DNA from: Liolophura sinensis
Taxonomy: Eukaryota > Mollusca > Polyplacophora > Chitonida > Chitonidae
DNA: 64,000 nucleotides
Assembly: GCF_032854445.1 (NCBI RefSeq)
Contig: NC_088295.1
Coordinates: forward strand, 53,053,249-53,117,248
Reading direction: 5' to 3'
Shown: in pieces, positions 1 through 64,000 of the stretch
How the letters are laid out: every line of letters begins with the position of its first letter
How positions within the stretch are numbered: position 1 is the first letter of the stretch
Notes under the pieces: generated by a model
Databases searched by the model: none
What the model was told of the DNA's origin: nothing
What the model saw: the letters and a program-made list of their open reading frames with translations, nothing else
Made by a program: the position numbers and the translations under genes

Positions 1-1014
1 TAGCAGTCAATAAAGCCAAAGTTTCCTGTTAATGTGACATATATATATTAGCACCACAGACCCAGGTATATAGAACTATAGGTGTACTGTTATATAAAGA
101 TAATATATATAAAGTTTCATCGAGTTCAGGAATAAAGCATTTCTCTGTTGGTCTTACTCTTATCTGTACTTCATGGTGTTCAGCGAGTATCACATTGCCA
201 ATTGTTTGTCAAAAATATCCACAATGTGGACAGAATCCATCAACATGTCAGCAGTTAGATTAGTGATTTATCTGGACACAGGGCTTCTCTTTTCGGTCTG
301 CTCTATCTTATAATATCACCTACATCATATTATGGGATAATGGCAAACTATTGGATATGATACTTGCTGGACACCATGAAGTACAGATGCATGTAAGACT
401 AATGGAGGTATGTTGATGTCTAAACTCAGTGAAACTTTGTTTCCGACCTTGCCCTCCTTTATATCACAATACGCATATAGTACTTATCACTAGGTCTGTA
501 GCATCATTGATACAATGGACAACAGGATATCTCCCAAAACAGCAATAATTAGGTGCTGTCTTTACAGGGGAAAAGCCTATTGTCAAGGCATCGATCCCAG
601 TGAGCCTTTCCTTCGGTAATGGTGAACAGCCGCTGTTTCAAGCCAATGAAACCCTTTGTTTTGAAAAAGCCAAATATGTAACAAGATCCCGATTGAACAA
701 TACACTGGTTGACCAAGATACTGCCTGTCAGTCACTTCCAGTTCAAAAAGGACCTTCAGTTAATAACTGCCAGACCACAGTTGAATTTTGAGTTCCAACA
801 TGGTATGAGATTAACTCACAATGTTATTCAATACCCATATTCATGCTCATACTTTTTTTAATTCAGCACCCAGTGTTTCCATTTTGAGCTTAGCCCTAGT
901 GTGTCCTGACTTGTTCAAGCCAAGAATGTGACCTTTCCCACAACCATATCAATGTCATATGAACAGTTATCTGGTGGTATTATTTGTCAGTTAGTGTATA
1001 TTTCTTTCTTTCAG
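1..1014 (+). other. RAB39 intron (3' part)
   Basis: Non-coding sequence upstream of the RAB39 acceptor. No exon-like frame is convincing. It contains an imperfect inverted repeat with arms at about 135-205 and 345-420, and weaker outer similarity to about 60 and 520, listed separately. Confidence 0.75.
60..520. repeat. Imperfect foldback element in the RAB39 intron
   Basis: The segment at 163-191 (CTGTACTTCATGGTGT core) recurs as its reverse complement at 360-390 (ACACCATGAAGTACAG core). Flanking bases also pair: an outer AAAGTTTCAT-GAGTT motif at 113-129 faces its complement at about 422-440. No open frame spans it. It is probably an old non-autonomous inverted-repeat element. Confidence 0.55.
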
Positions 1015-1441
1015 ATCCATTACGAGGTCATACTACAGGAATTCTGTTGGGGCATTACTAGTGTATGATATAACCAAGCGTAAAAGCTTTGAGAATTTAG
1101 GCGAGTGGCTTGAAGAATCTAAGATGCACATAGAGCCTCACCAAGCGGTATATGTAATAGTGGGCCACAAGGCAGATATGGATGCGGAGAGGAAAGTAAC
1201 CAGTAGAGAGGGAAGACAGTTTGCTGATATTAATGGACTGAAGTTTCTTGAAACATCGGCCAAAACTGGTCAGAATGTGGAGGAGGCTTTTCTGACTGTG
1301 GCTAGAGATATTTATCAGTTATTAGAAGAAGGCAAAATACAAGTAGAAGAAGGATGGGATGGAGTGAAAAACGGATTTGCTCGGCCAAGAGAGTCATTCC
1401 AGCTGATGGAGGGAGAGGCAGAGGGTGGAGGCTGCTGTTGA
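1015..1441 (+). CDS. RAB39: RAB39 small GTPase, 3' terminal coding exon (partial gene)
   Basis: This exon encodes the C-terminal 141 residues of a Rab GTPase that directs vesicle traffic on membranes. It opens after a good acceptor (TTTCTTTCTTTCAG ending at 1014). The first base completes a split Arg codon, and the exon then reads SITRSYYRNSVGALLVYD, the end of switch II and strand beta-4. The G4 motif is GHKAD rather than NKxD, a histidine substitution typical of RAB39. G5 is ETSAK. The GWDGVKNGF segment near the end matches the RAB39 signature GWEGVKSGF, recalled from the vertebrate family. The protein ends GGGCC, a double-cysteine prenylation motif, before TGA at 1439-1441. The upstream exon with P-loop and switch I lies outside the window. 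Identification as RAB39 rather than another Rab is strong. Confidence 0.93.
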
Positions 1442-3079
1442 TAGTCCAGTCAGACCGAGGGGCTGGGAGCAGTATTGTGTGGGTTGTGCAATAGCCGGCT
1501 GCCTGTTGGAAGCATAGTGCACTCGCATTTGTTGTGCATGTAAATGTGTGGTGTATGCAGGGGATACAAGCCCCGCTTGATTACTGTGGACTTCTAGTCA
1601 TGCTTTATACACGGTATTTTGACTTCATACAAATTTTCCTTTGGATATTGAGTGGATAAATATTTCATGGAAATCTGCATTTGTTTTTAAATGATGAAAC
1701 CTTCTAAACAATAATCTTTACTAATATCTAGTAATTTTATTACCCACTTATACAAGGTTTGAAACAGGTTCTGTTAACAAACAGTTCAGCTTTTGAAATT
1801 TCCATTTGAAAAATTAGATAATGAATGTAAATGTTTGCAAAGAAACCATAGATCATTTTATTATTAATCCTCTCAATAATTTGTTACAAAGTTCAAATGT
1901 GGTGCAAAGTTGTCTACTTTGGTTTCAACATTGATACCAACAGTATTGGTACAACTTAATGTGTAGTGAAGTGCTCTTGTGTTTGCTGCATTGTCACATA
2001 AGCTTGTACAAATACTGGAGACAGGAGCACAAAATCAACTGAATATTGCCTTAGTATGATGACATACAAGTCTTGTGATGAATTTAGTTCTGACAGATTT
2101 AATTAAAACCTGCTTACAGTTATCAGGATTGTGCCTATATGCTTGGTGTCAAGGTCAAATTCACATATAAGAGAGAATGAAAAGTACTTGTTTCAAGTAC
2201 TTGTTATTTTTGCACTGTCTGTGGATGTACGTGTACCACCCAGGGCAGTGGATTCTCCAAAACTTTGTATGTCTTTGGGATTTTCAGTTATTGCCAGAGT
2301 GCAAAATGTATTATTGGTCTCTACATTTTTATACAAAAGTATTTGTGCCATTTATAATATGTGTGCTATTTTGATTTTGAAGAGAAACCAATGCTTTTGT
2401 AAACATGAAATATTTATTTCTTGTCTTGCCTTAAAGCAACAGAGAATGTGGAACCTTTCCCATTTAATTAACTTGGGCTTTGAAATGGCAATTTTTGAGC
2501 AAACCAGTAATGTAGTTCTCATGTATTATGAGGAAACACTGGTCATCCTAGTTGCCATTCCATGGGAAAACATACTCTATTGAGGTGAGACAAAGGTTCA
2601 AGGTTACCATGTCTAATTAACAGAAAATTTTGTGAGCATTATTGTAATAATATTGGATACAATTTACAACCTTGAAATAACTTTCTGGAAAATAAGTATC
2701 AAGAAATCATGGTAAATAATGCTATGTAAAACTTTTTCTTTGCTTTTCTTACAGTGCTATTCATGCTATAAATTTTAAATTGCTATCATAGCATATACAT
2801 ACGCAGATTGCAATTACTGGGAGCAAGATTGGCGTGTGATGACGGCGCCTAAATTTGTTTGTGCCAAAATACAATTTGACAAACTTTTTGGAAAGTGTCC
2901 GTCTGGTACATGTGTTTGGAATTCACAATGCCAGAGTTTCCATCTGGGGTAGTCCAATGAAATAGCTTGATTAGTCGTCTGAATCTGGGAGCTTGCCAGA
3001 CTCCATTTCCTGGTTTTATGTAAAGGTCTGTTCTGGGTCTGTCATGTCTGAATTGCCAATATTACACTATTGAGATCAC

Positions 3080-3226
3080 CTGGTCAAACCCAGCACCTGC
3101 TCAGTGTTGGTCAATTAGCTGATGGTTTCCTGTACCAAGGTTTTCCTCTGTCTATATTAACCTGACTGCCATCTTCCAAGTCAATTATTCCTTAGTGCCC
3201 AAACTAAATAAGTAAATAAATTAATA
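3080..3226 (+). mobile_element. Degenerate SINE 3' part
   Basis: The order GTTTCCT, TTTTCCTCTGTCTATATTAACCTGAC and a tail of AAATAAG/AAATAAA units resembles the tails at 12120-12265 and 9350-9452. The copy is very diverged and the head is not recognisable. Confidence 0.35.
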
Positions 3227-3947
3227 AACTAATGACACATTTAAATTTTATGGAAAACCGGTTGATATACTATGTAAGAAATACGATGTAAGAAATCAGT
3301 TGGATTATTTATTATTTATTGTTGGATTATATTTTTTATGTGAAGCAAAGTGCTGTGAGAAAGACTGCCTATTATACTGCCGGTATGTGTTTATGACTGA
3401 AAATCCCTTCAATGGTTGTCCGGCACCTTTTACTCCACCTTTTTATTGTTTTATTTACATGTGTTTTTCCTGCTATTTGTCTTTAAGGTTTTTAAGAGAT
3501 ATTCCCTACCAAGTTTTTCACCTACTGAACATGTAGGTTACTAAAATGTTCCAGTGGTAACACCTGTCCATTGTTTGTAGTTCACTTTGTGTTGTGCCTG
3601 TTATTTTATTTCTTTACACCCAGTCTTCATTGATTGTTGTAAATTTAAATTAATACTTTGAGGTCTCTTTTTGTTTTAACAATGTGTTTAAGTTTGCCAA
3701 GTAAGTTGATTTGAATTGGATGCCATACGAATTTAACACATGATCCCATTATAGTATATGTGAGTCCCGTCCTTGTTCTTGTTAAATTGATTTGGAAATA
3801 TCTATAATTTTGTTTTTCCTGATTTTATTTACTTTGTTTAAATAGTGTATTCATGCAATTAGTTATGCCCGGCCAAAATTAAGCAGAGAAGATAAGAAAA
3901 AATTAACTTAATCACTTACATATGTAATTATTTTATTGCATACCAGG

Positions 3948-4093
3948 GAAGGCCTGCCAGCAACTTGCACTTGGTTGTGGGTTCCCCTGGGCTGTGCCCG
4001 GTTTCCTCCCACCATAATACAGGCTGCCGTCGTATAAGTGAAATATTCTTGATTATGACACCAATCAGATACATAAATAAATGAATAAATAAT
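3948..4093 (+). mobile_element. tRNA-derived SINE, 3' part only
   Basis: The sequence starts near GGAAGGCCTGCCAGCAAC and continues through GGTTTCCTCCCACCATAAT, GCCGTCGTATAAGTGAAAT and a decayed (AAAT)n tail. It is the same family as the full copies at 21625-21901, 46306-46573 and 59788-60055. The tRNA-like head is missing. Confidence 0.75.
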
Positions 4094-6322
4094 TTTTATT
4101 GCAATTCATGTGCAGCTTTTTAGAATTGTGGCTTGCTTCCTTATATTGATGATTAATGTTACTCATTAATCTTTTATCATTTTTTAAGGCTTTTTATGCT
4201 TATATATATATGTATTACATATATTTATATTACTTACTGCTGCAGTTCTCCAACATGTTCTACAGTATGTTCTGATATGTTATAAGTTAGGCAGTAATAT
4301 CAGTACCCTTGAAGTGCAGCAAACCCCAAATGGTATGTGCATGTTAGTAGTATTGCAAGAGATGTGAGATGGTAGGAATTCTGGGCCAACTTTTTGCAAA
4401 ACTCTCTTGATGAACTTCTTTGTTAAATCACGTCATCTTTTGGTGCTTGAAAAAATTTTGATTGTTGAAAAATTTGATTTACCAAGTTTTGCGAAAGTGG
4501 ACCCTGATTCCTTTCTTGTGTGATTAACACAGCATGGAATTATAATGGTGCCATTCTTCAACCTTATATACAGTTAAGTATGTATATATTTTGGTTGATT
4601 AAGTTTGTATTTACTCAATTTCGTATGCACAATTTATAAAAAAAAAACATAACTAAGGTGTGATAACATTGTGATCTATGCTTTTGGTGTGTTATTGTCT
4701 TGAAAATTAACATTGTCTTGTTCATAGAGCCATATATCCTTACGTCATGATGTCCAAGTTAAGTGTAAAATAAATGCAGATGTGTATATAAGCAAACAAT
4801 TATCTGGAAATGTTTAAATTTAACCACAGAGCGATCTAAGGACCACATATTCAGACTGATAGAAATGAAAAAAAAAAGCATAATGACATCATTAATCATG
4901 CATCCAGTATGAATAATGGTTAGGTCTTCATACAGTCTTTCTTGCCTCAATTGCACGCCTGTTAGCTTTGGATCTTCCTGTTCTGTATTTATACTTATTA
5001 TGAGGATTTTTCTTGTCTTGCTGTTGCTGGAAGCCACTGAAACTGAGGAGTAAAATAATTTGCACTATTTGTGAAACAATATAGAATGCTACATTAATTG
5101 GCGTGTGTAACTGTGGGTGTAAATTACTTGTAATATGTGCCATTTGGTCTGCGCAATTAAACCTCTCTTAAGAAAACTTTCACATTTTGCTGCGTGTGGG
5201 AAAAATTATTTATCAAATTATGTGTAGTATATATATTCTGAATGCTAAAAGACTGCTGATTTCAAAAAGATTTTCAAAATTTATTGTCTCTTTCATGTTA
5301 GTGAAAATAAAGAGAAAATTGTTAAAAACCAAGGGCTGGTCTTCTAGTACTCTCAGTTGAAGCCAAAATGGCTATGTGGATAAGGCAGTGATGTCAATAT
5401 GCTTATAAGAATTATGAATATGATTGCTTGATTTCAAATGCATCCTGCATTTATGTGTGATCGTCAGATGTTGGACCTACTTGCCCATTATGTTTGAACA
5501 GTGCTCATCCACAAAATATACCAGCAAAACGTAATTAACGTGTGGATTGGACATGGATCAGTATTTAGGTATACTAACTGTAAACACTGATCATGTTGAT
5601 TTGGTTTTGATTTCATCTTGCTTCCAGTTGTTACAGCCAGTAAAATGCTAATATTCTCTGCAGTGTTATATTATTGTTGTGCCAAATTCACAAGGGTACA
5701 TTGCTTTCATGAAGCATTAGTTGTCTCTTACTTGACAATAGACCACAGGGCATATTTAGCATATAATCTGTACTTAGCATAGTATGGACTTCCTGCTTTG
5801 TAGACATGTCAGCTTTCATTTCACCAGTTGCAACTGTGAAAACAAATCTTTTCGGCTTCATTAATACTGAGAGAGAGAGTACAGCAAGTCTTGCATATGT
5901 ATATTGTGAAATTCGAAATTTTGTATTCTTAATATATAGCACTTCAGTTTTTGACCTCGAGTTTGAATTTCTTGAGAAAGTGGGTTTTTTTGTTGTATCG
6001 GGAAAGGCAAGTTGTCTATTGGCTGTATTATCATTCTGTTTATACATACATGTAGGCCTATAATGTATAATCACGTGACCTTATGAGTTTGAAGCATACT
6101 GGTATATGTATATTGAAACATTGATTCAAGATGAAAATATATGTTCACTTGTGAATCCTGACTTTTGTGTTTGGACTTCCTTTATGCTCAACAAAGTTTT
6201 ATTTCAGGGTACCACATCTGTAGTTTATCTGAAGTTTGACCTATAAAACTGCACATTCGGAAGCACACATACTGTAGACCTCAAAATGATACTTTTGATG
6301 CGAACACTTAAGGTTTTGTTAT

Positions 6323-6587
6323 ATTTATTTATTTATTTGATTGGTGTTTTACAAGGTACTCAAGAATATTTCACTTATATGACGGCAGCCAACATCATGG
6401 TGGGAGGAAGCCGGGCAGAGCCCGGGGGAAACCCACGACCATCTGCAGTTGCTGAAGACCTTCCCACTTATAGCCGGTGAAGAAGCCACCATGAGCTGGA
6501 CTTGAACTCACAGCGACTGCATTAATGAGAGGCTCCTGGGTCATTACACTGCACTAGCGCGCTAACCAACTGAGCCACAGAGGCCCC
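6323..6587 (-). mobile_element. tRNA-derived SINE, near full length
   Basis: Read on the minus strand, it starts GGGGCCTCTGTGGCTCAGTT (A box) at 6587. It has GAGTTCAAGTCC as B box, the conserved body ending in TATTCTTGAGTACC, and an (AAAT)n tail at 6323-6340. The Pol III promoter boxes and tail define it as a SINE. Confidence 0.88.
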
Positions 6588-8077
6588 AAGATTTTCAATG
6601 AAACTTCACAAAAAAAAAAAAAAGCTACTGTAAGATGGATGAATTAATAAGAATCAAGCTAAATTTTAGGTGAAATACAGTGGGCCCTGATGGCTTTGGT
6701 AGTCTGTGTGCATGCATCTCTATGGCTCCCTCAGTGCAGGTACTCTTGTCTGTCACATACATGTAACTCCCAGAGATATAGGGCCACAGATTTAATGTTT
6801 GGTGATGAGATGCCTGTACCATTGAAATGATAACTTGTGATTCGTGTTAATTAGATCAAATTAGATTAATTAGTTTCTATAGTTACCAGATTGTCATTTA
6901 CTTATGGGTCACTCTGGAAACAGGTATATGACTAGATGTGGGTTGTCACAGTAAGTCCCAGAGCTCTAGGGAAAAGGTTTTAGTTTATTGATGGGCAAAA
7001 ATTTCTGAAACTTTGTGATAAAATCCACATTCACCCAGTTTGTAGATTGCCATATTAATCTGGTTCGCATTTCAAGTTTTTTCAGTTTATTCTACTTCAG
7101 GTATAGGTTTGTGTCTATACAACATGGAAAATACATTCTTAGACATGGATGAATACGGTATATATTGGCAAGACAATGTCACAAACAACCTAAAATCCAC
7201 AGCTGAACAATCTGGTGAAAGCTGCATTTGTAAATGTCTGCGTGGGTTGCCAGCTAGTACAAGCTGCTCACAGTGGCACAACAGCATATATATGTATATG
7301 TTTGATTAAGCTTGTATTAACTCATATATATACGATTACAGACATCGTATCTTTGAGTGTCTGAAGCTTCTATGTGTCATTAACATACAGCACTACAGTC
7401 ACCACTAGACTGATTCGTTGCTTATGTTCATAACCTGTTTGGACACGAGTGGATTTGTTTTGCAAGGAGTCTAGGCCTATTTAATAGACTCCTTGGCTGG
7501 TTTTATCGAATTCCTGACTTCAAGGAAAATAAATCTTACTTTTGGCCCATTTGTTCAATTAATTAATAGACAAAGATAAGTGCACTGTGATAGGTTGTGT
7601 TCTACAGCTTTGTCAGCTGAGAAGGTTTCCTTTAACATAGCAAAACACCAAATTCTAAAACTTAAACTGAGCTTCTGTTTGAAGAGTTGAGAATTGGAGC
7701 CAGGAGAAGGATGTGGTTCCCCAGGCAGTTGCAGTTATTTATCCTCTGAGCCCAGACTGGAATCCTCTAGCTACCCTTTATTAAAACCTTATTACTTCTC
7801 TTAAATAAGTAATATAGTCATGAGTACCAGTAGCTAGGCTTATAGAACCAATCGAATTTATACAAAATTCATCTCAAATCTGTATTACAGCATATTTGTG
7901 GGAGAAATAGTTATACTTGTGAGAAGATCTAATTTATAAACTCAACTAAGAAGAAGTCGGCTCTGTGTGCCAATATTAATAGGTAATTTGTTTTCAAATG
8001 TGGAATTCTTAATTTTGTACATACATTTACATGCAGTCCTGGCCATGCAGTGTGTAAACTTGCACTTTAATTCAAGT
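6588..8077. other. Intergenic, no gene seen
   Basis: AT-rich DNA with short open frames only and no homology that I recognise. Confidence 0.5.
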
Positions 8078-8402
8078 GAATGAGTGAGTGCTTGGGATTT
8101 AACGACGCACTTAGCAATATTTCAGTCCTATCACGATGAAGAGTCCCTAGAGTGCATGTATGTGTAATGTGCCTCCTTGTTGCAAGACAGATTTCCACCG
8201 CTCTTTTATCTGGTGCTGCTTCACTGTGACGACTTACCGAAGGCAAGTAAGCCACCCTGCCCGAGCCATTATACTGATACGCCAAGCGAAAAAGTTACAA
8301 CTTTCTCTTTCAAAGTCTAAAAAGGCTAGGATTGAACAGGATTGACCCTGAATCTACCACTCCTGAAGTGGAAGCTCTACCAGCTGAGCTATCAGGGCTG
8401 GT
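8078..8402 (-). mobile_element. Second tRNA-headed SINE family, full-length copy
   Basis: On the minus strand the head at 8400 reads GCCCTGATAGCTCAGCTGGT, a tRNA-like A box, followed by a B-box region. The body contains the TTTCCACCGCTCTTTTATC block (plus-strand reading) and the 3' end is a GAGTGAGTG run near 8080. A shorter copy lies at 42656-42927. Confidence 0.8.
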
Positions 8403-8643
8403 CACTTTAAATCAAGAGCCAGCTATGGACGAAAGCATCAGAGTGGCTTGGGCGACTACAGGTGTGCCACATTAATAAACATTTGTAAATGGGCTTGTGG
8501 AAGTAATTTATGGTTGTACATGTATGTGAATATACATTTACGAAATTTGACATGCACTGGTGTTTGAGCAGAATGGATTGCAGCTTTCACTGAATTGTTG
8601 GATTAGTCACACTCAATCTCTCACTGTTTGAGCATTGATGACA

Positions 8644-9214
8644 TTAAAGGAGAAGAAAACTTAAAAATATGACACTATGGGCTGAAAAGCGCGCATTTTT
8701 TCCTATCTGGTAGTACCTGCTGCATAATTTTGCGATTTTTCCTTGCCATACACGTAAAGCCTGAAAACGGCAAAGCTGGCATAAATCACTAAGTCCATGA
8801 CGTCTTTCAACTTTAACACCCTGTAATTTATGCTCGGCGTGTGTTGCCTCTCAGCCAGTGAGAGTCGTTAAAACTGCCGGCTAGTTCGTGTAAACTCGGA
8901 ACCTACATCCAACATTCCGGTTTCCCGATCGTCAAACGTAAAACGAAGTGTACTGTTCGCCGCCTTATGAGAAGAGTTCTACCGGAAATGTACGAACTGC
9001 ACTTCGGCCGTTTCCGACGGCATTTCTCCTAATACAGAAGACGTCAGGACTGGTTCTTAGGCAAAATGGAGTCGCCCACAGCCGATTTTGACTTTATTTA
9101 AAATTTATTAACTTCAAGTACATATTAGAATTTGTTTTGTGACATGCACCTTCGACGAAATGCATACTCTTTTCAATGGTATTTGATTGATATTTAAATT
9201 TTCTTCTCCTTTAA
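8644..9214. mobile_element. TTAA-bounded inverted-repeat element (MITE-like), 571 bp
   Basis: The left end TTAAAGGAGAAGAAAA is mirrored by TTTTCTTCTCCTTTAA at the right end, giving terminal inverted repeats of about 25 bp. Both ends sit on TTAA, the target site typical of piggyBac-type transposons. The interior is more GC-rich than its surroundings and has no transposase frame. It shares the TTAAAGG..AAGAAAA end with the element at 14129-14592. Confidence 0.7.
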
Positions 9215-9349
9215 AGGGTCGGCATTGCTTGGGTTGCTGTTTGTGGTGTGTAACATTCATTAAAGACGACTAATGGTCTTCTTCCAGTATGGCGTACATA
9301 TATCTGTACCTGTACATCACATGTATGAAAATTCATCCTGTCAAAGGTC

Positions 9350-9452
9350 CAATTTACTTCAGGCCCTGAAGTTTCCTCCCACTCATAAAACTGACCATCT
9401 TGTACAACCATTCTCAAACATGGCTATTAACATGAATCAAATAAATAAGTAC
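9350..9452 (+). mobile_element. Degenerate SINE tail
   Basis: GTTTCCTCCCACTCATAAAA, CTGACCATC and a CAAATAAATAAG tail resemble the SINE 3' end at 12120-12265. No head is visible. Confidence 0.5.
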
Positions 9453-9599
9453 TGGATCAGGATGCCAAAACAAAACAGAAATTTGAAGTAAAGCTTAAGA
9501 TTTAAACCAGCAGGTATATGTAGTGAAATATGATTGTCTGCGAAATTAAAGGCCAGGCTGTAAAACTTGGTTCAAATATTTAAATTATATTAAATGTTG

Positions 9600-9730
9600 A
9601 GTTCTATTGTCAACGATTTCTGATATTTACCTGTGTCAATCGTTTAATCATTGAACTAAAAAATCCAGTCAGTCCATTCCGCAAAGACGTTGTGTAACTA
9701 TGTGTACCATTTTCCGCACAACTTGGGGTC
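9600..9730. repeat. Dispersed repeat shared with 62630-62715
   Basis: GTTTAATCATTGAACTAAAA and CCAGTCAGTCCATTCCGCA recur with few changes near 62670-62705. The family is not recognised. Confidence 0.5.
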
Positions 9731-9937
9731 CAAAATGCTGGGAAAACATTTCTGTTGTACAACTTGCTGGTTGGTGTATTAGCTATGCATGGCTGCATGT
9801 AATATGTGAGAACTGAACTGTTGGTAATTTTTTTTAATTTATTTTAATTGTGTGAAAAAATGGGCATAGTAGAGTATAATATTTGCACAATATAAAAAAG
9901 AGAGGGGGAGAAGAGAAAAAAAAATTGTAGCACATTT

Positions 9938-10019
9938 AGTACGGGTGGGGTTTGAACCCACGCGGACTTACGTCCATTGGAACTTAAGTCCAACGCCTTA
10001 ACCACTCGGCCACCGTACT
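9938..10019 (-). tRNA. tRNA-Leu (anticodon UAA)
   Basis: Read on the minus strand, the 82-nt gene folds fully. The acceptor AGTACGG/CCGTACT forms 7 perfect pairs. The D arm has TGGCCGAGTGG (A box). The anticodon stem TTGGA/TCCAA encloses CTTAAGT with anticodon TAA. There is a long variable arm, as expected for class II leucine tRNAs. The T arm GTGGG/CCCAC has loop TTCAAAC (B box). The discriminator base is A. There is no intron and no encoded CCA. A run of T begins about 13 bases after the 3' end (minus strand), a Pol III terminator. The core matches metazoan tRNA-Leu(UAA) closely, so it is probably functional rather than a SINE head. Confidence 0.92.
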
Positions 10020-10690
10020 CTGGCAACATGTCCGCATCAAACTTGCAATGAAACAATGATGGGTATAGTAATGCACATTTGGTTAACCTTTTTTGCTAAA
10101 ATGTGTTATAAAGTAATGCATAGTTGTGCGGAAATTATTCAGATATAAAAGATTGTGTTAAAATTAACCCACAAGTCTGTAAATTTGCCGAGAAATGCTC
10201 CCCGTGTCACGTGACTGGCATGCAGCGACACGAGCGGATAGTTTGTTGTTGCCAATATCAGCAGGTCTGTGTTGATGGAGGCATGAGATATATTTTTCAC
10301 AGGTCACGTTGGTGGTGGATTTACTGGAACATTTGTGACAGAGGTAACAGGGTAGAAAACAATTAGAGGTATATAAGTTTTCTATATGTGTAGGATCTTT
10401 GAACTCGTTATTTTCATTATTTTGACTAAAACTGTGCGTTGTAAATAAGATGAACCGTGCCTCACTGCACCGCAGCGTGAACTGTCATGTTAAATGTTGG
10501 GTTATCTGCAGTGTTTAAGTTCTGTTTTCTAGTTTCGCTAAAGCCGAAGTATTTTGAACGTAAACTGTTTAAGTAATTGTCTAAAAGAACAAACGCCAGT
10601 ATACCTTTCGAATAGTTAGGCCCAATTAAAGCAACTAATTATAATGTTGTTGTTGTATTGTACTGAGGACATTTACTGGCCCGACATTTG
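10020..10690. other. Intergenic, nothing recognised
   Basis: Short stretch between the tRNA gene and a SINE. No coding frame or repeat was identified. Confidence 0.45.
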
Positions 10691-10958
10691 ATTTATTTAT
10701 TTATTTATTTGATTGGTGTTTTACGCTGTACTCAAGAATATTTCACTTGTACGACGGCGGCCTGCATTATGGTGGGTGGAAACCGGGCACAGCCCGGGGG
10801 AAACCTGCGACCATCCGCAGGTTGCTGGCAGACCTTCCCATGTACGGCCGGAGAGAAAGCCAGCGTGAGCTGAACTTGAACTCACAGTGACCGCAATGGT
10901 GAGAGACTCCTGGGTCATTACGCGATAGCGCACTAACCGACTGAGCCACGGAGGCCCC
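10691..10958 (-). mobile_element. tRNA-derived SINE, full length
   Basis: Minus-strand head GGGGCCTCCGTGGCTCAGTC at 10958, B box GAGTTCAAGTTC, body with CCGTCGTACAAGTGAAATAT, and tail (AAAT)4 at 10691-10706. It is a well-preserved member of the main SINE family of this window. Confidence 0.9.
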
Positions 10959-11587
10959 GCCTGAAATTTGAAACCTAATAATATAAAGGCCTGTATTTTG
11001 ATCAAGGTGTGAGACATACATGTGATAAGTTAAGTCAGCATTTCCATCAGAAGTCACAAGTTTACGTTGATAAGGACGAGACAGTGCGGGGGCTCTGGCA
11101 AACTAAGGCACTGAAAAGGCGAGATTTTTACGCTGCTTGCTAGACAGAATATACATCGTCATCATTGCATAGATGGATCAGTCGTCCCAATGGCACTGTC
11201 AGCAGCTATTGTAAAATAACTTCTTCTAGCTGCGTTACTTCGCGAGAGCCCCCACCCTGTCTCGTAAATGTCAGGGGGAACTTGCGGGATTCCTGAAATG
11301 CGGTCACGGCTTATTGGTGACAAGTAGGCTTATATACTTGTGGAATATCCAAGCCAGAATGTGTCCATGTTATTTGAACCACTCCTGCTTTCGTATAGTT
11401 TTATTAAATTAATGGGAGACTGGAGGAGGAGCCCCACAAAAGGTCAAAATCGCAGTAGCCCACAGCTAAGCTGGGTGATCTGACATAACGCCCAGCTTCC
11501 CTTTTATCTACATATAGCCCATGAAAAAATTCACTAAAAATAACAGCTTTAACCCTACTGTACATTTGGTATCAACCGATTGCCTGA
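10959..11587. other. Intergenic, nothing recognised
   Basis: Includes a somewhat GC-rich patch at 11080-11290. No coding frame or repeat family was identified. Confidence 0.4.
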
Positions 11588-11975
11588 AACCTCGAAATGT
11601 TACTATGTCAAAGCAAGCATCGGTAAACTATCTTTCAACAGTAATCCAGCTGTTTACACTTTTGAATCGAGCAGCTCCACCCAACCCCCGGCATGTTTAG
11701 AATACAAATTTCCAGGCCAACATTCTCTTTTAAGACACATTGACTGGGATAAAATTTTCGCCCGCCATGTTTGGATTTCAGGCTTGCCAGCCAGCATTCA
11801 CTTTTAAGACGCATTGGCTGGGCTAAAATTTTTAGTGGCTGATCACCTTGGAAGTTTCAATTCCAAACATGGCGGGCATCAGTTTGCATTGCTCAATTCA
11901 AAAGTTTAAACGACTGGATTGCTGTGGAAAAACGGTTTACTGATGCTGGCTTGGACATATTTACATTTCAGTCGT
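11588..11975. repeat. Foldback element with internal direct repeats upstream of ARL13B
   Basis: The left arm (about 11588-11680, e.g. AATCCAGCTGTTTACACTTT) pairs with the right arm (about 11881-11975, reverse complement AATCCAGTCGTTTAAACTTT). GCCCGCCATGTTTGGA at 11760 also faces TCCAAACATGGCGGGC at 11862. Between the arms, a roughly 50-bp unit with CTTTTAAGACRCATTGRCTG occurs twice in direct orientation (11711-11760 and 11788-11838). It has no coding potential. Confidence 0.65.
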
Positions 11976-12099
11976 AGCCTCTGTACCCATGTGTGTGAAA
12001 CATAAATGTTTGTTTCATGCCATTGTTTAAATCCCTGTGGGGGAAGTACTAAGAGACGACTCTCTGTTTTGAAAGAAAATCATAATCATCGTCAGGGTG

Positions 12100-12270
12100 T
12101 GTATATCTGTATGTCACATGTTGGAAAGTTTTTCAGTAAGTTGCCAGAGGTTGGTGATTTCCCCACGGCACTCTGGTTTCCTCTCCCCATAAAACTGACC
12201 ACCATTTGATTCGTCAAAAGTCAAAAATTCTTCAGTATTATAAAACAACGCTGTGTTAAATAAATGATGT
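12100..12270 (+). mobile_element. SINE 3' part in the ARL13B upstream region
   Basis: GGTTGGTGATTTCCCCACGG, CTCTGGTTTCCTCTCCCCAT, AAAACTGACCACC and GTTAAATAAATGATG give the order of a mollusc-type SINE 3' end. The head is not recognisable. Confidence 0.55.
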
Positions 12271-12301
12271 TGTGTGTGTGAACTTCGTACAGGGTGTACC
12301 T

Positions 12302-12310
12302 GTAAACAAG
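12302..12310 (+). promoter_or_regulatory. Forkhead-type motif upstream of ARL13B
   Basis: GTAAACAAG matches the forkhead core GTAAACA and lies about 92 bases before the start codon. FOXJ1-type factors drive ciliary genes in animals. A short motif alone is weak evidence and it may lie in the 5' UTR. Confidence 0.3.
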
Positions 12311-12401
12311 GGTGAAATAGTTTGAATTGTGATCCTATTTTACAGGGCTAGTTTACTTGTCTTTTGAGCGTGGAGTCCGCTGGTGAAGTGACATAGGACT
12401 G

Positions 12402-12454
12402 ATGTTCAGTCTGATGGGGAATTGTTTGTCAGCCAGGAAGTCTACTCCTAGGAG
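12402..12454 (+). CDS. ARL13B: ARL13B exon 1 (residues 1-18)
   Basis: Start chosen because ATG TTC AGT CTG ATG gives MFSLM, the conserved family N-terminus, and the exon ends AG|GTGAGT in the phase needed by exon 2. Only one of the two palmitoylated vertebrate cysteines is present here (Cys8). Confidence 0.88.
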
Positions 12455-15400
12455 GTGAGTGGAAAGATACCATCTCTTACTTCTGAGCGCTGTATGTCAT
12501 TGTACAATGACATCGTTTCTGGGTTCTGTATATTTCTATCATTGCACACTGACATCTTTTCTGGGCTCTGTATGTTTCTATCATTGTATGTAGATATCAC
12601 TTCTGGGCTGTGTTTGTGTCTGTTATTGGTAAACTGACATCACTTCTGGGCTCCTTATGTTGCTGTCAGTGTACACTGATACCGCTTCTGTGCTACATAT
12701 GTTTGTGTCATTGTAAAAAGACATTGTTTCTGAGCTCTGTATGTTTCTATCATTGTACACTGACATCGTTTTAGAGATTTGTATGTTCCTGTCATTGTAT
12801 ACTGACATTGTTCCTGGATCTATGTTTCTATCTTTGTACTTTGACATTGTTTCAGGGCTTTGTATAAATCTATCATTGCACACTGACATCTTTTCTGGGC
12901 ACTGTGTGTTTCTATCATTGTACACATACAGTGTTCCTGGAGTTTGTATGTTTCTGTCATGTCAGGTGCTAAACTCAACTACTACTACACTTACGTGCAC
13001 CTGAGCACATTGCTTGTTATAATTGTTAATCAGTTATTTTGTCTGTCTCCAGATGTGGTTAAATCAGCAATTAAACTTTTTGTAACCTAAATATGCATGC
13101 CTATTACTCATTGTCATCATTGGGGGCCTCCTTGATTCAGTTGGTTATTGGACTATCACAGCATAATGACCCAGGAGCCTCTCACCAATGTGGTTGCTGC
13201 GAGTTCAAGTCCAGCTCATGCTGGCTTCCTCTCTGGCCGTAAGTGGGAAGGTCCTTTAGTAACCTGTGGATGGTTTTGAAATTTGCAGAGGAAATGGTAA
13301 ATACAGTACTCCCTAGGAAGAGTGTGATTAAACTACTGCAGGTATAACTTTGATAAGCTTTTGTTTGGAGATAACATGTTTTGTTATGAGTGAGTTTTTG
13401 TATTTGTTGTAGGGAGCTCACATTGGCCATTCTAGGTTTGGATAATGCTGGAAAGACTGTTACAGCCAACATTTTACAAGGGGGTATGATCCTTACAAAC
13501 CTGGTCGATGTTAATATTTAAGTATATGTATAGTGGGCTTGCTCTCACAGGAGCCATCATTAAACATATGTTTGTTGGGTCTAACCAACACTCCAAACAG
13601 GGCCCTACTCTACAGTTTTATTGGGCTTCAGAAAAAATTTCTTTTTGATTTTCTCTCTGTTAACTTGTTTTAAAATTCATATCTCTTTCATTTACCAGAT
13701 TTCCAAGTTGACCAACCCTATTTTTTCCAACATGGTTTTGTTTTCAGAAATAAAGAAGTTTTTAAGAGTGACATGGTGATATCAGCAGATCTCTGATCTA
13801 AAAGATTTGAAACCTTTCAGAAATTATGACACACAGTGATCCCGGCGGTGACGGGGGTGTAGTACTTATAAAAATGCATTATACATGTACATCAAGTTAC
13901 ATGTAATGATGAAATGGAACACAGATTGGGACAGATATACCTGTATTGATACATTGATTTTTTGTTGTTCTAATGTTGACTGGAGAATAATTTTCATCTG
14001 ATCATGATCAGAAATACACATACATGTAGATAGATGAAACTGGTTAGAGACTGAAGAAAACCACCTTGTACAGTTTTCTCAAATACAACTACTTGACAAA
14101 CTTCCCTGCGACAGAGGCTTCACCAATGTTAAAGGCAAAGAAAACACTAAAATGAAGTATATGTCAGATGAAAGACCATTAAACACTGTTCCTTAAAATA
14201 GTTGGATGTATCTTTTTAGAATTTTTCCAGCCGAGTGAAATGGTTTTAAAACATCAATTTCTACGGGTGTCTCTAGTGAACCAGAGGGTATAAGTGATGT
14301 AAAATCCATATTTTTTGCTTGAAATAGCTACTTTTATGGTCCATTTGTGTGAATATTCATCTTTATTCATGAAATGTAGCAGTCTGTGTCTGTTAAGTGG
14401 CAAAAACCTGATGTGACGTCACTGGTCCAAGTATTATCAGAAAAAAACCACCGTAGAATTCAAGCTTTTAATTGCATTTTATTAGATTGGAAAAAAAAAT
14501 TGTTAAAATATGAATGGAACTATTTTTATGAACAGTGTTTAATGGTCTTTCATCTGACGTATACTTCATGTTAGTGTTTTCTTTGCCTTTAATCTACCTG
14601 CTGCTTTCACACCATTGCAGATTTGCTTGTTTGGACCTGGTTGAGTTTTTTTTTTTTGCAGGAATTTTCAAGTTTGCAAAACAAAATTAAACTTTTCACT
14701 GGGTGAGAGCAGTAAACAGGTGGTTAAGGCTTTAATTAGTGTGCAGGTGTGACATTTCAGGTGAAGGGAAAAGTTCTACATGTATGTTACAAATATTTAG
14801 CCCATTTGGTGGACTTGTATGTTCACAATTATAACTTTGATTGCTAATATTCTAAATGTATTTATGCTTCTACATATTCAATCCTTGGTAATATAGTGTT
14901 AACTCGATCAACTACGAATTGGTCCTTGGTCCTACCATGTGGAAGGAATTCACAAGAGTACGTAGTTTATTGTTCTGGTTCTAATGTTTTATATGGCACA
15001 TTTAGCACACATCTTACAGGATCGCTACAGTGATGTATAAATATAAATCAACATTTACAAACCAGAAATGTTCTTACTTATTTTGGCCTAATTTCTTGCA
15101 GAAACCCTTCACACAGCTCCAACCATAGGCTTTCAAAAAAGCGACTTAAAATTTGGTAGATATGACCTCACGTTATTTGACCTCGGAGGTGGGAAGAAAA
15201 TTCGAGCAATTTGGAAGAAATACCTGGCTGAAGTTTATGGGGTGGTGTATCTAGTGGATGCCAGTGACAGCAGCCGTATAGAAGAGTCCACGGCTGTATT
15301 CAAAGAGCTGCTGGAAGACCCAAAAGTCACCCAGAAACCAGTACTTGTGTAAGTGTTTTGAAGCCAAATTGTACATGTAAAGATGAGATATTTTAGTTTC

Positions 15401-18400
15401 AGTGAAGATAAACATTAATATCATGTTTGGTTCAGCAATTTTCAGAGAGTAAGACCTGATGTTGTGCAGACCTGACATCAGGTGTCATTAATGTATGCCA
15501 TTGTTGTGCAAGCCTACAATTGAAATGTCTGTACAAAGATTATAGTGTAGGAAAGGGCTTCCCTTTGGACTGAGCAATGGTGTCAGTGGGAGACTCGACG
15601 AGGAGCTACACAACAGGGTCCAACTTACACAACAGGGTCCAACTTACACAACAGGGTCCAACTTACTGTAGAACATACCTTCTATGACTTTGCAGTACCT
15701 GTATACTACCTAGGTTTTTTTTTATGAGCTCGTGTGCACCGCTAGTTGTGATTTGATACAGGTGGGAATGAGTTTTACATGTACCCCATTGAGTTTCTGA
15801 CACCATTCTGTTTCACGTTCTTTTCCAGTAGATGGGATAAAATAAAAAATGAAATATACTATACTCATTGTATTGTAGCTGAGGTCACAGTGCCACAGAG
15901 TGTTGTAAAATGAAATTGGGAATATGAAAAAGGTCTATTCTCATGCTGGAGAGGAGAGTGTCATATTTGTTGTCAGGGAAGTCTACAGTTGCAGACATGT
16001 CACATATGATAGAACCCAGTGGGTGCTTGGACATGGCTGGTGGTGTTTTTCTGAGCTGCAAGTTGTTAATTTAGATCATTGTCAAAATTGCTAAGAATTT
16101 TTTGACTAATTTAGCCACAATTGGCTGAAGGGAAACGAAAGACAAGCGCTCGCACAATATCTGTGCATAAGGTTTGCATATTTAACAGTCTCTTTAACTC
16201 AGATTGTGTAAAGAGGTGGTATCTTAAAAAGGACTGCAGGTATTGAGATCAGGGTATGCACACATGTAGAACACAACAGCACGAGGGGAATATTCCAGCG
16301 TTGATTAAATGTGTGCATATTAAGTACCGTAAATGACTGAATTCCAGACTTAGCGTATTGTGTATGAGAATCAATATTAAAGTGTTAGGGATGGTGTCTG
16401 CAAAAGTATTGAGCTCAGGGTTTGCACACATGTAGAGCACAATAGCACAAGACGGATATTGTTGATTCAGTGTGTACATATTAAGTACCATAAATTACTG
16501 AAAATTACTGTAAATTACTGAATTCCTGGCTTGTATTGTGTATTAGAATAAACAAATTTAATAAAGCGGTTAAACAAATTGATAGGGTTGGTATCTTAAA
16601 TAGTATTTTATGTATTGACTTGAAATTTTACATGCGTGTAAAGCACAATGGCGCAAGGGGGATGTTCCATCGCTGATGCTCTGTGTGCATATTAATTACC
16701 ATAATTTACCAAATTCACAATTTCAATTCAATTGGCATAGGATATAAAGTTCTGAGAATTAGCTTGTTGAGTAATGTGATGCTTTCAGACTGGCCAACAA
16801 GCAGGATGTGGATGGAGCACTTGATGAGATGGATATCTGTGACCAGATGAGGCTAGAGGAGGTGGTCAATACCAACAAGTGTCCCTGTAGGGTGGTATGT
16901 ACACGCTCTCATCCACACCTTTTCTCTATAATGTTTCATTATAGTCTAATATTGTTCTCAGGGAAAGCGATGCACATCACCAGCAGTTAGACTGCGGGTA
17001 GATACACACTACATGATGGTTTAGAGGAAGGAAACTACAGAGTTATGCTGCACTGATCAATATGCCCTTAAATGTTTTCATTGGAGGACATGCATGGAAA
17101 GGTCTGGCAGAAATCTGCAGATGGTCATGGGTTCCCCCGCCGGGTTCTGCCCCCAGTTCCTCCCATCATAATGCTGTCAGCCATCGTATCAGTGACACAT
17201 TTTTGACCACAGCGTAAAACACCAATTAAATAAATCAAACTTCATTGTAGCAACAAATGTATGGAGTCGGTACTAAAATACCTGTTCACCGTGGGGTGTC
17301 CACTGTGAAAAGACAGTCCTTCTGGGCAAGCTAGTTGTAAAAGGTGACTTACCTAGAGCTCTCCCATGTGGGCGGGGTGAATAGAATAGGTCCTCATTGT
17401 TTACATTGTAATGTAATTAGGTTCTCAATGGGGCATAGTACTGCGCCCTAAAGTGAAATTTGCAGTTTAAAGATTTCTGATGTTTTAGGTTCTGAATTCA
17501 CAACCTCTGCAAATGACATTTATGTAAAAAAAAATGGTTATGTTCAGAACAAAAGCACAGTGATTTTTTTTTTTTTTCCTGTCTGTAGGAAATGTGTTCA
17601 GCAATAAAGGGCACTGGAAGGAAGAAAGACTCTAGGATCAAGGAGGGCTTACAGTGGCTGTGTGATATGATTGACTTGGATTTTGGGAGACTGAATGCTC
17701 GTGTACGGGAAGATCTGCGTGTACAGGACATTGAGAGGAAGAAGGATCTGGAGGAAAGGAAGGCTCGTGTGCAGAAAATACGAGAACAGAGGTACATTCT
17801 CACAAGCTAATCAATGTCAGAAAAGTATCAGGTGTTCCATTGCTGTAGAAATCTTCAGTTTAGAGGATCCACCATTATACAGAACTTGAACTTGTTCAGT
17901 CTTGAAGACAGTTATAAGCATATTTCAGGAATAATGTTTTTGATAGCTGTTACAGGGAAAGTCTAGAACAGCGCTTCTCAGTGCGAAGTAGTAAACTGGA
18001 AAAAAAAAAGTGAGAAATATGGTGGCCTACATAATATATTAACAAATGTTACAGTGAACATAAACTGTGAGACAAAGCCAGTGCCATTTGACACGTCAAT
18101 GAAGACTGTCCTCAAAGCTATGGTGCACCATAAAAAACATTGAAATTGTGGTAAAATATGGTGGCCTTTTTGGACCACATTTAAGTGACAACACATCACT
18201 TTCTTCAAAAGAAGTTCCTTTATGTGTCTGTGGAACATGTTGGAAGTAGTTAATTAACCCTTTCTGATGAACTACCTTACCATCATTTTTTATTACTTTT
18301 AGTGGATTATCAGGTGCTCAGAATAATGTCAAATACTTGCGGAAAATTTGTTGCAAAAACGCAGTTTAGAAGGGAATATGTCAGCTATTTCTCCTCAAGA

Positions 18401-21400
18401 AAATTATAATTCAAAGCATTTTTGAACACAGCTTTCTGTTGCCTTTTATGTCTGTCATAAAATTGTGTTTAAGTTGAATTGCTCTTTAATAATGTTCCTT
18501 CAAAGAGATAAACCCACTTTTTGTTCGTCCAACTAAGTTTCTTCTGTAAAACATTTTCTGTCCCTAAATTTGCTGACTAATCACTCATGCTGACTACATG
18601 TCACTGTGTGTTTGCAGGGAGAAAGAGGAAGAGGAAGAACGAAAGAGATTAGGCATGCCAGAAGCAGAGAATCCAGCTGAGGATACCATTGACGGGGATC
18701 CCTTCAAGAAACTAGACTATGAGGAACTGAAGCAAAAGGTAAGTCTGACATCCTATCTCAATATAGGTCACTGTAATATACTTATTTGAAGCGTGTTGGA
18801 AGTCAAGTGTATTCTTTTGAGTGGTCTTGCCCTACTCAATGTCGTGGTGAACTTTTTTTTTTTTTATTTGACTTAAACTTTGCTTGAAGGGCAATCACTC
18901 ATTTCTTTTGCTTTATATTATTGTTTTAACATTGTACTGAACAGTATTTCAGATATACTATGTTCATTAGACACGTTGTTGTGCATATATCCAGGCTATT
19001 TGCCTTTGAGAGCACTCCCTGCCTTTTAATAACCACATATTTCAACAGGAGGCGAGGTTGAAAGAGGAAAAGAAAAAGAAGAAAGCGATGCTTGACCGAA
19101 ATGATAACAGAGCTTGTGAGCCTGTGAGCAGACAGCTGACGACAGGCTTGTCCAGCTCTCTGCAGGCAGATGATGGTAACGATGATGATGATGATGATGA
19201 TGACATTGTTATAGCCTCACCTTCTCCACGACACTCCAAACTACCTCCTCTTCATTATCAGAAACAATTAAAACATGACAAGCATATACACAGGCTGGAG
19301 GAAAATAGACAGATGGAGAATCAGGAGGAAAATATAGATAATCATAGTGACAGTAAACTTTCTGCAAATCAACAGAATGTGAGTGGCATGGAAAACGGGT
19401 ATTTGGGTATGTCTTGGAGAGGTGCGGGCAGTCAACTTGCACCATTGGGCAAACCAGGTAAGTCACTGACAAGACTTTTAGTGTTATGTCACCTTTTTAT
19501 GGTTGGCTTGAAAATGGGGTTATTAGTCTCACTGAGCTCAAGTTATTTCCATTGCAGAACTGAAGTGAAATATATCCATTGAAAATACACAAAAAACTAC
19601 ACTGGGTTTCCAGTGGTCCTTTAAAGTGAAAGACAGCACCTGATTAATGTTTGTGTCCACTGAAAGACTACCATTCAAAGTATGTTAAAGTGACAGGAAA
19701 TATTTTTTTAGAGTTATTTCAACTTAGTGAAAGCTTAGTTAAACTTCGTCTTGACACAGCTTCAGCACGTCTCCATTATCTCCATAACATCAAATTTATA
19801 TTTTCCGTATACTAGTCTAAGCAGTAGCCTATGACTGCTGATTAAGTGCTAAAATGAACGACAAAAAAAGTATTTAGGGAGATGAATGCAGTTTGGACGA
19901 CGACAGTATGCTAGTGTCTGACATGATTTGTGATACCATCGTTGAATATTACATGGCTTGTAATCAACTGATAAAATGACACAGACCTGCCCCACAACAC
20001 TTTGTGAAATGGCCTTTTGGCCACACATAACTAAATCGTTGTAAACAATCCCTACAGTTTTGTGTTGTCATATGTCATTTCATAGAGAGAATGGGTAAAG
20101 ACTACATCACAGCTTAGGCCACACAATCTGATAGCAACGTGTGTGATTGGATAAAATTCTCAAGATGGCTGCCTTGACTCACACCAGCCATTTGTACAGT
20201 GTTGTTATTTTCTTCTACATGTTATTCAGTGAAATCTCATTAAGGTAATAAAGTATGATACTGTTTAGAAAGCTTGAGTATCCTGCTTTTGATTGAAATA
20301 TGTTTTAACCAGGTGGTGTCTTGTCCTTTGAAGTTCTAGGAAATGTTTCGACAAAATTCAGGTTCTTGAACAGGAGCACTTGTTGGTATAAGGCATTGAA
20401 AGATCTAGGAGGCTTTTCAGTGTTAAATATTGCAGATATTGCATAATGGTCTGAAAGGACCAATAAATAAGCAAATAAATTAATATTCATTAATCTCCAC
20501 ATGAGTGTTTGTACTCTGAATGGTGCTTGAAAGTGCTGGAAAACATAAGATATTAGGGTATACATTGGAGTGTTAGGTGTTGAAAGGCGTATTACATCAG
20601 GTTTACTTGTGTATAAGGAGCAGTCTGTGGACGGTGTCCAGTTCTAAGCCAGCTGTCTCTAATAAATCGCAGTAGCCCAATGAACAGTTCAGGGCAGCCA
20701 GGCAGCTGTCACATGACCCAGCTGTACAGACATTTAAACATTACCTTGACATAAAGAAAAGCAAGAGATTCCTTGTTTACATCTGATTATATCAGTAAAG
20801 CTTGTAAGAATCTGGCAGTGTTTCAGTTTACTGTTTCAGTGAATGGTTGAAATAGCGTGTCATGTAGGGATGTAAGTGATAAAAACAAGAAGTGATTCTA
20901 ACATATTTTTCGTGTTTTAGTTGCAGTGGAGAAAGTTGAGAAGAAGAGGAGAAAACGGGTAAAGAAAAATAAGCTAGTTCCTCTAGATGGCCAGTTAGAG
21001 GTTGTTAACCAGTCCAGTTTATCCCCAGCAGTCAGTCCAGCACTGCCCTGGGAGACAAATAACCATTTGGGCAGCCCCAACAGGACACAGGACCACCAAG
21101 GTGACACACAGCTACAACATTCACGTAAGTCAGCTTGGCACAGGAGCACTTCAGATGAAAGCATGTGAACAGCTAGATAACCCAACATAAACACAACGGA
21201 CAAAGCAACATTGAAACAATGTGCATGTGGTGTCTGTGTAGATTTTCATTCATTTATTTAGTTCATTGGTGTTTTATGCCATACTCAAGAATATTTCACT
21301 TGTGCGACGGTGGCCAGCATTATGGGAGGAGAAAACCAGGCGGAGCCCGGGGAAAACTCGCGACCATCTGCAGGTTGCTGGCAGACCTTCCCACGTACGG

Positions 21401-22221
21401 CGGGAGAGTATAGATTTTCATTAGCACTGGTGTAAACTAATACCATCTTTTCACACAAAATGTTTGTCCATATGCATTTGGGGTAAACCTACATGTAGGT
21501 GGCTGTATCTTCTGCTGTATCCATCATTAATGAACAAGTGAATTGTGTACCTTTATATTCCTGTTTTCAGCAACACAAGGTGTATACATTGTCATTTTGT
21601 AAATACGCAAGGTCTACCAGATATGGGGGCCTCTGTGGCTCAGTTGGTGAGCGCATTAGTGCAGCGTAATGACCCAGGAGCCTCTCACCAATGCGGTCGC
21701 TATGAGTCCAAGACCAGCTCATGCTGGCTTCCTCTCTGGCCGTACATGGGAAGGTCTGCCAGCAACCTGCGGATGGTGTCTTGGATTACCCAGCGGGCTG
21801 TGCCCGGTTTCCACCCACCATAACGCTGGCCGCCGTCGTTGTATGAGTGAAATATTCTTGAGCATGGCGTAAAACACCAATCAAATAAATAAATAAATAA
21901 ATTTACTGTATCCATCAATAATGAACAAGTGAATTGTGTACCTTTACTTTCCAGTTTCCACCAACACAAGGTATACCAGATATATTTGTGGAATGGTCTG
22001 AATTGTGACTGTGATGTTTAACCACTAGACAATAGATGACACAAGGTGAAGTGGGGGTAGGGCGTGGGTTCGCATGAAGGTAGGCCTACTCTTATACTCT
22101 GTGATTTTCTCTTACCACAGCTCATAATTGGGGATTAGTTGAAGACCTACCGGAACTAACATCACCTGTGGAACTTAGACGAGGAAAACCAAACTTTGAC
22201 AGTGATGATATAGTGACGTGA
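12402..22221 (+). CDS. ARL13B: ARL13B ciliary small GTPase, complete 9-exon gene
   Basis: Exons: 12402-12454, 13413-13483, 15102-15348, 16789-16894, 17589-17791, 18618-18738, 19049-19457, 20921-21124, 22121-22221. The joined frame is 1515 nt, 504 residues, with GT/AG at every intron and every phase agreeing. ARL13B is a cilium-membrane GTPase that acts as exchange factor for ARL3. The N-terminus MFSLMGNC resembles vertebrate MFSLMASCC, whose cysteines are palmitoylated. G-domain motifs are GLDNAGKT (26-33), DLGGG (68-72, Gly replacing the usual Gln, as in vertebrate ARL13B), NKQD (127-130) and CSA (162-164). A basic/acidic coiled coil runs from about 190 to 285, followed by a low-complexity tail with eight Asp at 312-319. 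The C-terminus KPNFDSDDIVT resembles the vertebrate end. The vertebrate RVxP ciliary motif is replaced by KLVPL at 421-425. Length is somewhat above the 428 residues I recall for human. Confidence 0.95.
12470..12965. repeat. 42-bp minisatellite, about 12 copies, ARL13B intron 1
   Basis: The unit contains TCATTGTACACTGACATCGT and TTCTGGGCTCTGTATGTTTC. It starts about 15 bases after the exon 1 donor. Copies are moderately diverged. Because 42 is a multiple of 3, frames stay open across it, but this is not evidence of coding. Confidence 0.9.
13123..13276 (+). mobile_element. tRNA-derived SINE, 5' part
   Basis: GGGGGCCTCCTTGATTCAGT head, GCGAGTTCAAGTCC B box and body up to CCTGTGGATGGTTTT, then truncated. 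In ARL13B intron 1. Confidence 0.8.
13413..13483 (+). CDS. ARL13B: ARL13B exon 2, P-loop
   Basis: Encodes ELTLAILGLDNAGKTVTA with the Walker A/G1 motif. Acceptor TTTGTTGTAG, donor G|GTATGA, one base carried over. Confidence 0.93.
14129..14592. mobile_element. TTAA-bounded MITE with long terminal inverted repeats, 464 bp
   Basis: TTAAAGGCAAAGAAAACAC at the left end is mirrored exactly at the right end. The inverted match runs about 75 bp with few mismatches (TGAAAGACCATTAAACACTG on one arm, its complement on the other). No transposase frame. A perfect TGACGTCA lies in the middle at 14414-14421. In ARL13B intron 2. Confidence 0.82.
15102..15348 (+). CDS. ARL13B: ARL13B exon 3, switch I to beta-5
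   Basis: Contains APTIGF (switch I threonine), FDLGGGKKIR (switch II) and VVYLVDAS. The Arg and Trp after DLGGG (R76, W79) correspond to positions mutated in human Joubert syndrome, from memory. Confidence 0.95.
15601..15666. repeat. 19-bp tandem triplet
   Basis: ACACAACAGGGTCCAACTT occurs three times in near-perfect tandem in ARL13B intron 3. Confidence 0.85.
16205..16745. repeat. About 165-bp tandem triplication, ARL13B intron 3
   Basis: Landmarks GCACACATGTAGAACACAA, TGTGTGCATATTAAGTACC and ACTGAATTCC recur three times with decreasing similarity. Copies start near 16230, 16400 and 16610. Confidence 0.75.
16789..16894 (+). CDS. ARL13B: ARL13B exon 4, G4 motif
   Basis: Reads LANKQDVDGALDEMD with the guanine-specificity NKQD, ending phase 0 at a GTATGT donor. 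Confidence 0.94.
17096..17240 (+). mobile_element. tRNA-derived SINE, 3' part
   Basis: GGAAAGGTCTGGCAGAAATC through GTTCCTCCCATCATAATG and GCGTAAAACACCAATTAAAT with a short AAAT tail. In ARL13B intron 4. Confidence 0.75.
17589..17791 (+). CDS. ARL13B: ARL13B exon 5, G5 motif and start of coiled coil
   Basis: Starts EMCSAIKGTG (G5), then GLQWLCDMI and a charged helix with DIERKKDLEERKARVQKI. Acceptor CTGTCTGTAG. Confidence 0.94.
18618..18738 (+). CDS. ARL13B: ARL13B exon 6, Glu/Arg-rich helix
   Basis: Continues the coiled coil (EKEEEEERKRLGMPEAE), then NPAEDTIDGDPFKKLDYEEL. Ends phase 0 at AAG|GTAAGT. Confidence 0.9.
19049..19457 (+). CDS. ARL13B: ARL13B exon 7, low-complexity tail
   Basis: Lysine-rich start (KEEKKKKKAML), an eight-Asp run coded by seven GAT and one GAC at 19181-19204, then a polar disordered stretch. 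Donor CAG|GTAAGT. Confidence 0.9.
20921..21124 (+). CDS. ARL13B: ARL13B exon 8, basic segment and altered RVxP site
   Basis: Reads VEKVEKKRRKRVKKNKLVPL. The KNKLVPLD stretch aligns with vertebrate NHRVEPLN, so the RVxP motif is not conserved. The rest is Ser/Pro/Gln-rich. Donor CAC|GTAAGT. Confidence 0.88.
21246..21410 (-). mobile_element. tRNA-derived SINE, truncated at the head
   Basis: Plus-strand reading begins at the A/T-rich tail (CATTTATTTAGTTCATTGGT) and stops at CTTCCCACGTACGGC, so the tRNA-like head is missing. In ARL13B intron 8. Confidence 0.8.
21508..21985. repeat. Duplicated segment flanking a SINE
   Basis: About 80 bases with AATGAACAAGTGAATTGTGT and CAACACAAGGT occur at 21508-21620 and again at 21903-21985, directly before and after the SINE at 21625-21901. 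The left copy has about 28 extra bases. Confidence 0.75.
21625..21901 (+). mobile_element. tRNA-derived SINE, full length
   Basis: GGGGGCCTCTGTGGCTCAGT head, A box, body with CCTCCTCTGG-like and CCACCCACCATAACGCTGG blocks, and tail CAAATAAATAAATAAATAAA. In ARL13B intron 8. Confidence 0.9.
22121..22221 (+). CDS. ARL13B: ARL13B exon 9, C-terminus
   Basis: Reads HNWGLVEDLPELTSPVELRR and ends KPNFDSDDIVT before TGA at 22219-22221. Acceptor CTTACCACAG. Confidence 0.9.
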
Positions 22222-23089
22222 AAGGATCAATGACCAGCCCTCATCAAACATCCACTCTGACACTACGTGCAGCAACACTGTCTGTGAAGCCTAAAACACA
22301 ATTTTTTAATATTAGAATTGTATGTTGTTTTCACTCAAAGAGTATCTTGCATATTTTCAGTTTTATGCAGTATTGTTTATCAAATTTTATGATCACATGA
22401 CATTTTATTGTTGATGCAAACAAATGTGTATACGAGTCTAGATAATGTGAAGAGTTGGTGCTCAGGTGGTAGAGTGTGCCGGTTCCTAGGAACCCAACCT
22501 TTCAGATAATATACTGTAATGATTTTACTATTTATTCTTAGTAATATAGTACATTGTGCTGTTATGATTTTACCTTGTGTTTTAATAAGATATGTACACT
22601 TCATGTGTAATATTGTTTGTTTCATTAGGTTCGTTTCATTTTGTACCGGTATGTAAACGCTGACCTCCTGTTTTATGTTGTGTTTTCATCGTACATTCTT
22701 TTTCTTTTTAATGTACAGTCCGTATCCAAACAAGGTTGTATTGTGATATTTTAGAATGACCATTGAACAGTTCTGTTCTGTCCGCTATTGAGGTACACTG
22801 TGGAAATACTTGCACTCTGAGACCAGGGATTCAAAAGTGTATTAGAGTTAAACCAGGCTTAATTCTTAATACCATGCTCATCCTAGTACAAAGTAAATGG
22901 CACTTTAATCTGGACGAAATTTAATACCAGGCTTAAATCCTAATACCCTTTTGAACAGCTGGACCGTGGTTAATTATAGCTCAAAGCCTTAGCTTGGGTT
23001 GACAAACACATGCTTTTGTCCTTACAAAACGGTCCAATGTTAGAGAATACGAGCAACACAGCATTAACATTAAAACTGAGATTGCCCTA

Positions 23090-23485
23090 TGGAGTTTATA
23101 CATGTATCTGTAGATCAGCTACTCTAAGGAGTTAATACGTGTATGTGTAGGTATGCTCCACTGAGGATTTATACATGTATCTGTAGACTTGCTACTCTGA
23201 GGATTTATTCATGTATCTGTAGACTTGCTACACTAAGGATTTTACATGTATCTGTAGACCTGCTACACTAAGGAGTTGATACAGTATCTGTAGATCTGCT
23301 ACACTTAGTAGTTCATACAGTATCTGTAGACCTGCTACAGTAAGGAGTTGATACAGTATCTGTAGATCTGCTACACTTAGTAGTTCATACAGTATCTGTA
23401 GACCTGCTACACTAAGGAGTTTATACAGTATCTGTAGATCTGCTACACTTAGTAGTTTATACAGTATCTGTAGACTTGCTACACC
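23090..23485. repeat. 36-bp minisatellite in the ARL13B 3' UTR
   Basis: The unit carries TACAGTATCTGTAGACCTGC and TACACTAAGGAGTT, about 11 copies. Later copies alternate between two variants (GATCTGC/GACCTGC), suggesting a dimer period near 70 bp. Confidence 0.85.
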
Positions 23486-23965
23486 AGAGCATCAAACCCT
23501 CTGATTTAAACGGCATAGGTATAGCATTGTATCAGTTTAAATCTGGTTTACAATTAGATTTTTGTAAATGTATTTCCTGTTTGTGTAGATCATAAATTAA
23601 AAGGACATTTCTCTCTTTACATGTAACTCAGTGCCATGTTGTTACATGTACTTTTTTTAAGGCGTTTTTGAATTGTTTTATAGAAACAGTCCTTTATGTA
23701 TGTTTGTGTGTATTCATTTATGTGTTTCTCTTGTACATGATTGTACGATCCACAGACTGATATTATGTCTTAATAGCACCATGACCTGTCAGCTGCAAAT
23801 CAGCAATAATACAGGTCATATGAAATGTGATTTTCAAGTTTCTATTTCAGTCCATAATATAAAAACGTTCAACAGTCTGTTCAGCAGTGTTCACCTATAC
23901 CATGACTCGGTTGCCAAGAGACTCATGTTACAGGGTTAATTTCTGGCCTACAAACTTTATTGTGT

Positions 23966-23971
23966 AATAAA
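23966..23971 (+). promoter_or_regulatory. Poly(A) signal, ARL13B
   Basis: AATAAA followed by ATTATTTTTGTACATCAGT and a GT/T-rich region. It is the first AATAAA downstream of the stop that I see. Confidence 0.6.
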
Positions 23972-24107
23972 GACATTATTTTTGTACATCAGTATGTGTA
24001 AATTGTTTTATTTTGACTATTAAAGGTGTGTTTATTGTCGGACACAGCCATTGCACAGCACACTTTGTGCAAAGAAGTTTATCTCTCAGATTGGACATTG
24101 AACCTTT

Positions 24108-25157
24108 GGTAGATCATGATGGCTAACAAGGTACCAGAGGTAGACCATGATTGCTAACAAGGTATCAGAGGTAGGCCATGATTGCTAATAAGGTACCAGA
24201 GGTAGACCATGATTTCTTATATGGTACCAGAGGTAGACCATGATTGCTAACAAGGTACCAGAGGTAGACCATGATTACTTATATGGCACCAGAGGTAGAC
24301 CATGACTGCTAACAAGGTACCAGAGGTAGGCCATGATTGCTTATATGGTACCAGAGGTAGACCATGATTGCTAATAAGGTACCAGAGGTAGACCATGACT
24401 GCTAACAAGGTACCAGAGGTAGGCCATGATTGCTAACAAGGTACCAGAGGTAGACCATGATTACTTATATGGTGCCAGAGGTAGACCATGACTGCTAACA
24501 AGGTACCAGAGGTAGGCCATGATTGCTTATATGGTACCAGAGGTAGGCCATGATTGCTAATAAGGTACCAGAGGTAGACCATGATTGCTAATAAGGTACC
24601 AGAGGTAGACCATGATTGCTTATAAGGTACCAGAGGTAGACCATGATTGCTAACAATGTACCAGAGGTAGACCATGATTGTTTATATGGTACCAGAGGTA
24701 GACCATGATTTCTTATATGGTACCAGAGGTAGACCATGATTGCTAATAAGGTACCAGAGGTAGGCCATGATTGCTTATATGGTACCAGAGATAGACCATG
24801 ATTGCTAATAAGGTACCAGAGGTAGACCATGACTGCTACCAGGGTACCAGAGGTAGACCATGATTGCTACCAGGGTACCAGAGGTAGACCATGACTGCTA
24901 ACAAGGTGCCAGAGGTAGACCATGATTTCTTATATGGTACCAGAGGTAGACCATGACTGCTAACAAGGTACCAGAGGTAGACCATGATTGCTAATAAGGT
25001 ACCAGAGGTAGACCATGATTGCAAATAAGGTACCAGAGGTAGGCCATGATTGCTAACAAGGTATCAGAGGTACACCATGATTGCTAATAAGGTACCAGAG
25101 GTAGACCATGACTGCTAAAAAGGTACCAGAGGTAGACCATGACTGCTAATAAGGATG
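24108..25157. repeat. 31-bp minisatellite, about 34 copies
   Basis: The unit contains GGTACCAGAGGTAGACCATG followed by ATTGCTAATAA or ATTGCTTATAT. Each copy carries a GGTACC palindrome. The array fills most of the gap between the convergent ARL13B and REPS1 genes. Confidence 0.95.
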
Positions 25158-28104
25158 GTCGGGGGCACGGTCGTGGGTATGTCCTAGTGTTTATTGAAAG
25201 ACAAGCATCTTTATAACTTGGTTAAAGTCCTTACCTTAGCAAACTAATGCAACATAAGCGTATAATTTCATTATATAATGATCTACTATCCATCTGGGTG
25301 GGTATGGTCAGGTAAGAAACTGATGCGTAGCATGAAAAGGATCCAATCAACATTCACACAGATGGTGAAATTAGTATACAGCTGTATCTCTTAAACATAC
25401 ATGTATTTGAATAAAAAAAACAAGAAGACAAATTTTTTTTCCAGAAAAAAAAAAAACACCATAACATCACATTTATTGACCTTTATGGCAACGAAATACT
25501 CTCAGAACATTCCAACAGGTTTTACATATGTGATCTGTTGTTTCTAAGTAGGCCGTATGCCAGTTACCTGCAGACATATTCCCATCCTTGGCACACCCTT
25601 CCTTCCTGGATCATGAACAACTGCAGCAGAGCAGGCAACTTAAACACACAGCATTATAAGGAGTGAAGTGTACAATACAATCATTAAGAGTTCTATGTTA
25701 AATATGCCCACCATCGAGTCTACAGATTCACTTCACTCCGAGCATCAAAATGGCAGGGAAAGCTACAGGTAACTGACACACGGTCTACACTGATATATTG
25801 TTTGTGAAGCTCAGATATTAATACACCCAGGCAATGTTTTATTTACAAGTTTGAAGCTGAATGCATACAAGAGGTTAGGTTACCAGCAGATCTATATGAA
25901 ATGTGACTGATCATGTAAGAAATGGTGTACAGCTGGACAGCACAGTTATGGACAAGAAAACAGCCGTTGACCAACCAATAGGAGGATACGTTAGAATTGT
26001 GAAGTGGAAGACCAGGGTTCTATCCTGATAGATTTGTGTTACAGAGGGGGAAGGGGGACAGAGGGTCTGTCATGCCACCACACAAGCATTCATATTTCAA
26101 CAGACACACAATGACTTTTGTCAGCTATGTATGTTACAGTATCTTCAGCTACAACTTTTTTTTTTTCTTCAGTAGCATTGAATTTTTAACGGTATCCGAA
26201 GGCCCATTGTAAAACATGACAAAAGGCCCAGCTGCGTACTTACGACTATATCCAGCTATTTATTTGCCTCCCAAGGCTGATGGTACAGTGCTCTAATGAT
26301 GAGCTCCCAGCCCTAACACCCAGATCTGTGTTTAAATGCCACAGTTGTCAGCACCTCACTGGTCAAACTCAATGGTAGGACATCATTAGACATTTCTGAC
26401 AGATTCATTTGTCCACCAAATCAGACAATTTACAATATTTATGTAGATATACACATATACATATATATTTATATATATATATATATAAACAATCACAGGC
26501 TGACAACAGCATTAATACTTGTTCACATGGATTATTCCCCTTGAGTATGGCAGAGGCCAACACCTGACAAGCGCGCACACAGCTGATATATGGTTATGGA
26601 ATTTACATTATTTTATTAGCACTGAAAAAATGTTGCTATTCCTCTGACAGTATTTACAGTCATACATACATGGTTTATGTGTTAAGACAGGCTATGGTTA
26701 GCACTCTATACAGTTAAAACTGATTCCGTCACCACAGGGAGGGCAATATGACAAGTGTGACTTTACATGACTATTTAGTCCTAATCTGGCAGCCTGACAG
26801 ACCTACAGTCAGAAACATACAGATATAAACTACTTCAGGACTATCAGGGAAAACATGAGTTCATTAGCATTCATCAGTCCAGACCAGAGGTACAGTCCAA
26901 TGTCCACATTGCAACACTTCATCCTTGTGTCAGAACACCTTTCACAAAAGACCAGCCAAATAGTATTACAGCAGAAAATTGTACCTTAACATTATATCAG
27001 CAGTTCACAAGGACTTACATTTCTCTTAATACATTCTTGTTTGTATATGTACATGTAATATGTTTTGAGCCCTCACTCCCGTAGGAATTATTTCAGTTTT
27101 CTGCTTGTCCTTTGCTAGTGTAATGGTCCATATGCACAGGCACAAATTATTAAAAAAAAAAAAAATATATATATGACACAGTTTCCTATAGTGCTTCAGT
27201 GGAAATGAGTACACAAGTGTTCAAGGTTCTGAAATCAAATCCGGGCTTAGGGATCTATGAACTTTGCAGAATCACTCACCAAAACTGTTGCATCAGCATT
27301 AAATATGAGTTAACACTGAGTACTGAAGATGAACCCTGGACTTTCAGTCATGTTAAAACCTTGTCCTCATCCATGAGGCACAGCACACTTTTGCTACTGG
27401 ATCTTGCAATGATGACAGTTCCAAGTTGTTACCAATCCTCTACAGTCCACTCTTACCAGCTGTCCTGACAGTGAAGATAGATACATCCTTGCTTATCTTA
27501 CACAGTCAACTGTTTCAATCTACCCTCTTACTGATGTCCCAATTTTGTCCTCCCTAATTATCCACAGTCCACTGTTATGTTCACAACTGAAATCACCATG
27601 ACCTCTGAGATCCTGCACACACCACCACTAACCCTGTCCTCAAATGGCCAAGATCTTTGCCCTTGTGAAACACACTCTGTCCCCTCATACAGCCTATCTA
27701 GGATACAGGCCAGGCAAATGGGTGGATAGCCTACTATCCAGGGACACATGCACACATATGGCTGATAAACCCAGCAGGACTGGTCCATCATTGAATATCC
27801 TAGTCAATGTACTAGTCAATATACTAGTCAATGTACGAGTCAATGTACATGTATGTATGAGGACTAGTCAACACAGGAGGACTGGTCAATCGAAGGCCAA
27901 GCCGACACAGCAGAATTAATTTGCGTAGATGGAGGGGCATACTTGGGATGTGGACGACTGAAAGGGGACAGGTCAACAGAAGAGGCATGTAGTCAGTGGA
28001 ATTAGGTGTCTGACTCCAAAAACTGAATGCTCATCCCATGGCGGACAGGCAACCAGCATGGTGAGCATGAGAGCACTGCGTGCACGCGTGTATGTGAGTG
28101 TGGA
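25158..28104. other. REPS1 3' UTR and intergenic DNA
   Basis: Contains several minus-strand AATAAA hexamers (TTTATT on the plus strand), for example near 25472, 25845 and 26272. I cannot tell which ends the REPS1 transcript. No other gene seen. Confidence 0.5.
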
Positions 28105-28276
28105 CTAGCTGGAGAAGGGCCTGAGGTGCTCCAGCTGGATCTCCAAGGCGATCCTCTGCTCCATCACCTCCTGTAGCTCCTGATTCAGCTCGCTGTTCAC
28201 ACGACACAGCATCGAGTTACGTTCACGGTGAGTCCTCAGAGCGAGCTGAATATCTCTCTTGTCACGACTGCCTTGC
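28105..28276 (-). CDS. REPS1: REPS1 exon 20, C-terminal coiled coil
   Basis: Reads RDIQLALRT-type helix, [20 protein letters not shown] and [13 protein letters not shown] before TAG at 28107-28105. This is the RalBP1-binding region in vertebrate REPS proteins. Confidence 0.96.
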
Positions 28277-31200
28277 CTGCCAAGAAGTACACTCTCCACA
28301 TTACAGTATACAGCTCAATTTGACACTACATATAACCAACTATAAATTCTTGGAATTTTTTTCATGGACACTATTTTCTCTGATCTATGACATGTAGAAG
28401 GGTGACGTGATTTATTGGTGAAAATTCATCTGGAGTTATGCGATTTGCCGTAAGTAGTTCTTCACCAACTTTAGAACAGCAGAGTTGGTCCAAAATTCCA
28501 GGAAATTACAACTGATTTACTGTAATATGTTTATTAAATTAAATTTATACCACTTTAACACCAAAAAAAGAATATTCTTATGTTTTTTTCAAATATGGCT
28601 TTATGGCTTGACACTTTCTTTTATTTAGCAAGAAATGTCTCTCCAAAAAGAGTTCAAATGAAGATTGAAGAAGTTTATTTTACCTATCACTGATAATGAT
28701 AACAATCTAGACAAAATATGGCATCTCTAAAAAATGACCAAGCACTAAGATAATGTGCTACTATGATAACCTCAATTTCAGAAAACAACATCCCACAAAG
28801 TGGTCTATGAACATAAATCATAGTCCCTCAATCTTCTCATACATTGTATCTGCCTTTGTCCTCAGAAAGCACTCATGTTTGGCATCACACAATTTAAATT
28901 TCTCATGAAAAAAAAGAAATAATAATAATCATGATGATGATGATAAAGAAAATTGCTAATGATGATGATGATGATGATGATGATGGTGATGATAAAGAAA
29001 ATTGCTTAAAAAAAATAATAATAATAATCATAATGATGAAGCGAATTGCTCGTAAGGGTGCTGCAGCTAGGATCTGAGACACTGTTTAACAGAATATATG
29101 TATGTATGGCATGTCTGTGTACTGGGCAGTACAATACCTGAGGGCTATAGAGGACTGTCGTGGCTTGTCCCTAGGCCCGGAAATCTCTTCCCTCTCTTGT
29201 GAGATGTCATCCTGTAATAAGTCAGGGTCCTCTTCTAGCACAGTCTTTACCTGTAATCAAACATGATGTCAGCATCACAATACAAGCCTCTGGGGGTCAC
29301 ACTCTCTGTCCCCAAATCATCACATGTGGTTTCATATTTCTGCACAGCCAAAAGAAATGGAAAAACAAGTCAAAATACATGTAGTATGTTTGTGTAAGAA
29401 CACAACAGGGACTAGAAAGTTCTGAAACCCCTCTTTCAGCATTTCAATGTCTTAAGCATGTATGACACAGAGTATGTGATATGAAGAAGAAAGGGAAAAC
29501 AAAGACAAGTAAAAATCATGATCATCAAAGCATTGACTGCTGCATGACTGCTTCGGCCTAATGGCTAGAGCATCCACCTCAAAATTGGGAGACTAGGGAT
29601 CAAACCCAGGTTCGGTCACATTAAAGACTTTTAAAAGTCGTACTTGTTGCTGCTTTGCTTGGCACCTGGCATTGAGAGTCTAGAGGAAGGAAAGACTGGT
29701 CCACGCGGTGTCAGTATCACGTGAGGTCAAAAATTCCAGAATCCTTATTTCTGTATCCACCTTCATGTTACGTTTGGCCTAAATCCATGCAAGCAATAAC
29801 CTAGCTAGCAATACATCAAGATGTTCTTTATATGGCAATTGTTTTCTCTGGAATTTGTGCTTGGACCATCCCTGCAGAGGTGCCCCATAGAAGCCCCATG
29901 CTGACATTCTTTACATTCCAGTCAGTCATAAGGTAAATGTACGTCAAGCTGACAAGCGCTTTGTGAGAGTGGATTTGCGAGTCATTTGTCTTCGCTACAT
30001 TACAAGCTGCAAGTTCAAGCCCAGTCAAGGAATTTGTCATTGTTCATGATTCATGAGAGCCTTGGTGACAAGCAATCAGCCATACTCTTGCTTATCTGTG
30101 TGCATGGCTAACATCACACATGAGAAAGTTCGAAAGTAACTGGCAAAAGGTCAACAACCATAAAAATGCCCGCCATCACGTAAATGAAAAATTTCTGTGA
30201 CATTAAACAAAATGCACACTGGATGTACTGAATCTGTGATACATGTTCCTTACTGGTTTGAGCCGACAGAATAATACCTATAATGCACAAGGGAGCAAAA
30301 ATCATCCTAATTTTATTAGAAATGGACAAAAATGGAAGATAACAACCTTTGTACATAGCAAGTCATGTACAAAGTTTCAATTCACAATAAGGAACACGTT
30401 TGAAAAAAAAAAAGTCTGGAAAACTGTCAGAATCCACTACAAGACGACCATAATTTCCATGACACCCCCCAACCACTGCCCCCCCCCCCCCAAAAAACAA
30501 ACAATGAAACTCAATTTTGATCTGTAACAACTCACTTTAGAATGCGTGCCATCTCCCAACCCAGCTCCAAGCTGTGGACCATCTGAAATAGAAGTGAAAT
30601 ATGGAAGGTGTAACATGAAGTACATGTATCCATAGGCAACCTCACAAGATACAATACAATATCACATGTATCGTGCATAAATCAACTGACTTCACACTAG
30701 TGTACACTGGTATACTTTCCATTCAAAATATTCTAAATTGAAAAATACATCATGGTTTCTGAAGAACCTAGTCCAAGATAAATATTATGGTGCACTTGCC
30801 TCACACTCATTTATCTCGTTTACATGATAGTTGTCAGGTAAGTGAGTGGAGAAAATTGAACAAACCTCAGGATAAAACATTCCAACAGAATACCTGACCA
30901 CATAACTCAGGGTAAAACATTCCAACAGGATACCTAACAACATAACTCAGGGTAAAACATTCCAACAGGATACCTGACCACATAACTCAGGGTAAAACAT
31001 TCCAACAGGATACCTGACCACATAACTCAGGGTAAAACATTCCAACAGGATACCTGACCACATAACTCAGGGTAAAACATTCCAACAGGATACCTAACCA
31101 CATAACTCAGGGTAAAACATTCCAACAGGATACCTGACCACATAACTCGGGGTAAAACATTCCAACAGGATACCTGACCACATAACTCAGGGTAAAACAT

Positions 31201-34200
31201 TCCAACAGGATACCTGACCACATAACTCAGGGTAAAACATTCCAACAGGATACCTGACCACATAACTCATGGTAAAACATTCCAACAGGATACCTGACCA
31301 CATAACTCAGGGTAAAACATTCCAACAGGATACCTGACCACATAACTCGGGGTAAAACATCCCAACAGGATACCTGACCACATGAGTCTGGATAAACATC
31401 CCAACAGGATACCTAACCACATAGCTCCGGGTAAAACATTCCAACAGGATACCTGACCACATAACTCAGGGTAAAACATTCCAACAGGATACCTAACCAC
31501 ATAACTCATGGTAAAACATTCCAACAGGATACCTGACCACATAACTCATGGTAAAACATTCCAACAGGATACCTAACCACATAACTCAGGGTAAAACATT
31601 CCAACAGGATACCTGACCACATAACTCAGGGTAAAACATTCCAACAGGATACCTGACCACATAACTCAGGGTAAAACATTCCAACAGGATACCTGACCAG
31701 ATAACTCAGGGTAAAACATTCCAACAGGATACCTGACCACATAACTCATGGTAAAACATTCCAACAGGATACCTGACCACATAACTCAGGGTAAAACATT
31801 CCAACAGGATACCTGACCACATAACTCAGGGTAAAACATTCCAACAGGATACCTAACAACATAACTCAGGGTAAAACATTCCAACAGGATACCTGACCAC
31901 ATAACTCAGGGTAAAACATTCCAACAGGATACCTGACCATATAACTCGGGGTAAAACATCCCAACAGGATACCTGACCACATAACTCAGGGTAAAACATC
32001 CCAACAGGATACCTGACCACATAACTCAGGGTAAAACATTCCAACAGGATACCTGACCACATAACTCAGGGTAAAACATTCCAACAGGATACCTGACCAC
32101 ATAACTCAGGGTAAAACATTCCAACAGGATACCTGACCACATAACTCAGGGTAAAACATTCCAACAGGATACCTGACCACATAACTCGGGGTAAAACATT
32201 CCAACAGGATACCTGACCACATAACTCAGGGTAAAACATTCCAACAGGATACCTAACCACATAACTCAGGGTAAAACATTCCAACAGGATACCTAACAAC
32301 ATAACTCAGGGTAAAACATTCCAACAGGATACCTGACCACATAACTCAGGGTAAAACATTCCAACAGGATACCTGACCACATAACTCGGGGTAAAACATT
32401 CCAACAGGACACCTGACCACATAACTCAGGGTAAAACATTCCAACAGGATACCTGACCACATAACTCATGGTAAAACATTCCAACAGGATACCTGACCAC
32501 ATAACTCAGGGTAAAACATTCCAACAGGATACCTGACCACATAACTCATGGTAAAACATTCCAACAGGATACCTGACCACATAACTCAGGGTAAAACATT
32601 CCAACAGGATACCTGACCACATAACTCAGGGTAAAACATCTCAACAGGATACCTGACCACATAACCCTGGGTAAAACATCCCAGCAGGATACCTGACCAC
32701 AAGAGTCGGGATAAAACATCCCAACAGGATACCTAACCACATAACTCAGGGTAAAACATTCCAACAGGATACCTGACCATATAACTCAGGGTAAATCATT
32801 CCAACAGGATACCTGACCACATAACTCAGGGTAAAACATTCCAACAGGATACCTAACCACATAACTCAGGGTAAAACATCCCAACAGGATACCTAACCAC
32901 ACAGCTCGGGGTAAAACATCCCAACAGGATACCTGACCATATAACTCAGGGTAAAACATTCCAACAGGATACCTGACCACATAACTCAGGGTAAAACATC
33001 CCAACAGGATACCTGACCACATAACTCAGGGTAAAACATTCCAACAGGATACCTAACCACATAACTCAGGGTAAAACATTCCAACAGGATACCTGACCAC
33101 ATAACTCGGGGTAAAATATTCCAACAGGATACCTGACCACATAACTCAGGGTAAAACATTCCAACAGGATACCTGACCACATAACTCAGGGTAAAACATT
33201 CCAACAGGATACCTGACCACATAACTCATGGTAAAACATTCAAACAGGATACCTGACCACATAACTCAGGGTAAAACATTCCAACAGGATACCTGACCAC
33301 ATAACTCAGGGTAAAACATCCCAACAGGATACCTGACCACATGAGTCTGGATAAACATCCCAACAGGATACCTAACCACATAACTCCGGGTAAAACATTC
33401 CAACAGGATACCTGACCACATAACTCAGGGTAAAACATTCCAACAGGATACCTAACCACATAACTCATGGTAAAACATTCCAACAGGATACCTGACCACA
33501 TAACTCATGGTAAAACATTCCAACAGGATACCTAACCACATAACTCAGGGTAAAACATTCCAACAGGATACCTGACCACATAACTCAGGGTAAAACATTC
33601 CAACAGGATACCTGACCACATAACTCAGGGTAAAACATTCCAACAGGATACCTGACCACATAACTCAGGGTAAAACATTCCAACAGGATACCTGACCACA
33701 TAACTCATGGTAAAACATTCCAACAGGATACCTGACCACATAACTCAGGGTAAAACATTCCAACAGGATACCTGACCACATAACTCAGGGTAAAACATTC
33801 CAACAGGATACCTAACAACATAACTCAGGGTAAAACATTCCAACAGGATACCTGACCACATAACTCAGGGTAAAACATTCCAACAGGATACCTGACCATA
33901 TAACTCGGGGTAAAACATCCCAACAGGATACCTGACTACATAACTCAGGGTAAAACATCCCAACAGGATACCTGACCACATAACTCAGGGTAAAACATTC
34001 CAACAGGATACCTGACCACATAACTCAGGGTAAAACATTCCAACAGGATACCTGACCACATAACTCAGGGTAAAACATCCCAACAGGATACCTGACCACA
34101 TAACTCAGGGTAAAACATTCCAACAGGATACCTGACCACATAACTCAGGGTAAAACATTCCAACAGGATACCTGACCACATAACTCAGGGTAAAACATTC

Positions 34201-37200
34201 CAACAGGATACCTGACCACATAACTCAGGGTAAAACATTCCAACAGGATACCTGACCACATAACTCAGGGTAAAACATTCCAACAGGATACCTAACAACA
34301 TAACTCAGGGTAAAACATTCCAACAGGATACCTGACCACATAACTCAGGGTAAAACATTCCAACAGGATACCTGACCACATAACTCGGGGTAAAACATTC
34401 CAACAGGACACCTGACCACATAACTCAGGGTAAAACATTCCAACAGGATACCTGACCACATAACTCATGGTAAAACATTCCAACAGGATACCTGACCACA
34501 TAACTCAGGGTAAAACATTCCAACAGGATACCTGACCACATAACTCATGGTAAAACATTCCAACAGGATACCTGACCACATAACTCAGGGTAAAACATTC
34601 CAACAGGATACCTGACCACATAACTCAGGGTAAAACATCTCAACAGGATACCTGACCACATAACCCTGGGTAAAACATCCCAGCAGGATACCTGACCACA
34701 AGAGTCGGGATAAAACATCCCAACAGGATACCTAACCACATAACTCAGGGTAAAACATTCCAACAGGATACCTGACCACATAACTCATGGTAAAACATTC
34801 AAACAGGATACCTGACCACATAACTCAGGGTAAAACATTCCAACAGGATACCTGACCACATAACTCAGGGTAAAACATCCCAACAGGATACCTGACCACA
34901 TGAGTCTGGATAAACATCCCAACAGGATACCTAACCACATAACTCCGGGTAAAACATTCCAACAGGATACCTGACCACATAACTCAGGGTAAAACATTCC
35001 AACAGGATACCTAACCACATAACTCATGGTAAAACATTCCAACAGGATACCTGACCACATAACTCAGGGTAAAACATTCCAACAGGATACCTAACCACAT
35101 AACTCAGGGTAAAACATTCCAACAGGATACCTGACCACATAACTCAGGGTAAAACATTCCAACAGGATACCTGACCACATAACTCAGGGTAAAACATTCC
35201 AACAGGATACCTGACCACATAACTCAGGGTAAAACATTCCAACAGGATACCTGACCACATAACTCATGGTAAAACATTCCAACAGGATACCTGACCACAT
35301 AACTCAGGGTAAAACATTCCAACAGGATACCTGACCACATAACTCAGGGTAAAACATTCCAACAGGATACCTAACAACATAACTCAGGGTAAAACATTCC
35401 AACAGGATACCTGACCACATAACTCAGGGTAAAACATTCCAACAGGATACCTGACCATATAACTCGGGGTAAAACATCCCAACAGGATACCTGACTACAT
35501 AACTCAGGGTAAAACATCCCAACAGGATACCTGACCACATAACTCAGGGTAAAACATTCCAACAGGATACCTGACCACATAACTCAGGGTAAAACATTCC
35601 AACAGGATACCTGACCACATAACTCAGGGTAAAACATCCCAACAGGATACCTGACCACATAACTCAGGGTAAAACATTCCAACAGGATACCTGACCACAT
35701 AACTCAGGGTAAAACATTCCAACAGGATACCTGACCACATAACTCAGGGTAAAACATTCCAACAGGATACCTGACCACATAACTCAGGGTAAAACATTCC
35801 AACAGGATACCTGACCACATAACTCAGGGTAAAACATTCCAACAGGATACCTAACCACATAACTCAGGGTAAAACATTCCAACAGGATACCTGACCACAT
35901 AACTCAGGGTAAAACATTCCAACAGGATACCTGACCACATAACTCGGGGTAAAACATTCCAACAGGACACCTGACCACATAACTCAGGGTAAAACATTCC
36001 AACAGGATACCTGACCACATAACTCATGGTAAAACATTCCAACAGGATACCTGACCACATAACTCAGGGTAAAACATTCCAACAGGATACCTGACCACAT
36101 AACTCATGGTAAAACATTCCAACAGGATACCTGACCACATAACTCAGGGTAAAACATTCCAACAGGATACCTGACCACATAACTCAGGGTAAAACATCTC
36201 AACAGGATACCTGACCACATAACCCTGGGTAAAACATCCCAGCAGGATACCTGACCACAAGAGTCGGGATAAAACATCCCAACAGGATACCTAACCACAT
36301 AACTCAGGGTAAAACATTCCAACAGGATACCTGACCATATAACTCAGGGTAAATCATTCCAACAGGATACCTAACCACATAACTCAGGGTAAAACATTCC
36401 AACAGGATACCTAACCACATAACTCAGGGTAAAACATCCCAACAGGATACCTAACCACACAGCTCGGGGTAAAACATCCCAACAGGATACCTGACCATAT
36501 AACTCAGGGTAAAACATTCCAACAGGATACCTGACCACACAACTCAGGGTAAAACATCCCAACAGGATACCTGTCCACATAACTCGAGGTAAAATATCCC
36601 AACAGGATACCTGTCCACATAACTCGGGGTAAAACATCCCAACAGGATACCTGTTCACATAACTCAGGGTAAAACATCCCAACAGGACACCTGTCCACAT
36701 AGCTCAGGGTAAAACATCCCAACAGGACACCTGACCACATAGCTCGGGGTAAAACATTCCAACAGGACACCTGACCACATAGCTCGGGGTAAAACATTCC
36801 AACAGGATACCTGACCACATAACTCAGGGTAAAACATCTCAACAGGATAACTGACCACATAACTCAGGGTAAAACATCTCAACAGGATACCTGACCATAT
36901 AACCCTGGGTAAAACATTCCAACAGGATACCTAACCACATAGCTTGGGGTAAAAGATTCCAACAGGACACCTGACCACATAGCTCGGGGTAAAACATTCC
37001 AACAGGATACCTGACCACATAACTCAGGGTAAAACATCTCAACAGGATAATTGACCACATAACTCAGGGTAAAACATCTCAACAGGATACCTGACCATAT
37101 AACCCTGGGTAAAACATCCCAACAGGATACCTAACCACATAGCTTGGGGTAAAAGATTCCAACAGGACACCTGACCACATAGCTCGGGGTAAAACATTCC

Positions 37201-38208
37201 AACAGGACACCTGACCACATAACTCAGGGTAAAACATCCCAACAGGATACCTGACCACATAACTCAGGGTAAAACATTCCAACAGGATACCTGACCACAT
37301 AACTCAGGGTAAAACATCCCAACAGGATACCTGACCACATGAGTCTGGATAAACATCCCAACAGGATACCTGACCACATAACTCCGGGTAAAACATCCCA
37401 ACAGGATACCTGACCACATAACTCAGGGTAAAACATCTCAACAGGATACCTTACCACATAACTTGGGGTAAAACATCCCAACAGGACATTGGACACAGAA
37501 CTCGGGGTAAAACATCCCAACAGGACTGGACACGGAGCTCGGGGTAAAACATTCCAACAGAATACCTGACCACATAACTCGAGGCAAACCATCCCAACAG
37601 GACACCAGACACAGAACTAGGGGTAAAACATCCCAACAGGATCCCCGACACAGAACTCGGGGCAAACCATCCCAACAGGACACTGGACAGAGTTTTCTGG
37701 GCAAATCATTCCAACAGGACACCAGACACAGTACTTTGGGCCAACCATCCCAAAAGAACACCTGACACCGCCTCACTTAAAGTCTTGGCCTAACCATCCT
37801 TAGAAGGGTCCACTGGCTATGGGCCAGACACAGAACAGGGCACTGGCTATGGGCCAGACACAGGACACATGGGCTGGTGAATTTTTGTCAGGGACAGCTG
37901 TGCCACATACATGTAGAAGTTCTTATATCATCACTAATGAGAAAAAACGTTTAAAGGGCACACCAGGAGCCTGGTGTACTTACCCGTGTGATCTGTATGT
38001 GGTACTTCAGTCATTTGTGGGGTGACCTGAAAGTGGCAATTTATAACCATATACATTTAGTAGTAATCTGCATTCTCCCTCAACATAACACATCAGTTCA
38101 TGCACACGCCCACAAACATACATGTAATACTGTACAACCTGACTTCGTGCTGTTAGTTGCAGGTCTATCACATTAAAGATTAGGGAAGCTTGTCTATATA
38201 TGTGTGTG

Positions 38209-38254
<46 letters not shown>

Positions 38255-41200
38255 TTGTTAATTTAATAATGATCAACTGCAAATACTTCTTATCTCTATG
38301 AATAACTAATTAACAGTGAACGAGCGAACGAAAGTTGGTAATTCCATTATGGTATCAACACATAAATGAGAAATGACTAGAATATAAAAGAAAGATTATG
38401 AAAAACAGACAAACCTTTGCAGCTGACCATTAAATGTGGAAATAATGTTAGGTGTTCATGCTTAGAAGCTTTAATAACAGGAGGAAAAACAAAACTGCAA
38501 ATAAGTACACAAGATGCTGCATTAATAAATTCAGCCACTAATTAATTTACATCTCTTTCCAGAATGAATATACCACTATAAAAGTTGGGGAAAACATAAA
38601 TCACATGCAGAACGGGATGAGAATGGATGTAACCTTTCCCACAGTATCAGTCCCTTAACAAAAAAAAAAAAAAAAAAAAAACTCACTGGTGTTTGATGGA
38701 AGTCCAGAGATTTGGCTCTACGATGCCTCTCTAGTGTGCTCTGCCCACTGAAAGACTTTGTCTCCACAGGTTCTTTCTCCGTGGACAGGATATTGAGAAC
38801 TTCTTGTGACGGAATCGGTTCAAAACGCTTTAGCTTGGCAGCTTCGACTTTGACTGGCCTATCACAATCTACAGGTCCAAAAGTGAATTTCTCACTCGGT
38901 TTCTTAAGACCCTTAAATAGCAATGAACACGAGTGTTTTCAGGCATTAAAGATACTCCGTAAAACATTAAGACGTTATAACGGACAAGGACATCTGACCC
39001 AAGGACGTTCCAAACAGCTCTGCAGTGAAACACACAGAATGAAACAGAAACTAGGGCGCTGGCCACAATGTTACAGTAACAACATGAACCTTTTGGAGCA
39101 GTTTAAAAGGTACTGATGACCTGCATTTTATACACATTCAAAGAAATGTTTTACAATCTATGTACAATACATGTACTGATTATACGGGCTGTCAAGTAAA
39201 GATCAGCTAAATGAAACGATATCTCCAATGATGTACACCTTACCCTACACGTACACATTAAACAGGCATATTATTCTCACTGTACAAAACCAAAATACAA
39301 GCTACAAAAACACACACTAACACGCAATAACTCATATTTCCAAAAACAATTTATCTTTGTTAGTTTAACTAATGATTCACCACAGAAAAGCTTCTGGCAT
39401 ATGAGTGATAACATCTGAACCTTTATGGTATACATCACAATCATAATTGACTCACAATCATGATAATACATGTATTTTGAATTATTTATATCACTGGCCG
39501 AAATCGATAACCAATGAATACAAATCTGCAGCGATGCCCCCAACCCTCTCTGCCCCTCACACAATGTCATTTCAATGAGAGCCTTCATCTTGAAGTTCTA
39601 ATACAACAGCTTGACAATCACATCAATAATTCTGAGCCCTCTCAGCTCCCCACCCTCACCTAATGTCATTTCAATCAGGGACATCATTCTGAAACTCTAA
39701 TACAACAGCTTGACAATCACATCAATGATTCTCAACTCTCTCAGCTCCCCACCCTCACACAATGTCATTTCAATCAGGGACATCATTCTGAAACTCTAAT
39801 ACAACAGCTTGACAATCACATCAATGATTCTCAACCCTCTCAGCTCCCAACCCTCGCCCAATGTCATTTGAATACGAGACATCATTCTGAAACTCTAATA
39901 CAACAGCTTGACAATCACATCAATGATTCTCAACTCTCTCAGCTCCCAACCCTCGCCCAATGTCATTTCAATCAGGGACATCATTTTGAAACTCTAATAC
40001 AACAGCTTGACAATCACATCAATGATTCTCAACTCTCTCAGCTCCCAACCCTCACCCAATGTCATTTCAATAAGACACATCATTTTGAAACTCTAATACA
40101 ACAGCTTGACAATCACATCAATGATTCTCAACCCTCTCAGCTCCCAACCCTCACCCAATGTCATTTCAATAAGAGACATCATTTTGAAACTCTAATACAA
40201 CAGCTTGACAATCACATCAATGATTCTCAACTCTCTCAGCTCCCAACCCTCACCCAATGCCATTTCAATAAGAGACATCATTTTGAAACTCTAATACAAC
40301 AGCTTGACAATCACATCAATGATTCTCAACTCTCTTAGCTCCCAACCCTCACCCAATGTCATTTCAATAAGAGACATCATTTTGAAACTCTAATACAACA
40401 GCTTGACAATCACATCAATGATTCTCAACCCTCTCAGCTCCCAACCCTCACCCAATGTCATTTCAATAAGAGACATCATTTTGAAACTCTAATACAACAG
40501 CTTGACAATCACATCAATGATTCTCAACCCTCTCAGCTCCCAACCCTCACCCAATGTCATTTCATTAAGAGACATCATTTTGAAACTCTAATACAACAGC
40601 TTGACAATCACATCAATGATTCTCAACCCTCTCAGCTCCCAACCCTCACCCAATGTCATTTCAATAAGGGACATCATTTTGAAACTCTAATACAACAGCT
40701 TGACAATCACATCAATGATTCTCAACTCTCTCAGCTCCCAACCCTCACCCAATGTCATTTCAATAAGGGACATCATTTTGAAACTCTAATACAACAGCTT
40801 GACAATCACATCAATGATTCTCAACTCTCTCAGCTCCCAACCCTCACCTAATGTCATTTCAATAAGGGACATCATTTTGAAACTCTAATACAACAGCTTG
40901 ACAATCACATCAATGATTCTCAACCCTCTCAGCTCCCAACCCTCACCTAATGTCATTTCAATAGGGGACATCATTTTGAAACTCTAATACAACAGCTTGA
41001 CAATCACATCAATGATTCTCAACTCTCTCAGCTCCCAACCCTCACCCAATGTCATTTCAATAAGGGACATCATTTTGAAACTCTAATACAACAGCCTGAC
41101 AATCACATCAATGATTCTCAACTCTCTCAGCTCCCAACCCTCGCCCAATGTCATTTCAATAAGAGACATCCTTCTGAAACTCTAATACAACAGCTTGACA

Positions 41201-44200
41201 ATCACATCAATGATTCTCAACCCTCTCAGCTCCCAACCCTCGCCCAATGTCATTTCAATAAGAGACATCATTCTGAAACTATAATACAACAGCTTGAGAA
41301 TCACATCAATGTGTAATATAACAACTCAAAATATCAGATTCTAGACGTATGCACTGTGTAACTCAAAAAGCAAGCAAACCAAGTGAATGACTGAGCAATG
41401 AATTAATCAATCGTGCAGGAAAGCAGGAATATGGATTCTTCACATACATGCATCCATGCTGACCGGGGGTGGTGCATAGGTTTGGGGTGGTGGTGTTTGG
41501 TGAGGGTTACCATCCAGGTGACAAGAAAAACTAAATTGTTTTATGTAGAGCATATACGTGTAGTAATCTCAAGGTAGAATCTTGATACAGAGCCTGATAA
41601 TTAGTAGATAATTAAAAATTGGAAGCAGCAAAATAACTGTGATTCTTATATCTGTTTGTCTTATATGCATTCTGTAAATTATTGACTTATCTGAAAACGT
41701 TCATTTGGTGTCTAGTTAAAGACGCTATATTGGAGATTTTGGACAAATATAAATCAGTGTAAATTTAATCGAATTTTAGTTATCAGTTATGGTAACTTTT
41801 TACAAAACATCAGCCTCTTCTGTACACATGAAAATATCAACTTTTTCAAACTTCAGAATCATGATAACACTATAAATAATAAAGGTATGCATCTGATATT
41901 TACTGAAAGAAAACAAATTCTTGGAAATATAGAAAATTTGCTTTGATTAGTGAATATGAATTTTTGGCCAAAAATCTCTGGTATAGCCTAACTGAATGAA
42001 TAAACTGATGGTGAAAAGGTCTGCCAGCAACCTGTGGATGGTCATGGGATTCCCTTGGGCTCTGGTCTCCGCCCACCATAGTCCTGGCCACTGTCGTATA
42101 AGTGAAATATTCTCGTGTACGGCTTAAAACACCGATCAAATAAACAAATAAATAAATAAATAAATAAATAAATAAAATCGGTTAATGGATAGTATTACAA
42201 TACCATATAAAGAGGGCCTGACCAATGACTCACATCTTTTGGAGACATTCGTGGTGGAACGGCAGGAGGAGGCATCAGTCCACCTGCAAATAGATAACAT
42301 TCAGGTTATAATTAGGATTTCCTCCAAAATTCATGAAAATAATGAGTAAACTAATTGCGTGTGGAAGTTGGGCAACCCCTTAAAATTCATGCAATCAAGA
42401 AATATTTATAGTATTTATGTCAAAATATATCAGGATTTACATTATATTTACTTTTGTTGATGACCTTTGCTCTTACAAAGGAAGCATTCTGGAATTATTG
42501 CGAAAGCTGTGGCCCATACCAGTTTGTGCACTCAGCTATGTTAAAATCCACTTCAATTTGGAAAAATCAACCTATCAAACCTCCACAATTTTGTCAAAAA
42601 TGGACACTTAATCTGCAACTTGCTACAGTGAAGGAATGAATGTAAACTGTTTGGAGTGAGTGAGTGAGTGAGTCCCTATTTCCACCGCTCTTTTATCTAG
42701 TGCTGCTTCACTGAGACGCCTTACTGAAGGCAAGTAAGCTGCCCCACTCGAGCCATTATACTGATACGGGTTAACCAGTTGTTGCACTATCCCCTTCATG
42801 CTGGACGCCAAGCGAGGAAGTCACAACTTCCTTTTTTAAAGTCTTGGGTGTGACTCGACCCAGGATTGATCCTGGATCTACCACTCCTGAAGTGGACACT
42901 CTACCAACGGTGCTATCCGGGCAGGTAGAACTTTTTTGAAAATAGTCTGGAAAACTGTTTTGTGACGAATTGATCAACTGACAGAGAGACTGAACAATAG
43001 ATAAGGTGTACACCTGTAATCGCCTCTGTTAGTGGTCAAATAAAACTTATAGCCATGGCTTAGTATGGTGAAGATTTTACAGAAAATCTGCTAATGGTTT
43101 AGACGTTTAATTATCTATGTGTCATACTTAACAGGCAATGATGAATGATTTATAGGCTTTCTTTTTTGACTAAACAATATGTATAAATTTTTTTTTCATT
43201 GTCCCATGAAAGTTCTACATCATACTCGAGAATAGTTCACTTCAATTCTATTAGAACAATCAGACTTCTGGCTGAACGAAAACAGAATGAGCCCGTGTGA
43301 GCCCACTGCACCTCAACAGGTACCTGGCCAAACCTGTTAGAGGCTGATTTGGAGATGTGGTCTCACTGCTCAAGCGCTCGGTTGTTTTCCTAAACAACCC
43401 ACTATACAGCTGGGCTGTCAAGGACCCAACATATAACATAAGTCTTTCTTCCCAGGATGTAACCATAAATTCCTCAGATGACCAAAAATTTAACAGCAAT
43501 GAGCTCCACATCATTATGAAACTGTTTAAAAAATCAGACATTTTTCTTTGTAGACACACTTTAGACTTACCATCAATCTTTAGCTTGAGGTCCACAGACA
43601 CACTTCTGTTATGCATAGTGGGTCGTGGAGGGAGTTGCGGGGGTGCTGGGCTGGCCCCTACCCCAGAGGAGGTGGATTCCAGGAGTGAAGGGGCTGGCAC
43701 AGTTGTGGGCAGGTCACTGCGTACTGAGGGGCTGGTCAGAGGCTCGTCTGGACTGCTGGGCTGTACTATGGCAGGCTGACTAGAGGGTTGTAGGGGAGGT
43801 GGCTGAAGCTGACCAGGTAATGTGGCTGTAAAAGACACACCAGAAATCAAATGTATACTACAGAACTGAAACCAAACAACTGTCAAGGTCATTTTCATTA
43901 AATAACTATCACTCCTTTTGACCTAAACACACAGATGTGGTTTGTTACTGATGCAGACAGCCCCAACAAAACAGGCTCTGTATCAGGAACGACTCAGAGG
44001 GAAGTTAACTGGCCAAACACCGGTCAGTTGTATCGCACTAGTAACAGAAACCAAACCTAACTTAAAAGTTTCTTAGCACTGTATCAATCTGATTTAAAAA
44101 ATAATACTTTACTGTTAACATGTAGACAACAAACACTGACGACAAATTACAGGGCCATTGATGACTACTATAAAGCTGATCATACAGGAAACACAATCTT

Positions 44201-47200
44201 GCAAACCGTATCTACATTTATGTTCATGAATTGCAAGGCTCAGACCCACACTTTTTATCTGCCTATATAGATAAAATTCACCGTCATACTATCACATCTC
44301 CTGCACTATAAGAGACACAATCTGCACAATCACAACGGCTATTACACCACAACAACAATTTATTATCCCCCTGATTCTGACTCTGATTAAAAAAACCCAA
44401 ACTCAAGAAAATGCAATAATGATCATTAAAAACCATGTGAGATTCTATGGAGGCACAGTGTCTATTTATAACTTATTAGATTTTTTTTTTTTAATGTAAC
44501 ACTCAACCTTTTTCAGCCCATCTGTGGGAGCATGTTTGGCAACAGGAGAAAATAGTTAACACTGTTTAAGTTTCCCACAAATTTTAATACTTCACACTGA
44601 TAAAGTATCGCTATATCTTCAATGTATCATCATTTGTCTCTTTTTAAGTTATGCCTACTTTTCAATCCTGTCATAAGTTACAAACTACACATACAAGGGA
44701 CATATAAGGCAGTGGATTCAAAACAATCGTATCATGATAATGTCCTGCATGTACAACTTCACAGAATTTCACGCACTGGTAGCAGCTACAACTACAGACT
44801 ACGCAGGGGTGAAACATGCACATCAAACAGTGCTTGAGAAATACTACAGGCAAAGGTCTCAAATGCATCAACAACAGAATGCTAATATTCTAGTTTTCCA
44901 CGGTAAACTACTTTCACAACAACAAAGGAATGAAGCACTGTTTCCCACTGAGTATTACAGTACAGGGATTCTACCAATGTGCAACAGCCTGTAGGCCCTA
45001 TCCTTCAGCTCCAACATATAACTCTGAAGCATGGCATTTACTGATCTGGTACTTAAATGTAACATCTTGTGCTGGTCGCAACGGCCAAAGCTGTGTGCCA
45101 CAATAATATGTTTCTTTCAGTAATTAGACATTATGTCACCATTTTTTTTATCCCCGTGAATTACACAGACCAAAACTAATGGGTGAAAAGGCTTAGGCAT
45201 CATGTGAAGTTGTCAATCAATATTCCAAATCACATGACTGGGCTGTGAGACTGGAGATGCCTCCAGTTTCCAAGACCTATTCCCCGCTTTCACAACAGCT
45301 GTTAGTAGTTGATTCTGCTCATCTTTAAAAGTACAATGGAGATTCTAAATCCCAACCCGTAGTCTAATACTGTATTAGTGGTGTAGATTTCTATGATACA
45401 CTACATGTCCCGCGAGCCTATGTTTTTTTGGACGATGTCAAACGCAGGGGACTTGAGCCTAGCGACAAAGTCTTGTGATATGAAACTGGTGGTTACCAAA
45501 GCCAGCATATAAATACGCAAGTTACATTTCATGTTAACTGTGACATGATGGTGTTCATTATTCAGAATGAGCAAAGCACTTTGAAGTCAGAATAACTTCA
45601 CAATTAGAAGCAAAACATGATTTTGTAGCTCCTTGCTTTGACCTATCGAGGACAGTACACCAGAAAACACTGAACCCCAGGTTAGTGAACGAAAAAAATA
45701 CATATCTGTATTCTAAAAACTGGTCTGGGCAGAACGAAACAGATCTTAGATCTATGTATCTTTGTGAGCATAACAGTATTTATGAACCAAAGCCAAGTCC
45801 ACTGTACCCTTGTTAGTGTTCGGCCAGTGTGTGTCCTCCCCCCCCCCCCCCCCTCCCTCCCCAACTGTTACATAACCTCCAAGTGACAGGGCCTGAGAAC
45901 TGCCGTCTACCTGAAGCTGATTTCTTGGGGACCGGTCGTGGTCGGCCATGAAGGTTACCATGCAGCTTGAGGATGGGTGACGTAGGCTCAGCGCTAGATG
46001 ATTCTGTGCTGGACCGGGGTTTGGAAGGTATTAACATATCAGGAGGGTCATGATTTGTCTCGTAATGGACCGGATCTGGAAAGGGCCAGGTCAATGCATT
46101 CACAGCAACATCACCACATACAAGATGTACAATACCAAAGTGAAACTCAGGAGAAACAACACAGATATAATGCTAACTACAAAATCAACAAAAGAATGAG
46201 GATGGCCAACATGTTGCTCTGGTATGTAGATATCACCTGATGTAAATGCAGCTTTTACTCAATACAAAATATAAAGATAAACATTTGTCTTTGCTACACA
46301 CTAAGGGGGGCCTCCATGGCTCAGTTGGTTAGCGTGCTAGCGCAGCGTAATGACCCAAGAGCCTCTCACCAATGCGGTCCCTGTGAGTTCAAGTCCAGCT
46401 CATGCTGGCTTCCTCTCCAGCTGTATGTGGGAAGGTGTGCCACAAACCTGCGGATTATCGTGGGTTTCCCCAGGGCTGTGCCCAGTTTCCTCCCACCATA
46501 ATGCTGGCCGCCGTCGTATAAGTGAAATATTCTTGAGTATGGCGTAAAACACCTATCAAATAAATAAATAAATGCTACACACTGAAGAAATGAAATAATT
46601 ACTCTATGCAGCTGGCCACAAACTGAAGTTTTGTTGATGGAGAGAAATTACGGAGAACACTGGAGAGTCATGTATTTCACTGTCAAGTACAACATGGGTA
46701 CATTACAACACCGCTAAGAAAACAGGCATACAACAAGAATACTTATCAGCTAACATGCAGTGTGCATTCTGGGATTAGGTAAAACTGAGGGGTGGGTGTC
46801 ATACCTGATGTGGTCCGGGAGCGGTCTACCATGGCCTCTACTGTAGGGAAGCTGTGACCATCAGGGGACATCCGTAATGCTACTGGATGTACTATGTTAG
46901 CTTCCTGTAAACACAAAGCTACACTGTACAAAAATTTTTTGGGATATTTTCTACCAACTACCATACTAACCTACAAGTAGCTACCCTAATTCTTCTAAAA
47001 TTTGAAACAGATATTAGTAGTGTTGAAAGTCGAATATTACACTTTTTTACTAGCCTTTACTAGAAAGGCAAAGATATGAGTATGTTGTTCGTTAGAGGAT
47101 CTACCCATGTGAGAAAAAAAAAACTCAATATGTATTGGCTAAAAATGATCAGACTGGGTGGCCCAAATTTTAGAAGAAGTAGGGCATATTATGATACATA

Positions 47201-50200
47201 TACAGCTAACACTTTAACATCACAACATAATCACTATTTACATGTTTCACTGACCTACTCCTAAATGGCTTTTACGAAGGAATTAAAATTACAGAAAAAT
47301 CTTTTCTATGTGTGTATTACATAGAGACAAGTACTTTAGTGCATTTACATGGAGCTCACCCTCGGCATTGTGGACCATCATCTAAACACTAAGCGGTCAC
47401 AGACCAAAGAAGTGTTAATTTTAGAGCCATGAAGTTTACAAAGCAGAAATAAATCCAGCCTTCCATAAGAGCCTACATCTGACTCCTGAGGGCTTCCTGA
47501 TGTTGTTTTGTATGTTTTATCCTTTCTGTTATATCAGAACCATAGGTTAACGACAAAAAGTCAGTGATTAAAACAGCTTTATGTTCACAAACACACTCCA
47601 CAAAGCAATTTTTACTTCAGACAACAAACACTGACTACAAATTACAGGCCCACTGATGACAGCTATAAAGCTGATCATCCATGGAACACATCTTGCACAC
47701 TGTATCTACATTTATGTTCATGAATTGCAAGGCTCAGACCCACACTTTCCGTCTACCTATATACAGTAGTCAAATTTCACCGTCATACTATCACATCTCC
47801 TGCACTATAAGAGACACAATCTGCACAATGGCAACAGCTATTACACCACAAAGACAATTTACTATCCTCTGGATTCTGACTTTTAAAATTCAACACTTTA
47901 ATAATTTAAAATCATGAAGTTGTTTTAAACCGGCTTGGTGGACTAGGCCTGATGGCCTGACTTCCCAGAAGTTAGCAACATGAACAATACGAAGGAACAA
48001 CATTAAAATGTGGATGAATGTGTGAAATGTCCAGGATTTGTATACTTACTGGGTCTTGAGACACAAGGTTGACCTCAAAGTTGACTGGCTTTATTACGGG
48101 GGAAGAAATATCGCTGGATGATGGGGAGTCGGATAAAAATGTGGATGGCCACTGAAACAGCAAAGGCAGGAATATAAGTGACATTCAAACAGCATAGGCA
48201 GGAAGTGACACTGAAACAGCATAGGCAGGAAGTGATATTGAAATAGCAAAGGCAGAAATATAAGTGACATTGAAAACCAATGCGGATTGTTGCCATTTCA
48301 TAAAGAGAGCATGGATGTTTCTTCACACAAACACAGCACTGCATTATTAAAAATCATAAAAGGTCATAAACATATTTATTTATGTATTTAAGTACTGATG
48401 TATTTCTAGTATTAAAAGTAATCATATGAACAGCATTTATGTACAAATAATATATGTATTACATAGATATCAAGAAAAAAGACAGAGATGAGGCTCAAGT
48501 AACACAGTCCATCATTAAGTTTTAAATTCCGTCAACATACACATAAAAACAAACAAGCACTCTGGAAGGAGTCATGCTCTTGAATCCATGTATCCCACAA
48601 ATACCGGTTTGAGATATCATGTACCCTACCAATACTAGTTTGAGACATCATGTACCCCACCAATACTGGTTTGAGACATCATGTACCTTACCAATACTGG
48701 TTTGAGATATCATGTACCCTACCAATACTGGTTTGATACATCATGTACCCAACCAAGACTGGTTTGAGACGCCATGTACCCTACCAATACTGGTTTGAGA
48801 CATCATGTACCCTACCAATACTGGTTTGAGACATCATGTACCCTACCAATATTGGTTTGAGACATCATGAACCCTGCCAACACTGGTTTTAAACATCATG
48901 TATCCTCCCAATATTGGTTTGAGATATCATGTACCCTACCAATACTGGTTTGAGACATCATGTACCCCACCGATACTGGTTTGAGACATCATGTACCCAA
49001 CCAAGACTGGTTTGAGACATCATGTACCCCACCAATACTGGTTTGAGACATCATGTACCCTACCAATACTGGTTTGAGACGCCATGTACCCTACCACTAC
49101 TGGTTTGAGACTTCACATACCCTACCAAAATTGGGTTGAGATCCATGTACCCTACCAATTCTGGTTTGAGACATCAAAATAACTGTCTGAGTTGTGAAAA
49201 GGTAGTTATTATGTAAGAGGTAGATGTTGCACACAGAGCTACACACCTGACTGGCTGAGGGAGACAATGGTGATGCTCTCTTGATGGTACTTCCAGGGGG
49301 GAGGTCAGAGGCAAATGGCTCATCTGAAATACAGCACAAAAATAGCAGTGTTAAGACCATCATAAAATGACAATGAGTGCTTGGTGCTTATAGTAATCAC
49401 AGCTTTTACCCAGATGTATACCGGCATCTTGACTGGATCTATATTAAAAACATCCTACTAATCAGTGCAGGACACTGTGAATTATTTTATTCTATTTTTA
49501 TTAAAAATTATTTTAAATTATTTATTTGATTGGTGTTTTACGCTGTCCTCCAGAATATTTCACTTATACGACGGCGGCCAGCATTATGGTGGGTGGAAAC
49601 TAGGCAGAGCCCAGAGGAAACCCACGACCATCTGCAGGTTGCTGTCAGACCCACTGTGAAAGGATTTTATTTATTTATTTATTTGATTAGTGTTTTACAC
49701 TGTACGCAAGAATATTTCACTTATACGACGGCAGCCAGAATTATTGTGGGTGGAAACCGGGCAGAGCTCGGAGAAAACTCACTACCATCTGTAGGTTGCT
49801 GTCAGACCCACTGTGAAAGGAGGATAGGGAGATATATATATATGAGATGTAAATGAGACAAGGGAATTTTAAATATATAGTATTGTGCAATCAAGTAAGA
49901 GATTCCAATAATCTGAAATGATTCCAGCATCATAAAAAAAAGACAGAATAAAAAAATCCAAATACCATTGACTAGTGTGGAATACGGCATAAGGGAAGGT
50001 GGTAAATGATCTGGCAACTCCACATCATTTCTCTTCAGGACAACCAGATGCATGGCTGTACAGAACTCCTCTAATGACAGGGCACCATCTTTGTTAAAAT
50101 CAGACAACTGCCTGGCAAGTGAATAAAATACACCAGTTTACATACGAAACCCTTCCAGATGTATCATTACCATTTTTTTTGTAGTACAGTTTGGCTCAAA

Positions 50201-53200
50201 TTTCAGCTACATGTAGTTATGTATTCTAATCCTCGAGGTCTGACGATTTTACCTCATAATACATGTAATGATGGCATTAAAAAAGCCGAATTCATGATAT
50301 CTGTTGAAGTGAAGTGATAGTGTATGAGGAACTTCACAGCTTCAATCAGTAACTATAGTACACCTGATAACGTACAAATCTGAAATATTCATGTTCAAAT
50401 GCATATTTTCTGAGGTCTCAGAGAAAAAACCATCAAAAATCCTACCATATTTTGGAAAGTTCTTGAACTGGTAACCTTGACTTCTCAAAGAATTCCTTAG
50501 CAATATTGCCTGTAAATTAAACATATACAGAACAAGTTGGTATATTTTCACAGTATATTTCACAAATGCATGATTTTTTAAGGACAGTTTTACAACTGTA
50601 ATCTGCCAAACATATAACAATTCCATTTCCCTTTAATTCTTTTCCCTTTAGTACATTTTGATATATACACTGCTACTAAGATGTCTTTCATTTATTTATT
50701 TCACTGATGTTTTACGCTGTACTCAAGAAAATTTCACTGATACGACAACGGTAGCATAATGGTGGGAGGAAATCGGGCAGAGCCCAGTGCAAACCCCCGC
50801 CCATTAGTAGTTTGCTGACAGACCTTCCCACGTACGGCCTGAGAGGAAGCTAGCATGGGAGGCTCCTGGTTTATACTCTGCTTTTATTTATTTTAATGGA
50901 GTTTTTACACTTAATCTTTCACATACAAGAATGATTCACAGAAATTAAGAACCTATGACATGCACCCCAGTAAACACATTGGTTCTGGTCTTGTTTCATT
51001 TATTTGCTTCTTGTTGTTTGGAACAACAACTTCAGATAGTAGGAATAATGGAATTACATTTAGCTCGGACCAGCTGGAAGACCAATCCTTCCAAATATAA
51101 CCTTTCTCTCTACTGTACATAAATCCCATGTAAAACATCCCACCTTTAATGACACCTGATAAATCTGGCTGCATTGTCTTAAACTGATTGATATAATACT
51201 CTCTCTGCTCATCCGATATTGTCCAAACATCATCAATACTTTCATTCTCGGAGCTGATGGAGGAGGTGTCGATGGTGTGACCTTCCAGGTGTTCCCACGA
51301 CTTTTTGGCACCTGATCCCAAAAGTCCTAGCAAACAGAAATACTTCTTTCAAAGGTCTTTATTTTATTAAACATTTATGGTTACTTGTATATGTAATTAT
51401 AAATTTGCAACATTAACATTTAGCTTATAGTGGTAATTCTCAGCTTAATTTTAACCTTAAACATTCAATTCAAACCAAAGCCTTATGCTCATGCTGCATT
51501 AGAGCAACATCTATTCAAGCCACCAAGATGATGCATGGCTGGTTACCACAATTTACTGATTTGACTGGTGTTTCATGCCATACTCAAATATATTTCACTT
51601 ATATGACAGTGGCCAGCATTATAGTAGAAGGAAACCTGTAGTTCATGATGGAAACCTCCAACCATATGAAGCAGTTACCAGCATGTTAAATTATTTATTA
51701 CCATGCTGTTACATTACAGGCTACTATGATTTTGAATAACCAGTTAGCATAATGTTACATTACTTATTTTCATGCTGTTACATTACTTATTACCATGTTG
51801 TTACATTACAGGATACTATGATGTTGAATAACCAGCATGTTAGGATTTCTGTAACAAAAGCTGTCGAGTTAGCGTTACCATGATGTTCATCATCCTCAAA
51901 CTGGGCCCACCCTCCACTGTCGTGTACGGAATTCAGAGTGAGGTTGTTCCGGGCTTGAGAAGGGATGATATGCCCCACAGGATGTACTGGCTGGACCCTT
52001 AGCCCTGGGGGAGGGGGCTGTGATGGGGGTTGCGTGATGACTGAGGGGTCCTCCTGAGACACCCCATCCCGGACCCTTATTCTTGGAGAGGTGGGTGGGG
52101 ATGTCTCATGGGGGAGCACTGGTGATTTGGAATTGTGTGCGGCTTCTCCTTTTGAGTCATTTACCACCTGAAGAAAGCAGAAGAAAAAATAACAGCGGGC
52201 AGTCCATCTTTAAGATTCAATTATACTGTTGATGAACCATTTTTACACCTGATGATAGTTCATGTATTGCTCAAGGTGATTAGGTATTACCTAATGATGG
52301 TTTAGGTATTGCTCAGAGTTATTATGTATCATAGGTATTGTTCTAGGTGATCAAGTATTTCCCAATGATGGTTCAGGTATTGCTCTGGGTGATTACATAT
52401 TACCTGAAGATGGTTAAGGTCTTATCTGGGTGATTATGTATTACCTGATAATGGTTCAGTTATTACTCACGGTGATCATGTATTTTCTGATGATGATTCA
52501 GTTATTACTCAGGGTGACTATGTATTACGTGATGATGGTTCAGTTATTACTCTGGGTGATTATATATTACCTGATGATGGTTCAGGTATTACTCTGGGTG
52601 ATTACATATTACTGATGATGGTTCAGGTATTACTCTGGGTGATTATATATTACCTGATGATGGTTCAGGTATTACTCTGGGTGATTACATATTACTGATG
52701 ATGGTTCAGGTATTACTCTGGGTGATTACATATTACTGATGATGGTTCAGGTATTACTCTGGGTGATTATATATTACCTGATAATGGTTCAGTTACTATT
52801 CACGGTGATTATGTATTTTCTGATGATGGTTTAGGTAATTATTCAGGGTGATTATGTATCAACTGAAAAACACACATGTAGAGGTATTGCTGAGGGTGAG
52901 TGTGAATTTCCTGAAGATTAGACTTGCTCAAAGTGAGTATGCATTACATGGGGATGAGACTTGTATTGCTCAGAGTGAGCATACATTACATGGGGATGAC
53001 ACTTGTATTGCTCAGAGTGAGTATACATTACCTGTGGAAGACACTTGTACTGCTCAAAGTGAGTATGCATTACATGGGGATGAGACTTGTATTGCTCAAA
53101 GTGAGTACGCATTACATGGGGATGACACTTGTATTGCTCAAAGTGAGTGTGCATTACATGGGGATGAGACTTGTATTGCTCAGAGTGAGTATACATGGGG

Positions 53201-56200
53201 ATGAGACTTGTATTGCTCAGAGTGAGTATACATGGGGATGAAACTGGTATTGCTCAGAGTGTGTATACATTACCTGAGGATGAAACTTGTACATGTATTG
53301 CTCAGAATAAGTCTGCATTATCTGAAAAGTAGACTTGTATTATTTAGGGTGATTATGCATTACCTGAGAATCAGATTTGCATTGCTCAATGTGAGTCTAC
53401 TCTCCTACTCTACTAAATGTGTTACCTGTGGATGGGGCTGGTATTGCGGGGCCCCCTCAGGTGGATGTCCTGGTACACCACGATACTGACCAGATAAATT
53501 ACGAGCATGTTTCTTGGTGGGTGGGGGCGGAAGCTGACCCATTGGTTGTTGACCAGATTTCCCACTAAGATATCAACAAAAAAGTTAAGTCACAAAATGC
53601 TTAAATACAGGTCAAATGTACTTCAAACTGAAAAATTATCAGAGTAAATACATGATCGTGAATTATTTTTCACAACCCAAACATGTTTATTTGCAAGACC
53701 AAAATGTGAATTAATATGTTGGGTTTGCTTTCGGTGAAGGGACAGACAATGAAGTACTTCATAATATATGTACTTGCATGTTGGAAACTGTTATATAATC
53801 TCGAGCAGTTAGTGAGGGCCTTTGTGTACTTCTGAGAAATGTATCTTAAGAGATTTTCTCCATATTACATGTACATACGCACATCTACAAGCAGTCCCAA
53901 TGACAAGTGACTTTAAAATGAATGAAAACAAAATTGAAGTTTAACAAAATTTCAGCAGCAAATTTCTCACCTACACGTACATATCAACAATGTCACATGG
54001 AAAATACAATACAGAGAAGCACTTTTGTCATATTTATTACACACTGTTGCTTTTTATTTTCATGTAACTTGTTAGTGATTTCACAAAAATCTATGAATTA
54101 TTCACAAATTTTCCATTAAATTGTTCTTTAAACAATGCCTCCTGGCACCAATCTCAAAAGCTGGCAGGAAAGACCATTTTTGCACTGAGTTGCCTGAAGG
54201 TACTACTAGTACTGAAAGTTATGGGCTATGTAATTCTGCAGCAAAGAATTAAAGTGTAGACTTTGCAGTCTACAGTTACTTACATATCACCAGCTGCAGC
54301 CTCCTGCTCTATCTCTGACACCCTCAGAGAGCCTGAAAAAATCCCAATTACCCCTTAATCTCATTCACTCTCACTCTACAGTACATGTAACTATGGGAAA
54401 AGACAGCACTGCAAACGCTCTACTTATTTTGTTTTTATATTTGGGGGTGGGTGGGGGGGGGGGTGATTTTTTTTTTTTTCGCAGACAGGGCCAGATCTAT
54501 AGCATTTTGAAATCCGTCAAAAGAGTCTGGGGTCCCAAATGATAATACCGTCATACTTTTGTGTTATTTACATGTACAAAAATGGTGAAACTGACCACTT
54601 TGCGAATCAAAAAGATGTTCACAGTATTTAGTATATCAACTCCTGGTAAGTATATCAACACCTGGCAAGAATACAGTATCAACACCTGGCAAGTATATTA
54701 ACATCTGGCAGGTATATTAACACCTGGCAAGTATATTAATACCTGGCAAGTATATCAACACCCAGTAAGCGTATCAACACCTGGACCATACTTTCAGCGG
54801 CACTGTATCACTGCACCTGCTTTTATATTCACCTATGCGAGAAGTTGTCAAACAGTGATAAAATAATGTTTTATTAGTTGGTAATAAGACTAAGCAGCCA
54901 TTTCAACTTTTAAAACTGTATTTAGAGCAGGGAAAAACTTTCTGTGACGTAGGAGTACCCCAACACTGGTAATATACATGTAGTTCGTAAAGCCCACCTT
55001 AGAATTCAAACATGGGAATGCATTTAATTCTTGTACAAAACGTCTAAAACAATACATGCCTGTATTTTTAAGCATAATTTTAAGCTTTCCAAGTCATGAA
55101 CATTCAATTCCCATTTTTAGCTACCTTTCTCTTTAAGTACACGGAGGCATGAAGTAAAAAACAACAACAGCAGCTTGACAGATTACCATCACTTGCCAGT
55201 AAATAAACAGAGCATCTATCACCATGGTCCTTATCAGTTATGGATCAAATCAGCGCTGTTTCAAGACCACGAACAGAATCCCACATAATGACTTTATTGT
55301 ACAAAACAAAATCCACCAAATGACTAAAGTCTACTGAATTATTTGATTGACGTATATGAAGCAAAGGCCTTACCTTGATCTAAATTACGCTTAAACTCAG
55401 GGAGAGGAACATCTGTAAACAAACAGAATAATCCATTTAAACCAATGCAGACATATGAAGATCTACGATTGTGGCTAATGTAAGCGCCTTGTGATTATGC
55501 ATTACAAACAATGCCATTGACTTTTTTTTATAAATTCGACTAGTTGGATGAAAACACGACACATTCCCATGGTGCTAGGTGTCACCTCCTTAAATTGTTT
55601 GAAACAACATTTGCAATCTTTTCTTTCAACTAATCAAATTTGAGTCAATCTGACAAATTGCACCATGTGAACTGGGCTTTGTGCTTTGTGACTAGATGAA
55701 AAAAAAAAAACAAAAAAAACGCCAACAAAGTATTATCTTCTTAAATTGGCCTTGTGTCCAAATGTTAAAGAGCAATAAATGAATATGTTCACAAAACTGC
55801 CAAAAAATGATTGTCCTATATGTGTGATTATCGTACATGTACGGCACCTTTGTGAAACTGGGCCGTGATTTAAGTACTTCCCAGTATGTGTCTGAGTTAT
55901 AAATACTTGTCATAAGTGGTGGGTATATGTTGGAACGACACAGGTAAGTACGTGTGAAGGGACTTTTTTGAAAAAAAAAAAACCTGAAGAGATATTTTGA
56001 GAGCTCATCATGCACAGGCCTAAATCATAATAACATGTTCGTAGATGTCCAAATAGCCCCGGCAAGAAAAACAGACAGCTTATACAAACCACTGATGAAC
56101 AAGCGATGTTCTGTGGAAATCTTGCAAAAACCACAACGTTTAGAAAGTAGCAGTGAGTCACGTAGCATGATTTCAAGCCTTTCACTGAATTTTCCAGCTT

Positions 56201-59200
56201 AGCATGAATGTTCTCATAAAATATGATCTGATATCAGAGGATATATAAACAAGCACGAAACAGTTAATCCAGATGTATTTAAGATTGGAAGCTATTAATG
56301 GTAACATGATGCCTAATCAAGACCCCTATTGTTATCAGTTGTCATGGAAACGTATTATGTTGCACAGAATTTACACTTAAGACAATTAATGAATAATCAT
56401 TATGAGTCATTATCGTATAACAGTCTTATTCCCCAAGCGTGTGAAGGTCAACAGCAGAATCTACCACCTTGGTCTGAGTGGCCTTGAGATGGCCTGATCA
56501 AGTGCTGATTAACTAATGTACTTAACCAGCGGTTAAACCACCATTTGTTAATTGTCTGTATGGCAGAATAAAGAAAAACAACAACAATACGAGAGAATAA
56601 AAGTGAAAGTGAAATCTGAATAGCTGTAGAGCTCTTATTAAATACAGTACATTGTGAAAACAGAATTGTTCTGTGCTTTCACCTTGATCACACTCACTGT
56701 TGATATGAAGTTAAGTGTACTTCCTTGTTTGACACACGATTATTTCATTTATCTCGCGTGTGGTGAGGTTTACCCTAGCTCTGCAGTGCAGAGATTACAT
56801 TCACTATCGCTGTTCTGTCATGTTCTATAAACTTCCCTTGAACACCTCTGTACATGTGGTGCTGTATCCTGTGGATTGATGCTGTGAATTCTAGGTAGGT
56901 GTCCTCAAGTGTTATCAGTGGTAAATCCATATGGGCCTAACACTGGTTCATATTTGATAAATTCCAACTCCAGATGCCATGTTTGAATGCTTCTAAACAC
57001 CTCGAAGTGAGAGGAACCATATATATATACAAGGGATATCACTGCCACTACTAGACCAGTTTGACCTTTTTACCCGATGCGACACACATAGGCTTAGTTT
57101 CGGAACTGGAGTGTGGAGTGGGGTGGGTGTAGAGGTACTAAACTAAGCTTACGCGCGAACCCATTCAATGTGTAAGTCGGCTTGCGTACACTGTATGTAC
57201 ATGTATGTGTATAGGGCTAGCAGCCAGCCAAAGAAAAATCAGGTGCAATGTATATAAGTGAACAGAGACCAATGTAAATTTACACAACATAGAACGATAT
57301 CAGTTTGAACCAAAAATCTACGACCATTTAATGTAGGAATCTGAAACACAATCTTTGTTTTAGAGTTCTTTTCCATGTATCCTTTAATGACTTATTATCA
57401 ACATTCATCAATAAAAAGATTTCTGAACAGAGTATTCTCGTGGTGTCAATCATGTAATGATAGTCAAGAAACTGGCCCCTTTATTATCTGACTTGTATGA
57501 ATCCTTGTGTTGCAAGGAGATTGCATTCAAAACATCGTGGTTGGAGTTGGAATCTGTCCCATTTCGCCCAGCTTTTTGCTTGTGTGGATTTACCATGATG
57601 AGACATAAGGATACCTACATGGAATTGACAGGTAAGATGTCTGAGAGTATAGATGTATACTTTTTCACGCCACCAGTATCGAGTCACTGGAGACTGCACA
57701 AAGTTGTTTCGTTAAACTTAAGACATGGGCTGTGTTAGTGTAAGTATTCGCTGCCCTACACAGCTATGGTGTACATCTCCATATAATCCTCTACAGCCCC
57801 TATTCAGTTTAAAATATTGTAATGCAAAAAAAAAAAACAAAAAAAAAAAACATTTCTTGGACACGAGCAATGCCAGAACAGAACCGAGATCACTGCACTG
57901 TAAGACCTGGATACAAATATTTGACCTCACTGGTCTAGGGCTTCTAGTAAGATATGAGGCAACATAAACCTCTTGGTTACAAAGTACCTCATGGAGAATA
58001 GGAAGGGAGGCCAGTTTATGTACAGCAGACAACCCACCTGAACTAATACTCTCTAAGGTGACTGGGAGTTTACTCTGGGCAACTGCTACCAGCTTCAGTG
58101 CCACGTAGAACTGACTGCGGCCAAACATCCCAAGTCGCTTTGCACCACATAGTTCCATTATCTGAAAACCAAAGATGAAGTGCACAACTGAATTGCTTCA
58201 AGAAAGATTGTCCTCTTACCAAGCTGTTTAGTTGGACCAGGTTAATCACTATTACCACTGATACTGCCTACAAAAACAACGAATCAAAGTTTTACATCAT
58301 AGGTTAATATACATGTTTTTGGGGTTTTTTTGGGGGGTTTTTTTCTAGTACTGTTCTCTACTGATTAAGAGGTACACTGTAATGATGGTACAAGTAGATG
58401 TAAGTGTCAGATTTCAAAGTCATGCTGCTTTAACATCCTGAAGGTAGTACATGTATCTTAGTACAACCTTATACATTACAAGTTGCTAGTTCGAGTACAC
58501 TGACAGTTGGTTGAGGAATATTTGGGTACGCCACATTCCTGGCTGCTCAACCTATAGTCACTGACAAGTACCCTCACAGACATGGTGGGGATCAGGAGGT
58601 GGCCTGAAAAAGCACTCCAATTACCTCAGGTTGGTCATATCTATGTCATAACATCTCCCCTTCCCATCCAAGCACACAATGTTGTAATAGTAATCCTAGG
58701 GTATTGTTTTCATGTGGTACTGTTATGTTTTCAAGACGGTTGCCATTATCTAACATGGGTAAATACAATTTTAGGACCGTGCCCATTAGCTGACTATTGT
58801 AGCTTTTCTTTTCTGACTGTGATGATCTTAATCTCTTGTATTATTTTTGCAACGTAATTTTTAAGTTTTGGAATTGGGTTATTTATAATACCATCATTTT
58901 GCAGTATCTTAAATAAAGTCAACAAAGAAATATAAAGTCTAGAAGTTTGACTGTCGGTGACGAGTCAAGTGTTCGTGTGAGCCGTCAAATGGTGAAGCAA
59001 ATGGTGGTTGTGACAAAATCCCTTGTGACAATATAGCCTAAGGGCATTTTTTACCTGAAATGATACTTTATTAGATTACCATTACAAAATTGCGTGCGGC
59101 GATAGTAAGAGGAGATTATACGACATGGATCTGAGCAACCTGAGGTAAGTGGAGTGCTTGTTCAAGCCGCCTCCCCACTCTGACTGTAGGTCGAGCAGTC

Positions 59201-61457
59201 CTGAATCGTATATATTCAAATATTCCTTCACCAACAGTCAGCGTTCTCAGACTGAGGATTTGCCAATTCAAGTAAACAGCTGCCAAATCCAGTCCACAGG
59301 ACAAAACCATAATAATATAAAGTTGCAGAATCTCAAAAGTCCTTTTTTTTCACATGTTCAATTTAAGAACACTGGCAAAGTGATTACAGCATGGAAAATA
59401 TGACCCTCTCACTGCAATTAAAATGTGATAAAACCATGGAGCTTTTACTGATACATGTATTTGTATTTGTCTTTAAGCTTACTTCAAAGCAAATGACAAA
59501 GAATACAGTGATAACATTCACATTCAGAACATGCAAATGTGTACATGCAACAGTATTCAAACCTTCAATACTTATAACTAGGGCTTATGTGGCTCTACCT
59601 TACAGAAGACGGAGGTTTGAGAAACATATTACTAGAGCAATGAGAAGAATTTCTGTGACATCAATGTGGCCAAATATACAGTTTAAATCACTGGGTATAA
59701 TTATAAGGGATATAACTAATCACCATGCAAGCCTGGAAATACGTTGCTGTCAAGGACAATGTCCTGCACTCAACAGTGTTGTGATTTGATTTATTCATTT
59801 ATTTGATTGGTGTTTTACGCCGTACTCAAGAATATTTCACTTATACGGCGGCGGCCAGCATTATGGTGGGAGGAAACCGGGCACAGCCCGGGGGAAACCC
59901 ACGACCATCTGCAGGTTGCTGGCAGACACTCCCACTTACGGCCGGAGAGGAAGCCAGCATGAGCTGGACTTGAACTCACAGGGACCGCATTGGTGAGAGG
60001 CTTCTGGGTCATTGCGCTGCGCTAGCGCGCTAACCGACTGAGCCACGGAGGCCCCCAACAGTGTTTTGACAGAGACCAACTGTTTGGAACAGGACAAATG
60101 GCAATGTTCATGACATTGTAACTTTTTTAATAATGTGGTTAGCCAGAAAATTTGCTGATCATGCCATGCACTCACCTAAAATCAATTCCAAGCTTGCCAT
60201 ACATTTATGAATAGCAAACAAAACACAAGGCCTTCAACATGGTCAATGAACAAACTGGATATCTGTGCATTTTGAGTAAGACTTTGTGCTTGGAACACAC
60301 ATGTTGTCACCTCAAGCTAAATACTTTGCAACTGTCTCAACTTGAACATCTGTCTATAAACGGAATCAGAATTTCAAGAGTCTCACAAGTTTAAATGCAG
60401 GTTTAAATGAGGTAAGGTAGGAGGATCTCCTAATTTAAAGCGGCTAAATAATGTGGTTTAACAGTAGATTTTAGCTACCCCATCGAGCTGACAGACCAGA
60501 CTATGCAAGATGCATACTCAGTATGGCTACTACATGTACCGTAAAATCATGTCATTCAGTCACTTTAATTATATAGGTCTGTGACAGCCCACACAGTGCC
60601 TCTCCCAAAACCTGTGTCAACTTGACAGACTCTTGCAATGCAGATTCTTCAATACTGACCCAGACTGAACAAAACCCCATTACATGTAGCTCCAGACTTC
60701 AACTATTTGCAGCAGCAAGGACATTACATTTTGTTTCAAATGAAGATAGATGCTAAATGGGGTAAATCTAGAAAAACAGTTCTGAAAGTCAAGGAAAAAC
60801 CTCCATATACATGTCAGAATTTATTTATTGGTATACCAAAGAATGTTAAACAACTATTTCTGTGCATACTATGAAAGACAAAGCCCCCAGACTTGGATAT
60901 TGTTCCAAGCATGCTACAAGTATTTTGTTTGGTGATCCTTGGATTAGGCAAGTCTCAGTGAGTGCAAAGTTTCAATGCATATATGAATGGTGATAATCAT
61001 TTCGAAGTATACATGTCTATTAGGTGTAATTAAGTCCTCATAGGTTAGTCTAGGACCCACCTTAGGCAACACCATAGTACAACTTACGGGTATTGAACCT
61101 ACAGAATAACAGAAAATCTGATCAGGTGAGATGTTTTGACTCTCAAAGGCATAAAATATCTCCACATCTGGGAGGTGGAGGGGGCGTGGTTGTTAAATCA
61201 CAGATTACTAATCAGTTGATGAAGCAGCAACCCAAAAGGGTGAACGCAGCACCATTGAATAATTAACGCCCATTATTGGATTTCATCGCCCATTAAGGTC
61301 CCATTACCTCGTACAAGGTGTCTGCCGACAGCCCAGCGGTTCGGAGGAGTTCAATGGCACTTGTTCCTGACACTTTGCCTGTTCCCTCAACATCACACGA
61401 ATGGAACAGGTCCTGATAAAGTCGCTGCTCTTGATCGTTTAGCTTTAGTGCTTCCAT
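28105..61457 (-). CDS. REPS1: REPS1, RalBP1-associated Eps-homology domain protein, complete 20-exon gene
   Basis: Minus-strand exons in transcript order: 61457-61308, 58161-58038, 55412-55374, 54332-54284, 53564-53426, 52167-51879, 51326-51144, 50509-50446, 50111-49966, 49323-49247, 48151-48050, 46904-46805, 46075-45911, 43825-43571, 42283-42234, 38911-38687, 38026-37984, 30582-30536, 29250-29138, 28276-28105. Together 2532 nt, 843 residues plus stop, with GT/AG at each intron and every phase consistent. REPS proteins are endocytic adaptors that bind RalBP1 and NPF-motif partners. Two EH domains are visible, at about 1-100 and 300-395. The second has a canonical EF loop, [12 protein letters not shown], at 350-361. 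The middle is Ser/Pro-rich with a PPRP motif, and a C-terminal coiled coil ends in EHLRPFSS, close to vertebrate EQLRPFSHL. Human REPS1 is about 796 residues as I recall. The split from REPS2 is made on overall resemblance; an ancestral REPS is also possible. Confidence 0.95.
28930..29036. repeat. (GAT)n and (AAT)n microsatellite
   Basis: Interrupted GATGAT and AATAAT runs in REPS1 intron 19. Confidence 0.9.
29138..29250 (-). CDS. REPS1: REPS1 exon 19
   Basis: Reads [20 protein letters not shown] and ends RQSSIALR across the junction. Donor CAG|GTATTG. Confidence 0.9.
29548..29775 (+). mobile_element. Third tRNA-headed SINE family
   Basis: GGCCTAATGGCTAGAGCATC (A box), TCAAACCCAGGTTCGG-like B box, then TTGTTGCTGCTTTGCTTGGC and a body resembling a common mollusc SINE. 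Intron 18 of REPS1. Confidence 0.7.
30536..30582 (-). CDS. REPS1: REPS1 exon 18, 47-nt exon
   Basis: Reads [16 protein letters not shown]. Acceptor TCTATTTCAG, donor AAA|GTGAGT. Confidence 0.82.
30866..37770. repeat. 40-bp minisatellite array with higher-order structure, about 170 copies
   Basis: The unit contains CATAACTCAGGGTAAAACAT and TCCAACAGGATACCTGACCA. It fills most of REPS1 intron 17. Variant units recur in order: a 39-bp unit starting CATGAGTCTGG at 31381, 33340, 34899 and 37338, and an AAGAGTCGGG unit at 32701, 34700 and 36259. The 33340-34899 and 34700-36259 spacings are both 1559 bp, 39 units minus one base. A smaller 200-bp (5-unit) repetition appears at 36840-37240. Units decay at the high-coordinate edge. 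Confidence 0.97.
37984..38026 (-). CDS. REPS1: REPS1 exon 17, 43-nt exon
   Basis: Reads [14 protein letters not shown]. Acceptor CCACTTTCAG, donor CGG|GTAAGT. Last exon before the intron holding the 40-bp array. Confidence 0.82.
38194..38252. repeat. (TA)n microsatellite
   Basis: TATATATA with a short TGTGTGTG interruption, REPS1 intron 16. Confidence 0.95.
38687..38911 (-). CDS. REPS1: REPS1 exon 16
   Basis: Basic and acidic stretch: [20 protein letters not shown], later [16 protein letters not shown]. The acceptor CTATTTAAG is weak; an in-frame AG nine bases further in (exon from 38902) is also possible. The GTGAGT donor is followed at once by a run of about 21 T. Confidence 0.82.
39530..41312. 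repeat. 99-bp minisatellite, about 18 copies
   Basis: The unit contains ACTCTAATACAACAGCTTGA, CAATCACATCAATGATTCTC and CACCCAATGTCATTTCAATA. Copies are over 90 % alike by eye. 99 is a multiple of 3, so a plus-strand frame stays open over several copies. In REPS1 intron 15. Confidence 0.95.
42008..42178 (+). mobile_element. tRNA-derived SINE, 3' part with long (AAAT)n tail
   Basis: GGTCTGCCAGCAACCTGTGG, GTCGTATAAGTGAAATATTC and CAAATAAACAAATAAATAAA. In REPS1 intron 15. Confidence 0.85.
42234..42283 (-). CDS. REPS1: REPS1 exon 15, 50-nt exon
   Basis: Reads [16 protein letters not shown]. Acceptor TATTTGCAG, donor GAT|GTGAGT. Confidence 0.87.
42656..42927 (-). mobile_element. Second tRNA-headed SINE family, internally shortened
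   Basis: Minus-strand head GCCCGGATAGCACCGTTGGT near 42920. The body contains TTTCCACCGCTCTTTTATC (plus strand) and a GAGTGAGTGAGTGAGTGAG end. The block between the GAGTGAGTG end and TCCACCGC seen at 8078-8402 is missing. Confidence 0.8.
43571..43825 (-). CDS. REPS1: REPS1 exon 14, Pro-rich with PPRP motif
   Basis: Contains [20 protein letters not shown], the counterpart of the vertebrate proline-rich segment followed by RSSSLD. The frame stays open about 310 nt past the donor, to 43260. Confidence 0.92.
44126..44385. repeat. 260-bp dispersed repeat, copy 1
   Basis: CAACAAACACTGACGACAAA, TTATGTTCATGAATTGCAAG and CTGCACTATAAGAGACACAA are shared in order with 47619-47885. Family not recognised. 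Confidence 0.85.
45838..45854. repeat. Poly(C) tract
   Basis: About 17 C in a row, 57 bases downstream of the REPS1 exon 13 donor in transcript order. Confidence 0.95.
45911..46075 (-). CDS. REPS1: REPS1 exon 13
   Basis: Ser-rich then basic/proline: [17 protein letters not shown] and [12 protein letters not shown]. Acceptor CCCTTTCCAG, donor CAG|GTAGAC. Confidence 0.9.
46306..46573 (+). mobile_element. tRNA-derived SINE, full length
   Basis: GGGGGGCCTCCATGGCTCAG head, GTGAGTTCAAGTCCAGCTC B box, body with TTTCCTCCCACCATAATGC, and tail CAAATAAATAAAT. In REPS1 intron 12. Confidence 0.92.
46805..46904 (-). CDS. REPS1: REPS1 exon 12
   Basis: Reads [16 protein letters not shown], matching vertebrate TAIVHPVPIRMTPS. 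Donor CAG|GTATGA. Confidence 0.93.
47619..47885. repeat. 260-bp dispersed repeat, copy 2
   Basis: Same orientation and order of blocks as 44126-44385, with scattered substitutions and small indels. REPS1 intron 11. Confidence 0.85.
48050..48151 (-). CDS. REPS1: REPS1 exon 11
   Basis: Starts [14 protein letters not shown] (vertebrate TWPELN) and ends [14 protein letters not shown]. The acceptor GCTGTTTCAG is copied in the adjoining short tandem repeat. Confidence 0.9.
48152..48275. repeat. Short tandem repeat abutting the REPS1 exon 11 acceptor
   Basis: Four units of 32, 27, 27 and 32 bases, each beginning near CTGAAACAGCAAAGGCAGGA or a variant. On the REPS1 strand each unit contains a copy or decayed copy of GCTGTTTCAG. 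Confidence 0.88.
48587..49175. repeat. 31-bp minisatellite, about 19 copies
   Basis: The unit contains CATGTACCCTACCAATACTG and GTTTGAGACAT. In REPS1 intron 10. It has the same period as the array at 24108-25157 but a different sequence. Confidence 0.95.
49247..49323 (-). CDS. REPS1: REPS1 exon 10
   Basis: Reads [20 protein letters not shown], phase 0 at the GTGTGT donor. Confidence 0.88.
49510..49818 (-). mobile_element. Two tandem SINE fragments with the same break
   Basis: Fragments 49510-49663 and 49664-49818 both run from the tail to GTTGCTGTCAGACCCACTGT and lack the head. REPS1 intron 9/10 boundary region. Confidence 0.82.
49966..50111 (-). CDS. REPS1: REPS1 exon 9, EF loop of EH domain 2
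   Basis: The acceptor is TTGCCAG (50112 side); using it restores [17 protein letters not shown], with D350, N352, D354 and E361 as calcium ligands. It ends [17 protein letters not shown]. Confidence 0.96.
50446..50509 (-). CDS. REPS1: REPS1 exon 8, EH domain 2
   Basis: Reads [20 protein letters not shown], ending within the Trp codon that precedes the EF loop. Acceptor AATTTACAG, donor TG|GTAGGA. Confidence 0.95.
50688..50875 (-). mobile_element. tRNA-derived SINE, degraded
   Basis: TTTATTTATTTCACTGATGT tail, ATGGTGGGAGGAAATCGGGC body, ends after GGGAGGCTCCTGG. REPS1 intron 7. Confidence 0.75.
51144..51326 (-). CDS. REPS1: REPS1 exon 7, start of EH domain 2
   Basis: Reads [20 protein letters not shown] and MQPDLSGVI, very close to vertebrate [20 protein letters not shown]. 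Confidence 0.96.
51552..51655 (-). mobile_element. SINE fragment, strongly diverged
   Basis: TTGACTGGTGTTTCATGCCA, TATTTCACTTATATGACAGT and GGCCAGCATTATAGTAG match the SINE 3' half. REPS1 intron 6. Confidence 0.7.
51879..52167 (-). CDS. REPS1: REPS1 exon 6, Ser/Pro-rich linker
   Basis: Includes [12 protein letters not shown]-type and [10 protein letters not shown] stretches; SPPTSP is shared with the vertebrate linker. Ends AQFEDDEHH before the GTAACG donor. Confidence 0.92.
52205..53405. repeat. 42-bp minisatellite with two subfamilies, about 28 copies, filling REPS1 intron 5
   Basis: Proximal units carry GATGATGGTTCAGGTATTAC and TCTGGGTGATTATATATTAC. Distal units carry GGGATGAGACTTGTATTGCT and CAAAGTGAGTATGCATTACA. 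The two align at TTGCTC..TGA..ATTAC and share the period. The array covers about 1200 of the intron's 1258 bases. Confidence 0.93.
53426..53564 (-). CDS. REPS1: REPS1 exon 5, proline-rich linker
   Basis: Reads [20 protein letters not shown]. It lies next to an intron made almost wholly of 42-bp repeats. Confidence 0.88.
54284..54332 (-). CDS. REPS1: REPS1 exon 4, 49-nt exon
   Basis: Reads [15 protein letters not shown]. Acceptor TTTTTTCAG, donor AT|GTAAGT. Confidence 0.82.
54443..54463 (+). other. Potential G-quadruplex
   Basis: G-runs of 5, 3 and 11 separated by single T, enough for four G3 tracts. In REPS1 intron 3. Confidence 0.5.
54634..54785. repeat. 19-bp minisatellite, about 8 copies
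   Basis: Unit near ACACCTGGCAAGTATATTA, diverged at both ends. REPS1 intron 3. Confidence 0.85.
55374..55412 (-). CDS. REPS1: REPS1 exon 3, 39-nt microexon
   Basis: Reads [13 protein letters not shown]. Found because acceptor TGTTTACAG, donor AAG|GTAAGG and phase fit between exons 2 and 4. Confidence 0.85.
55413..58037. other. REPS1 intron 2
   Basis: A 2.6-kb intron with A/T runs. I see no repeat family, exon or RNA gene. Confidence 0.5.
58038..58161 (-). CDS. REPS1: REPS1 exon 2, core of EH domain 1
   Basis: Reads [20 protein letters not shown] then [13 protein letters not shown], almost the vertebrate sequence. Acceptor GGTTTTCAG, donor CAG|GTGGGT. Confidence 0.96.
58480..59255. repeat. 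Inverted pair of diverged repeats, REPS1 intron 1
   Basis: The minus strand of 58480-58650 resembles the plus strand of 59110-59255. Shared blocks include CAACCTGAGGTAA, GGAGTGCTT and CAAATATTCCT. The spacer is about 460 bases and has no coding frame. Confidence 0.65.
59788..60055 (-). mobile_element. tRNA-derived SINE, full length and well preserved
   Basis: Minus-strand head GGGGCCTCCGTGGCTCAGTC at 60055, B box GAGTTCAAGTCC, short AAAT tail at 59788. REPS1 intron 1. Confidence 0.92.
61308..61457 (-). CDS. REPS1: REPS1 exon 1 (residues 1-50)
   Basis: ATG at 61457-61455 has a strong context (A at -3, G at +4). Reads [18 protein letters not shown], matching the start of the first EH domain. 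Donor GAG|GTAATG, phase 0. Confidence 0.93.
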
Positions 61458-62145
61458 CCTGATTATTGAAAGACAACTCCGCGAACAGTTCTGTTATTAA
61501 TCCAATGTGGAGCAACTATTGGCTTTTTTGTCCTCTGATACACCACACACCCGACATTCGTCATCAAAGCCATTGACGTCCACAGAAAACTATTTACATC
61601 TCATCTGCCGCCATGTTAGATGAGTGGGGTTGATCCTACTTTAATGCACTACAACCGAGTTTTTATCATTTAAGGGAATAATAAATCTTTGCATGGAAGT
61701 TCGTCGGCTATTTACTGTCAGCATTTATACTAATATCATTTGTTATTCACTTTTGGTAAAGATAAATGTTTTAAATTAAAAGAGACTAAGTCCCATCAGT
61801 TCTGCATAAGTCGACTTCCTACTTCCGAAAAGGTTAACAGACCGCTGAGTGTGTGTGGGACTGTCGATGCTAGGTCGGCTTAGAGTTGTCAGGACACCAG
61901 TTCATATTTCAGCATAGAACATATTAAACAGTCGTAGTAAACTCATAAAATTTTCTAGACATTCACACACCCTAACATTTAATATAGTTATCAAAATACA
62001 CGACATCAGCGAACATCCAGGCAAGAAACGGCTTCTACGCATGTCGGGATAAATTGGCGGGAGTTGTCGAAGTGCGCATGTGCTCGTATTTCCCTCCATT
62101 ACTGCAGAAAGCTGAAGCTCATTTTTGTTCTCGCCGGTGGACAAG
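61458..62145. promoter_or_regulatory. Probable bidirectional promoter, REPS1 / plus-strand gene
   Basis: Between two divergent start codons. Motifs seen are TGACGTC (CRE-like) at 61574-61580, GCCGCCATGTT (YY1) at 61607-61617, TTGGCGGGA (E2F-like) at 62054-62062 and TGCGCATGTGC (NRF1-like) at 62073-62083. No TATA box in a clear position. Confidence 0.5.
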
Positions 62146-62164
62146 ATGACAGAGAAAGACGGAG
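62146..62164 (+). CDS. Possible first coding exon of an unidentified gene
   Basis: ATG ACA GAG AAA GAC GGA followed by a GTAAAC donor would encode MTEKDG. No downstream exon is recognised in the remaining 1.8 kb, so the product is unknown. The call rests on the start, the donor and the divergent promoter context. Confidence 0.35.
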
Positions 62165-64000
62165 GTAAACTAATCCATTACTATATTTTATTTCCCAGCC
62201 AGTTTTAATGACGCATTCATTTAGTATGGCGGGTATTGCGGGTGTAATCAGTTGCAGCTAGAGAGAAGTTTGGGTAGGTAAAAAAAAAAGTGAGAACAAT
62301 AAAGTTTAGATTTGCTGAAGAGCTGACGACTCCAGTTCACACTCACAAGTAACAAAGCCGAGTAGTAGCAGATTCACCTTCATGTTTTCCTGTGCATGTG
62401 TCCCAGTGTCTGAGTGACATTAACATAGTGGTAATAGTAATGAAAATGCAGGATGTTTAGCTATATTAGACTTTGGTGTCAAAATTTCAACCATTCAATG
62501 TGGGCCTTCCTGGTTAAGCGTGTTTTACTTGTGAGTAACAAAACTATTGAGTTGGCCTATATGCAAGTGAAATGGTGATAACGATAGTCGATGACTGTCG
62601 TTCAGTTAAATTAAACGCTGAGGTCAATTTTCAGCAATTTCTGACTGATATTTTTCTGCCTCAACGTTTAATCATTGGATAAAAAAATTCAGTCAGTCCA
62701 CTGCATAAGCATTTCGTGGAACAAAGGTCGACCATTAAATCTAAAACAGCAGCATTCGTTGGTTATTGACCGGATTGAGGAGAAAACGATCCTTTCAGTC
62801 ACTCATACACGTTTAAATTGCATTTCATATGAGTTATGTGAAGAATATAGGATCAAGTGTTGACTTTCTTTTTCAAATTAGCAATGTGCACACACGACAC
62901 AGCGGGTGCATCCAACATCTGGATTGTATGTTAGGTCACGGGCAGAAAACATTGATAATGAGACAGTTGCACAAGTCTTGACCTTTTTTGTTTTTGAATT
63001 TTCTCACTCAACTGACTTGGCAAATTGTTGAATCTATTCTACCACCATGATTGATGAAACCATTGTGAAATTTGTCATTTAACACTGGCTGCGTGGTCCT
63101 GCCTGGTAGGTTGAATTCCATATCTTCTGGTTTATGGTTCTGAAATTTTAGTACCCCAACTCGACATGACTGCACAAAGTTATTGTGATGGGCTATATGG
63201 CAATATTTCTCTGGATTTCTACAACATTTTGACTCGGGAGTGGGGGTGGGGGGATTTATACTTGCAGGAGTGGTAATAAAGGCCCTAATCTATGAAGCCC
63301 ACAACAGAAATAGGCTTGTGGTATTATGTTTTAAGAGTAAATTTAAAGGTCTACTTTATTCCGCAAAGTGGAATGGAACAACTAGATTTTTGACTTAAAT
63401 TATTAAACATTGAGGAAGACAAATATCAGAAATTGTTCAATATAAAACTTAATGTTTAATTTAATTGAGCTGTGATGACTGCAGCTTCCTGTTCAACATC
63501 ACCTCAAAGTATGGAATTTTAAAGACTAGAACTTGCAAGGTAGATCACCAGAACTGGGACTGTCAAACTGCATATAGATAGTTTAAAGTCTGTTGAATAG
63601 ATTCCAATTATTTAAAACATCGAAAACGGAAGACCGTGTGACGTCACAGCCTTACATCACCTGCAGGCATGTGTACAACACATACAACAACACACAGGTG
63701 ACAATAGCTACGCTACACTTTAACAACTAATTTAGAGATTATTCCATACCCATGTATGGCTTGCGACTGCAGCAACCTATCCCAGGATACCAGAAAGTTA
63801 CACACATAGCCTTAAAAGCCACAGATTAAGAAAATATAGATTAGATATTACTGAAAATACCTTTTGATTACAGAGGACTCCATTGTTGTGATTTTAATTG
63901 GATTAGGCCTAGCTACTTCAAACACACACCGAAGGACGTGATTTATCCCAAAATGAAGCAAAACAAAAGAAAACTGAAAGTCCAGAATTTGACTCTCGGT
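62165..64000. other. Downstream of the putative first exon, no gene recognised
   Basis: Contains the dispersed repeat at 62630-62715 shared with 9600-9730 and a TGACGTCA at 63639-63646. If the exon at 62146 is real this is intron. Confidence 0.45.
62630..62715. repeat. Dispersed repeat shared with 9600-9730
   Basis: GTTTAATCATTGGATAAAAA and TTCAGTCAGTCCACTGCA match the copy at 9640-9690 with few changes. Confidence 0.5.

Follow-up and report, generated by a model that had tools for sequence, protein, structure and literature searches.

Irregular duplications of unit blocks in a probable single-locus minisatellite within an intron of Liolophura sinensis

A 6.9-kb array of 40-bp units in Liolophura sinensis carries rare variant units that recur at long intervals, and a sequence-only reading of the locus had interpreted this as centromere-style higher-order structure inside the intron of an endocytic adaptor gene. 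The question raised by this locus is whether such a pattern reflects a centromeric type of organisation or the growth of a minisatellite. We analyzed the array within a stretch of 64,000 nucleotides (the window) and in the genome assembly. With a probability of about 0.87, we consider it to be a single-locus minisatellite (VNTR) in a REPS1-like intron, grown by repeated out-of-register exchange or break-repair, at times dozens of units at once. The block structure and the position in the intron of an endocytic adaptor gene were retained from the earlier interpretation; the centromere-style label was not.

Unit, genomic copy number and predicted host gene

Minisatellites, or VNTRs, are made of head-to-tail units of roughly 10-100 bp at one locus. 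Using TRF and wrap-around unit decomposition, we counted ~172 whole 40-bp units in head-to-tail arrangement, with a mean distance between units of 2.96 (a difference of ~7% on average) and a 3′ edge whose decay begins at ~37343. A search for the 40-mer elsewhere in the genome, as the sequence-only reading had called for, returned 146 matches to the consensus with up to three mismatches in the 609-Mb assembly, and the same number, 146, was counted in the window. Searches of the genome give lower bounds and may skip common words, and more diverged copies could lie elsewhere. At up to three mismatches, this lower-bound search revealed no other locus with consensus-like units in the assembly. Within the one assembly sampled, the array is a minisatellite both by its head-to-tail units and by its single locus. 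An origin from a dispersed repeat or a family of arrays is disfavoured by this equality of counts. The left flank had one full-length match in the assembly, in addition to seven short partial ones, so that no second haplotype copy was seen there. Besides 28 matches within the focal locus, the 3′ edge had a single distant counterpart, on C9 (68% identity, E 3.6e-6). The array sits within a 96-Mb contig.

The host gene is predicted to be REPS1-like and to lie on the - strand. When two - strand ORF pieces were joined, the part between them being left out, the best PDB match was the EH domain of REPS1 (1fi6, E 5e-26), followed by a partner of RalBP1 (1iq3, E 2.8e-20). One ORF piece alone passed the cut-off for Pfam EH (E 7.2e-6), while six other presumed REPS1-like pieces compared with Pfam gave one sub-threshold match and five none. 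The last exon, encoding the C-terminus, matched no curated Pfam family above cut-off; its coiled-coil-like end presumably resembles the C-terminus of REPS1. As predicted from the sequence, the reading frame is continuous from 38687 through the array-bearing intron and the next intron to the stop (Table 1). The array-bearing intron measures 9,436 bp, is in phase 0 and is filled to 73% by the array.

Several other features were observed in the window. TRF rows cover 20.7% of it, and 0.7-35.8% of 12 other 10-kb stretches, which makes this genome very minisatellite-rich. A 99-bp array (17.8 copies, 96% match) lies near the focal array at 39554-41311, and a 97-bp array in L011 scored only 23 against it. 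An exon of a Rab/Ras-family GTPase was detected at 995-1438 on the + strand (Pfam Ras, E 8.5e-31). At gathering thresholds, Rfam returned nothing across the window besides two tRNA matches on the - strand, at 8328-8398 (31.4 bits) and 9937-10019 (63 bits).

Table 1. Coordinates, within the window, of the array, its duplicated blocks and the neighbouring exons of the predicted host gene.
Feature	Position	Strand	Basis or remark
Last coding exon, coiled-coil-like C-terminus, stop TAG	28105..28276	-	Frame continuous across both junctions
Exon that follows the array intron; acceptor TTTGATTACAG, ending at 29251	29138..29250	-	Intron phase 0 on both sides
Predicted REPS1-like exon that precedes the array in the gene; donor CCA/GTGAGT at 38687/38686	38687..38914	-	5′ edge approximate, acceptor not settled
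40-bp minisatellite array, consensus CTCAGGGTAAAACATTCCAACAGGATACCTGACCACATAA	30866..37766	+	TRF; wrap-around unit decomposition
Older block I (49 units), counterpart of block II from 32945 on	30986..32944	+	Unit alignment
Block II, lengthened by the later 39-unit duplication	32945..36502	+	Unit alignment
39-unit (1559 bp) tandem duplication, copy 1	33185..34743	+	Differs from copy 2 by 2 substitutions over its 39 units
39-unit (1559 bp) tandem duplication, copy 2	34744..36302	+	Unit alignment
5-unit (200 bp) duplication, copies 36783-36982 and 36983-37182	36783..37182	+	Copies differ by 2 substitutions over 200 bp
Degenerate 3′ edge of the array; first unit is a copy of the 39-bp landmark unit	37343..37766	+	Unit variant lists

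Landmark units, nested duplications and their probable order

The 39-bp landmark unit CATGAGTCTGG was found at 31381, 33340, 34899 and 37338, with steps of 1959, 1559 and 2439 bp, and the landmark AAGAGTCGGG at 32701, 34700 and 36259, with steps of 1999 and 1559 bp; neither has another + strand site in the window. All seven coordinates had been given exactly by the sequence-only reading, and both landmarks bear out the 1559-bp step that it proposed between the second and third blocks. This step (39 x 40 - 1) is valid only between blocks 2 and 3; blocks 1 and 2 are separated by 1959/1999 bp, equal to 49 or 50 units minus one base. Within the array, ACTACA occurs at 33935 and 35494 only, with the same spacing of 1559, and the counterpart unit of the first block, at 31945, does not carry the change; the variant is private to blocks 2 and 3, as had been claimed.

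To compare unit order with chance, units were named by their variants and their order was set against that of shuffled units. At lag 39, we observed 50 identical unit pairs versus 19.4 expected from shuffling (z 9.2), and 1000 shuffles yielded at most 39 such pairs at any lag. The next best lags were 49 (z 5.3), 89 (z 4.8) and 2 (z 4.7). The longest run of identical units, starting at 33544 and at 35103, comprised 18 units, compared to a maximum of 8 in 200 shuffles. In the 300-shuffle comparison with other arrays (below), lags 1 and 5 were strong too (z -6.7 and -6.4), a signal that we ascribe partly to the diverged 3′ region. A random order of variants, named earlier as the outcome that would speak against higher-order structure, is far from what the shuffles indicate, and the unit decomposition likewise supports a structure in blocks.

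Three duplications were resolved in the array, one of 49-50 units, one of 39 units nested in it and one of 5 units. With one 39-unit copy left out, 49 units of block I could be paired with units of block II; one unit was missing, 12 substitutions separated the pairs, and the alignment score was 24 versus at least 72 in 200 shuffles. With the other 39-unit copy, and with the five final units of the block omitted (45 units), 44 units paired with 9 substitutions and a score of 36, versus at least 61 in shuffles. The older duplication is ~0.6% diverged, and the blocks as a whole are 99.4-99.9% alike. Two of these observations go beyond the earlier reading: the block homology extends to 30986, in the fourth unit, leaving the three leading units of the array unpaired in the alignment, and the 5-unit duplication is a separate one. 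The 39-unit segment joins the tail end of block I to block II, so that it must have arisen after the 49/50-unit duplication and in a different register. From the map we infer that the 49-50 units were duplicated first and the 39 units later; the 5-unit event has no place in this order, and the map gives no dates.

An assembly error in this youngest, 39-unit duplication is possible, through the same reads being placed twice or a mis-joined haplotype, and the copies indeed differ by only 2 bases in 1559 bp. However, those two substitutions do exist, and the outer flanks of the duplication match poorly, with 5, 7, 2, 1 and 2 differences in the five units on the left and 1, 4, 1, 4, 6 and 2 in the six units on the right. 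The right boundary of copy 2 is uncertain by ~1 unit, the next unit pair differing by 1 base. The 96-Mb contig in which the array is embedded and the left flank, without a second full-length copy in the assembly, also argue against an artefact, and the older, 0.6%-diverged block duplication could hardly be created by assembly error. Overall, we consider an artefact unlikely. Under the minisatellite reading, the tandem 40-bp units would have undergone exchange or break-repair out of register again and again, and some of these events would have copied dozens of units together; the molecular mechanism may be unequal exchange between sisters or homologues, or synthesis-dependent copying.

Unit order in other arrays and in a neutral model

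The comparison set comprised twelve 10-kb stretches at arbitrary positions, in which arrays with at least 10 copies were analyzed with 300 shuffles. Ten arrays were obtained, three of them clipped by the stretch end. Unit order was significant (p 0.003 or less) in three (in L004, L011 and L014); a fourth, in L010, reached p 0.017, and the six others p 0.09 or more. Among the six other arrays of the window with at least 10 copies, one reached p 0.017 (lag 1) and two 0.053 and 0.063, and shuffling revealed nothing in the remaining three. Two further arrays were found by search: the one on C9 gave p 0.18, and the one on C11 (L016:3375-5118) exhibited an order of its own, at a lag of 11 units (z -4.4, 0/300 shuffles). 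The focal array possesses the strongest order signal (0/300 shuffles) and is by far the longest. Since 7/10 comparison arrays and the C9 array miss p 0.003, strong block order is not universal, although those arrays are much shorter.

We also simulated mutation together with random block duplication and deletion, in six settings of 60 runs each. A best z of -7 or lower was obtained in 30-95% of the runs per setting; as this z is the best over all lags, long lags are not isolated by it. The observed mean unit distance falls between those of two settings with a mean block of 10 (1.57 and 4.15), for which the median longest runs were 27 and 19.5, compared to the 18 observed. A crude, growth-biased neutral model of block duplication would thus be sufficient to give comparable order, and it speaks to sufficiency only.

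The minisatellites on C9 (37 bp, L003:4565-5604) and C11 (40 bp) share with the focal units a CAGGGT(T)(A/T)AA(A/G)CATCCCA-like core, a likeness that may be due to chance given the number of arrays in this genome. One could suppose that the three arrays form one minisatellite family with a CAGGG-T-TAAAACAT-CCCA-like core, one that arose from a single source or that a shared, recombination-prone core keeps active; if so, the block duplications would be the footprint of that core. Pattern searches gave 38 matches for a 22-base C9 pattern (0 for its reversed control), most on C9 and 9 on C11, with single matches elsewhere at one C6 place and two C1 places; 68 matches for a 21-base pattern versus 8 in the control; and at least 169 for a 22-base focal pattern versus 4. 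At four single places outside C9 and C11 (L017-L020), TRF detected arrays in L018 only, two small and unrelated-looking ones. When the consensus units of 29 arrays were compared (406 pairs), focal-C9 scored 33 and C9-C11 35, C9 and C11 having been chosen by search, and one unselected, unlinked pair reached 28; focal-C11 scored 18, compared to a 95th percentile of 19. In shuffled-unit controls, focal-C9 gave p 0/300, yet a 42-bp array of the window also gave p 0.01. The upstream flank of the focal array matched neither the C9 nor the C11 locus, and its downstream flank matched only a poly-T on C11 and, at a simple repeat, a short stretch on C9. Beyond their arrays, the C9 and C11 loci have several stretches in common (37-178 bp, 72-94% identity). 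None of these lies at an array edge, and we took them for dispersed repeats. In our view, a shared family is unlikely.

The array could also be a functional intronic element, its length tuning, for example, the splicing or transcription of the REPS1-like gene. It occupies most of an intron between coding exons, and an intronic VNTR of human WDR7 is termed a disease modifier in the account given in PMC10373352. However, many other arrays are present in the window and in the arbitrary stretches, and we regard such a role as very unlikely. We infer that the array is without function.

Relation to centromeric repeats and to known VNTRs

In centromeric higher-order repeats (HORs), one multi-monomer unit is repeated many times in constant register, over tens of kb or more and outside genes. 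A centromere-style array, homogenised in register and perhaps acting as a (neo)centromeric or heterochromatic seed, could account for multi-unit blocks so alike built from units so different, but it is almost certainly not what we observed: there are just two or three unequal, irregular blocks, the 39-unit event does not keep the register of the 49/50-unit one, and the steps between landmarks are not constant. We rejected the claim on this register mismatch and copy number. The extent of the array, 6.9 kb in all and inside an intron of a coding gene, is not that of such a satellite either, and the claim is weakened further by the count of consensus-like units in the focal intron alone (up to three mismatches) and by the ordered minisatellites found elsewhere in the genome. 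As in alpha-satellite, blocks of variant monomers are more alike between than within them; as described in PMC2588610, however, alpha-satellite has a repeating fixed HOR unit, extends up to several million bp and is correlated with centromere function, features that the focal array does not have.

Closer parallels to the minisatellite reading are found among human VNTRs. HORs have been reported in human non-alpha-satellite arrays. One of these arrays, at Xp22.33, comprises 18 kb of a 61-bp VNTR and contains irregular HORs of 1.6 and 2.5 kb; for certain megasatellite families, unequal crossing over is presumed (PMC2588610). That array and ours both combine minisatellite units, irregular higher-order blocks of similar size and a complex arrangement, whereas the human one is pseudoautosomal and the focal one is shorter and intronic (PMC2588610). 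In the human minisatellite MSY1, changes in repeat-block length and conversion are described (PMC2599865). The 69-bp VNTR of WDR7 is likewise an intronic array of a long unit (PMC10373352, PMC10502081), differing from the focal array in gene and unit; the likeness concerns the long unit and the intronic position. We recognised no published description of the focal array in a literature search. By analogy, its pattern is of the same kind as the published irregular VNTR HORs and the MSY1 block changes. These VNTRs, the unit order in 3/10 other arrays and in the C11 array, and the neutral model give shared support to the minisatellite reading.

Partial growth by copying large repeat blocks is ordinary for a long minisatellite, and the fitting label should be that of a single-locus minisatellite in an intron with irregular block duplications. 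In this array, the nested block duplications of a long minisatellite are well resolved and can be read cleanly; otherwise it is ordinary. It also carries a caution, since landmark variants within one array do not make that array centromere-like. In a minisatellite-rich genome, where TRF covers ~21% of the window, such arrays could be used as length markers or to stress-test assemblies.
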